Below are positions 1-42,649 of a stretch of 42,649 nucleotides of DNA, one piece after another. The stretch comes from Daejeonella sp. (GTDB lineage Bacteria; Bacteroidota; Bacteroidia; Sphingobacteriales; Sphingobacteriaceae): assembly GCF_017495225.1 (NCBI RefSeq), contig NZ_JAFEIG010000008.1:1-42649 (forward strand), written 5' to 3'. Numbering within the stretch: position 1 is the stretch's first letter; the number at the start of each line of letters is the position of its first letter. A program made the position numbers and the translations under genes. Under the pieces are notes generated by a model. It had not been told where the DNA came from, did no database searches, and saw only the letters and a program-made list of their open reading frames with translations.

Positions 1-1534
1 CCGCCCAACCCTCCCTATCCAAGCTTCTAAAATGTATAGCTTCTGCCAGGTGTTCGAGCATAATTTCTTCGCTTTCTGCTAAATCAGCAATGGTTCTGGC
101 CACTTTTAAAATACGATCATACGCTCGAGCAGAAAGTCCCAATTTCTCCATTGCTTGCTTTAATAATGCTTGTCCGCTATCACTAATTTTACAGATTTTG
201 CGTACCATATTGGGACTCATTTGAGCATTGCAAAAAACATCTTCCCTATCTTCAAAACGTGCAATTTGAATGGTTCTGGCATTTGTGACACGTGCCCTTA
301 TGTCCATGCTTTTTTCACTCAATCGCTCAGAGGCTAGTTCATTAAAATTTACTGGTGTAACTTCCACATGAAGGTCGATGCGGTCGAGCAAGGGCCCAGA
401 TATTTTGCTCAAGTATTTTTGTACTACTCCCGGTGCGCAAATACATTCCTTTTCGGGATGATTAAAATATCCACAAGGGCATGGGTTCATGGATGCCACC
501 AACATAAAACTTGCAGGATAATTTACGGTCGATTTAGCTCTTGAGATTGTTACTCGTCTTTCTTCTAAAGGCTGTCGCATTACTTCGAGTACGGTGCGTT
601 TAAATTCTGGAAGCTCATCTAAAAAGAGCACACCATTGTGCGCGAGTGATATTTCTCCAGGTTGGGGATTGGTGCCTCCGCCAACTAATGCTACATCACT
701 GATGGTGTGATGCGGAGAACGGAAGGGTCTGATGGTCATTAATGAATCGGATGCGGATAGCTTTCCCGCAACAGAATGAATTTTGGTGGTATCGAGAGCT
801 TCATAAAGATCGAGAGGTGGTAAAATAGTGGGTAGGCGTTTTGCTAGCATGGTTTTTCCGGCGCCTGGGGGACCGATTAAAATTACGTTATGACCCCCAG
901 AAGCCGCAATTTCTAGTGCGCGTTTAATGTTTTCTTGTCCCCTAACATCCGAGAAATCGCTATCATAATTATTGACTTTATAGCCGAATTCCTCTCGGGT
1001 ATTCACGATAGTTCGTTCTAAATTGATGGTATTTTCAAAGAAGCCTATTACTTCTGCCAGACTACTCACCCCGTAAACCTCAAAATCATCTACAATTGCA
1101 GCTTCACGAGCATTTTCTTTTGGTAGGATTAATCCTTTGAAGCCATCTCTTTTTCCTTGAATAGCTATGGGGAGTGCGCCTTTAATGGGCTGTATACCAC
1201 CATCTAAGGAAAGTTCACCAAGAATAAGATATTCTTCTAATCTTGTACTTAAAAATTGACCAGAAGCACTTAAAATACCAATGGCAATGGTAAGATCGTA
1301 GGCTGAACCTTCTTTACGAATATCGGCTGGAGCCAAATTGACAATAATTCGCTGCCGAGGCATTTGAAAAACAGAGTTATTGAGCGCACTTTCTATTCGA
1401 AGCATGCTCTCCTTCACCGCATTGTCGGGAAGTCCCACCACAAAATAATTCAGTCCGCTACTGATATTCACTTCAATAGTTATGGTGATTGCTTCGATAC
1501 CATAAACGGCACTGCCAAAGGTCTTTGCTAACAT
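1..1534 (-). CDS. comM: ComM/YifB-family Mg-chelatase-like AAA+ ATPase (3' end cut by window edge)
   Basis: Translating the minus strand from the ATG at 1534 gives about 511 residues up to the window edge. The frame is open and ends in DREGWA, so only the last few residues should be missing (family length is about 510). The N-terminal ChlI-type domain begins [15 protein letters not shown] and includes [16 protein letters not shown] Walker [11 protein letters not shown] lies near residue 218 and a Walker B-like [10 protein letters not shown] further on. The family-specific MNPCPCGYF and the C-terminal segment [20 protein letters not shown] are also present. ComM proteins are hexameric helicase-like motors that promote branch migration during integration of DNA taken up by transformation; acting here in natural transformation is inference. 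The gene stands alone, 98 bp after the DUF2236 gene. Confidence 0.95.
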
Positions 1535-1632
1535 AATATTCTAATGTAGTAAGCATAAATGCCTCTAATTAGAATATTTAGTGAATGGTGCCTAAAATTT
1601 AGCGAACGGTATTTATTTGATTAAATGGGCAA

Positions 1633-2388
1633 TTAATTATCTAATGCAATGATCTCTTTTTTGTATTCGGGTGGCATAATGATACATTTTATAAATGAAC
1701 ATATTCCCACTCTTTTACTTAATTGATACACTTTTATAAGTCCTTTAAACATGGGATTATAACCTAAGTTTAACAATTTATTTACCCTTTTGGGGACTAG
1801 TACCATTTGTGCTTGGAGAAGTATTTGATATCTAAACCATCCCAAATGTTTTCTGTATTGTTTGTAAAGGTCTTTGGTAAAATTGCCATTAATCAGGTTC
1901 TCATTGACTGCTTTATTTCGTAAAATTTGCCATTCCTGATAGTTTTGAGGCAAATTTACCAATTCCATTCGCGCGCCCATTCGGTAAAAAACTTCGAAGA
2001 CCTCTTCTTTTTCTGTTATGCTTAATGGCCTTTCTAAGAGCTCGAATGAACGGATGGAGTAGTCGATAAGCATGTATAAAACATCCCTATAAGCCCAATC
2101 GGGAATGGTTTTTCCACGCGACTTTTCTAACCCTTTGTGAATGCCATTAATTTTGTCAATGGCAATATTGGCATCATTATAATCCGAAAAAACAATTTGT
2201 CGGGCATAGGCCACAGTAGAAAAAAGTCTTTTTAATGGATCTGCAGGAAGCTTACCTGTAAAATAAAGCCAGTCGACGGCTTTGTTTAAAGCAAATTCGG
2301 CAGATGCACCCGCAAAGATTAGGAGAATGGTATCTCCATTCCCCCAAATTTTACGGACTATCGAGTCTTTGTTTACAAAATACTTCAT
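1633..2388 (-). CDS. DUF2236 (MpaB/rubber oxygenase-like) domain protein
   Basis: A 251-residue protein starting at ATG 2388; a TTG three bases upstream would add one residue. The N-terminal block VRKIWGNGDTILLIFAGAS followed by ARQIVFSD, a central IPDWAYRDVLYMLIDYSI and a C-terminal helical segment match the DUF2236 fold of MpaB-like and latex-clearing oxygenases, which are heme proteins in the characterised cases. No signal peptide is visible, so it is probably cytoplasmic or membrane-associated. The start codon lies just after the stop of the DUF2809 gene, so the two are almost certainly co-transcribed and perhaps translationally coupled. Substrate unknown. Family call is from motif recall only. 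Confidence 0.72.
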   Translation of the reverse strand: MKYFVNKDSIVRKIWGNGDTILLIFAGASAEFALNKAVDWLYFTGKLPADPLKRLFSTVAYARQIVFSDYNDANIAIDKINGIHKGLEKSRGKTIPDWAYRDVLYMLIDYSIRSFELLERPLSITEKEEVFEVFYRMGARMELVNLPQNYQEWQILRNKAVNENLINGNFTKDLYKQYRKHLGWFRYQILLQAQMVLVPKRVNKLLNLGYNPMFKGLIKVYQLSKRVGICSFIKCIIMPPEYKKEIIALDN

Positions 2389-2391
2389 CAA

Positions 2392-2772
2392 TTAGGCCTT
2401 AATCTTTAATTTTAACGCTTTCTCCATCCCCCAAATTGTGATGATTCCAAGGCTATATGCAATAATATCATACCATGAGAATGATGTACCTAAAACAATT
2501 CCTGCTAAGCCTGAATTAGTTAAACCAATCCATTTTATGAAGTTTAAATATTGCAGTACTTCTATGAGATATGAAAATAGAAGTACTGCGATAGCCGTTA
2601 ATGTAGAATCTGATTTTATGAAGCTTTTTATTGAACAATAAATTAGGGCCACGACAAGAAAATCTCCAAAATAGGGTCTAAAAAAATTATCGTGGACAAA
2701 GATTGCAATAAGTACTTCAATCAAGAAGAGACTCAAAGCCAATAAAAAATAGGTTTTATGAAATCTAAACAT
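2392..2772 (-). CDS. DUF2809-family small membrane protein
   Basis: A 126-residue integral membrane protein with four hydrophobic segments: about residues 8-25, 36-50, 58-75 and 100-116. The pattern of an acidic FFRPYFGDFLVVALIY loop, SYLIEVLQYLN and a final SWYDIIAYSLGI is typical of DUF2809, a family of unknown function. Only one base separates its ATG (2772) from the end of creD (2774), and the next gene follows directly, so creD, this gene and the DUF2236 gene look like one transcript. No catalytic residues can be named. Confidence 0.75.
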   Translation of the reverse strand: MFRFHKTYFLLALSLFLIEVLIAIFVHDNFFRPYFGDFLVVALIYCSIKSFIKSDSTLTAIAVLLFSYLIEVLQYLNFIKWIGLTNSGLAGIVLGTSFSWYDIIAYSLGIITIWGMEKALKLKIKA

Positions 2773-2773
2773 T

Positions 2774-4186
2774 TTAAGCTTCTTTACTTATTATTTCAGT
2801 ATTATCCTTATCAATATTAACCTTTTGCGATAGGTACATCAATCCTGCAATTATTAGGAATAATCCCACACTTCCAACTAGTAATGCCATGTCTTGCAGC
2901 TGAATAATTATGAAAATAAAGCTGTATAAAAGACCTAAAATTCCGGCGAAAAGCAAGGCTGTTTTTCTGCTTTTAAGTAGAGATTGAATGAATAAACCGA
3001 TGAGTCCCACTGTTGCTATCGAAGCAATCAAATAAGCCAAATTAAATCCTAATTGCTCACTCAAGGAAAGAAGTAAGGCATAAAAAATGATCATGGCTGC
3101 ACCAATTAAAACATATTGAAGAAGGTGAACTTTTTTCTTGCTTAAAAGCTCTGTAAACAATAGCGAGATAAAGGTTAATAAAATAACCAGTATGGCATAT
3201 TTTGCTGAGCGGAAGGTTTTTTGATATTGATCAACTGGCATTAGGAATTTAACTCCGAATGCACCACTAATATCTTTCGCTTTGATACTATTTTCACTAG
3301 TTGAATCTTGACTAATCATATTGGAATTTTCTTCCACCCATTGTTGCGGGAAAGGTCTATTGAAATAAGGCATTTTCCAAGATGCAGAGAAGGTGGAATC
3401 AGAAATACTACGTTGTTCAGGCAAATAGCGACCAATAAAACTTGGGTTTTTCCATGTTCCTTCAATATTTACTGTTGTATTTTTGCCGATGTGCAAAAAG
3501 CTTAATTGATTGCTTCCTCGGATATTTAAATCGAAACTAAAATCAAGCTTTGTGTTTTTATTGCTGCTTAAATCAGGAAGAATAATCAAATTATTTGTGA
3601 AAAGTTTAAGCGAGGTAAAGTCGGGTTCTACCTCATAATTTTGTTCATCAAGTTTTATAATTGGCTTATTATCAAGGCCTTTTAAATCACTTAAGCCTAT
3701 TACTACTTTAGCTTTTTCCCATAAAATCACTTCTGGGTTTATGCCCGATTTTTTGCTTTCTAAAGCGCTAAATGTACCATTCACTTTAATTTGCGACTTA
3801 TACACTACCGCATCAAAAATGCCACGGTGTAGTGTTTCAGGTGCGGCTTTTGAATTGATTTTAATGGTTTCGGGTAGAATATAAATATTGCTAATTAGCT
3901 CTTTGCTAGTGCTTTTGCCACTTTCTGAATCAGTAATTTTCTGAATTGTTTTATAAGGCAGAACGAGTACAGGTCCTTGTACTAACTGGCTTCCCGACCA
4001 TTTATCGGAAATTTCAAGGTTGACCTCCTCTTGTCTTCTTTCACGTTCAGTAATTAAATCTTGTATCAATACACTTGGTATTAATAAAATAAGAGTTAAG
4101 AAGCCAATTAAGACCAATTTGAATAATACTGATCCACCGAGTCGGTTTTTCAATTCTTTGTTTTCTGTTGTAAGTTCAATTTTCAT
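2774..4186 (-). CDS. creD: Cell envelope integrity protein CreD
   Basis: A 470-residue inner-membrane protein of the CreD family (usual length about 450). One N-terminal membrane helix (about residues 22-45) is followed by the signature VLIQDLITERERRQEEV and then by GPVLVLPY. A long periplasmic domain to about residue 320 contains SFSASWKMPYFNRPFPQQW. A bundle of C-terminal helices spans about residues 325-455. In Proteobacteria CreD belongs to the CreBC regulon and affects envelope integrity and beta-lactam or colicin tolerance. In Bacteroidota it commonly lies, as here, with a small winged-helix regulator and a short membrane protein. The 52-bp gap upstream carries its own copy of a palindrome (4206-4222), suggesting a separate or internal promoter. 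Confidence 0.93.
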   Translation of the reverse strand: MKIELTTENKELKNRLGGSVLFKLVLIGFLTLILLIPSVLIQDLITERERRQEEVNLEISDKWSGSQLVQGPVLVLPYKTIQKITDSESGKSTSKELISNIYILPETIKINSKAAPETLHRGIFDAVVYKSQIKVNGTFSALESKKSGINPEVILWEKAKVVIGLSDLKGLDNKPIIKLDEQNYEVEPDFTSLKLFTNNLIILPDLSSNKNTKLDFSFDLNIRGSNQLSFLHIGKNTTVNIEGTWKNPSFIGRYLPEQRSISDSTFSASWKMPYFNRPFPQQWVEENSNMISQDSTSENSIKAKDISGAFGVKFLMPVDQYQKTFRSAKYAILVILLTFISLLFTELLSKKKVHLLQYVLIGAAMIIFYALLLSLSEQLGFNLAYLIASIATVGLIGLFIQSLLKSRKTALLFAGILGLLYSFIFIIIQLQDMALLVGSVGLFLIIAGLMYLSQKVNIDKDNTEIISKEA

Positions 4187-4205
4187 AATCTGTTAAATAA
4201 AAGTA

Positions 4206-4222
4206 CTTTGTATCTCAAAGTG
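4206..4222. promoter_or_regulatory. Candidate operator in front of creD (palindrome copy 2)
   Basis: The sequence reads ACTTTG-TATCT-CAAAGT, a 6-bp inverted repeat with a 5-bp spacer, 20 bp upstream of the creD ATG. The flank AAAAGT on the left is shared with the copy at 5169-5187. On the minus strand the half-site also forms a TCACTTTG box resembling the Bacteroidota -7 element, so a bound protein would block a promoter here. Probable ligand: the winged-helix protein encoded just upstream. The palindrome and its duplication are seen; the regulator assignment is inference. Confidence 0.55.
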
Positions 4223-4238
4223 AATTAATAAAAAAATA

Positions 4239-4544
4239 TTATTGTGTTTTTTGTTGTTTGATTAAATTTTCGAGTGCTTCTAGGTGTTTAATGAACGCCG
4301 TTTTTCCTTTTTCTGAAACGGAGTATTGAGTATTGGGTTTTTTACCGATAAAAGTTTTGTTGATTAAGATATATGCTTCTTTTTCTAGGGCTTTAAGATG
4401 AGATGCAAGATTCCCATCAGTCAGTTCTAATAATTCTTTGAGCGAATTAAAGTCGTAACTCACATTGGCCACCAAAACGCTCATAATTTGTAGGCGAATG
4501 CGGTTTTCAAAGGCTTTATTAAACTGTGCTAGACTATTCTTCAC
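4239..4544 (-). CDS. Small winged-helix transcriptional regulator (HTH_34/MarR-like)
   Basis: A 101-residue DNA-binding protein. The segment FENRIRLQIMSVLVANVS forms the first helices, FNSLKELLELTDGNLASHLK is the helix-turn-helix, and KTFIGKKPNTQYSVSEKGK is the beta wing. This matches the stand-alone winged-helix family (PF13601-like) often found with creD-type genes in Bacteroidota. Its start overlaps the stop of the upstream membrane-protein gene by four bases (ATGA), so translation is coupled. With no ligand domain, it probably senses through dimerisation or through its membrane partner. The two palindromes at 4206 and 5169 are candidate autoregulatory sites. Confidence 0.88.
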   Translation of the reverse strand: MKNSLAQFNKAFENRIRLQIMSVLVANVSYDFNSLKELLELTDGNLASHLKALEKEAYILINKTFIGKKPNTQYSVSEKGKTAFIKHLEALENLIKQQKTQ

Positions 4545-5161
4545 TGCTTATATTTAAAATGCATGATTGCGCCATAAATGATATGAAGAAGACCAAAGCC
4601 GGCTATCCAAAATAGAAGTCCGTTTTCTGGCATCCATGCTGCTAAAAGTCCTAAAGTTATTTGGCAAAATCCTAAGTATTTAACATCAGAAAAAGTGTAC
4701 TGGCTAGCCGCAATGAGTGCCAAACCGTAGAACAAAAGGCATGATGCAGCAATAAATTGATATTCAGCTTTTGATATTAATATTAGTATGAATAGTCCCC
4801 CTGTAGCTAGCGGAATAGCCATATTAGTGATTAATCTTTTGCTAACGGGATTCCAATAGTGCTCTTTTTTCTTCTTTGCTTCGCGGATAGAAAGTAAGAT
4901 ACCTGTGAGAACGGAAAACACCAAGACCAAAGCAGCAATAAAATAAAGAGTATGATAGATGCTGGGATTTTCTGCGTATGATTCGCTGATTATTAAGCTA
5001 TTATATTTATCAGTAACAAGTTGATAGGCCCCAAATGCACCTATTGATGCGTAGATGCCGGCCAATACTCCAGATAATCCGCTCAGAGAAAGGAATCTGG
5101 ATGAGCGTTCCATGAGGGATCGGATTGAAGCTAACTCAGAATGAATGTCTTTTTCTTCCAT
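4541..5161 (-). CDS. Hypothetical multi-pass membrane protein partnered with the winged-helix regulator
   Basis: A 206-residue protein with a soluble N-terminus (MEEKDIHSELASIRSLMERS) and about six hydrophobic segments, around residues 24-48, 70-92, 110-130, 132-152, 158-172 and 178-200. I recognise no named domain. It starts the transcript that continues into the winged-helix gene (four-base overlap) and probably creD. A membrane protein translated together with a small repressor may hold or release the regulator, but that is speculation. A palindrome lies within eight bases upstream of its start codon, over the expected promoter. Confidence 0.8.
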   Translation of the reverse strand: MEEKDIHSELASIRSLMERSSRFLSLSGLSGVLAGIYASIGAFGAYQLVTDKYNSLIISESYAENPSIYHTLYFIAALVLVFSVLTGILLSIREAKKKKEHYWNPVSKRLITNMAIPLATGGLFILILISKAEYQFIAASCLLFYGLALIAASQYTFSDVKYLGFCQITLGLLAAWMPENGLLFWIAGFGLLHIIYGAIMHFKYKQ

Positions 5162-5168
5162 TTAAAAG

Positions 5169-5187
5169 TACTTTGAATTGCAAAGTA
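5169..5187. promoter_or_regulatory. Candidate operator/promoter of the regulator operon (palindrome copy 1)
   Basis: The sequence reads TACTTTG-AATTG-CAAAGTA, a perfect 7-bp inverted repeat with a 5-bp spacer. It ends 8 bp before the start codon at 5161. On the minus strand the distal arm forms TTTACTTTGC, close to the Bacteroidota -7 consensus TAnnTTTG, which would give a leader of about 15 nt. The same element with the same spacer length occurs before creD at 4206-4222. Confidence 0.6.
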
Positions 5188-5298
5188 AATAATTAAATAT
5201 GAGATTTCCAAGGTTTTTGAATGAGATTTAGGGTAATAGATTTTTGGAAATGAATTTTACACTAGCTAGTTGTGGAGTATACATTTACTAATGTGGCA

Positions 5299-7452
5299 TT
5301 ATTCTAATCTTGTTTGTTTGGACCAAAGTTCACAGTATTTGCCTTTTTGGGTTAGCAATTCCCAGTGGTTTCCTTGTTCAACAACTGACCCGTTTTCCAT
5401 TACAAAAATAGTATCTGCATCAGCGATTGTACTTAAGCGATGTGCAATAATTATTACCGTCTTACCTTTAGCCTTAAAACTGTCTATGACTTCTTTGACA
5501 ATGGTTTCAGAATTAGTATCTAGTGAGGAAGTGGCCTCATCCATCAATAATATTTCTGGGTTCTTATATAATGCTCTAGCGATAGCAATTCGCTGTTTTT
5601 GGCCTCCAGAGAGCATAGTTCCATTTTCTCCAATTTGTGTTTCAAATCCGTTTGGCAGTTTTTCTACAAACTCAGTAATACCTAATTGTTTAGAAAGGTC
5701 CATTACCCATTGGATATTCGGAAATGTATCACCTAGGGCGATATTATCGATTATGTTTCCTGAAAAAAGGTTAAGCTGTTGCGGAATTACTCCAATTGCG
5801 TTTCTTAAACTTTTGTAATGAATGTATTTTAAATCATAATCACCGATATATATTTTCCCTTCCTTAATTGGGTAAAGATTTTGAATAAGTGAAATCAGGG
5901 TAGTTTTTCCACTTCCACTTTCACCCACAATGGCAGTAGTTTCATTATTTTTAAAAACAGCATTAAAATTTTTAAACACTTCAATTCTGGAGCCATACCT
6001 AAAAGAAACATTTTCAAACGTTATATCACCAATAAGCTCTTTATCAAGTACAACCTTGTTTTCAGTCTCCTCCCGTTCTAAATCCATTATCTCAAACAAT
6101 CTATCGGCTGCAATTAAGGCATTTTGTGCAGTTTTGTTCATTCCTATTAACTCTGCAACAGGAGAAGTAAAATATCCTATCAAGGCATAAAATGAAAATA
6201 ATTCACCAGGTGTTATTTCTCTGTCAATTACATAGCCAGAGCCAATCCAAAGTAAAACAATAGTAAATATAGAAGCTAGAAACTGTGTTGAGGTTCCAGC
6301 AAAAACACCATTCATGCCAGATTTATAAATGCTAAACAGCAATTTTACAAATTTATTTTCAGTCTTAAAGTTCGAAAAATCTTCAATTCCAAATTCTTTT
6401 ACGGTACGAATATGCGAAATGCTTTCAACCAATTGGGTTTCTAATTCGGCTCCATTTTCCATAATGCTACGTTCTACTTTTTTGTTAAAACGGTTCATTA
6501 AATAATAAATTATTGCATAAAAAGGAATCACCAGGAGAATGACTAGGGCAAGTTTCCAATAATATGTAAACATTAGTGCGAATGAGAAAATAACGATAAA
6601 GACATTTACAACCAATTCTATGGCAACTTCGTTAATAAAAGACCGTATTTTTACAGCATCGTTAATGCGTGAAGTAATTTCGCCAATTTGCATTGTGTCG
6701 AAAAATCGCTGCGGTAAATGGAGCAAATGTTTATAATAGCCCAAAATCAACTTGGCATCTATTAGTTGACCTGTTTTCATTACAAAAATGCTCTTCTTTG
6801 AGTTGATGAATGCTTGCAATAATATTACCACAATCATACCTACACTTAATAAATTAAGCAGGTTCCGGTTACCCTCCACTAACACATAATCGGTTATTTT
6901 TTGAACATAAATTGACATGGCCAATCCCAAAACAGTAAATAATATTGCACCAAATAAAGATTGAATTAATATTGTTTTATGGGGTTGTATTAGTTGCCAA
7001 AATCGACGCAGAGGCGAGGTCTTTTCATTTTTGGCCATAAAGTCATCAGCAGGAGCGAGAAGAACTAATACCCCTGTCCAGATTTTTTTGAAAGCCTCAT
7101 ACGTATAGGTTTCCATTTTACCAAGGTCAGGATTCATTACGTTTATTTTATGTTTTGTAACTTCATAAATAACAACGTAGTGGTGTAAATCTTCTTTTAC
7201 AATAACATGTGCTATTGCTGGAAGTGGTATTTTGCTAAGTGCATCAATACCACCCTTTACACCTTTAGCGGTAAAGCCCATTCTAGCGGCAGCCTCTATA
7301 AGACCTAGAACATTGGTGCCCCTTTTATCAGTATTTGCATATTGACGGATACGTGCTATAGGAAGATTAACTTTGTAATGATTGCCAATTGAAGCCAAAC
7401 AAGCTGCACCACAATCTTTAATATCATGTTGTTTTATTTTAATAGAGGCCAT
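5299..7452 (-). CDS. C39-peptidase-containing ABC exporter (bacteriocin/peptide processing and secretion)
   Basis: A 717-residue three-domain exporter. The N-terminal C39 protease domain (about 1-130) has the catalytic cysteine in KDCGAACLA (C14), histidine in HHYVVI (H91) and aspartate in MNPDLG (D109). These enzymes cut leader peptides after a double glycine. A six-helix transmembrane domain follows (about 160-440). The ATPase domain has Walker A GESGSGKTT (510-518), signature LSGGQ (614-618), Walker B ILLMDE (634-639) and H-loop H671. All key residues are intact. It lies 35 bp downstream of an HlyD-type adaptor and in the same direction as two small peptides with double-glycine leaders, its likely cargo. 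No outer-membrane TolC-like gene is in the window, so a chromosomal one would have to be shared. Confidence 0.95.
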   Translation of the reverse strand: MASIKIKQHDIKDCGAACLASIGNHYKVNLPIARIRQYANTDKRGTNVLGLIEAAARMGFTAKGVKGGIDALSKIPLPAIAHVIVKEDLHHYVVIYEVTKHKINVMNPDLGKMETYTYEAFKKIWTGVLVLLAPADDFMAKNEKTSPLRRFWQLIQPHKTILIQSLFGAILFTVLGLAMSIYVQKITDYVLVEGNRNLLNLLSVGMIVVILLQAFINSKKSIFVMKTGQLIDAKLILGYYKHLLHLPQRFFDTMQIGEITSRINDAVKIRSFINEVAIELVVNVFIVIFSFALMFTYYWKLALVILLVIPFYAIIYYLMNRFNKKVERSIMENGAELETQLVESISHIRTVKEFGIEDFSNFKTENKFVKLLFSIYKSGMNGVFAGTSTQFLASIFTIVLLWIGSGYVIDREITPGELFSFYALIGYFTSPVAELIGMNKTAQNALIAADRLFEIMDLEREETENKVVLDKELIGDITFENVSFRYGSRIEVFKNFNAVFKNNETTAIVGESGSGKTTLISLIQNLYPIKEGKIYIGDYDLKYIHYKSLRNAIGVIPQQLNLFSGNIIDNIALGDTFPNIQWVMDLSKQLGITEFVEKLPNGFETQIGENGTMLSGGQKQRIAIARALYKNPEILLMDEATSSLDTNSETIVKEVIDSFKAKGKTVIIIAHRLSTIADADTIFVMENGSVVEQGNHWELLTQKGKYCELWSKQTRLE

Positions 7453-7487
7453 AAAAGTTTTTTATTTAACTGTTAGGTTAAGAACAG

Positions 7488-8618
7488 TTATTTTATTTTA
7501 GGATTTAGCCAGTCATCAACTTTATCAAATAATAGATCGAATAAGCTGCGCTTGGTAATAATGTATCGAGTGGTAAGCGTCATACCTTTAGAAACTTTTG
7601 CCTTATAGCCAGATTTGAGTTGTAATTTGGTAGATTTTAATGATGAACGTACATTAAAAAAAGCCTTCTCACCCTGCATTGTTATGTTGTGGTCAATATC
7701 TGTTACAATTCCTTCAAGTAATCCCCATTGGTTGTAGTTAAAGGCATCAATTTGATATTTAACCTTTTGGCCTTTTTTAATCAATCCAATATCACTAGGC
7801 GAAACTGAGCTTTCAACAATTAAACTGTCTATTGACGAAATATTAGCAATGAGTTGTGATGCATTTAAAAATGAACCTATTTGAATGCCTGAAAATCCCT
7901 CAATCGTACCAGTAATTGGAGCAATAATTACGTAGTTTTTAAATTCGATTTTTATTTTTTGGAGTGTGCCATCAAGGTTCTGCAATTGATTTTGCAACTC
8001 TCTTTTTTGGTTTTGCCAAATGCTTTTTTGGCTTTTGCTTAAACTTGCTAATGATTGTTGTGTGTAAAGGTAATCAAAGCTAAATTTTTCAAACTCGGCC
8101 CTTGAGATAACTGCTTTATCAAAAAGAATTTTATTGCGGTCATATGCTATCTTCGCTTGAGCAACTTTGTTCTCGAGTTCGTTCATTTTACTGCTATACG
8201 ATTCCCATTCTTGTTGCAATTCTGGGGTTTTAAGCGTGGTTGTTATGCCTGTCAGTATTTTTGTTAAATCGTAAATTCTGGCATTTAAACTTTGGGATAT
8301 GTTTTGATTTGTTTGTTTTTCTGCGTTAAGGCTTTCTTGGGTAAGTACTATCAAAGTATCGCCTTTATAAACCATGCGATTGTTTTTGAGGTTAATGCGT
8401 ATCACTTTACCATTTACTAAGCTACTTAGTGGTACGTTGTCTGTTGTGCTGCGTATAATTCCTCGACTTTGGCTACTAATGTCTGTTTTTACTGATGGCA
8501 AGGAACCTAAAGCAGTAAATAGTCCTATTAAGACAACTAAATAAATTGAAATACTTTTGGTTTTATTTTTGGCGACAAGGTTTTCAACAGTGTTTATCGG
8601 ATCCGAACTGAAGTTCAT
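7488..8618 (-). CDS. HlyD-family periplasmic adaptor (membrane fusion protein) of the peptide exporter
   Basis: A 376-residue membrane fusion protein. A cytoplasmic tail is followed by one membrane helix (about residues 22-42). Then comes the first half of a lipoyl domain (VNGKVIRINLKNNRMVYKGDTLIVL) and a coiled-coil hairpin of about 110 residues with repeated Q/K/L heptads. The second lipoyl half (YVIIAPITGTIEGFSGIQIG) and a beta-barrel domain ending near SGYKAKVSKGMTLTTRYII complete it. Such adaptors join the inner-membrane ABC exporter to an outer-membrane channel. It sits just upstream of the C39 exporter and downstream of the peptide genes. A 12-bp perfect hairpin separates its start from the small genes. 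Confidence 0.93.
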   Translation of the reverse strand: MNFSSDPINTVENLVAKNKTKSISIYLVVLIGLFTALGSLPSVKTDISSQSRGIIRSTTDNVPLSSLVNGKVIRINLKNNRMVYKGDTLIVLTQESLNAEKQTNQNISQSLNARIYDLTKILTGITTTLKTPELQQEWESYSSKMNELENKVAQAKIAYDRNKILFDKAVISRAEFEKFSFDYLYTQQSLASLSKSQKSIWQNQKRELQNQLQNLDGTLQKIKIEFKNYVIIAPITGTIEGFSGIQIGSFLNASQLIANISSIDSLIVESSVSPSDIGLIKKGQKVKYQIDAFNYNQWGLLEGIVTDIDHNITMQGEKAFFNVRSSLKSTKLQLKSGYKAKVSKGMTLTTRYIITKRSLFDLLFDKVDDWLNPKIK

Positions 8619-8652
8619 ATAGTTTTTCTATAAGGGCGTTATTTTAAATGAA

Positions 8653-8681
8653 ATTACACCCTAAATAAATTAGGGTGTAAT
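8653..8681 (-). terminator. Perfect 12-bp hairpin between the small peptide genes and the exporter genes
   Basis: ATTACACCCTAA and TTAGGGTGTAAT form a 12-bp stem with a 5-nt loop. It lies 35 bp before the hlyD-type start and 198 bp after the 44-residue gene. On the minus strand only a weak U-tract follows, so it is better seen as a partial terminator, a processing site or an RNA 3'-end stabiliser, which would allow more peptide than exporter to be made. Function is inference. Confidence 0.5.
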
Positions 8682-8878
8682 AACTTAGGCTATATTTAGC
8701 TACTTTTGCGTGTAATTAATTGAGGCTATAAGAAGATTTTCTATAACAAATTACTTAACTGGTAAGTTTTAACCAAATTATATACTTTCTTTAAAAATTA
8801 AGAATTCAAGCAGTTGTTTTTCAACTAATTTTTAATGCCTATCCCTAATCTACCCTATAAATCACAGAGAATATATAC

Positions 8879-9013
8879 TTAATTCAATAGAAAATAGACT
8901 ATGCCTACAATACATCCTAATAAAAACGTAAAGTAACAATATTTAACTATCTCAAAATAGGTAATTTCTAAATCAAATATTTTAATAAATATTTGATTAT
9001 TCTTATAAGCCAT
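8879..9013 (-). CDS. 44-residue single-span membrane peptide, candidate immunity or accessory protein
   Basis: A short open frame with ATG at 9013-9011 and TAA at 8881-8879. Its start lies one base after the stop of the preceding peptide gene (9015), an arrangement that implies translational coupling. The product begins MAYKNNQIFIKIFDLEITYF and then has a strongly hydrophobic span (about residues 22-43) with two cysteines (C26, C34) and the segment LLGCIVGIVYFLLN. It has no double-glycine leader, so it is probably not an exporter substrate. Small one-helix membrane peptides next to bacteriocin precursors are often immunity proteins, which is the best guess here. It could also be a chance frame in AT-rich DNA; codon-level conservation would decide. 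Confidence 0.5.
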   Translation of the reverse strand: MAYKNNQIFIKIFDLEITYFEIVKYCYFTFLLGCIVGIVYFLLN

Positions 9014-9014
9014 A

Positions 9015-9203
9015 TTATCTAGTCGCTTTATCTAAAAGTTTACAAACACCATATGCCACAACTGCACCAAGTACAAATGCTCCGAGAAGCATTCCTCCGC
9101 CGACTGCAATCGCTGCTAAACCTACAATTGGTGCACCTCCCTCAGTATTTTTTAACTCGTTGGAAGTTAATTCAGTCAATCCAATATTATCTAAATTTTT
9201 CAT
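9015..9203 (-). CDS. Double-glycine-leader bacteriocin-like peptide precursor (62 aa)
   Basis: A 62-residue precursor. Residues 1-23 are a leader ending in NTEGG, with the hydrophobic spacing ITELTSNELKNTEGG-like pattern (actual run LTELTSNELKNTEGG) recognised by C39 peptidases. The predicted mature peptide has 39 residues, starts API, is Gly/Ala-rich and very hydrophobic. It carries a GxxxG motif (G37-G41), a single cysteine (C54) and a basic tail (KLLDKATR). This is the architecture of class IIb pore-forming bacteriocins, although peptide pheromones use the same leaders. The gene follows the other precursor by 20 bp and is followed by a 44-residue membrane peptide gene. Confidence 0.85.
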   Translation of the reverse strand: MKNLDNIGLTELTSNELKNTEGGAPIVGLAAIAVGGGMLLGAFVLGAVVAYGVCKLLDKATR

Positions 9204-9223
9204 AATTACTCTAATTTATGTTA

Positions 9224-9406
9224 TTATTGTTTTGAAAAAACAGCTATTCCTGCGGCGGTACCCAATGCCATTGCTCCAAAACAACCAGCAGCAACAACTT
9301 TAGCTGATAAATAATATCCAAATATTATAAGTGGTATAAATCCACCCTCAACTTCATTCATTTCTCGAGCATCAAGCTCAACTAAATTCAAATTTTCTAA
9401 TTTCAT
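9224..9406 (-). CDS. Double-glycine-leader bacteriocin-like peptide precursor (60 aa)
   Basis: A 60-residue precursor that opens the operon. Leader residues 1-22 end in NEVEGG and share the spacing LVELDAREMNEVEGG with the neighbouring precursor. The mature part has 38 residues, starts FIPLIIFGYY, and carries a GxxxG motif (G49-G53), one cysteine (C42) and a short C-terminal SKQ. Its similar length and paired GxxxG motif with the next peptide suggest a two-peptide system. Processing by the C39 exporter at 5299-7452 is inferred from the leader and proximity. Confidence 0.85.
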   Translation of the reverse strand: MKLENLNLVELDAREMNEVEGGFIPLIIFGYYLSAKVVAAGCFGAMALGTAAGIAVFSKQ

Positions 9407-9916
9407 AATTCTAGTTTTTGCGCCTGCTTTTACACAGTCAAGTTAATAATTTAACAATTGAAACAAAAGATATTCTGCAGATATTTTGTTTAGATAAATT
9501 TAATTACTTAAAAAGAATTTAAAAAACACTTTTTGATATAAAATATTACCTTTTTGGATTAAAATATTACTTTTTGTTTAATATATTTTAAAAAAGATAA
9601 ATGTTTAATATTTATAAATTAAGCTAGTTTGATTTTTAGTTGGTTTTAGTGCTATTTTTCTAGAATTTTAACAAATAAGTAAAACAAAAAATATAAGTTA
9701 ATTTTATTGACTTTAAATTATCTTTTTAAAGAAACCTATGGTAATGTGTTTATAAAAAAAATAGCGTTATAATTTTAATATTGGGTAATCAATTTACTTA
9801 TAGTATGTTTTGTATTATAATCAATAGAGCTTATATTTGATTAGTTTGTTTTTATAGGTTTATTCTTGTAATTAATAAAATAAATTTTCCAGTTATTGCT
9901 AAAACATCAAGACATC
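9407..9916. other. 510-bp AT-rich divergent intergenic region with regulatory repeats
   Basis: Between the first peptide precursor (minus) and the XRE regulator (plus) no coding frame is apparent. It must contain both promoters. It holds a phased repeat array at 9528-9576 and a possible minus-strand -7 element near 9464-9472 (TATCTTTTG), which would give a leader of about 50 nt. Base composition is much more AT-rich than in the flanking genes. Confidence 0.6.
9528..9576. repeat. Three phased copies of ACyTTTTTG (20-21 bp period)
   Basis: ACTTTTTG ends at 9535, ACCTTTTTG ends at 9556 and ACTTTTTG ends at 9576, giving end-to-end spacings of 21 and 20 bp, about two helical turns. The last two copies extend to AAAATATTACyTTTTTG (9540-9556 and 9561-9576). 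They lie 122-170 bp upstream of the first peptide precursor. Direct repeats with a period of about 21 bp are how LytTR regulators bind upstream of bacteriocin genes in Firmicutes; no LytTR gene is in the window. Confidence 0.5.
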
Positions 9917-10318
9917 ATGATGGAAGATATACTTTCAAAAATAAGAGAACATCGCAAGAAAAAGGGTTATTCCTACGAAACTATGGCAAGCGAGCTAAAC
10001 ACTTCTGCTGCTGCTTACAGGAAAATAGAGTTCAACCAAACTAAATTAACTGTAGAGCGTCTGTTTCAAATAGCAAAAATCTTGGAGGCTCAATTAGTTG
10101 ATATTCTAGATATTAATCCCAATAATCAATTAAATCAAACGAATACTGAGAATGCAACCGGCTATCAACAGCAGATTGAAAACTACTTTCACGAAAACAA
10201 AGAAAAGTCAGAAAAAATAGAATCATTATATGAATCTCGCCTAAGAGATAAAGATTTAATTATTAGTCAATTGCAAAGGACTATAGAAATGCAGGCAAAT
10301 TTATTGAAACGTGATTAG
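9917..10318 (+). CDS. XRE-family helix-turn-helix regulator with C-terminal coiled coil
   Basis: A 133-residue protein from ATG 9917; an upstream TTG at 9896 would add seven residues, but the ATG pair at 9917/9920 fits better just before the domain. The HTH_3 domain covers about residues 2-62: LSKIREHRKKKGYSYETMA, then SAAAYRKIEFNQTKLTVERL and LAQ-like QLVDILDI. The C-terminal half (about 75-130) is polar and predicted coiled coil, probably for oligomerisation. It is divergent from the peptide-export operon and shares its control region, so it is the likely local regulator. No signal-binding domain is visible. Confidence 0.88.
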   Translation: MMEDILSKIREHRKKKGYSYETMASELNTSAAAYRKIEFNQTKLTVERLFQIAKILEAQLVDILDINPNNQLNQTNTENATGYQQQIENYFHENKEKSEKIESLYESRLRDKDLIISQLQRTIEMQANLLKRD

Positions 10319-10367
10319 TATTTAGTCATTTATATAAATTATTGTGAATCAATAAAATTCTTTCTTC

Positions 10368-10389
10368 AATTAAATGTGATCATTTAATT
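10368..10389 (+). terminator. Short hairpin after the XRE gene
   Basis: AATTAAATG-TGAT-CATTTAATT is a perfect 9-bp stem with a 4-nt loop, 50 bp after the regulator stop codon. The stem is AT-rich and followed only by TGTG, so it may be a weak terminator at best. Confidence 0.35.
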
Positions 10390-10508
10390 TGTGTAAAATT
10401 CAACAATTTATATTTTAAAAAGATTAGCTAGATACCCTAAAATCAATACCCAAGTAATCCTATTTTAACAATTTGAACTAATCAATCTAATCAAAAAACA
10501 CAATTTTC

Positions 10509-11849
10509 TTACTTCCCAAACGGCATTTTAGGCATACCTTTCATCATTTTAGCGGCAGCGGCAGGGTTTGAAAATTGCTTCATTACTTTACGCATATCTT
10601 CAAATTGCTTAATCAGCTTATTCACTTCGGTGATGTTGGTACCTGAGCCCTTTGCAATTCTAGTCCGCCTACCCTGATTAATTGAATCCGGATTTTCGCG
10701 TTCGAAAGGAGTCATGGAACGAATAATAGACTCGATTGGAGTAAAGGCATTATCATCGATTTCAACATCTTTAATGGCTTTGCCAACACCAGGAATCATG
10801 CCCATCAAATCTTTCATGTTACCCATTTTCTTGATTTGTTGGATTTGACTTAGGAAGTCGTTGAAATCAAATTTATTCTTGCGAATTTTCTTTTGTAGTT
10901 CAGCAGCTTCTTTCTCATCGAACTGCATTTGAGCACGTTCAACAAGGGAAACCACATCACCCATCCCGAGAATACGGCTAGCCATTCTATCTGGATAGAA
11001 CACATCCAAGGCTTCCATTTTTTCGCCGGTACCAATAAATTTGATGGGTTTATTTACTACTGATTTAATAGAAAGTGCAGCACCACCACGTGTATCACCA
11101 TCTAATTTGGTTAAAACAACACCTGTAAAATCTAATCGGTCGTTGAATGCTTTGGCAGTATTTACCGCATCCTGACCCGTCATTGAATCCACCACAAAAA
11201 GAATCTCATGTGGTTTGGTTTGTGCTTTAACTTCGGCTATTTCGGTCATTAGGCCTTCATCAATCGCTAAACGACCAGCGGTATCAATGATGACTATATT
11301 TTGTCCGTTCTTTTTCGCTTCTGCAATCCCGGCCATGGCAATAGCTACCGGATCTTTAGAATTACGATCTGTGTAAACTGGAACATCAATTTGGCCACCT
11401 AAGACTTCCAATTGATCAATTGCTGCGGGACGATAAACATCGCCAGCAACTAATAAAGGTTTCTTATTTTTTTGATTTTTTAGGTAATTGGCAAGTTTTC
11501 CCGAGAAGGTAGTCTTACCCGCACCGTTTAGTCCGGCGATAAGTATTACCGTAGGATTTGCTGAAATATTTAGTTCATCAACCGTGCCGCCCATAAGTGC
11601 AGCCAGCTCATCATTCATGAGCTTAGTTAATAACTGTCCCGGAGAAATTGAGGTTAAAACATTGAGTCCGAGTGCTTTTTCTTTCACATCATCGGTAAAT
11701 GCTTTGGCGGTTTTATAGTTAACATCGGCATCCAGAAGAGCTTTTCTAATCTCTTTCATGGTTTCTGCCACGTTAATTTCTGTAATACTACCCTGTCCTT
11801 TTAATACCTTAAAGGCTCTATCAAGTTTATCCTGTAAATTTTCAAACAT
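10509..11849 (-). CDS. ffh: Signal recognition particle protein Ffh
   Basis: A 446-residue SRP54-type GTPase of normal length. The N domain (about 1-85) includes ITEINVAETMKEIRKALLDADVN. The G domain has GLNGAGKTTFSGKLA (P-loop, near residue 105), DTAGRL and TKLDGDTRGG. The methionine-rich M domain (about 325-446) contains MGNMKDLMGMIPGVGKA and the RNA-binding segment RRTRIAKGSGTNITEVN. It binds 4.5S RNA and signal sequences and hands ribosomes to FtsY and SecYEG. It is a single gene here. The signal-recognition RNA gene was not found in the window. Confidence 0.98.
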   Translation of the reverse strand: MFENLQDKLDRAFKVLKGQGSITEINVAETMKEIRKALLDADVNYKTAKAFTDDVKEKALGLNVLTSISPGQLLTKLMNDELAALMGGTVDELNISANPTVILIAGLNGAGKTTFSGKLANYLKNQKNKKPLLVAGDVYRPAAIDQLEVLGGQIDVPVYTDRNSKDPVAIAMAGIAEAKKNGQNIVIIDTAGRLAIDEGLMTEIAEVKAQTKPHEILFVVDSMTGQDAVNTAKAFNDRLDFTGVVLTKLDGDTRGGAALSIKSVVNKPIKFIGTGEKMEALDVFYPDRMASRILGMGDVVSLVERAQMQFDEKEAAELQKKIRKNKFDFNDFLSQIQQIKKMGNMKDLMGMIPGVGKAIKDVEIDDNAFTPIESIIRSMTPFERENPDSINQGRRTRIAKGSGTNITEVNKLIKQFEDMRKVMKQFSNPAAAAKMMKGMPKMPFGK

Positions 11850-11933
11850 TATTTCAATCAGCTATTACCAAATACAAAGTTAAGCTTTCTAAACAATAGC
11901 TTTAAAATAATTATTGATTCTGTTTTAATGGGA

Positions 11934-11994
11934 CAAAAAAAATTCTACCGATAGATTAATTTAAAAAGCTATTAAAATAATCTATGGGTAGAAT
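11934..11994 (-). terminator. Rho-independent terminator of the 168-aa lipoprotein gene
   Basis: Arms at 11942-11958 and 11978-11994 pair over 17 bp with one mismatch (ATTCTACC...GGTAGAAT ends), with a 19-nt loop. On the minus strand the stem runs into eight U residues (complement of the A-run at 11934-11942). It lies 20 bp after the lipoprotein stop and before the ffh promoter region. Confidence 0.8.
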
Positions 11995-12014
11995 TGAGCT
12001 GTTTTTTATTGGGA

Positions 12015-12521
12015 TTATTCTCCTTTAATATTGCTAATTACTACTCCTACAAAACAATCATCCTTGCAGTTTTTATTGGTATAGCCACAAGTAGAAATCA
12101 TTCCTTGGTTTTTGGTTTCAAAATGAATAGTATTATCATTTTTATTGATTTTTAACCATTCTGAGCTTGCTTTTTGATAAATCGCATCAATGGTAATTGT
12201 TTGTGCACCAGAATCATGAGAATTTAAATCAGCCTTTGTTTCAGTCCAGCTTCCTGTAGAATTTTTCTGCCCTGTTTGTGAATCTATAACATAGCTAGCA
12301 TACTTTCTGCCAGTAATAATTCCGTTTTGAACAGAAATAATTGTGCTATCACCAAATCCTGCCCATGATTCTGTTTTTACGGTATAAGAATAATTATTGT
12401 TTACTGATTTTTTGAATTCTTGCCAAACGCTTAAGCTTTTATCAAAGTCTGATTTTATAGCACCTTTTTCACAAGAAGAAATTAGTACTGATAACATTAA
12501 AATTGAAAGTATCTTTTTCAT
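12015..12521 (-). CDS. Hypothetical lipoprotein (168 aa)
   Basis: A secreted lipoprotein: MKKILSILMLSVLISSCEKG has a lipobox (LISSC, Cys17), so the mature protein is lipid-anchored. The first part, with SVWQEFKKSVNNNYSYTVKTESWAG and a repeated strand pattern ending in VQNGIITGRKYASY, resembles the small DUF6174-type lipoproteins, a weak match from memory. Three cysteines near the C-terminus (STCGYTNKNCKDDCFVG) could form disulfides. No catalytic motif is seen. It is transcribed alone, with its own strong terminator downstream. Confidence 0.75.
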   Translation of the reverse strand: MKKILSILMLSVLISSCEKGAIKSDFDKSLSVWQEFKKSVNNNYSYTVKTESWAGFGDSTIISVQNGIITGRKYASYVIDSQTGQKNSTGSWTETKADLNSHDSGAQTITIDAIYQKASSEWLKINKNDNTIHFETKNQGMISTCGYTNKNCKDDCFVGVVISNIKGE

Positions 12522-12586
12522 ATTATTTAAATTATTATTTCAAAAATATACGAAAAACAGAATGTGCTAAGTTTTGTAATTTGAAA

Positions 12587-13585
12587 TTAATTAGCCAGTT
12601 TATAAACTAGACCGAAAGACATGGTTTGACTAGCCTGCATTTTATTGTCAGAATCATCATCGTATAACAAAATACCAGATAGCGAAACATTAATAAGTTT
12701 GTTAACGTTTGCAATTAGAGTTACATCCAATCTATTATCAATACTTGATAGTTTCTCATAATTGGCAAACATGGCATAGCGGCTATTTAGGATTAAGTTT
12801 TTTGCTATTTCCTTGTTGTAAGAGCTTACAACTTGAAATGCCAGCTCATTTCTAAATGTTTGGCCGGGTGTTACCCCGAAATTTTTGGGATTAGTTTTAT
12901 ATAGATTAGTATCTAACACAAATGTTTGTCGGGCAGTACCCGTACCAATACGTACAAAGAAATGTTTTACGGGCTTATACTCAAATCCAAATGATTCTGT
13001 TAGGTATCCTGGAGCCATAAATTTAGAAAGAAGTGTTCTTTTCTCCTTGCCTTGTGCATCTCTAGAGAAAGAATAACCTAAATCAAATTGTGATTCAAAG
13101 TTTAGAGATCCAAAGAAGTACCAGCTTTTAGAAAGTTTTAGAGCGAGTTTATTATCCCAAAAAATACGATCGGCACTTTTGCGTGCAAGTTGATCTTTAT
13201 TCTTAAGTTTTCCATATTGTAAGATGAGTTCGGAGGCAAAGTTTTTATCACTCTTGGTATAATCTGTTTTGTATGAAAACTGCCCACCAAGTGCTAAAGA
13301 ATTAACTCCCCCAGCTCCCCAATTATCACTAAAGGCTGCTTGGTTAACATTTATACCGAAGAGCGTAAGGTTACGCCAATAATTTACTTTAACTTTTAAA
13401 TCAGGAACCGGGCTAGGATTGATTACTTCTGGAAATAGGACAGGACGCCTAACAGGAAGAATGTTTTTCTTAGGATTTTGTTTTAAGCTCTTAATTAAAG
13501 TTGTATCAGCTTCAGTTTTTTGTGCAATGGAGCCTGAGTTAAGGCCCAATAAGATGAAAATAATTGCCAGAAATCGTTTAAACAT
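12587..13585 (-). CDS. DUF3078 outer-membrane-type protein
   Basis: A 332-residue protein with a signal peptide (about residues 1-21, cleavage near SIAQ). The segment VNYWRNLTLFGINVNQAAFSDNWGAGG is the hallmark of DUF3078, followed by alternating polar/aromatic strands (SWYFFGSLNFESQFDLGYSF, FEYKPVKHFFVRIGTGTAR, LNSRYAMFANYEKL), as in a small outer-membrane beta-barrel. It ends in hydrophobic LVYKLAN. Function of the family is unknown. It lies downstream of, and in the same direction as, the HExxH protein, 41 bp away. Confidence 0.85.
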   Translation of the reverse strand: MFKRFLAIIFILLGLNSGSIAQKTEADTTLIKSLKQNPKKNILPVRRPVLFPEVINPSPVPDLKVKVNYWRNLTLFGINVNQAAFSDNWGAGGVNSLALGGQFSYKTDYTKSDKNFASELILQYGKLKNKDQLARKSADRIFWDNKLALKLSKSWYFFGSLNFESQFDLGYSFSRDAQGKEKRTLLSKFMAPGYLTESFGFEYKPVKHFFVRIGTGTARQTFVLDTNLYKTNPKNFGVTPGQTFRNELAFQVVSSYNKEIAKNLILNSRYAMFANYEKLSSIDNRLDVTLIANVNKLINVSLSGILLYDDDSDNKMQASQTMSFGLVYKLAN

Positions 13586-13626
13586 AGGACAAAGAAAAAC
13601 AAAAAAGAATTCTTTTAATAGATTTT

Positions 13627-13977
13627 TCAGCTTTTTCTAGACTTTTTAAGATAATCCAGCCAAGAAGCGAACTTTCTACTTTTCAAATAGTTGAGGTTTG
13701 AATCATTCTCATAGGCCTCTTGTTCAAAGAGAATATTTCTATATGAATTATAAATATTTCTACAAACAAAATAATTTATCATAAAATTTAAAATATAGAG
13801 AATGTAAAATGGTAGGATAAGCAATTCCAATTGTTGTCGGATATGGATCATCTCATGATTAATTATTTTTTCATCCCGACAAAGGCTTTTATTTTGTAAA
13901 AATATAAAGGGATAAATTGCTAATCCTTGTACCCTAAGCTTTGGGAAACAGATGATAAAAACACCTTTATTGACCAT
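13627..13977 (-). CDS. Small HExxH membrane metallopeptidase-like protein
   Basis: A 116-residue protein with the zinc-peptidase motif HEMIH (H41, E42, H45), followed by a membrane span (about residues 52-72) and FEQEAY, which provides a possible third ligand (E85 or E87). The order HExxH, hydrophobic helix, glutamate is like the core of M56/BlaR1 peptidases, reduced to a minimal unit. Small proteins of this layout recur in Bacteroidota, so it is probably not a fragment. It overlaps the end of the upstream CarboxypepD_reg-like gene by 11 bases. Activity is untested and the start codon is uncertain. Confidence 0.7.
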   Translation of the reverse strand: MVNKGVFIICFPKLRVQGLAIYPFIFLQNKSLCRDEKIINHEMIHIRQQLELLILPFYILYILNFMINYFVCRNIYNSYRNILFEQEAYENDSNLNYLKSRKFASWLDYLKKSRKS

Positions 13978-14719
13978 TAAGTGGTTGTAAGCGGAATGCT
14001 GCTGGGTTTTCTAAATAAGACAGGTATGATTTTTTGATGTATTCAATTAGATCATAATCATTTGCCTCTAAAATGAAGTAATAACCAGGTTTATATTGTT
14101 GCTTAAAATCGACAAGTTTAGCACCATTTAGACCTGTAACTCTGTTGATAAGTGTTTTGGTAAACCTATATTCAATCATTGCATCGCGATAATCGCGCTC
14201 AATAATTTTTTGTAATAGTCTGGCATTTCTACCCTGCCTACTTAATAAGCTGTATAGCGCATCGATACTTAAACCGGCGCCACCACCTCCATTACTTCCG
14301 CCCATATTAAAAATATCTCCTACAGCTCCTTTGCTATACGCAGAGTTATACTCTTCCATTTTGGCCTTTAGTCGATCTGCCGGACTACCTAAGGTATCTT
14401 TCACCACAACCTCTTGTAACTGGATAATGTTTCGCTTTAAGTAAAAGAGTATGGTATTTTCAGAACGTATTTTTATGGTATCTACACCATATCCCTGGAG
14501 GGCAGCGACCAAAATATCGCCTTCTTGAACATTGGTTTTGAACTCCCCTTTTGTGGTATTATAAAAGCCTTCGCCGCTACGTGTGTTAAAAATATAAACA
14601 CGTGTTAATCGCTGCTTAGAATCCATATCAAATACAATTCCTTGAATGGCTTTTTCTTGCGCAAATAGACTACAAACCGGGAAAGAAAGTAGTAGTAATA
14701 AATAAATAATCTTTTTCAA
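13967..14719 (-). CDS. Secreted CarboxypepD_reg-like domain protein
   Basis: A 250-residue protein with a signal peptide (MKKIIYLLLLLSFPVCSLFAQ-like, cleavage about residue 21). Residues 22-100 form a beta-sandwich of the CarboxypepD_reg-like family (AIQGIVFDMDSKQRLTRVYIF, GEGFYNTTKGEFKTNVQEGD, LQEVVV). The rest is helical, with a Gly-rich linker (GGSNGGGGAG) and a conserved-looking tail. Proteins of this type in Bacteroidota are periplasmic and have no known enzyme activity. Its 3' end overlaps the HExxH gene, which suggests a joint function. Confidence 0.82.
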   Translation of the reverse strand: MKKIIYLLLLLSFPVCSLFAQEKAIQGIVFDMDSKQRLTRVYIFNTRSGEGFYNTTKGEFKTNVQEGDILVAALQGYGVDTIKIRSENTILFYLKRNIIQLQEVVVKDTLGSPADRLKAKMEEYNSAYSKGAVGDIFNMGGSNGGGGAGLSIDALYSLLSRQGRNARLLQKIIERDYRDAMIEYRFTKTLINRVTGLNGAKLVDFKQQYKPGYYFILEANDYDLIEYIKKSYLSYLENPAAFRLQPLNGQ

Positions 14720-14775
14720 TCCAATAAAACTAATAGATTATGAATAAACCTCAGTAAATTTTAACATTTGTTAAC

Positions 14776-15621
14776 TTATTTAGATACCAATAATAATTGA
14801 CCAGGAAATAAACTTGAGCTTTCGAGTTCATTAAGTATTTTTAATTCTTCCACACTAATCATAAATTGTTTAGAAACAGAAGTGAGTGTATCACCTGATT
14901 TCACTTCGTAAATTTTCATGGCGGTAGCTTTTTTAGTTTCTACTACGGGTTTATCCTTAGGGATGTTATTTGTAGCTTGACTAAGTACTTTTTCTTCTTT
15001 AACTACCGGAATATTTTCAATTTCTCCTTGATCAAAACGATTGAGATTATAACGCTCCACTAGACTAATTAATAGATCCGCATATTTTGGATTGGTTGCA
15101 TAGCCCGCAGCTTTTAATCCGCTAGCCCATCCCCGATAATCATTTTTGTTGAGTTCAAATAAGGCTGCATAGCGCTTCCTTTTTAAAAATTCAGAATGAT
15201 CACGGAATGATTCTTCAGCAGATTTATATACCCTAAAACATTCATCTTCTTTATCATCATCTTCAAAAACTTTTCCTCCCGTCCAATCGCTCGTACATTT
15301 TATACCGAAATGATTATTTGCCTCTCTTGCAAGTTTACTATTTCCGCTTCCCGATTCTAATATTCCTTGTGCTAGGGTAATACTAGCCGGAATACCATAA
15401 TTTTTCATTTCGCGAATTGCAATATGTTTAAATTTATCGACATAGATTTCGGCAGAAGTTTTTGTGCTTGAGGGACTTATGGCGTTAGGCTTATCAGGAC
15501 TTTTGATAGGCTCATTTGGTTTATAAACGGGATTAACAGATGCAGAATTATGCTTTTTTAATAAACCACAAGAGCTTGTAAGGACACTTAAAACGAATAA
15601 AAGGGCTAATGTATTTTTCAT
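14776..15621 (-). CDS. LysM-containing glucosaminidase lipoprotein
   Basis: A 281-residue lipoprotein: the lipobox LTSSC places the lipid on Cys18. A disordered Pro/Ser/Lys-rich linker follows. Residues about 60-195 are a glucosaminidase domain (PF01832 type), with IPASITLAQGILESGSGNSKLA carrying the catalytic glutamate, NHFGIKC and a final YATNPKYADLLISLVERYNL. Residues about 233-280 are one LysM repeat (YEVKSGDTLTSVSKQF). It would bind and cleave peptidoglycan in the periplasm. It stands between the CarboxypepD_reg-like gene and the O-methyltransferase gene, 46 bp from the latter. Confidence 0.92.
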   Translation of the reverse strand: MKNTLALLFVLSVLTSSCGLLKKHNSASVNPVYKPNEPIKSPDKPNAISPSSTKTSAEIYVDKFKHIAIREMKNYGIPASITLAQGILESGSGNSKLAREANNHFGIKCTSDWTGGKVFEDDDKEDECFRVYKSAEESFRDHSEFLKRKRYAALFELNKNDYRGWASGLKAAGYATNPKYADLLISLVERYNLNRFDQGEIENIPVVKEEKVLSQATNNIPKDKPVVETKKATAMKIYEVKSGDTLTSVSKQFMISVEELKILNELESSSLFPGQLLLVSK

Positions 15622-15667
15622 TTATTGAAATGCTATGAATAATGGCAATGTTAATCTATTTAAAAAA

Positions 15668-16306
15668 TTATTTCTTTCTAACTATAAATAGTCCGTCTCT
15701 AACAGGAAGTATCAATTTTTCTACGCGTGAGTCTGAACTAACCATCTCATTAAAATTATTGATAAATGTTGTTTTCTGATCTGTTTTTTCTTGGTCTAAT
15801 ACCTTACCGCTCCACAATACATTATCAATGAGTATTAGTCCGCCAGACCTAACACTATCCATAATCATTTCATAATAAGTGGCATTATTTTTCTTGTCGG
15901 CATCAATAAAAACTAGGTCGAATGTTTCAGTTAAAGTCGGAATGATTTGCTTCGCATCTCCAATTTGGTATTTAATTTGGGGATCGAAATCCGACTTTTT
16001 AAAGTTTATGCGGACCATATCTTCCAATTCTTCGTTGATATCAATGGTATAAATTAGTCCATTTTTCTGCAGACCTTCTGCTAAACAAAGCGTAGCATAT
16101 CCGGTAAACGTACCAATTTCAAGAATTCTTTGCGGTGAAATCATTTTACTGATCATGCTGAGTAACCTGCCTTGATAGTGACCAGAAAGCATCCTGGGCA
16201 TAGAAACTTTAAGATGCGTTTCTCGATTAATATGTTTGAGTAAGTCGTTTTCAGGCTCACATGAATTTTCAAGATAGTTGCTTAGTTCTTCACTTAATAG
16301 CTCCAT
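15668..16306 (-). CDS. Class I SAM-dependent O-methyltransferase
   Basis: A 212-residue enzyme of the caffeoyl-CoA/catechol O-methyltransferase family (PF01596). RILEIGTFTGYATLCLAEGL is motif I for SAM binding, IYTIDINEELEDM holds the acidic ribose ligand, and LVFIDADKKN and LILIDNVLWSGKVL carry the metal-ligand aspartates and asparagine. It is cytosolic. Its substrate cannot be read from sequence. It starts 33 bp after the ruvX stop, so the two may share a transcript. Confidence 0.92.
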   Translation of the reverse strand: MELLSEELSNYLENSCEPENDLLKHINRETHLKVSMPRMLSGHYQGRLLSMISKMISPQRILEIGTFTGYATLCLAEGLQKNGLIYTIDINEELEDMVRINFKKSDFDPQIKYQIGDAKQIIPTLTETFDLVFIDADKKNNATYYEMIMDSVRSGGLILIDNVLWSGKVLDQEKTDQKTTFINNFNEMVSSDSRVEKLILPVRDGLFIVRKK

Positions 16307-16339
16307 GGATTAAAGATAATTATTTTGATTTTCCGCTTT

Positions 16340-16759
16340 TTATAGTCCCAGGCTTTTTTTCTCCAAGTAACTTTGCAAAATGATAGTGGCAGATATAGTA
16401 TCCAATCGCTCTTTATTTTGCCGATCAGACTTTTTAAATCCGCTTTGAGCCACTACTGCCGATGCCATTTTAGATGTAAAACGTTCATCTATTCGTTCTA
16501 GTGGTATTTCCGGAAAATTCTTGTTTAGTAAACCGATAAATCCTTTTATATGCGGTGCCGATTGTGAAGGATTTCCATTCATTTGTTTAGGCTCACCAAC
16601 AATAAAAAGCTCCACCTGTTCAGTTGAAAGATATTTTTTGAGATATTCTATAATATCCTTAGGATGAACAGTATCTAGTCCCGTTGCTATAATTTGCAAG
16701 GGATCAGTAACTGCAATGCCTATGCGTTTAGTACCATAATCGAAAGCAAGAATTCGCAT
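16340..16759 (-). CDS. ruvX: Putative pre-16S rRNA nuclease / YqgF-RuvX family
   Basis: A 139-residue RNase H-fold protein of the usual length. It begins MRILAFDYGTKRIGIAVTDP with the first catalytic aspartate (D7 in FDYG), followed by LFIVGEPKQMNG, IPLERIDERFTSKMA (acidic residue in the DERFTS motif) and a C-terminal DTISATIILQSYLE. YqgF is needed for maturation of the 16S rRNA 5' end; an earlier name is Holliday junction resolvase. It starts 58 bp downstream of the decarboxylase gene on the same strand. Confidence 0.95.
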   Translation of the reverse strand: MRILAFDYGTKRIGIAVTDPLQIIATGLDTVHPKDIIEYLKKYLSTEQVELFIVGEPKQMNGNPSQSAPHIKGFIGLLNKNFPEIPLERIDERFTSKMASAVVAQSGFKKSDRQNKERLDTISATIILQSYLEKKSLGL

Positions 16760-16817
16760 AGCTTAATTGTTGATGCGGTCAAATATAGGATTAAGCTATA
16801 TTAAATACCTAAATTGA

Positions 16818-18245
16818 TTATTCTAAAGCAAACTTTTCACAAAGTGATATCGTTTCTTTCACATGCTCAAATGTAGTTCTGGGATTTATTAGGCACATTC
16901 TTAAAACTACCTGCCCATTTAAAATGGTGGTTACAAGCAAGGCTTCTCCGGAGGACATCATTTTAGCAGATATTTTTTGATTGATGGCATCTAGTTTTTT
17001 CTCAGACAATTTCTCGGATACCGGATTGTATCTAAAATTGATGATAGCCAGTGTTGCTGGTGAAACAACCTCCCATTTATTACTTTTTCTTAAATCAGCT
17101 TCCACTTCCTCGGCGAGTTTAATGCTATAATCAATCGCCTTTCTGAAAGCTTGGAGTCCGAAGGTTTTAATTGACATATAAAACTTTAAGGCTCTAAAAT
17201 TCCTGGTCAGTTCGATGCCATGATCATAAAAGTTTATTTCTGATTGGTTGCCTTCAATATCCCTCAGGTAAACTGGTTTTTCGGTAAAAGTACTTTTTAG
17301 CCAAGTATGATTTTGGACTAAAAGACATCCAATTTCATAGGGTTGGAAGAGCCATTTATGAGGATCAACGGTTAGCGAGTCGGCTTTTTCGATGCCCTTG
17401 AGGATTTTTTTACCATTTTTAGCAAGCATTGCTGCTGCGCCGTAGGCTCCATCTACGTGAAGCCAAATATTTTCAGTTTTACAGATTTTTGCTAAGTCTT
17501 CAAGCGGATCTACGGTACCAGTATTGGTGGTTCCCGAAGATGCGATTAAACAAAAGGGCTGTAAACCTTCGATTTTATCTTTGGCAATTGCATTCTTTAG
17601 TTTATTTATTGAAAACTTAAACTCAATATCGGTGGGAATGATTCTCACTTGCTCTTTTTTAAAGCCAAGAATATTTATTGCTTTAATATTGGATGAATGA
17701 GCTTGATCTGATAGATAAATGATTGCTTTAGAAAAATCTTCACCACATTTTACTTTTCTTGCAGTGGCTAAGGCAGTTAAATTTGCCATGGATCCACCGC
17801 TCGTGAAAATGCCACCACCTTTTTTTACTGGGAAATTAAAGAGTTTTAACAACCAGTTTAGGGTACTGATTTCTATTCCGGCAGCAGCTGGTGAACCTAC
17901 CCATCCACCGGCAAAAATATTAAATCCTGTGGCTAATGCATCCGACATTACACTGATATAATTGCTTGGTCCGGGTACAAAAGCATAGGCCTTTGGATGA
18001 GTCATGACATTACTGTTGGTCATCACATTTTCCAGAACAAATTGAAGAACATCATCCGGAGCCATTGGCTTTTCTGGTGCATCTTCCATGAATAGGGCAT
18101 CAATTTCTTTTCTACTGGCTGTTGCTACAGGAAGTTTTTGATCTTGGCTTTCAAAATGATTAACAATTGCATCAACTACCTTATAACCAAAGTCTTGCAT
18201 CTCTTTTCTAGAAAGAGTTAATTTTTCAGTTTTATCTGTTTTCAA
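16818..18245 (-). CDS. PLP-dependent amino-acid decarboxylase (group II)
   Basis: A 475-residue protein of the aromatic-L-amino-acid/glutamate decarboxylase superfamily. FTSGGSMANLTALATAR binds the cofactor phosphate, WLHVDGAYGAAAML has the conserved aspartate, and SLTVDPHKWLFQPYEIGCL holds the PLP lysine (near residue 300). The C-terminal domain ends in VLRMCLINPRTTFEHV. Close Bacteroidota relatives are annotated as aspartate/aromatic amino-acid decarboxylases; the substrate cannot be assigned here. It is cytosolic, and is divergent from holB. Confidence 0.92.
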   Translation of the reverse strand: MKTDKTEKLTLSRKEMQDFGYKVVDAIVNHFESQDQKLPVATASRKEIDALFMEDAPEKPMAPDDVLQFVLENVMTNSNVMTHPKAYAFVPGPSNYISVMSDALATGFNIFAGGWVGSPAAAGIEISTLNWLLKLFNFPVKKGGGIFTSGGSMANLTALATARKVKCGEDFSKAIIYLSDQAHSSNIKAINILGFKKEQVRIIPTDIEFKFSINKLKNAIAKDKIEGLQPFCLIASSGTTNTGTVDPLEDLAKICKTENIWLHVDGAYGAAAMLAKNGKKILKGIEKADSLTVDPHKWLFQPYEIGCLLVQNHTWLKSTFTEKPVYLRDIEGNQSEINFYDHGIELTRNFRALKFYMSIKTFGLQAFRKAIDYSIKLAEEVEADLRKSNKWEVVSPATLAIINFRYNPVSEKLSEKKLDAINQKISAKMMSSGEALLVTTILNGQVVLRMCLINPRTTFEHVKETISLCEKFALE

Positions 18246-18429
18246 ACGAATTTTATAATTGGTTTACAAAATTAAGCTTTTTTAGAGGCATGCAGAGCTA
18301 AAATTTAATATATCGATCAAATGCCCATGAAAGGATGTTTTTTGAATTTTATTTATCGTAATAGCTTTTTTGAATTTTTCATATAGAATCAGATTCGATC
18401 AAAAAGCATAATTTTTCTTATTTTGCACG

Positions 18430-19575
18430 ATGCTGTTTCGAGAGATAATAGGTCAGAAAGAAGTTAAGGAACAATTGATTCAATCGGTTAGAGAAAACCG
18501 GGTGAGTCATGCGCAATTATTTCTGGGTCCTGATGGTTCCGGAAATTTTGCATTGGCGCTGGCTTATGCGCAATTTATTTCTTGTACCGACCGTCAAGAG
18601 GCGGATAGTTGCGGTGAGTGTCCATCTTGCAGAAAGTATGGCAAGCTTATTCATCCCGACTTACATTTTTCATATCCGTTTTTTGTAAGTAAAGACAAAG
18701 AAACTTCATTAGCTGATATAGAAGAATGGCGTAGTATGCTCATAAATAATCCTTATTTTGATTTAGATGAGTGGAGAGATCGTTTAGATGCTGAAAATAA
18801 ACAGCCCAATATTAACACAAAAGAGTGTTTATATATTCTGCAAAGATTATCCTTAAAGCCTTTCGAATCGGAGTTTAAAACCATGATCATTTGGCTTCCT
18901 GAATATTTAAAAAATGAGGGAAACAGATTGTTAAAAACATTGGAGGAGCCGGCTGAGAAGACATTAATTATTTTAGTGGCTAAAAATCAAGACCAGATAT
19001 TAAATACCATTTTATCTAGAACGCAGCTCGTTAAAATTCCGGCTTTAAGCAAGCAAGATATTGTTGATTATCTTGTTCAAAATAAAAATTTACCTGAAGC
19101 TCAGGCTAGTCGTATCGCTTATTTAAGCGATGGGAATTTGCAAACCGCTTTAAATTTGTTGAAAGAGGAGGAAAGCGATGATTTTAAGATCTTTTCTTCC
19201 TGGATGCGCATGACCTTCGGCGATAAAGGAAGCCAGATTTTTGAATTTGTTGAATCGGCCTCTAAAATGGGTCGTGAAAATCAAAAGAACCTTATTCAAT
19301 ATGGCGTAAACCTAATTAGGGAGTGTATCATGATTATTTCGGGTGCTGAAGAGTTGGTGCATTTGCAAAATTCGGAAATGGACTTTGTAAAAAACTTCAG
19401 TAAACACTTGGATATTGCTCAAGCTGAGGCAATTGTAAATGAGTTGGAAAAGGCTCATTATCACATTGAACGAAATGCGAATCCTAAAATTTTATTTTTA
19501 GATGTATCTTTGCAGTTCGTAAAGATTTTAAAGTTTAATACGCTCCCTTCGGGGACTCAATATATACTGACTTAG
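18430..19575 (+). CDS. holB: DNA polymerase III subunit delta'
   Basis: A 381-residue clamp-loader subunit. The N-terminal AAA+ domain starts MLFREIIGQKEVKEQLIQSV and has a degenerate P-loop (GPDGSGNFALALAYAQF, no GKT), as usual for delta'. A zinc-binding insert, SCTDRQEADSCGECPSC, follows. The Sensor-1-type segment LLKTLEEPAEKTLIILVA and ILSRTQLVKIPAL are conserved. With delta and tau it opens the beta clamp. It begins a plus-strand run into a RicT-like gene and gldH, an order typical for Bacteroidota. A -7-like TTATTTTGC ends only four bases before the ATG, so the mRNA may be leaderless. Confidence 0.92.
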   Translation: MLFREIIGQKEVKEQLIQSVRENRVSHAQLFLGPDGSGNFALALAYAQFISCTDRQEADSCGECPSCRKYGKLIHPDLHFSYPFFVSKDKETSLADIEEWRSMLINNPYFDLDEWRDRLDAENKQPNINTKECLYILQRLSLKPFESEFKTMIIWLPEYLKNEGNRLLKTLEEPAEKTLIILVAKNQDQILNTILSRTQLVKIPALSKQDIVDYLVQNKNLPEAQASRIAYLSDGNLQTALNLLKEEESDDFKIFSSWMRMTFGDKGSQIFEFVESASKMGRENQKNLIQYGVNLIRECIMIISGAEELVHLQNSEMDFVKNFSKHLDIAQAEAIVNELEKAHYHIERNANPKILFLDVSLQFVKILKFNTLPSGTQYILT

Positions 19576-19577
19576 AT

Positions 19578-20924
19578 ATGGGATGTGGAAGTTGTTCAAC
19601 AGGTGGCTGTGCCCCTGCCGGATGCAAGAGTAATGGCTCTTGCTTGACCAATGGTTGTAGTAAATTAGATGTGTATGATTGGCTATCTCACATGGATATG
19701 CCCTCTAATTACAAGCCATTTAATATTATTGAAATAAAATTCAAGGGCTCTAGAAAAGAGTTCTTTCTTAATACTGATAACCTTTATCTTGAAGCTGGTG
19801 AGCTTGTTGCAGTTGAAACAACAACCGGTGGTTATGATGTTGGTCACGTTTCTTTAACTGGCGAGTTGGTTCGTATGCAGCTCAAGAAAAGAAATGTTCG
19901 AATAGAGGATGTAGTTAAAAAAATCTATCGTAAGGCTAGTCCAACAGATGTCGAAAAATGGAAGATTTCTAAAGATCTTGAGTTTGAGACTATGCATAAA
20001 TCAAGAGTTTTGGCCAAAGAACTCGGATTGGCAATGAAGCTTAGTGATGTAGATTATCAAGGTGATCGTACAAAAGCTACTTTTTATTATACTGCTGAGG
20101 GTCGTGTAGATTTTAGAGAGCTTATCAAAAAGATGGCCGAAACCTTCCGAATTCGCATCGAAATGCGCCAGATTGGTATGCGTCAAGAAGCGAGTCGCTT
20201 AGGTGGAATTGGTTCTTGCGGACGTGAACTTTGCTGCTCTACATGGCTAACTGATTTTAAAACGGTTTCTACTTCTGCTGCTCGATATCAAAATTTATCC
20301 TTGAATACCTTAAAACTTGCTGGTCAGTGTGGTAAGTTGAAATGTTGTCTCAATTATGAGCTCGATACTTATATGGATGCATTGAAGGATATTCCGGATA
20401 ATGTAGATCGTTTAGAAACCCAAATGGGCACCGTAAGGCATCAAAAAACTGATATTTTCAAAAAATTGATGTGGTTTAGTTATCCAAATGATGAAAATTG
20501 GATTGCTTTAGATATCGCACGAGTAAAGGAGGTTCAGAAATTAAATAAAGAGGGAATAAAGCCTGAATTCTTGAAAGAGGAGCTTCCTGAAGAGGAAAAG
20601 CCAATAGTAGCTAAAGTATTTGATTATGAAAATGTTGTTGGGCAGGATAGCTTAACTCGTTTGGATAATAAAGGCGGAAGAAACAAAAAGAATAACCGGA
20701 AGAAACCTAATAGACCCAAAGGACCAGGAAATAATCAAGCTGAGGCTGGTGTAGCGACTCAAAATGCTCGTCCAGAGGCTCGTCCAAATCCTCCAAGACC
20801 AAATCCAAGACCAAATCCAGGTGCCGAACAGCAGACTGCTGAGCGCCCTGCCGGAGCAAATAGAAATAATAAACGGAGGAAGAATAATCGCCCAAATAAT
20901 AACCGAGAGCGCCCTACTGAATAA
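19578..20924 (+). CDS. PSP1-domain (RicT/YaaT-like) protein
   Basis: A 448-residue protein starting two bases after the holB stop. The N-terminus is Cys-rich (MGCGSCSTGGCAPAGCKSNG), then comes the PSP1 domain (about 50-300) with FREL-IKKMAETFRIRIEMRQIG, GIGSCGRELCCSTW and KLAGQCGKLKCCLNYELD. In Bacillus, RicT is part of the RicAFT complex, which has Fe-S clusters and affects RNA processing. From about residue 360 the tail is low-complexity, rich in Arg, Pro and Asn (repeats of RPNP) and ends RPNNNRERPTE, a tail often seen in Bacteroidota members. It would be cytosolic. Confidence 0.9.
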   Translation: MGCGSCSTGGCAPAGCKSNGSCLTNGCSKLDVYDWLSHMDMPSNYKPFNIIEIKFKGSRKEFFLNTDNLYLEAGELVAVETTTGGYDVGHVSLTGELVRMQLKKRNVRIEDVVKKIYRKASPTDVEKWKISKDLEFETMHKSRVLAKELGLAMKLSDVDYQGDRTKATFYYTAEGRVDFRELIKKMAETFRIRIEMRQIGMRQEASRLGGIGSCGRELCCSTWLTDFKTVSTSAARYQNLSLNTLKLAGQCGKLKCCLNYELDTYMDALKDIPDNVDRLETQMGTVRHQKTDIFKKLMWFSYPNDENWIALDIARVKEVQKLNKEGIKPEFLKEELPEEEKPIVAKVFDYENVVGQDSLTRLDNKGGRNKKNNRKKPNRPKGPGNNQAEAGVATQNARPEARPNPPRPNPRPNPGAEQQTAERPAGANRNNKRRKNNRPNNNRERPTE

Positions 20925-20930
20925 AATAGA

Positions 20931-21401
20931 ATGAAATACTTAAAAACATCATTTTTAATTCTGTTTTCAATGATTTTGTTTTCATGTCAGGATACCCAAA
21001 CTGTTGTGGATACGAATATTGAATTGAACAAACGCAATTGGTCTTATGCCCAAAAAGTTAAGGTTCCAGTTAAGATTGAGTCGGCAGATATTCCTTATAA
21101 TGTATATTTTAATTTACGTCATACTGCTGATTATAAATATTCAAATATTTTTATCCTTATCCACCTTACATCGCCAAATGGAAAGAAAATCACCGAGCGA
21201 AAAGAGTTTCAATTGGCATTGCCAGATGGAGAATGGCTGGGTAGTGGTTCTGGAAATAAGTACAGCTATCAAATCAAATTTAAGGAGAACTATAAATTTC
21301 CTAAAGCCGGAACATATACTTTTGAACTCGAGCAGAACATGAGAGATAATCCATTAAATCATGTTAGCGATGCTGGAATTCGTGTTGAAAAAGCCCAATA
21401 A
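20931..21401 (+). CDS. gldH: Gliding-motility lipoprotein GldH
   Basis: A 156-residue lipoprotein. A signal peptide with lipobox MILFSCQDT (Cys19) is followed by WSYAQKVKVPVKI, the paired-strand segment LRHTADYKYSNIFILIHLTSP and DGEWLGSGSGNKYSYQIKF, and the tail FELEQNMRDNPLNHVSDAGIRVE, matching GldH. GldH is linked to gliding motility in Flavobacterium, but non-gliding relatives keep it too. It lies 6 bp after the RicT-like gene, a conserved neighbourhood. Confidence 0.9.
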   Translation: MKYLKTSFLILFSMILFSCQDTQTVVDTNIELNKRNWSYAQKVKVPVKIESADIPYNVYFNLRHTADYKYSNIFILIHLTSPNGKKITERKEFQLALPDGEWLGSGSGNKYSYQIKFKENYKFPKAGTYTFELEQNMRDNPLNHVSDAGIRVEKAQ

Positions 21402-21403
21402 TT

Positions 21404-21592
21404 ATGAATGTTTTTAAGCGCTTTCTTTTAAGCCGATATTTTATCTGGTTAACAATATTTCTGATAGTTTTCTGTTTGTCATCAGTAATTTTGCTCGACT
21501 CTTCTCATCCACTTTATGTGTTTTCAATAGTTTGTGCGCCAATTTTATTCCTATTGCAGCGCTATAGAAAAAGTTTAAAGTCTATTGAGTAA
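21404..21592 (+). CDS. Small two-helix membrane protein
   Basis: A 62-residue protein with two hydrophobic segments (about residues 10-30 and 35-54) and a basic end (LLQRYRKSLKSIE). It starts two bases after gldH, so it belongs to the operon. Its last 18 bases overlap the 3' end of murF on the other strand. No family is recognised; small proteins in this position occur in related genomes by recall only. Confidence 0.75.
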   Translation: MNVFKRFLLSRYFIWLTIFLIVFCLSSVILLDSSHPLYVFSIVCAPILFLLQRYRKSLKSIE

Positions 21593-22876
21593 TATTTCAA
21601 GTTTCATTCCTCTTGAGCCTTTTAATAAGACAGTGGAACCCTCAATTGGATTTTCTTGGAGTGCTTTTTCTACATCGGCAGTGTTTTTATAAAACTCAGC
21701 TCCATTCTTTGAATGTAATTTAAAAAATTCTTCTCCAATTAATATTCTTCGATTTGCTGTGGTACTTAATGCTTTTTCAAGGATTAATTGATGTTCTTTT
21801 GCAGATTCAACACCTAGCTCAAACATATCCCCTAGGATTAAAACTTTCGATTTGGCTTCAGTATCTTCCAGATTTTCGAGGGCAACAATCATGCTGCTTG
21901 GATTGGCATTATAATAATCGCAAATGATGGTATTTTTTTCTGTTTTTAAAATTTGTGATCTATAATTAACTGGTTTGTAATCACTTATTCCTTTGTTGAT
22001 TTGCTCCGGACTTAATTTAAAAAATGCGCCGAAACAGATAGCAGCAGCGATATTTTCAAAATTATAGGTGCCCGGTAAATTTGAATGCGCCAGATATTGA
22101 TTAGTTCCCTCTACTTTCCATTCAACACTTAAAAATGGAGAAGTGTTTTTTAATTTTACAGACAGAAAATTAGAGTTGTCTTGACCATAAGAAATGATAT
22201 TTTTAACCTTCCTTTCTTGAGCCATATTTTTGAGAGTAGTATTGTCATTATTGATAAAAACTATCCCATTATTATCAGAGAGGTATTGGTACAGCTCCCC
22301 TTTGCCAATTTTGACACCTTCTAATCCGCCAAAACCTTCTAAATGAGCCTTCCCAACATTTGTAATCATTCCATGGCTTGGTTGCGAAATGCTTGATAAA
22401 AACTCAATTTCCTTTTGATGGTTTGCTCCCATTTCAATAATGGCAATTTCGCAATCATTGCTCACTGATAATAAGCTTAACGGTACTCCGATGTGATTAT
22501 TGAGATTACCTTCTGTGGCAAAGGTTTTAAATTTTTGAGATAAAACAGAATTGAGTAATTCCTTGCTAGTAGTTTTCCCATTAGAACCTGTGATGCCAAT
22601 TACGGGTATTTTTAAATGTTTTCTATGTAATCGAGCAAGGTTTTGAAGGCTTTCTAACACATCAGGAACAAGGATAAATTGCTCATTAAAAGCATATTCT
22701 GCCTGATCAACTATTGCGAAGGCCGCTCCACTTTCAATTGCCTGAAGGGCAAATTTATTTCCATTGAAATTATCACCTTTGAGTCCGAAAAAGAGACAAG
22801 AATCAGTGATTTTTCTGGTATCTGTACAAACAATTGGGTGTTTTAAGTAAACCTGGTATAATTGCTCAGTTGTCAT
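21575..22876 (-). CDS. murF: UDP-N-acetylmuramoyl-tripeptide--D-alanyl-D-alanine ligase
   Basis: A 433-residue Mur ligase of normal length. The N-terminal domain has TDTRKITDSCLFFGLKGDNFNG, the ATP-binding loop is GITGSNGKTTSKELLNSV (near residue 96), and IIEMGANHQKEIEFL and TNVGKAHLEGFG form the catalytic core. The C-terminal domain has DYYNANPSSM and LILGDMFELG. It adds D-Ala-D-Ala to the muramyl tripeptide in the cytoplasm. It is convergent with the gldH operon with an 18-bp tail overlap, and divergent from the M14 peptidase gene. Confidence 0.97.
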   Translation of the reverse strand: MTTEQLYQVYLKHPIVCTDTRKITDSCLFFGLKGDNFNGNKFALQAIESGAAFAIVDQAEYAFNEQFILVPDVLESLQNLARLHRKHLKIPVIGITGSNGKTTSKELLNSVLSQKFKTFATEGNLNNHIGVPLSLLSVSNDCEIAIIEMGANHQKEIEFLSSISQPSHGMITNVGKAHLEGFGGLEGVKIGKGELYQYLSDNNGIVFINNDNTTLKNMAQERKVKNIISYGQDNSNFLSVKLKNTSPFLSVEWKVEGTNQYLAHSNLPGTYNFENIAAAICFGAFFKLSPEQINKGISDYKPVNYRSQILKTEKNTIICDYYNANPSSMIVALENLEDTEAKSKVLILGDMFELGVESAKEHQLILEKALSTTANRRILIGEEFFKLHSKNGAEFYKNTADVEKALQENPIEGSTVLLKGSRGMKLEILLNRL

Positions 22877-23089
22877 ATTATATTAATATTTACAATATTA
22901 AGATTTTTGTTGGTCAAGGAGAAGAAATTGGCAATTAGACTTTTTCATTCGTAGATTAGATGCCGTATGCTTAGTTTTGAAATCGAATTGCGATTTCTTT
23001 GAATTTTCAGAGATTGTGATTTCAAGCTAACAATAATATACGAAAAATAAATTTAATTGACGCTTTTTGGTGTTAAAAACGATCATAAT

Positions 23090-25615
23090 ATGAAAAAATC
23101 CTCCTTTTTAATCCTTCTTTTTTTATCTACAGTTTTTAATGTCGTAGCCCAAAAAATACAATCTCCATCTGAGTTTTTAGGTTATAAACTTGGAGATCAA
23201 TTTACTCCACATCATCGTGTTGTTGATTATTATAAATATCTCAGCACTGTTTCTAAGCATATAAAATTGCAAGATTATGGTAAAACCAATGAGGGTCGTC
23301 CTTTGATTTTAGCTTATGTAGCATCCGAAAGCAATATTAATCGCTTAGAAGAAATACGTAAAAATAATTTGAGTCTTGCGGGAATTAATGAGCAAGGTTC
23401 TGCTCCTATCGCTAAAACTAAAACTGCAGATCAACCAGTTATTGTTTGGTTAAGTTATAATGTTCATGGCAATGAGTCGGTTTCCACAGAAGCCTCATTG
23501 CAAACCGTTTATGAGCTTTTAAATCCGGCAAATCAAGAGACAAAAAGCTGGTTAAATAATACTGTTGTTCTTATCGACCCCTGTTTAAATCCGGATGGAA
23601 GAGAGCGCTATGTAAATTTTTATAATCCAATAAAAAATTTGATACCAGATGCTTTACCATTTACTAGAGAGCACATGGAGCCATGGCCTGGAGGAAGAGC
23701 TAATCATTATTATTTTGATTTGAATCGCGATTGGGCATGGCAATCGCAGGTTGAGAGTCAGCAGCGTTTAGCAGTATATAATAAGTGGTTACCTCAGGTG
23801 CATGTTGATTTTCACGAGCAGGGTGTTGATGAACCCTATTATTTTGCACCGGCAGCAGAGCCCTTCCACGAGGATATCACTTCGTGGCAAAGAGAGTTTC
23901 AAACAATCATAGGAAAGAATAATGCACGTTATTTTGATGCAAAGGCATGGATGTATTTCACAAAGGAGCGTTTCGACCTTTTATATCCTTCTTATGGAGA
24001 TACTTATCCAATTTATAATGGTTCGGTAGGAATGACCTTTGAGCAGGGAGGATCGGGAAGAGCAGGATTAGCGATAATCACAGCTGAGGGAGATACGCTT
24101 ACTTTAAAAGATCGTATTGATCATCATTTTACCAGTGGATTATCTACTGTAGAGGCTTCTTCAAAATATGCTGATAGAGCCCTTAGTGAGTTTAGCAATT
24201 ACTTTGTTAAGAGTAAGACGAGTCCGCCGGGAGAGTATAAATCTTATATCCTTCGCGGTGATAATCCTGAAAAGTTAAAAACTTTGGCTACACTTTTAAA
24301 ACGCAATGGAATTGATTTTGGCTATGGAGCTTCAAAGTCGGTTCAGGCTTTTAATTATTTTACGGGTAAAAATGAATCTGTAAAGGTCAATAAAAGCGAT
24401 ATGGTTATTAGTGCCTATCAAGCTAAATCTGTGCTTCTTAAAGTTTTATTTGAGCCGAATACCTTTGTATCAGATTCTGCCACCTATGATATTACCGCTT
24501 GGTCTTTACCCTATGCCCATGGTATTCAAGCATTTGCAAGCAAAGAGACTTTAAGTCCTTTATTAAGTTCACCAGAAATGGAGGCTAAGATTATAAGCAA
24601 AGTAGAGAATGCTACAGCTTATGTTGCTAATTGGAATTCTGTGACTGATGTTAAGTTTTTAGGCGACTTATTAAAGAGAAACATTAAAGTTAGATTTTCT
24701 GAAATAGCTTTTGAAAGTGCTGGAAATCGCTTTGATGCGGGTTCATTGATTATTACACGAAACGGGAATCTAGCTTTGGGATCTAATTTTGAAAATGTAA
24801 TCTATGATTTGGCTAAGAAGAATGGAATTGATTTAGTGCCAATGGCATCTGGATTTGTAGATAAGGGAGCTGATTTGGGTTCGGATAAGGTTAGGTTGAT
24901 AAAAAAGCCAAAAGTTGTGGTAATTGGTGGAGAGGCTACTTCTTCACTTGCTTTTGGTGAGATTTGGCACTTTTTTGAGCAACAAATTAATTATCCAGTG
25001 AGTATTGTACGGTCGCAGGATCTTAATCGAATAGATTGGTCGGAGATTAATGTACTTATTTTACCATCTGGGAATTATGCAGATTTATCCAATGAAAAAT
25101 TATTGCAGTGGATACGTGGTGGTGGGAAGTTAATTGCTATGGGCAATGCTGTGTCGCAATTGGCCGAAGTAAAAGGATTTGACATTAAAGTTAAGGAAGA
25201 GGCAAAGAAAGATGAGAAGGTGATGGATCCATATAAATTTATCAAACCTTATGAAAATCGTGAAAGAGAGAGTGTTTTAAGTAATACTCCTGGTGCGATT
25301 TACAAAGTGAATCTGGATAATAGTCATCCATTGGGATTTGGTTTCCCTAATTTTTATTATACCTTAAAGTTAGATGATCAGGGTTATCAATATCTAAATG
25401 AGGGCTGGAATGTGGGTGTAGTGAAAAAAGATAATTACGTGAGTGGATTTGTAGGCGCAGAGGCTAAGAAAAAAACCATTGATGGATTAATTTTTGGTGT
25501 TCAAGAATTGGGGAGTGGCTCGGTGGTTTACCTTGGGGATGATCCATTATTCCGTAGTTTTTGGGAAAGTGGTAAATTATTGTTTAGTAATGCGGTGTTC
25601 ATGGTTGGGAATTAA
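23090..25615 (+). CDS. Secreted M14-family zinc carboxypeptidase
   Basis: An 841-residue protein from ATG 23090, which opens a typical signal peptide (cleavage near NVVAQ, residue 21); the upstream TTG at 23057 would bury it. The M14 domain covers about residues 40-370: zinc ligands H126 and E129 in SYNVHGNES, LNPDGRERYVN, substrate-binding N212 and R213 in FDLNRDW, third ligand H242 in VDFHEQG, and the catalytic glutamate in TFEQGGSGR. The C-terminal half resembles a glutamine amidotransferase-like fold (VVIGGEATSSLAFGEIWHFF, VLILPSGNYADL). It is probably periplasmic or secreted and would cut peptides. The next gene is a susC, so its products may feed that transporter. Confidence 0.92.
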   Translation: MKKSSFLILLFLSTVFNVVAQKIQSPSEFLGYKLGDQFTPHHRVVDYYKYLSTVSKHIKLQDYGKTNEGRPLILAYVASESNINRLEEIRKNNLSLAGINEQGSAPIAKTKTADQPVIVWLSYNVHGNESVSTEASLQTVYELLNPANQETKSWLNNTVVLIDPCLNPDGRERYVNFYNPIKNLIPDALPFTREHMEPWPGGRANHYYFDLNRDWAWQSQVESQQRLAVYNKWLPQVHVDFHEQGVDEPYYFAPAAEPFHEDITSWQREFQTIIGKNNARYFDAKAWMYFTKERFDLLYPSYGDTYPIYNGSVGMTFEQGGSGRAGLAIITAEGDTLTLKDRIDHHFTSGLSTVEASSKYADRALSEFSNYFVKSKTSPPGEYKSYILRGDNPEKLKTLATLLKRNGIDFGYGASKSVQAFNYFTGKNESVKVNKSDMVISAYQAKSVLLKVLFEPNTFVSDSATYDITAWSLPYAHGIQAFASKETLSPLLSSPEMEAKIISKVENATAYVANWNSVTDVKFLGDLLKRNIKVRFSEIAFESAGNRFDAGSLIITRNGNLALGSNFENVIYDLAKKNGIDLVPMASGFVDKGADLGSDKVRLIKKPKVVVIGGEATSSLAFGEIWHFFEQQINYPVSIVRSQDLNRIDWSEINVLILPSGNYADLSNEKLLQWIRGGGKLIAMGNAVSQLAEVKGFDIKVKEEAKKDEKVMDPYKFIKPYENRERESVLSNTPGAIYKVNLDNSHPLGFGFPNFYYTLKLDDQGYQYLNEGWNVGVVKKDNYVSGFVGAEAKKKTIDGLIFGVQELGSGSVVYLGDDPLFRSFWESGKLLFSNAVFMVGN

Positions 25616-25742
25616 AACTTATATTTTTTAGCTTATTCTTGAATATATACTAGTTTGATTCTTAAAATATTAAGGGAATAAACTTTTTTAAATCCGTTTT
25701 TTAAATAAAAATTAAGTCCATGATTATCAGGCACTTATGTTG

Positions 25743-25773
25743 TTGATCTAAAAATAATCTTCAATTTACTTTG
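25743..25773 (+). promoter_or_regulatory. Putative promoter of the first susC
   Basis: TTG at 25743-25745 and TTACTTTG at 25766-25773, 20 bp apart, fit a Bacteroidota -33/-7 pair. The box runs directly into GTGGTAACAAA, giving TTTGT-GGTA-ACAAA, a small palindrome. A near-identical element sits at 32645 in front of the second susC. The leader to the ATG at 25859 would be about 80 nt. Confidence 0.5.
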
Positions 25774-25858
25774 TGGTAACAAATATGTTGCTGAAATTTA
25801 CTAATTAAGTAATTCATTTATTAATTCCTCAATTTAAACAATTCAAATCTAATTAAGT

Positions 25859-28800
25859 ATGAAAAAACTTCTACAAAGTTTGTTCTTGATGTTGTTTATA
25901 GCTTTTCAAGCTATAGCTCAGGAACGCACTGTGACTGGAACAGTAACCGACAAAATGGACGGTTTGCCTCTTCCTGGTGTGGGTGTCAAAGTTAAGGGAA
26001 CCAATTTAGGTACCTCAACTGGCAGCAATGGACAATTTAGTGTTAAAGTTCCTAGCGGAAGTAACACATTAACTTTCTCATTTGTTGGTTATACTACGCA
26101 AGACGTAGTTATTCCAGCAGGTAATGTGATGAAAGTAGAGCTATCAGCAAATGCTGAAGCATTAAGTGAAGTAATTGTTACAGGTGTTTATGGTGCAAAA
26201 CAAACACCTAGATCTGCAACAAACAATCTTCAAACTGTAACGGGCGACAAGTTAAATACTGTAAGAAGTACTAACATTAACAACGCTCTTGCAGGTAAGG
26301 TTGCCGGTGTACAAATTAGAAGCCAGTCGGCTGCTGCATTAGGTAGAAATACTGAAGTAAGGCTAAGAGGTGGTAATGGTTTTGGTACAGGTAATGGAGC
26401 ACTTTATGTTATTGATGGTACAATTCTTCCAAATGCGGATGACTTGAACTTAGATGATATTGAAGATGTTTCAGTATTACAAGGTCCAGCAGCAGCTGCG
26501 CTTTTAGGTTCTCAAGGTGCTAATGGTGCAATTATCATTACTACTAAAAGAGGTAAAGCAAGTGCAGGTTCAGGTGTAACCTTTAATGGAGGTGTTACAT
26601 TCGAAGATCCTTATGTATTACCGAACTATCAAAATTCTTATGCTGGTGGTGCTGTAGGTAGCTTAATGAAATATACTTGGAAAGCTACAGATCCAATCGA
26701 GTGGAAAGCATTAGATGGTAAGTATTACCATGATTATAGTGATGATACTTCATGGGGTCCACGTATGACTGGTCAAGAATATATTCCTTGGTATGCTTGG
26801 TATGGTGGTACAAAGTATTCGTATAAAACTACTGCTTTAGTTCCTCAACCAGATAATGCTAGAGATTATTACAATACTGGTGTTGCCTTCAATAATTCAA
26901 TTAGTTATGGAACTGGAACAGATCGTTCTAATTTCAAACTTACCTATAACAATCAGGATACTAAAGGTTTAATTCCTAATAGTAAATTGTTGAAAAATAC
27001 ATTACAATTAGTTGGATCTTATGATATCAGCAAGAAATTTACAATTGCTTCAAACATCAATTATGTAAAGCAAGTGTTAAATGGTAATATTAATGATGAA
27101 TATTCTAACTTAGGTTCTGGTGCATTCAACCAATGGTTTCATAGAAACTTGGATATGGGTATCATGAAGGAGTTAAGAGGTTTAACCACACCAGGTCTTG
27201 GTGCAGGAAATGATATTATTACTAGTTGGAATCACTTTAATCCAACATCATACAATCCTAATGATCCATTAGCTTTTGATGGAAATCACTATTGGTATAA
27301 TATGTTCTCATATGCTGATTTCGAAAAGTCTATGAATCAAAGAGATCGTTTATATGGAAACATCTCTGTTACTTATAAAGTTAATAACGATTTAAGATTT
27401 TCAGCAACGTATCGTAAGCAGCAGAACACAACCTTCTCTGAAGGCAGAACATACAACATACTTGAACGTAGTGGTAGTTCTACAGGTGTTAAAGGTGCTT
27501 ACAGTACAGGTAGTACATATTCAAACAGAGAGAACTACGAATTAGTTGGTACATACACCAAAAAAATCAAAGATTTTAGTGTAGATGCGAATGGTGGTTT
27601 AGATTTTTTCGTTGCTAAAAGTAATTCGAATAGCGCTAATACTAACAATGGATTATCTATCCCTGATTTGTTTACAGTAAATAATTCAATAGATGCTCCT
27701 TCAGTTGGAAATTCTCGCTCTCAAGATAAATACAGAGCATTGTTCGGAAGAGTGAGTGTAGGATACAAGAACTTTTTATTCCTTGAAGGTACTTTACGTA
27801 ACGATTGGTTCTCTACACTTCCTACCAAAAACAATGACATTATGTCTAAATCTGTTGGTGCTTCATTTGTATTCACTGATTTAATACCTGCTAGTTTTAA
27901 AGGTACTTGGTTAAGTGAGGGTAAATTAAGAGCATCTTGGGGTGAGGTTCCACAATCTTTAGGTGCATATGCTTATCCAGGTGCTGCTTATGGTGTGGGT
28001 ACATTGAAATGGGATGGTAACTTATTAATGAGTACTCCAGATCAGTTAGTAGACGAATCTATTTCTGGTGCTGTTCAAGCGGCAAAAGAGATTGGTATCG
28101 ACTTAAAATTCTTTAACAGAAGATTATCAACTTCGGTAACCTTATGGGATAAGTCGGAAGTTGGTATTCCAAGATCAGTTTCGATTAATGCTACAAGTGG
28201 TTTAAGTTCTATCTTAACTAATATTGGTAGAATTAATAGTAAAGGATTGGAAGTTCAGTTAGGTTTAGAAGCTATCAGTATTCCAAACTTTAGATGGAAC
28301 ATATCAGCAACTTATTCTAATTTATTAGATAATAAAGTTGTGGAGATTAGTGATAAATATGGTATCAATAGCATTACAGCTGCTACTATTTCTTTTGGTT
28401 TACCTGGCATGGTTCATAGAACTGGACAGCAGTGGGGTGAGCTTTATGGAACTGGTATGTTGAGAAATGATGCTGGAACACCAATTTTAGATGCTAATGG
28501 ATTATATCAGGTAGCTGCTGCTCCTATATCTTATGGTTTAGTTACACCTAAGCATGTGGGTGGTTTACAGAACTCTTTCAGCTTATTCAAAATGTTCGAT
28601 ATCAATGCGAATATTGATTATTCTATTGGTGGTAAATTTTCTTCTTTATCAAACATGTGGGGTTCTTATAGTGGTTTAACTGCGCGTACTGCAACTGTTA
28701 ACGACAAGGGAATGTCTATTCGTGATGAAATTGCTGATGGTGGTGGTGTTAGAGTTGATGGTGTAAATGCTGCTGGTGAAGCAGTTACGCACTATGTACC

Positions 28801-29095
28801 AGCTCAAACCTATTTTGCTAATTTCTACAACAGAAAAATTTGGGATCCTTATGTATATGATTTAACATTCGTTAAACTTCGTGAGGTTGCTATTGGTTAC
28901 CGTATACCAGTTAAAAAACTAGGTTTACAAAATGTTGTTCAAAATGCAACTTTCTCACTTGTAGCTAGAAATCCACTAATTATTTTTGCTAAGACGAAAG
29001 ACTTTGATCCGTCTGAAGTTTCAGGTTCTGCGGGTGAGAATTCACAGTTACCAGGAACTAGAGGTTTAGGATTTAATTTAAGAGTTGGGTTTTAA
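25859..29095 (+). CDS. SusC/RagA-family TonB-linked outer-membrane transporter (locus 1)
   Basis: A 1078-residue TonB-dependent transporter. The signal peptide ends at AIAQ (residue 21). A CarboxypepD_reg-like domain follows (TVTGTVTDKMDGLPLPGVGV, NGQFSVKVPSGSNTLTFSFVGY). Then the linker SEVIVTGVYG leads to a plug domain (about 110-230) with NALAGKVAGVQIRS, LYVIDGTIL and GAAALLGSQG-like and NGAIIITTKRGK segments. The rest is beta-barrel, ending GLGFNLRVGF with the terminal phenylalanine used for outer-membrane insertion. Paired with the SusD-like gene 24 bp downstream, it imports a bound nutrient. The substrate is unknown; no glycosidases lie nearby, and the upstream M14 peptidase hints at peptides. 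Confidence 0.95.
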   Translation: MKKLLQSLFLMLFIAFQAIAQERTVTGTVTDKMDGLPLPGVGVKVKGTNLGTSTGSNGQFSVKVPSGSNTLTFSFVGYTTQDVVIPAGNVMKVELSANAEALSEVIVTGVYGAKQTPRSATNNLQTVTGDKLNTVRSTNINNALAGKVAGVQIRSQSAAALGRNTEVRLRGGNGFGTGNGALYVIDGTILPNADDLNLDDIEDVSVLQGPAAAALLGSQGANGAIIITTKRGKASAGSGVTFNGGVTFEDPYVLPNYQNSYAGGAVGSLMKYTWKATDPIEWKALDGKYYHDYSDDTSWGPRMTGQEYIPWYAWYGGTKYSYKTTALVPQPDNARDYYNTGVAFNNSISYGTGTDRSNFKLTYNNQDTKGLIPNSKLLKNTLQLVGSYDISKKFTIASNINYVKQVLNGNINDEYSNLGSGAFNQWFHRNLDMGIMKELRGLTTPGLGAGNDIITSWNHFNPTSYNPNDPLAFDGNHYWYNMFSYADFEKSMNQRDRLYGNISVTYKVNNDLRFSATYRKQQNTTFSEGRTYNILERSGSSTGVKGAYSTGSTYSNRENYELVGTYTKKIKDFSVDANGGLDFFVAKSNSNSANTNNGLSIPDLFTVNNSIDAPSVGNSRSQDKYRALFGRVSVGYKNFLFLEGTLRNDWFSTLPTKNNDIMSKSVGASFVFTDLIPASFKGTWLSEGKLRASWGEVPQSLGAYAYPGAAYGVGTLKWDGNLLMSTPDQLVDESISGAVQAAKEIGIDLKFFNRRLSTSVTLWDKSEVGIPRSVSINATSGLSSILTNIGRINSKGLEVQLGLEAISIPNFRWNISATYSNLLDNKVVEISDKYGINSITAATISFGLPGMVHRTGQQWGELYGTGMLRNDAGTPILDANGLYQVAAAPISYGLVTPKHVGGLQNSFSLFKMFDINANIDYSIGGKFSSLSNMWGSYSGLTARTATVNDKGMSIRDEIADGGGVRVDGVNAAGEAVTHYVPAQTYFANFYNRKIWDPYVYDLTFVKLREVAIGYRIPVKKLGLQNVVQNATFSLVARNPLIIFAKTKDFDPSEVSGSAGENSQLPGTRGLGFNLRVGF

Positions 29096-29119
29096 TTAAA
29101 TTATTTAAAAAGATAAAAG

Positions 29120-30538
29120 ATGAAAAATAAACTAATATATGGATTGGCATTTTTGATGGTTTTCGGAATGTCGAGCTGTGAGAAGCTAAGCGACTTTGGT
29201 GATACCAACGTTAATCCAGCTGCAACAACAGAGCCAAATGCTCCAGCCTTGTTAACAAATTCTTTAGCTGGTCTTGGAGGCTGGACAACTAGTCGTCAGC
29301 TAGGTTATTACTCACAGTATTTTAGTGAGACACAATATCCTTCAGTATCTTTATATGCATTGCCACAGGCTTCCTTTAGTGGAAACTATAGTGGTACGCT
29401 ATATGATCTTCAGAATATTATTGGTATTACTTCTAGCAAAAACATGGCTGCTGTATCAGAAATAGTAAAGCAATTTATATTCTGGCAGATGACTGATCGT
29501 TGGGGTGATATTCCGTATTCTCAAGCATTAAAGGGAATTGAAGTGGGTAAGCCGAAATACGATAAACAAGAAGACATTTATAAGGGTATGATTAAGGCTT
29601 TGACAGATGCTGTTGCTGCTTTTGATGGTTCTCCTATTAATGGTGATATTTTGTATAATGGTAATGTTGATTCTTGGAAAAGAGCGGCCAATTCAATGAG
29701 AATGCTAATGGCTATTCAGTTATCTAAAAAGTATCCTGCTGCTGATGGCTATGCTGCCACAGAGTTTAAAGCTGCTTTAGCTGCAAACGGAGGTTATATT
29801 TCTACAAATGATCAAAACTTTAAAGTTAAGTATGCTGCGCCAAATTATAAGAGCCCAATTTGGGGTTGGTATAATGGTCGTGCAGATGATGCTGAAAGCA
29901 AAACAATGACTGATATGTTGTCAAGCTTAAGTGATGCTAGAATTAATGTTTATGGCGGTGATTCACACACTGGTGGAACTGGAACCTCTACTGTGGGCGC
30001 ACCTTATGGTTTGAATGAATCAAAATCTAGAGCATTTGTTAATGCTAATGCTGGCTGGGCTCGTGTTTTGAGAGGCGACTTTAGAACAGAGGGTAGTACA
30101 GTATTTTTAATTACTGCTGCACAAGTTGCTTTAGCTAGAGCTGAGGCTGCCAATTTAGGTTGGACTACTGAGTCTGCTAGTACTGCTTATACGCAAGGTA
30201 TTACTTTGTCGTTCACACAGTGGGGATTAGCAGCACCAAGTTCATCATATTTGAATGGCACTGAAGTGGCTTTAGGTACTGACAATGTTAAGAAAATTGC
30301 AACTCAACAATGGATTGCTAGTTATCCTGACGGACACATGGGATGGAATGTATGGCGTAAAACTGGTTTTCCAGTTCTAACTCCAGCTCCAGATGCAGTT
30401 AATACTTCTAAGCAGATTGTAAGAAGATTTACCTATGCAGCTGCAGAATACACTAACAACCCTGAACTTGTAAAAGAAGCGGTTGATAGATTACCTGGTG
30501 GTGATAAACAAGATTCTAAAGTTTGGTGGGATCAATAA
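29120..30538 (+). CDS. SusD-like_2 nutrient-binding outer-membrane lipoprotein (locus 1)
   Basis: A 472-residue lipoprotein (lipobox FGMSSCEKL, Cys20). Sequence features such as TDRWGDIPYSQALKG, DEDIYKG-like KQEDIYKGMIKALTDAV, WKRAANSMRMLMAIQLS and the C-terminal IATQQWIASYPDGHMGWNVWRKTGFP mark the SusD-like_2 subfamily (PF12771). It caps the SusC barrel at the cell surface and captures the substrate. The distance from susC is 24 bp and the next gene is 34 bp away, so the three form an operon. Confidence 0.92.
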   Translation: MKNKLIYGLAFLMVFGMSSCEKLSDFGDTNVNPAATTEPNAPALLTNSLAGLGGWTTSRQLGYYSQYFSETQYPSVSLYALPQASFSGNYSGTLYDLQNIIGITSSKNMAAVSEIVKQFIFWQMTDRWGDIPYSQALKGIEVGKPKYDKQEDIYKGMIKALTDAVAAFDGSPINGDILYNGNVDSWKRAANSMRMLMAIQLSKKYPAADGYAATEFKAALAANGGYISTNDQNFKVKYAAPNYKSPIWGWYNGRADDAESKTMTDMLSSLSDARINVYGGDSHTGGTGTSTVGAPYGLNESKSRAFVNANAGWARVLRGDFRTEGSTVFLITAAQVALARAEAANLGWTTESASTAYTQGITLSFTQWGLAAPSSSYLNGTEVALGTDNVKKIATQQWIASYPDGHMGWNVWRKTGFPVLTPAPDAVNTSKQIVRRFTYAAAEYTNNPELVKEAVDRLPGGDKQDSKVWWDQ

Positions 30539-30572
30539 GTTATTTTTTAACGATTAATTAAAATTTCATATT

Positions 30573-31508
30573 ATGAAAAGAAATATTCTCAAATACTTTT
30601 TATTTGGCATTACCTTAGCTGTAGCGTTTACATCTTGCCGTAAGGATGATTTTGTAGGCGATAATGAACTTGGAGATAAAGGAAAAACTATTCTTAAGTT
30701 TGCTGAAGGTCCAAGTAAAACCTTATTGTTTGAAGCTTTTACCAATATAAAGCCAGTTAGTGGTTTTAGTTTGGTTAGAGATGTAAATAGTAGTGCTAGT
30801 TTAACTGCATCTTCTTCTGTAGAATTAGTTAAAGCTGCTGTTCCAGCTGGTTATACATTTTTACCTGATAATATATTTACTTTACAAACTGCTTCTGCAG
30901 CTAAGTATGTTAAAAGTGCAAATGGTTATACAGTAAATTTCGCGCCTGGCGTATTTGCGGCTGATTTTGAAATCAACCTTAACGGTGCATTATTAGATCC
31001 TAAATTGAAGTATGCATTAGCTTTCACAATTGGTAATACAGGTGGAGCAACAGTTACTGAATCTACTAAGAAAACCATTACTGTTTTATTTACGATTTTA
31101 AATCAATATGATGGTGTTTATCGTTTTGAACCAGTTAGTCAATTTAATAGATATACAAATGGTGTATTGAATACAGGTGATGCTCTAATGGGATCGCTTG
31201 TAGGTGTTGCAGATAGGGCATTTACTACTATTGACGGAAACACGCTTACTTGGACTCCTTTATGGGCTAATGGTGGTGGTGTTGGTGGTGTTGATAATTT
31301 CAGACTGTATGTTGATCCAGTAACTAATCAAACTACCATGACCGCTTTAGGTAATGCTACATTAAAGAATAGCCCAGGCAAGCCTAATTATTACGATCCA
31401 ATTACTAGAACTTTCTACCTAAACTTTGAATGGGGTGGTGGATCAGCTCCTGGTGGAAATGGACGTGATATGAGCGTTGTTTTAAAGTATGTTGGTAAGA
31501 GACCTTAA
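30573..31508 (+). CDS. Surface lipoprotein, DUF1735-type (locus 1)
   Basis: A 311-residue lipoprotein with lipobox FTSCRKDDF (Cys22). Residues about 40-180 form a domain with repeated beta strands and the phrase LNGALLDPKLKYALAFTIG, the signature of DUF1735/BT_3987-like domains that accompany SusCD pairs. The C-terminal part (about 185-311) is a second beta-rich domain, with a glycine-rich WANGGGVGGVDNF and a final WGGGSAPGGNGRDMSVVLKYVGK. It probably aids substrate capture or surface display. The terminator at 31528 ends this operon. Confidence 0.75.
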   Translation: MKRNILKYFLFGITLAVAFTSCRKDDFVGDNELGDKGKTILKFAEGPSKTLLFEAFTNIKPVSGFSLVRDVNSSASLTASSSVELVKAAVPAGYTFLPDNIFTLQTASAAKYVKSANGYTVNFAPGVFAADFEINLNGALLDPKLKYALAFTIGNTGGATVTESTKKTITVLFTILNQYDGVYRFEPVSQFNRYTNGVLNTGDALMGSLVGVADRAFTTIDGNTLTWTPLWANGGGVGGVDNFRLYVDPVTNQTTMTALGNATLKNSPGKPNYYDPITRTFYLNFEWGGGSAPGGNGRDMSVVLKYVGKRP

Positions 31509-31527
31509 TTATTTTTAAACTTTTATT

Positions 31528-31560
31528 AAAAGGAGTTCCCAAAAGGAGCTCCTTTTTTTA
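31528..31560 (+). terminator. Rho-independent terminator of SusCD locus 1
   Basis: AAAAGGAGTTCC and GGAGCTCCTTTT pair over 12 bp (one G-T wobble) around a 5-nt loop, followed by a T-run. It starts 20 bp after the lipoprotein stop codon. Confidence 0.85.
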
Positions 31561-31623
31561 TTTAAACAATTTGCATTATGATTTTTCGTTAATTTTATAA
31601 TTATAAATTAATATATTAGAATC

Positions 31624-32301
31624 ATGAAAATCAAACATTTTACAGGCATTTTATTAATTCTATTGGCTATCATGGCTGATAATTCTTTTGCTCAATTGAC
31701 CAACAGGGTAGCTGTTGATAGAAGCGGGAGTACATTAAGAGTAAAAAGTTCTACAGATGCAAGTATTATTGGTAGCCCCTACCTCGTTGATTCATGGTCA
31801 AAGGGTAATGTTAAGTTTGTAAATGCTAAGCCTGCAGATAATGTAGATCTGAAATTAGATTTGCTTGAAAATGTTTTAGTATTGAAAGGAGCTGATGGTT
31901 CTGAAAATACTTTTACTGAAAAAATAAGTGAGTTTACTTTAAATATTCAAGGAAAGGATAGATTGTTTAAATCAGGTTTTCTTGATTCAAAAAATCAATT
32001 GATTACTGCCTATTTTGAGGTTCTTTATAATGGAAAAACAAAGTTTCTTAGCAAAGAAGGGAAAATGGTTATTGAAAGTAAAGGATATAATACGAGTACT
32101 ATAACCAAAAAAATAGAAAGTACTACTGAATATTATATTTCAAAAAGCAATAACTCAGTTAGTTTAGTTAAACTAAATGAAAAAGCCATATTAACTTACT
32201 TAGGTATTCCAGACTTAGGTAAATATGTAAAGGATAATCAACTTAATCTTAAAACAAGAGATGATATAATTAAGTTGCTTCAATATCATGATTCTTTATA
32301 G
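31624..32301 (+). CDS. Hypothetical secreted protein (225 aa)
   Basis: A 225-residue protein with a signal peptide (cut near NSFAQ, residue 24). The mature part is beta-rich with charged strands (VKFVNAKPADNVDLKLDLLENVLVL, KISEFTLNIQGKDRLFKSGF) and a C-terminal helical pair ending ELNLKTRDDIIKLLQYHDSL-like. I do not recognise a named domain; similar secreted proteins of unknown role are common in Bacteroidota. It lies behind the locus 1 terminator and so has its own promoter. Confidence 0.7.
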   Translation: MKIKHFTGILLILLAIMADNSFAQLTNRVAVDRSGSTLRVKSSTDASIIGSPYLVDSWSKGNVKFVNAKPADNVDLKLDLLENVLVLKGADGSENTFTEKISEFTLNIQGKDRLFKSGFLDSKNQLITAYFEVLYNGKTKFLSKEGKMVIESKGYNTSTITKKIESTTEYYISKSNNSVSLVKLNEKAILTYLGIPDLGKYVKDNQLNLKTRDDIIKLLQYHDSL

Positions 32302-32738
32302 CTATTTAATAAGTAAAATCTCTTCTTGATGAGGGATTTACTTATTACTAGTATTCACAACAAAAAGTCTTCCCCAATAGTTCAAGCGGTTTTAAAATCG
32401 TTTATCTGATATTTTAAGCTGTCACTAAAAATTGTCAATACCAATTCTAGATTTGGGTGTCATTCATATTCAATTTGGGAGCATTTTAGGGAGGAAGATT
32501 CCTATTATTAAACCTTCAGTTTATCTACTTTTCGGTATATTTTCTACAACAAGTTAAATTCTGCTCATTTTTTAAAAATCCTTATTAAAAATTAAACACC
32601 TCATTTTCAATAAGTTAGAATTTTACTCAAAAATAATTTATAATTAACTTTGTGGTAACAAAATTGTTTCACAAATTTATTAATTATAGTGCCAATTTGT
32701 ATTATTACCAATTTAAACAATTTTAAAATTAATTAAGT
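32302..32738. other. 437-bp intergenic region before the second susC
   Basis: A 10-bp stem (32308-32317 with 32337-32346, AATAAGTAAA/TTTACTTATT) just after the preceding stop could be a weak terminator; no T-run follows. From about 32640 the sequence becomes a near copy of the locus 1 susC promoter and leader. I see no coding frame in between. Confidence 0.5.
32645..32652 (+). promoter_or_regulatory. -7 box (TAACTTTG) of the second susC
   Basis: TAACTTTG matches the Bacteroidota TAnnTTTG box exactly, and is followed by GTGGTAACAAA as in the locus 1 promoter. No clear -33 element is visible. The downstream leader shares CAATTTAAACAATT and AATTAAGTATG with locus 1. Confidence 0.6.
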
Positions 32739-32768
32739 ATGAAAAAACTTCTATAAAGTTTATTCGTA
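32739..32768 (+). other. Interrupted signal-peptide start of the second susC
   Basis: The expected start ATG at 32739 reads MKKLL and then TAA (32754-32756). In the locus 1 gene the matching codon is CAA (Gln6), so one C-to-T change explains the stop. After it the frame continues with SLFVLLFMAISALAQ, the rest of a normal signal peptide. See the findings for possible interpretations. Confidence 0.8.
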
Positions 32769-35700
32769 TTGCTTTTTATGGCCATTAGTGCCTTGGCGCA
32801 AGATCGAATAATTACAGGAACAGTTACCTCAGCAGATGATAATATGCCTCTGCCGGGTGCAAGTATTAAAGTTAAAGGAAGCACGAGTGGTGTTTCAACA
32901 GGTGTAGATGGAACGTACACTTTAAAAGTTAGTTCTGGTGCTATTTTAGAATTCAGTTCTTTAGGATTTGTATCTCAATCTAAAAGCGTTGGAACTGCTT
33001 CAGTCATTAATGTGGCTTTAAAGACTGATTCAAAATTATTAGGTGAGGTTGTGGTAACAGGTGTGGGTATTGCTACTCAGAAAAGACTTGTGCCTATTGA
33101 TGTAGCTACTTTAAATGCCAAAGATTTCCCCAAAAGTGCTACCACAAACGTTTCTCAGGCCTTACAAGGTCAAATTGCTGGTGCTCAAGTTATTCAACGT
33201 AGTGGCCAACCTGGCGCTAATGCTCAAATTATTTTAAGAGGTTATAGCAATTTATCTGGTACAACTCCTTTAATTATGATTGATGGTGTGCAATCTAGTT
33301 CTGATTTATTAACTAGTTTAGATCCAAACATTATAGAAAGAGTTGAAGTTGTAAAGGGTTCTGCAGGTGGTATGCTTTATGGTGCACAGGGTGGTAATGG
33401 TGTTATTCAAGTATTTACTAAGAAAGGATCTCAAAACAGTAAGTTAGTAATTGATGTTGCTTCTAGATATAGTAATGATAGAGTTATTGCTTTAAATGAT
33501 TTAGTTGCAACTAAGCACCATTGGGTAACTGATGCTTCTGGAAATATTTTAGGTGCTGGCAGTACGCCAATTGCGCAAAATTCAATCGGTGTATGGCCAA
33601 ATCCTACAGCATTACCTTTCGCAACTGATAAAACAGTTAAGAATGATAAAGCAATTTTATTACCTACCTACGATCATATTGCACAAGGTAATAGAGTGGC
33701 AGACACGTATTCAAATTCAATTAACATTAGAGGAGGAGCCAATAATTATGACTATGCTTTTGGCGCATCTCATCTTTCTCAACAAGATGTTTACAGTAAC
33801 AACTTCAGTAGAACAAATTTAAACCTAAACTTCGGTATTAACCCTGTAAAGGGATTAAACTTCAGGAGTTCTACCCAGTTAATTTCTACTCAGGAGGATT
33901 TATTGTCTTCGGGCAGATTTAACCTGGTTAATTCATTACAGTGGATTGATTTTAATTGGAGAAATCCAGTTAATGGTCAAATTGTTGTTAAGCCAAGTAC
34001 CCTAACAGACGGAAACAATGCTTTAGCTGAAAGAGAGGCTAGAGAGCGTTACAGTAAAACACCAAGACTTCTTCAGAACTTCAATTTAAATTATAAATTA
34101 CCTAAGTTCTTAGAATTAGACTTGAAATATGCTTTAGATTCAAGAGGTGAACAGCAAAGTGACTTTTATTATAACCAAACAGGAAGGGCTCAGACTGTAT
34201 TTTTTGGTTCTGATATTAATGGAAGTATAACTAAGGAATTCCAAAATTTCAGAGTTCATTATGGTAGTGCAAGTGCATATTTAAGAACAGATTTCCAGTC
34301 AGATTTCAAAATAAATATCCCACTTAAAACGACTACGCAAGTAACTTATGATGCTAGAAAGACTCAAAGCGATTATTTCTTTGCACAAGGTGTTGCTTTG
34401 CCAGCTTATGCACCATATACCTTATCAAGTGCAACTACTAGAACAGGTGGAGATAGCTATAGCGAGTCATTAATTTATGGGTTTTTAGTAAATCAAACTT
34501 TTGACTATGCTAATTTAGCGGGTGTTTCCGTTGGTTTCAGATCTGATTATTCTTCAGCTTTCGGTGGTCAAAGTAAGCCTGCTACCTTCCCTAGAGGAAC
34601 TGTTTATTTTAACCCATCAGAATTCTTTACTAATAAAAATGTAATTACCAACTGGAAATTGAGAGCGGCATATGGTGCAGCGGGTATTCAGCCGGGAACT
34701 TATGATAGACAGGTTACTTTTTCTAGAGGTAATTTTGGTGAAAGTGGTTCAACATTATTTACAAGAGCAACTGCAAATAACCCTGACCTAAGAATTCAAA
34801 AAACTACTGAATTAGAAGCAGGTACTGATTTAAACTTAACTCCTTTAACTGGAAATTGGTTAAGTAATGCTGTAATTAATGCAACTTATTGGAAGAGAAC
34901 TTCTGAAGATGTTCTTCAAAATGCTCCAGTAGCACCTTCAACAGGGGGTAGTGGCGCCATTGATAATTTAGTTAGCTTAAAAGGTAATGGTTTGGATTTA
35001 TCAATGGACCTTACTGCTTACAAGTCTCAAAATTTTGACTGGAACTTCGGTTTTAGATGGGCAAAAACTAGAACTGAGATTACTAAAATTGCTAATAATG
35101 TGCCAATTACTAACGGTGTATTTAATATAGCTCCAGGTGGTGATATTGGTAACTTATTTATGCAAAGACCTTTATCTCGTATTGATCAATTAAAGCCAGA
35201 TGGAACAAGATATATTCCTGTTGCTAACGAAGCAAATTATACTATCGTTAACGGTTATGTTGTTAATTTATCTAATTATAACGTAGTTTTAAGTGCAGCT
35301 GATGATTTAGCGGTGGTTGGAAATGTTAATCCTGACTTTACGAGCTCATTTATTAATCGTTTTAATATCTACAAGAAATTAAGTGTATCTGTACAACTTG
35401 ATTGGATTAAAGGTGTTAACGTTTATAATCAAACAAGACAGTGGCTATATAGAGACAGACTACACTCAGACTTTGATAATTCTGTAAATATTGCAGGACA
35501 GGAAGGAGCTTTTGTAGCGTTTTATAACAGTCTTTATAATACAAATACGCCATTATCTCATTTTGTGGAAGACGGAAGTTATGTAAGATTAAGAGACCTT
35601 TCCATAACTTATGATTTAACAAGTGCGTTAAAACAAAAGTTTGTAAAATCTATTTCTGTTACGGCTACTGGTAGAAACTTAGCTACTTGGACTAAATATA

Positions 35701-35840
35701 AAGGATTAGATCCAGAGGCTACCTCTGCATTAACCAATCAAGGAGGAACAATTTCAGGATTAGGTTCTTTCACTGGAGTTGATTATTACGGAGCGCCAAA
35801 CTTGAAATCATTTCAGTTTAGCATTAACGTTGGGTTTTAA
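32769..35840 (+). CDS. SusC/RagA-family TonB-linked transporter (locus 2), 5' end interrupted
   Basis: The open part is 1023 residues from TTG 32769. It has a CarboxypepD_reg-like domain (IITGTVTSADDNMPLPGASI, YTLKVSSGAILEFSSLGF), the linker LGEVVVTGVGIATQ, a plug (NVSQALQGQIAGAQVIQRSG, TPLIMIDGVQSS, MLYGAQGGNGVIQVFTKKG) and a full barrel ending FQFSINVGF with terminal Phe. The homologous ATG start at 32739 is followed by a stop at codon 6, so a start at 32769 or 32778 would lack the positive n-region of the signal peptide and probably not be secreted well. It is either a very recent pseudogene, read through, or a sequence error. A SusD-like gene follows after 32 bp. Confidence 0.85.
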   Translation: MLFMAISALAQDRIITGTVTSADDNMPLPGASIKVKGSTSGVSTGVDGTYTLKVSSGAILEFSSLGFVSQSKSVGTASVINVALKTDSKLLGEVVVTGVGIATQKRLVPIDVATLNAKDFPKSATTNVSQALQGQIAGAQVIQRSGQPGANAQIILRGYSNLSGTTPLIMIDGVQSSSDLLTSLDPNIIERVEVVKGSAGGMLYGAQGGNGVIQVFTKKGSQNSKLVIDVASRYSNDRVIALNDLVATKHHWVTDASGNILGAGSTPIAQNSIGVWPNPTALPFATDKTVKNDKAILLPTYDHIAQGNRVADTYSNSINIRGGANNYDYAFGASHLSQQDVYSNNFSRTNLNLNFGINPVKGLNFRSSTQLISTQEDLLSSGRFNLVNSLQWIDFNWRNPVNGQIVVKPSTLTDGNNALAEREARERYSKTPRLLQNFNLNYKLPKFLELDLKYALDSRGEQQSDFYYNQTGRAQTVFFGSDINGSITKEFQNFRVHYGSASAYLRTDFQSDFKINIPLKTTTQVTYDARKTQSDYFFAQGVALPAYAPYTLSSATTRTGGDSYSESLIYGFLVNQTFDYANLAGVSVGFRSDYSSAFGGQSKPATFPRGTVYFNPSEFFTNKNVITNWKLRAAYGAAGIQPGTYDRQVTFSRGNFGESGSTLFTRATANNPDLRIQKTTELEAGTDLNLTPLTGNWLSNAVINATYWKRTSEDVLQNAPVAPSTGGSGAIDNLVSLKGNGLDLSMDLTAYKSQNFDWNFGFRWAKTRTEITKIANNVPITNGVFNIAPGGDIGNLFMQRPLSRIDQLKPDGTRYIPVANEANYTIVNGYVVNLSNYNVVLSAADDLAVVGNVNPDFTSSFINRFNIYKKLSVSVQLDWIKGVNVYNQTRQWLYRDRLHSDFDNSVNIAGQEGAFVAFYNSLYNTNTPLSHFVEDGSYVRLRDLSITYDLTSALKQKFVKSISVTATGRNLATWTKYKGLDPEATSALTNQGGTISGLGSFTGVDYYGAPNLKSFQFSINVGF

Positions 35841-35872
35841 TTAATTAAATACATACTTTAATTCATAATAAA

Positions 35873-37516
35873 ATGAAAAAAATATTTGCTTTTTTTACGA
35901 TAGTCTTGCTTTTGACTAATTGTAAAAAGTCCGATTTACAGTTGGATGATCCTAACTCACCAACACCTACTGGCTCTTTAGCTTCAGTAAAAGGTGTAGA
36001 GCAGTTTGCACTAGGAATCTGGAATAAGTTATATGTAGGAAATAATTTACTTGTGCACTCAATGAACATGCACAGTTTTATGGGTGATGAGCAATGGTGT
36101 TCAGCAGGTAATTTTGGCTGGAGATATGTAAATCAAGTTGATAAAATTACATTACCAGCTCCTTACAATAATGTTGTTCCTGCAGTATTAGGTATTGCAC
36201 AACCACAACAATTAAAGGATCTCAATAACCTTGCTGCAACAAATGGTTCCCAAATTAATGCTTTAGTTTATGAGTGGAATTTAGGATACTTTGTTAATGG
36301 ACAGGCTAATTTCCTTCTTCAAGCCATTGAGAATCCAGCAATTACGATGTCAGCTAACAAAAAGAATACTTTAAAAGCTTGGGCGTATTGGTGGAAGGGT
36401 TTTGCTTATTCTCGTATAGGGTCGATGTATGTTGCTGGAGTTATCAATGATAAAACTGATGGTTCTACATCTCCTGAGTACAAGACTCGCCAGCAAATTA
36501 TTACAGAGGCTAATGCTAACTTTGATAAAGCAATTGCCTTGTTAACTCCAATTGCTGCATCTGATGCTGAGTATGCTTCAACTTTGAACGCTATTATCCC
36601 AGCATTCAATAGACCTGTTCCTAATGTGGTTATTACACCACAAATGTGGGTAAGAGGTATAAATACTTACAAAGCAAGAAATCTATTGGTGAATAAAAAA
36701 GTTACTGAATTAACAGCTACAGATTTATCGTCAATCAAAACTCTAGCTGCATCTGGTTTAGTTCAGGGTGACATTACATTCTTATTAGGAATTTCTGCTG
36801 TTGCAGCAGAAGGTTTATCGCCGAACAACCAACAGCATACTATGCTTTGGAATTCTTTCGCAAATAACCCTGGTTGGATGTGGCCATCTGAACGTTGGGT
36901 GCAGGACTTCAAAGATGGCGATCAACGTTTTGTTAAAGGTGTTTCAGCACTACCAGCATCAAGTGTTGAGGTTAACAGATCATCTAGAGGTATTCAATTT
37001 GGTGGTCGTTATTTTTTCACTGCTATTCAAAATGGAGGATTCTGGTCTTCAAATGCAAGAACTGGTTTTCAGAATTTTGCAGGTTCATGGGAAGAAAATG
37101 CTTTAATGTTGGCAGAAGTTGAGATTAGAAATAATCAAGTTGAAGCTGGTTTAGCATACATAGACCAAGTACGCTCAGCGAATGGTGCTGGTTTGGCTGC
37201 TACAGTTGGAACTAGCTTAACTCAAGCTCAAGCTTTAGAAGAGTTGAGAAGAGAACGTAGAATTGCATTAACATTACGTGGTCTTGCTTTCTATGACGCT
37301 AGACGTTGGGGCATTACAGCTAAAGCTAGTGCTGGCGGTGGTAGAGCAAATGCAAACGTAGTTGTTCCTAATTCGCTAATTGGTAAAACACCTGCAGGTA
37401 GTTGGACTCTTTTACCTACGTTTATGGAGTATAACTATTTAGATTATTGGGATGTTCCAGTTACTGAATTTAGTTATAATGCACCAGCTTCAGGTTCTCC
37501 GGCTATTGCAAACTAA
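35873..37516 (+). CDS. RagB/SusD-family nutrient-binding lipoprotein (locus 2)
   Basis: A 547-residue lipoprotein (lipobox LLLTNCKKS, Cys17), opening SDLQLDDPNSPTPTGSLASV as in RagB/SusD. TPR-like helices run through the middle, and the C-terminal ALEELRRERRIALTLRGLAFYDARRWG is the classic SusD signature, absent from the locus 1 partner. It thus belongs to a different SusD subfamily from the one at 29120. It is the second gene of a two-gene operon and would cap the SusC at 32769. A strong hairpin terminator lies 23 bp downstream. Confidence 0.93.
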   Translation: MKKIFAFFTIVLLLTNCKKSDLQLDDPNSPTPTGSLASVKGVEQFALGIWNKLYVGNNLLVHSMNMHSFMGDEQWCSAGNFGWRYVNQVDKITLPAPYNNVVPAVLGIAQPQQLKDLNNLAATNGSQINALVYEWNLGYFVNGQANFLLQAIENPAITMSANKKNTLKAWAYWWKGFAYSRIGSMYVAGVINDKTDGSTSPEYKTRQQIITEANANFDKAIALLTPIAASDAEYASTLNAIIPAFNRPVPNVVITPQMWVRGINTYKARNLLVNKKVTELTATDLSSIKTLAASGLVQGDITFLLGISAVAAEGLSPNNQQHTMLWNSFANNPGWMWPSERWVQDFKDGDQRFVKGVSALPASSVEVNRSSRGIQFGGRYFFTAIQNGGFWSSNARTGFQNFAGSWEENALMLAEVEIRNNQVEAGLAYIDQVRSANGAGLAATVGTSLTQAQALEELRRERRIALTLRGLAFYDARRWGITAKASAGGGRANANVVVPNSLIGKTPAGSWTLLPTFMEYNYLDYWDVPVTEFSYNAPASGSPAIAN

Positions 37517-37539
37517 TTAATCTGTTTATAAACATTTAT

Positions 37540-37580
37540 AAAAGAGGCTGATCATAATTTATGATTCAGCCTCTTTTTTT
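37540..37580 (+). terminator. Rho-independent terminator of SusCD locus 2
   Basis: AAAAGAGGCTGA and TCAGCCTCTTTT pair perfectly over 12 bp; a bulge then continues the stem by four more pairs to a short AATTT loop. A T-run follows directly. Confidence 0.88.
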
Positions 37581-37700
37581 ATCTAAAAAATAATCTGTTT
37601 TAAATTATTGTTTATCAATCAAAACATTGTATTGTGCATGCATTGTTTATCTCTACATGTGAATTTTGTTTTCTGGGATACCAGACCCTAAACTAATTAT

Positions 37701-37743
37701 AAACAACAAAGGCTGTCATTTTAAGAGACAGCCTTTGTTGTTT
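37701..37743 (-). terminator. 17-bp perfect hairpin behind the DoxX gene
   Basis: AAACAACAAAGGCTGTC (37701-37717) and its reverse complement (37727-37743) enclose a 9-nt loop. It lies 15 bp after the minus-strand DoxX stop codon. The U-rich arm makes it work best as terminator for that gene, but it can act in both directions. Confidence 0.8.
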
Positions 37744-37757
37744 GATTAAAAAAATTT

Positions 37758-38165
37758 TTATTTCTTATCTACACTATAAGTCCCCGGACCAATAAAGGCC
37801 AAGCCAAGAAAAACGACACCAACTTCTATAGCATGTGAAGCGCTCATAAAACCTTCATTGCTATTAAGATGTACACTTGCGGCAATGGCCATTGTGAAGG
37901 TTAATAAAAGACATACTGGTCTGAAGGCTAATCCGATCAATAGTAAAAAGCCTCCAAAGGTTTCTGTTACTGCTGCTAATAGTCCCCAGAAAACGGGTAT
38001 AAAATCTATTCCAGCATTCTTCATTGCCCCGCCAATTGATTCCCATTGTTCTGGTCCGCCTAATAATTTTGGATATCCATGCATCATAAACATGATGCCT
38101 AATCCAATTCTAGTAATTAATAATCCTGTGTTTCGGTATTTTCCGAAAGATGCCAATAATGCCAT
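37758..38165 (-). CDS. DoxX-family membrane protein
   Basis: A 135-residue protein with four membrane helices. GLLITRIGLGIMFMMHGYPKLLGGPEQW is split by the conserved HGYPKL motif, and FWGLLAAVTETFGGFLLLIGLAFRP is the second signature. The tail VVFLGLAFIGPGTYSVDKK is typical of the family. DoxX proteins are thought to act in membrane redox or quinone-linked processes; the exact role here is unknown. It is 35 bp downstream of the LD-carboxypeptidase gene on the same strand. Confidence 0.9.
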   Translation of the reverse strand: MALLASFGKYRNTGLLITRIGLGIMFMMHGYPKLLGGPEQWESIGGAMKNAGIDFIPVFWGLLAAVTETFGGFLLLIGLAFRPVCLLLTFTMAIAASVHLNSNEGFMSASHAIEVGVVFLGLAFIGPGTYSVDKK

Positions 38166-38200
38166 AATGAATGAATTTTGTTGATTTTATTTGTTTTTGA

Positions 38201-39121
38201 TTAAAATTTTGTGTATATTAAGTTAACCTCTTTGTCTTGAATCTTCATTTTTACTTTTCTTCCTAAAATTAGTGCTTGATTATCGTTAATATGTCCGGCA
38301 GGAAAATTAAAGCATACCGGGTAATCATATTCAGCTACATGACTCATTATAATTTCTTCCGCACTCTGTCCGAAAGGTATATCATTATCTTTCATTTCTG
38401 TGAATGAGCCAACAATTAATCCTTTTAGATTATCTAGTTTACCAGCTCGTTTTAAATTCCACATCATACGGTCTAGGGAATATAGATATTCGCCTACATC
38501 CTCTAAAAAGAGAATTTTATCCGTGTAATCTTGTTCGGAGCTAGAGCCAGCCATCATAACCATTAATGTTAGGTTTCCACCAATTAATATCCCAGTAGAT
38601 TCACCAATTCTATTTGGTATCTCACTTGTATAATTATATTCCAGAGCTTCATTAAATAAGGCTTTTCTCAGGCTCTCTAAAGAAGGTTTTGATCCATCTG
38701 GAATAGTTAATGGCATTTGTCCGTGAATGCTTTCTATTCCGAATAAGGCTTGTACATGGCTATGCAAAACCGTAATATCGCTAAAACCAATAATCCATTT
38801 AGGATGTTCTTGAAAGCTGTTAAAGTCAAGTTTATCAATGATTCGGATAGTCCCATAGCCTCCACGAGCAGCGAAAATAGCCTTTACTTGAGGATCATTT
38901 AAAAATTTTTGAATATCAGAAGCACGAACATCATCGGTACCTGCAAACTGATTCCAGGAGGCATTTACGGTTTCCCCTAATATTACTTTTAATCCCCAGG
39001 ATTCTAGTAATTTGACTGCATCATTGATATTATGGGGTAGTTTTTTCGCCGGACAAGTAATAGCTACTGTATCTCCGGGCATTAAATATGGAGGAGTTTT
39101 ATAAGATTTTATATCCGTCAT
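38201..39121 (-). CDS. LD-carboxypeptidase (S66 family)
   Basis: A 306-residue peptidase. YLMPGDTVAITCPAKKLP begins the fold, AIFAARGGYGTIRIIDKLDF is the family hallmark, and WIIGFSDITVLHSH has the nucleophile serine. The C-terminal IGGNLTLMVMMAGSSSE, ILFLEDVGEYLYSLDRMMW and LKGLIVGSFTEM hold the catalytic glutamate and FPAGH-type histidine (CFNFPAGHINDNQ). It removes D-Ala from murein tetrapeptides during cell-wall recycling. No signal peptide is seen, so it is cytosolic. It is divergent from metG. Confidence 0.94.
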   Translation of the reverse strand: MTDIKSYKTPPYLMPGDTVAITCPAKKLPHNINDAVKLLESWGLKVILGETVNASWNQFAGTDDVRASDIQKFLNDPQVKAIFAARGGYGTIRIIDKLDFNSFQEHPKWIIGFSDITVLHSHVQALFGIESIHGQMPLTIPDGSKPSLESLRKALFNEALEYNYTSEIPNRIGESTGILIGGNLTLMVMMAGSSSEQDYTDKILFLEDVGEYLYSLDRMMWNLKRAGKLDNLKGLIVGSFTEMKDNDIPFGQSAEEIIMSHVAEYDYPVCFNFPAGHINDNQALILGRKVKMKIQDKEVNLIYTKF

Positions 39122-39247
39122 TTATTGATTTATGTTTAAAATTAACCATTTACGTTATGGTAAGTATTGATTTTATTAAATTTAAAAATACAATTTGATT
39201 TAATAGAAATTGTATAAATAGCCATTTTAAATTAGCACATTAGCCTG

Positions 39248-39255
39248 TATCTTTG
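39248..39255 (+). promoter_or_regulatory. -7 promoter box of metG
   Basis: TATCTTTG followed by C is a perfect Bacteroidota -7 element (TAnnTTTG). A start about 7 nt downstream leaves a leader of some 23 nt before the metG start. No clear -33 TTTG is visible at 17-23 bp upstream. Confidence 0.6.
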
Positions 39256-39284
39256 CAAATTAAAAATTAGCTAATATTTACATT

Positions 39285-41384
39285 TTGGGAAACGATAAAT
39301 TCAAGAGATACACAGTAACTGCAGCTTTACCTTATACCAATGGCCCTGTGCATATTGGGCATCTGGCAGGTGTTTATATTCCTGCGGATATATACGTTCG
39401 ATTTTTAAGATCTACAGGTAAGGATGTAGTTTTTGTTTGTGGATCCGATGAGCATGGTGTTCCCATTACTTTAAAAGCCAAGAAAGAGGGTGTTAGTCCG
39501 CAAGAAGTAGTAGATAAATACCATAAAATTATTGGTGATTCTTTCCGTGATTTTGGAATTGCTTTCAATATCTACCATCGTACCTCTTCGGAAACCCATC
39601 ATGATACAGCTTCTGGATTTTTTAAAACCCTTTACGATAAAGGAGTATTTAAGGAAGAAGAGACAGAACAATATTTTGATGAAAAGGCGGGAGCTTTTTT
39701 AGCAGATCGTTATATTATTGGTACTTGCCCTAAATGCAGCAATGAAGAAGCCTATGGCGACCAATGCGAGAAATGCGGCTCTACTTTAAGTCCGACTGAA
39801 TTAATAAACCCACGTTCCACCCTATCCGGAGCTCAGCCGGTATTACGTACGACCAAAAACTGGTTTCTTCCTTTAGATACGATGCAGCCTCAAATAGAGG
39901 CCTATATAGACGCGCACAAGGATTGGAAGCCAAATGTATATGGACAATGTAAATCATGGCTTAGTGGGGGTTTAAATCCGCGTGCAATGACACGTGATTT
40001 AGATTGGGGAGTGAAAGTGCCAGTTGAAGGTGCAGATGGGAAGGTTTTATATGTTTGGTTTGATGCGCCTATTGGTTATATTTCTGGGACAAAGGATCTT
40101 TGCGATGCCAATTTAAGTGAGGAGAAGAAGAAAGAATACTATTTTAATGAGAGCTTAAAGCCAAAGGATTCTTGGGAGACCTATTGGTATGCTGAGGATA
40201 CTAAATTAGTTCATTTTATTGGTAAGGATAATATTGTATTTCACTGTATTATATTTCCTGCTATGTTGATGGCTCATGGTTCTTTTCAGCTTGCGGATAA
40301 TGTACCTGCCAATGAGTTTTTGAATTTGGAGGGAGATAAGATTTCAACTTCTAGAAATTGGGCGGTTTGGTTGCATGAGTATCTTCAAGATTTTCCGGAT
40401 AAGCAGGATGTTTTAAGATATGTTTTAACTGCTACGGCACCAGAGACTAAGGACAATGACTTTACTTGGAAGGATTTTCAGGCAAGAAATAACAATGAAT
40501 TAGTTGCCATTTTTGGAAATTTTGTGAACCGTGTTTTGGTTTTATCCCATAAATATTTTGATGGGAAAGTGATGATGGGATCGGCTTTTACGGAGACTGA
40601 TTTGCAGGTGATGGCAGAATTGAAGGAATATCCATCAAAGATTGCCGCATCAATAGAGCAGTATCGATTTAGGGAAGCTTTATCTGAGTTTATGTCTTTA
40701 GCCCGAATGGGAAATAAATACTTAGCGGATGAAGAACCTTGGAAGTTGATTAAAACAGATGAGGAGCGTGTGAAGACAATTCTGAATATCGGATTGCAGA
40801 TTGCTTCAAATCTTGCCATACTAGCACAGCCTTTCTTGCCGTTTAGCGCTCAAAAATTGTTTGATATGCTGAATATGGATGTTCAGGATTGGGATAAAGC
40901 GGGAACATTAGACCTACTTCCATTGGGCCATCAATTGAATGAAGCAAGTTTATTATTTGAGAAGATTGAGGATGCCGAGATTGAGGCACAAATACAGCGA
41001 TTAATGGATAGTAAAAAATCTAATGAACAAGCTTCAATGAAAGTTGAAGAGGCGAAGCCTAATGTTAGTTTTGAGCAATTTTCTTCGATGGATATTCGCA
41101 TTGGGACGATTTTGGAGGCAGAGAAGGTGGCTAAAACTAAGAAACTCTTGAAGTTAAAAATTGATACCGGAATAGATCAGCGTACCATTGTATCGGGTAT
41201 TGCCGAATATTTTGAACCGGAGCAAATTATAGGAAAGCAGGTTTCTGTATTAATAAATTTGGAGCCAAGAGAAATCAAGGGTATTTTATCTCAGGGAATG
41301 ATATTGATGGCTGAGAATCCGGATGGAACTCTTAGTTTTGTGGCACCTGAAAGTGTGTTTGTAAATGGGAGTACGGTGAGGTAG
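39285..41384 (+). CDS. metG: Methionyl-tRNA synthetase
   Basis: A 699-residue enzyme with a TTG start at 39285; no ATG precedes the conserved [20 protein letters not shown], so TTG is the best choice. HIGH (class I motif) lies near residue 23-26, a zinc knuckle [17 protein letters not shown] at about 145-165, and the KMSKS-like DKISTSRN near 350. The C-terminal domain (about 600-699) is a tRNA-binding module of the Trbp111 type ([35 protein letters not shown]). It is cytosolic. The weak start may lower translation. Confidence 0.97.
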
Positions 41385-41390
41385 GATTAT

Positions 41391-41446
41391 CAGTTAACAG
41401 TTATCAGTTAACAGTTATCAGTTGGCGGTTGTCAGTTGGCGGTTAT
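41391..41446. repeat. Four 14-bp tandem repeats behind metG
   Basis: Two exact copies of CAGTTAACAGTTAT (41391-41404, 41405-41418) are followed by CAGTTGGCGGTTGT (41419-41432) and CAGTTGGCGGTTAT (41433-41446). The second pair differs at the same positions, TTAACA becoming TTGGCG. The array starts seven bases after the metG stop. It resembles the dispersed CAGTTxxCAG-type repeats seen in several Bacteroidota genomes, by recall. Confidence 0.9.
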
Positions 41447-41575
41447 CTTTATCAGGCTGGGTGGAGATTTTATCATGCTTTGATTTAAAAATTTTCATAC
41501 AAATAGTGGTTTCGTTTTCAAAGTCCGTGCGGCAGAAGCCATTTGGACGTGAATAGAACAGAAGAATAAAATAAT

Positions 41576-41647
41576 GGTCCCGTAGTTCAACGGATAGAAT
41601 AGAAGTTTCCTAAACTTTAGATGTGGGTTCGATTCCCGCCGGGACCA
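41576..41647 (+). tRNA. tRNA-Arg (anticodon CCU)
   Basis: A complete cloverleaf of 72 nt: acceptor GGTCCCG/CGGGACC (7 bp), D stem GTTC/GAAT, anticodon stem GAAGT/ACTTT around loop TTCCTAA giving anticodon CCT, and T arm GTGGG-TTCGATT-CCCGC. The CCA end is not encoded. It reads the AGG arginine codon. It stands alone between metG and the surface-protein gene. Confidence 0.95.
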
Positions 41648-42375
41648 CATTATTGATTATCAGGTAGTTACAAACAAAAAATCTCCTATTTTTTGTGTTT
41701 TTGGTGAAACCTTGCAGAGGATTGAATTAAATTGAGCTCTAATCATTGGTATACCTTGCTCAATTTTTACCTGATGAAATTTCTTCATGATGTCGTATGA
41801 TCCTGAGAAACCATGTCTCTCTCGGAGATATATTTTGCTTGTAGCAACATTGGAATGAAAAGAACCTATCGAATGTCTCCCTCTGAATTTCCCATGTAAG
41901 CCATATGGTTTGCAAGTGTAAGATTTGATTCAGACTATCAAAATTTATATAAATCCCTTTCTTTAGAGCGACTTTCAAATTATCCATCTTGTGCAATATT
42001 TCAATTTGCCGACCCATCAATGTGATCGCTGATCAATATTTTGCTGGGAAAGTATTTCAGTGATTGGATCAACAAGTACGGGATGGAATATTTTATAGAA
42101 ACATAGCCTGGACAATCCCATAGATTTACCATTGACAACATTGCAAATTAAACAATGTTTAACAGCCTGGCCAATTTTATCGCGCTTTTAAAAAGATGAC
42201 TGGAAAAATACCCTCTGCCTATTTCTCAATTGTCCGCTGATTTTTCTCAATTCCTACCTGCATTTTAAATTTTAGTTTATACCACTATTCAATATTGGTA
42301 GATTTTTAGTCTTGATTTATGGTTCTGAACATGCCTTTAAGGGTAATTTCGTGCAATTCTATTTTATAACGAAAC
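41648..42375. other. About 730 bp without a recognisable gene
   Basis: The stretch between the tRNA and the surface-protein gene. One 86-codon minus-strand frame (41760-42020) exists but has no family resemblance and starts in a region full of stops, so I do not call it a gene. A half-repeat CAGCCTGGCCAAT / ATAGCCTGGACAAT (about 42165 and 42103) and a small hairpin (AACATTG...CAATGTT, near 42137-42160) are present. tRNA-flanking DNA of this sort may be a remnant of an insertion. Confidence 0.45.
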
Positions 42376-42649
42376 ATGACTACTACATCAACACCTCCTT
42401 TCGCCAAAAAACTTTATTTATTTTTTGCATTCTTTCTAGTCTCGGTATTTTCTGCAAATGCCAGTGATTATTATTGGGTGGGCGGCTCTGGTAACTGGAG
42501 TGCTTTTGCTACGCATTGGGCTACCTCTTCCGGAGGTTCAACCTTTTATTCCCAGGTACCACAATCAACTGACAATGTAATTTTCGATGCGAACTCGTTT
42601 AGTGCATCGGGTCAGACGGTAACGCTGGATATTTCTACGGCTGTATGTA
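42376..42649 (+). CDS. Start of a large secreted surface/adhesin-type protein (partial)
   Basis: The window ends inside this gene; 91 codons are visible. A signal peptide (about residues 1-32, ending VFSANA) is followed by SDYYWVGGSGNWSAFATHWA and VPQSTDNVIFDANSFS. This block is the N-terminus of very large Bacteroidota surface proteins, often with PKD or Ig-like repeats and a C-terminal type IX secretion or gliding-motility CHU_C domain. Those parts lie beyond the window, so secretion by type IX is an expectation only. Confidence 0.82.
   Translation, partial: MTTTSTPPFAKKLYLFFAFFLVSVFSANASDYYWVGGSGNWSAFATHWATSSGGSTFYSQVPQSTDNVIFDANSFSASGQTVTLDISTAVC

Follow-up and report, generated by a model that had tools for sequence, protein, structure and literature searches.

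A probable horizontally acquired two-peptide bacteriocin locus in Daejeonella sp. with a candidate mimic-type immunity peptide

A stretch of DNA of 42,649 nucleotides from Daejeonella sp. was analyzed (contig NZ_JAFEIG010000008.1, hereafter the window). Positions 5299 to 10318 carry the genes for two bacteriocin precursors (PB and PA), a small membrane peptide (S44), a C39 exporter with an HlyD adaptor, and an XRE regulator in divergent orientation. A first-pass annotation had described two precursors with double-glycine leaders, mature parts of 39 and 38 residues and one cysteine each, an HlyD adaptor and a C39 exporter downstream of them, and a divergent regulator. Reading of the open reading frames (ORFs) confirmed the precursors, and family searches agree with the export genes and the regulator. 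The features, named by position and strand, are:

9224..9406, minus strand: PB, first bacteriocin precursor (60 aa; leader of 22 aa ending in NEVEGG; mature part of 38 aa)
9015..9203, minus strand: PA, second bacteriocin precursor (62 aa; leader of 23 aa ending in NTEGG; mature part of 39 aa)
8879..9013, minus strand: S44, leaderless membrane peptide, candidate immunity peptide (44 aa, predicted single helix)
8653..8681, minus strand: perfect 12-bp hairpin, possible terminator, in the gap that separates the peptide genes from that of the adaptor
7488..8618, minus strand: HlyD-type periplasmic adaptor (376 aa; HlyD_3, 52.7 bits)
5299..7452, minus strand: C39 peptidase/ABC exporter (717 aa; TIGR01193, Peptidase_C39)
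9917..10318, plus strand: XRE/HTH_3 regulator, divergent from PB (133 aa; HTH_3, 38 bits)
9407..9916, no strand: AT-rich gap separating the divergent genes, presumably a control region for both sides

The exporter scores 526.1 bits against TIGR01193 (cut-off 523.85), and its Peptidase_C39 domain 121.3 bits. Its catalytic triad had been called intact: Cys14 and the histidine of the HHY motif (residues 90-92) are indeed present, but the third residue is Asn107 (codon 7132-7134) and not the Asp with which it aligns in the solved C39 exporter 4ry2. When 162 loci were scanned with a motif script, the third residue was Asp in 66 and Asn in five of the 74 readable C39 loci. The system had also been termed self-contained, which is not entirely accurate: no gene for a TolC-type outer-membrane channel lies within the locus; the genome contains 15 OEP (TolC-type) matches, all on contigs other than that of the locus.

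Against TIGR03949 (class IIb bacteriocin, lactobin A/cerein 7B), PB scores 23.4 bits, over the cut-off of 21.5, and PA scores 20.8 bits, just below it. Both are below the Pfam PF10439 cut-off (27.1), and no microcin family name is assigned to either in Pfam and NCBIfam. As in class IIb systems, two adjacent genes encode different short peptides with GG leaders, a pair that recurs in three other loci, and a dedicated C39-ABC exporter is encoded with them, here with Asn as third triad residue. The locus differs from this family in its Gram-negative host and its HlyD adaptor. GxxxG motifs had been put forward as an argument for pairing of the two peptides. Each mature peptide has one (GTAAG in the C-terminal part of PB), and at least one arises in 68% (PA) or 42% (PB) of composition shuffles; taken singly, the motif was rejected as a sign of PA/PB pairing because its frequency is expected from composition, and the argument carries little weight. 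The predicted fold of PB is of low confidence (pLDDT 53). The proposal that the pair acts together as a bacteriocin is well supported at sequence level by the family score of PB and by recurrence of the PB/PA pair in three other genera.

The identical order of PB, PA and small membrane peptide is found in the window and in loci L128 (Flavobacterium hiemivividum), L146 (Aquirufa nivalisilvae) and L170 (Pedobacter antarcticus), and in these three other genera PB and PA lie side by side near a C39 exporter. Leave-one-out profiles were searched against 14,770 ORFs, and every left-out mature PB or PA member ranked directly after the three members used; for the peptides of the window the E values were 6e-5 (PB) and 0.006 (PA, rank 4). 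A PB profile built without the window retrieved the four PB peptides and then the small peptide of A. nivalisilvae (E 0.0036). An adjacent precursor pair is present in 61 of 122 loci and a related adaptor in 74 of 251 family genomes. Such loci had been described as poorly studied in the Bacteroidota, which is fair for this architecture, but the phylum has many C39 loci that encode double-glycine peptides. Precursors occurring without the exporter had been named as evidence against such a system; none were seen, in a sample that is biased because the loci were retrieved via the exporter. In searches of 395 class genomes that did not depend on the exporter, the own genome was the only one with a strong PB. 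PB alone matches two other genomes of these 395, with alignments that span the leader and 14-18 residues at the start of the mature part, while profiles A1 and A2 match 7 and 13 other genomes, respectively, at E≤0.01, most matches being short or weak. In a more distant relative, G079 (L074), both profiles hit a pair of neighbouring precursors (E 4.5e-6 and 1.1e-5), and the likeness of the small ORFs after this pair to the pair itself is not significant (p 0.13 and 0.40). The small peptide of the cassette family adjoins other precursors in L073 and occurs without PB or PA in L148; two more family members on contig C35 of the own genome are the only other matches of profile A3 in that genome (E≤1).

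The export genes look Flavobacterium-derived. The exporter is 79-85% identical to full-length Flavobacterium exporters, which are at the top of the matches listed, and the adaptor has 74% identity to a Flavobacterium homologue; the corresponding values for the Sphingobacteriaceae loci that were compared are about 65% and about 40%. Across 250 other family genomes, the best-scoring adaptor matches reach at most 40% identity, apart from one partial match (106 residues) with 56%. Furthermore, in the four genus relatives for which both flanking genes were retrieved, the locus is absent between ffh and the 206-aa gene. On these comparisons, vertical inheritance was rejected. None of 395 matching plasmid records covers 80% of the locus; the best match, a 15.4-kb Aureibacter plasmid, covers 44% at 63.5% identity.

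S44 starts 1 nt past the PA stop codon and is, as expected for mimic-type immunity, a small membrane peptide without export leader directly after the toxin pair. It is predicted to form one helix (residues 2-43, mean pLDDT 84), and its segment GCIVGIVYF aligns with GTAAGIAVF in the C-terminal part of PB with the GxxxG in register. Its own-precursor score in the own-locus permutation test is 32, compared with a null median of 19 (p 0.0005). In a larger pool, however, a foreign precursor (from L156) beats PB against S44 (38 versus 32), and a shuffle test with a pool of 283 precursors plus two gave p 0.12. Identity to the other four small peptides is 16-27%, and a profile of these four places S44 141st (E 30). 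The case for S44 as a mimic is drawn from its position, size, single helix, in-register GxxxG and permutation result; its likeness to PB is only moderate, and it is the weak member of the mimic set. In the first-pass annotation, the 44-residue peptide figured as an addition coupled to the system. It is probably the key part of the locus and a candidate mimic-type immunity peptide.

Sequence comparisons show that leaderless small membrane peptides in Bacteroidota C39 loci often resemble the C-terminal helix of their own bacteriocin, with GxxxG mostly in register and bulky residues where the bacteriocin has Gly or Ala. The own-locus test used the 60 of 122 loci in which a precursor and a small membrane ORF occur together, reduced to 49 by removal of redundant ones; the L146 cassette, which lies on the strand opposite its exporter, was added by hand. 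The mean own-locus score was 28.4, compared with 21.1 ± 0.65 for permuted loci (5000 permutations, maximum 24.4). Altogether, 19 of 75 small membrane ORFs reached p≤0.05 (3.75 expected), 15 of them, including S44, at the floor; without L146, 15 of 74 ORFs were at p≤0.001. The likeness is borderline in L146 (p 0.024) and L170 (p 0.05). Among the floor hits, the L140 peptide has as its partner an ORF that probably encodes no bacteriocin; the L117 hit looked doubtful, but a similar one recurs in the held-out locus L214. For the held-out set 40 loci were fetched, of which 17 were redundant with earlier ones; nine of the 23 new loci had both parts and eight were kept, giving 3 of 12 ORFs at p≤0.05 and 2 of 12 at p≤0.01.

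Antisense ORFs used as control at first gave 3 of 18 at p≤0.001, mainly due to the small pool of foreign precursors. In a uniform foreign-precursor test, leaving out precursors at least 60% identical to an own one, 13 of 88 small membrane ORFs outscored every foreign precursor, compared with 1/54, 1/21 (antisense ORFs) and 0/38 in the control groups (pooled 13/88 versus 2/113, Fisher p 0.0006). The remaining 75 of the 88, S44 among them, did not. Preferential resemblance to the own toxin was thus found for the ORF class; for S44 alone it was found in the permutation test, yet not in the larger pool. Of the 90 small membrane ORFs, 34 contain GxxxG, compared with 6.4 ± 2.1 after shuffling. We assembled 17 mimic/bacteriocin pairs by hand, comprising the floor pairs without L117 and L140 plus L146, L170, L149 (whose mimic the script had classed as a precursor) and the held-out L232. 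GxxxG is in register in 12 of these. Gly, Ala or Ser of the bacteriocin lies opposite a bulky mimic residue 67 times and the reverse is found 5 times, a count from pairs chosen for similarity that is partly an effect of choosing hydrophobic ORFs; the same hydrophobicity threshold is passed by 97 of 261 mature precursors. Mimic and bacteriocin have near-identical C-termini in loci such as L138, L158, L149 and L232. The partial likeness of S44 to the tail of PB suggests that bacteria of this kind use decoys of their own toxins for self-protection. Literature searches returned no case of sequence-level, locus-matched toxin mimicry by immunity peptides.

Class II microcins, for example microcin H47 with its exporter MchF, combine a double-glycine peptide, a C39-ABC exporter and an HlyD adaptor with a borrowed TolC. 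The locus has the leader, the exporter and the adaptor, with TolC-type channels elsewhere in the genome, but it encodes two peptides where these microcins have one, and the DNA match of mchF to it is short and weak (3% of the query). To our knowledge, class II microcins have no mimic-type immunity. The three-gene order and the double-glycine leaders are the same in the gallocin A operon gllA2-gllA1-gip of Streptococcus gallolyticus, which encodes two toxins and a small immunity peptide; GIP is both necessary and sufficient for gallocin A immunity; it mimics the mature toxins in its predicted structure and has been proposed to act by interference (PMC10100652). Gallocin A, as described there, is a Gram-positive system of disulfide helical hairpins with mimicry of predicted structure (PMC10100652), whereas the mimicry observed here is at sequence level, matched to the own toxin, spread over many loci and in a Gram-negative phylum, and S44 is one predicted helix. 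Bacteroidetocins are likewise double-glycine peptides of Bacteroidota with a C39 exporter; they differ in being class IIa-like, and it is reported that no obvious immunity gene was seen and that producers inhibited themselves (PMC6671954).

We consider it reasonably probable that this is a horizontally acquired two-peptide bacteriocin locus with S44 as its non-exported mimic-type immunity peptide. This reading builds on the gene content, the recurring cassette, the foreign export genes and the mimicry across a set of loci. PB and PA would be synthesized in inactive precursor form, and the C39 domain would remove their leaders behind the GG. Export would run through the C39-ABC exporter, the HlyD adaptor and a TolC-type channel encoded elsewhere in the genome. 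The mature peptides would jointly insert into the inner membrane of related bacteria and kill them. Since S44 has no export leader, it would stay in the inner membrane of the producer as a single helix, imitating PB with its C-terminal part. PB would need a GxxxG contact, either to PA or to a target in the membrane; S44 may take up this contact, so that pore assembly would be blocked and the producer immune. The XRE regulator probably controls the operon.

Alternatively, the locus might encode an ordinary class IIb-type bacteriocin against which S44 protects without imitating PB, the likeness being a by-product of short Gly-containing membrane helices. Tiny conventional immunity proteins exist: CbnZ, the class IIb immunity protein of carnobacteriocin XY, has 42 aa and one membrane span and by its description resembles S44 in both respects, and no mimicry is mentioned in the cited part of the report (PMC8538875). 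The only moderate likeness of S44 to PB also fits. We regard this as unlikely, as the locus-specific likeness of the ORF class is well above permutations and controls and pairs with near-identical C-termini, such as the four named above, argue against a by-product.

Double-glycine peptides can also be signals. PB and PA might be sensed by the population of the producer, with S44 as receptor part or antagonist and XRE as responder, and in this locus, as in six others, a divergent regulator lies next to the precursors or the adaptor. Mature PB and PA, however, are hydrophobic helices of 38-39 aa made as a pair, unlike the known pheromones, which are short; PB exceeds a bacteriocin family cut-off, and no histidine kinase was seen when the large ORFs of the window were read by eye. 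Signalling is quite improbable.

The peptides could also remain on the surface of the producer as a contact-dependent toxin like CdzCD of Caulobacter crescentus. The locus resembles this Gram-negative system, in which two Gly-rich peptides leave by a type I exporter and a small protein of the inner membrane confers immunity (PMC5380434). This is very unlikely: Cdz leaders are described as RTX-like and CdzI as having three predicted spans and no obvious homologues (PMC5380434), whereas the leaders here are of the double-glycine type and S44 is predicted as one helix. That the small peptide is a functionless, leaderless leftover of a duplicated precursor, as the homologous appearance of mimic and bacteriocin in many loci might suggest, is likewise very unlikely, since it holds the third position in four genera, its L146 and L148 copies point to purifying selection (pN/pS 0.22, biased low as pairs were picked by protein identity), and it is kept in L148, where no precursor was found.

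Whether decoy immunity is a general rule for the double-glycine bacteriocins of Bacteroidota is, in our judgement, evenly balanced. Each bacteriocin would then be answered by a leaderless copy of its C-terminal helix that keeps GxxxG and has other small residues filled in; the copy would bind the partner or site of the toxin and be incapable of building a pore. Decoys would also be stockpiled without toxins as orphan or arrayed immunity genes, and toxin and immunity could be paired from sequence alone. If true, decoys derived from a helix of the toxin itself would be a simple answer that can be tested directly. Immunity genes could be assigned to their toxins by sequence comparison, and it would become clear why small and rapidly evolving pairs of toxin and immunity peptide stay matched while the exporter swaps between genera. 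Small ORFs (30-60 residues) next to bacteriocin genes could then be predicted to confer immunity.

Concerning the control region, G+C is about 24-27% in 1-kb windows around 9407-9916. Promoter matches show no excess (23 compared with 18.4 ± 4.0 expected by chance), and no RNA family was detected at gathering score in 5000-11000. ATG 9917 is likelier as XRE start than TTG 9896. Three terminator-like sites are present in the region (1.1 expected); one is the hairpin at 8653-8681, a consensus match only, which possibly ends a separate PB-PA-S44 transcript. XRE homologues with at least 77 bits are encoded in 6 of 161 related loci, and all six are divergent from the nearest precursor or adaptor.

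The window's locus contains genes for two double-glycine precursors, PB and PA, which are a candidate two-peptide bacteriocin, and for a leaderless 44-aa membrane peptide, S44, a candidate immunity peptide. Its features, the minus-strand genes in order of transcription, are:

9406-9224, minus strand, precursor PB (first)
9203-9015, minus strand, precursor PA (second)
9013-8879, minus strand, membrane peptide S44 (third)
8618-7488, minus strand, HlyD adaptor (fourth)
7452-5299, minus strand, C39-ABC exporter (last)
9917-10318, plus strand, XRE regulator, divergent from the minus-strand genes
between the S44 and adaptor genes, a 12-bp perfect hairpin

The gene content reported in the first-pass annotation was borne out, with family models in agreement; the class IIb model TIGR03949 was passed by PB and narrowly missed by PA. 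The C39 triad described there as intact has an asparagine at its third position, Asn107 (codon at window 7132-7134), and asparagine is found at this catalytic Asp position in 5 of the 74 loci (of 162) that were readable by script. The argument drawn from the GxxxG motifs of the mature peptides was put too strongly, since the motif occurs at chance level, and "self-contained" overstates a system with no TolC in the locus and 15 OEP matches on other contigs of the genome. Homologues of the regulator (at least 77 bits) were present in 6 of 161 related loci, each time oriented divergently to the closest precursor or adaptor; since a further homologue elsewhere adjoins a pantothenate-kinase-like gene, the regulator type is not exclusive to such loci.

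Reading of the ORF maps of related C39 exporter loci showed leaderless small membrane ORFs that seem to repeat the end of the adjacent mature peptide. This mimicry was tested on precursors and small membrane ORFs picked by a script with fixed rules. For 75 small ORFs from 49 non-redundant loci the mean own-locus alignment score was 28.4, compared to 21.1 ± 0.65 after permutation (5000 permutations, maximum 24.4), and 19 of the 75 reached p≤0.05, 15 of them, including S44, at the floor of the test. A uniform test compared each ORF with all foreign precursors, leaving out those at least 60% identical to its own one. Here, 13 of 88 sense membrane ORFs were positive, compared to one of 54 sense non-membrane, one of 21 antisense membrane and none of 38 antisense non-membrane ORFs (13/88 versus 2/113, Fisher p 0.0006). 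Among 12 ORFs of eight held-out loci, three had p≤0.05 and two p≤0.01 (binomial 0.020 and 0.006). As judged from sequence, mimicry is present in a minority of loci, well above controls.

The clearest pairs, in L138, L158, L149 and L232, have almost identical C-termini, and the alignments of mimic and bacteriocin stop 0-9 residues short of both C-termini. GxxxG occurs in 34 of the 90 small ORFs, far above the 6.4 ± 2.1 of shuffles, and in 12 of 17 pairs assembled by hand the motifs of mimic and bacteriocin are in register. In these 17 pairs, a small residue of the bacteriocin lies opposite a bulky one of the mimic 67 times and the reverse occurs five times, counts that are biased by the selection of the pairs. 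A decoy that retained one contact face while giving up the others would be expected to show such a pattern.

S44 resembles PB moderately: their alignment scores 32 against a null median of 19 (p 0.0005 in the permutation test). A foreign precursor from L156 outscores PB against S44 with 38, a shuffle test with the full set of precursors as reference gave p 0.12, S44 is not among the 13 positives of the uniform test, and a profile built from the four remaining small peptides did not recover it (rank 141). S44 is predicted to form one helix (residues 2-43, mean pLDDT 84), and it is position, size, this predicted helix and an in-register GxxxG that tie it to the other small peptides. PB departs from its relatives in having GIAVF where they have the likes of GAAVA, and S44 departs similarly, with GIVYF versus GALIA, GALVA or GAYVA, a single observation. 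For the window, these comparisons are consistent with mimicry, though not decisive.

The gene order PB, PA, small membrane peptide recurs. In L128 (F. hiemivividum) PB, PA and a 36-aa membrane peptide lie immediately ahead of the adaptor; L146 (A. nivalisilvae) has all three genes on the strand opposite to the exporter's; and a profile of the window, L128 and L146 led to L170 (P. antarcticus), which holds a fourth set of the three genes, adjacent and in order. With leave-one-out profiles of the mature parts only, searched against 14,770 ORFs, each left-out PB and PA ranked immediately behind the three from which the profile was built (E for the window: PB 6e-5, PA 0.006). The exporters of L128, L146 and L170 are 84, 69 and 64% identical to that of the window, which indicates that cassette and exporter do not move strictly as one unit; these loci were collected via the exporter, a look that exporter-less cassettes would escape. 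A second precursor-pair type (…W.DIKKG… then …FW.D.AYGIGY…) is also recurrent in Bacteroidota C39 loci (L057:7083-7464; L123:5822-6190; L136:5859-6203).

Small peptides of the cassette type were also found without PB and PA, which argues for their reading as immunity peptides. L148 (Sandaracinomonas limnophila) has exporter, adaptor and a small membrane peptide (L148:6618-6719); PB and PA were not detected there by profile, and neither strand of the 18 kb showed a convincing double-glycine precursor. In L073 such a peptide lies beside precursors of a different type. The small-peptide copies of L146 and L148 gave a pN/pS of 0.22, a ratio lowered by the picking of pairs by protein identity. Contig C35 of the window's own genome carries a tandem array of four small ORFs (29, 40, 58 and 40 aa; L009:2843-3439) that no bacteriocin genes adjoin. 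The profile of the cassette's small membrane peptides had three matches at E≤1 in this genome: S44 and two members of the array, with E 0.036 and 0.64. A third member, of 58 aa, matches a bacteriocin of the held-out locus L232 (score 62, shuffle p 0.003). Bacteriocin genes are commonly accompanied by orphan immunity genes, and the array looks like a stock of them.

We consider it somewhat probable that the system is a two-peptide bacteriocin with a mimic-type immunity peptide, killing and immunity being putative; confidence is slightly lower because L074, a locus with a related precursor pair, showed no significant mimicry. The third gene of the gallocin A operon, gip, is both required for immunity and sufficient to confer it; the predicted structure of its product mimics both toxins, and interference is the proposed mode (PMC10100652). 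The Gram-negative two-peptide toxin Cdz of Caulobacter is described with a three-span immunity protein (PMC5380434). The study of the bacteroidetocins saw no obvious immunity gene, and producers were self-inhibited (PMC6671954). A report of sequence-level mimic immunity in Bacteroidota was not found in the literature covered by our search, most subscription papers lying outside it.

A related adaptor (E≤1e-20) is present in 74 of 251 Sphingobacteriaceae genomes, the best-scoring one after the window's own being 40% identical to it, and exporters from the first 40 family loci collected share 55-65% identity with the window's. The closest exporters in named genomes (up to 85% identity) and the closest adaptor found (74%) are from Flavobacterium. 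All four genus relatives collected with both neighbour genes lack exporter and adaptor between ffh and the gene for a 206-aa membrane protein. Since the export genes are Flavobacterium-like, the family homologues distant and the stretch in genus relatives devoid of exporter and adaptor, the locus was most likely acquired. L193 and L196, the two of these relatives that were read, have comM in this stretch, either by itself or together with further genes. In the window comM is placed elsewhere, which indicates that the region, at window 2-1534 and 4541-5161, has undergone rearrangement in addition to invasion. A 15.4-kb plasmid of Aureibacter tunicatorum (NZ_AP025312.1) carries exporter and adaptor genes and matches 44% of the locus at 63.5% identity; this small plasmid is a possible vehicle for such systems.

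The genome encodes further C39 systems. Contig C35 carries a second full exporter, 62% identical, accompanied by an adaptor, an XRE gene and peptides of its own, and contig C22 a third, 29% identical. Inspection of the C22 locus by eye (L010:3742-7712) showed double-glycine peptides, a 62-aa membrane peptide and a thioredoxin-like protein. Contig C31 (L011:3323-5903) encodes a 173-aa C39 domain protein without a transporter domain, possibly a stand-alone double-glycine peptidase. A short peptide with a leader ending in GG is encoded about 2 kb from this protein.
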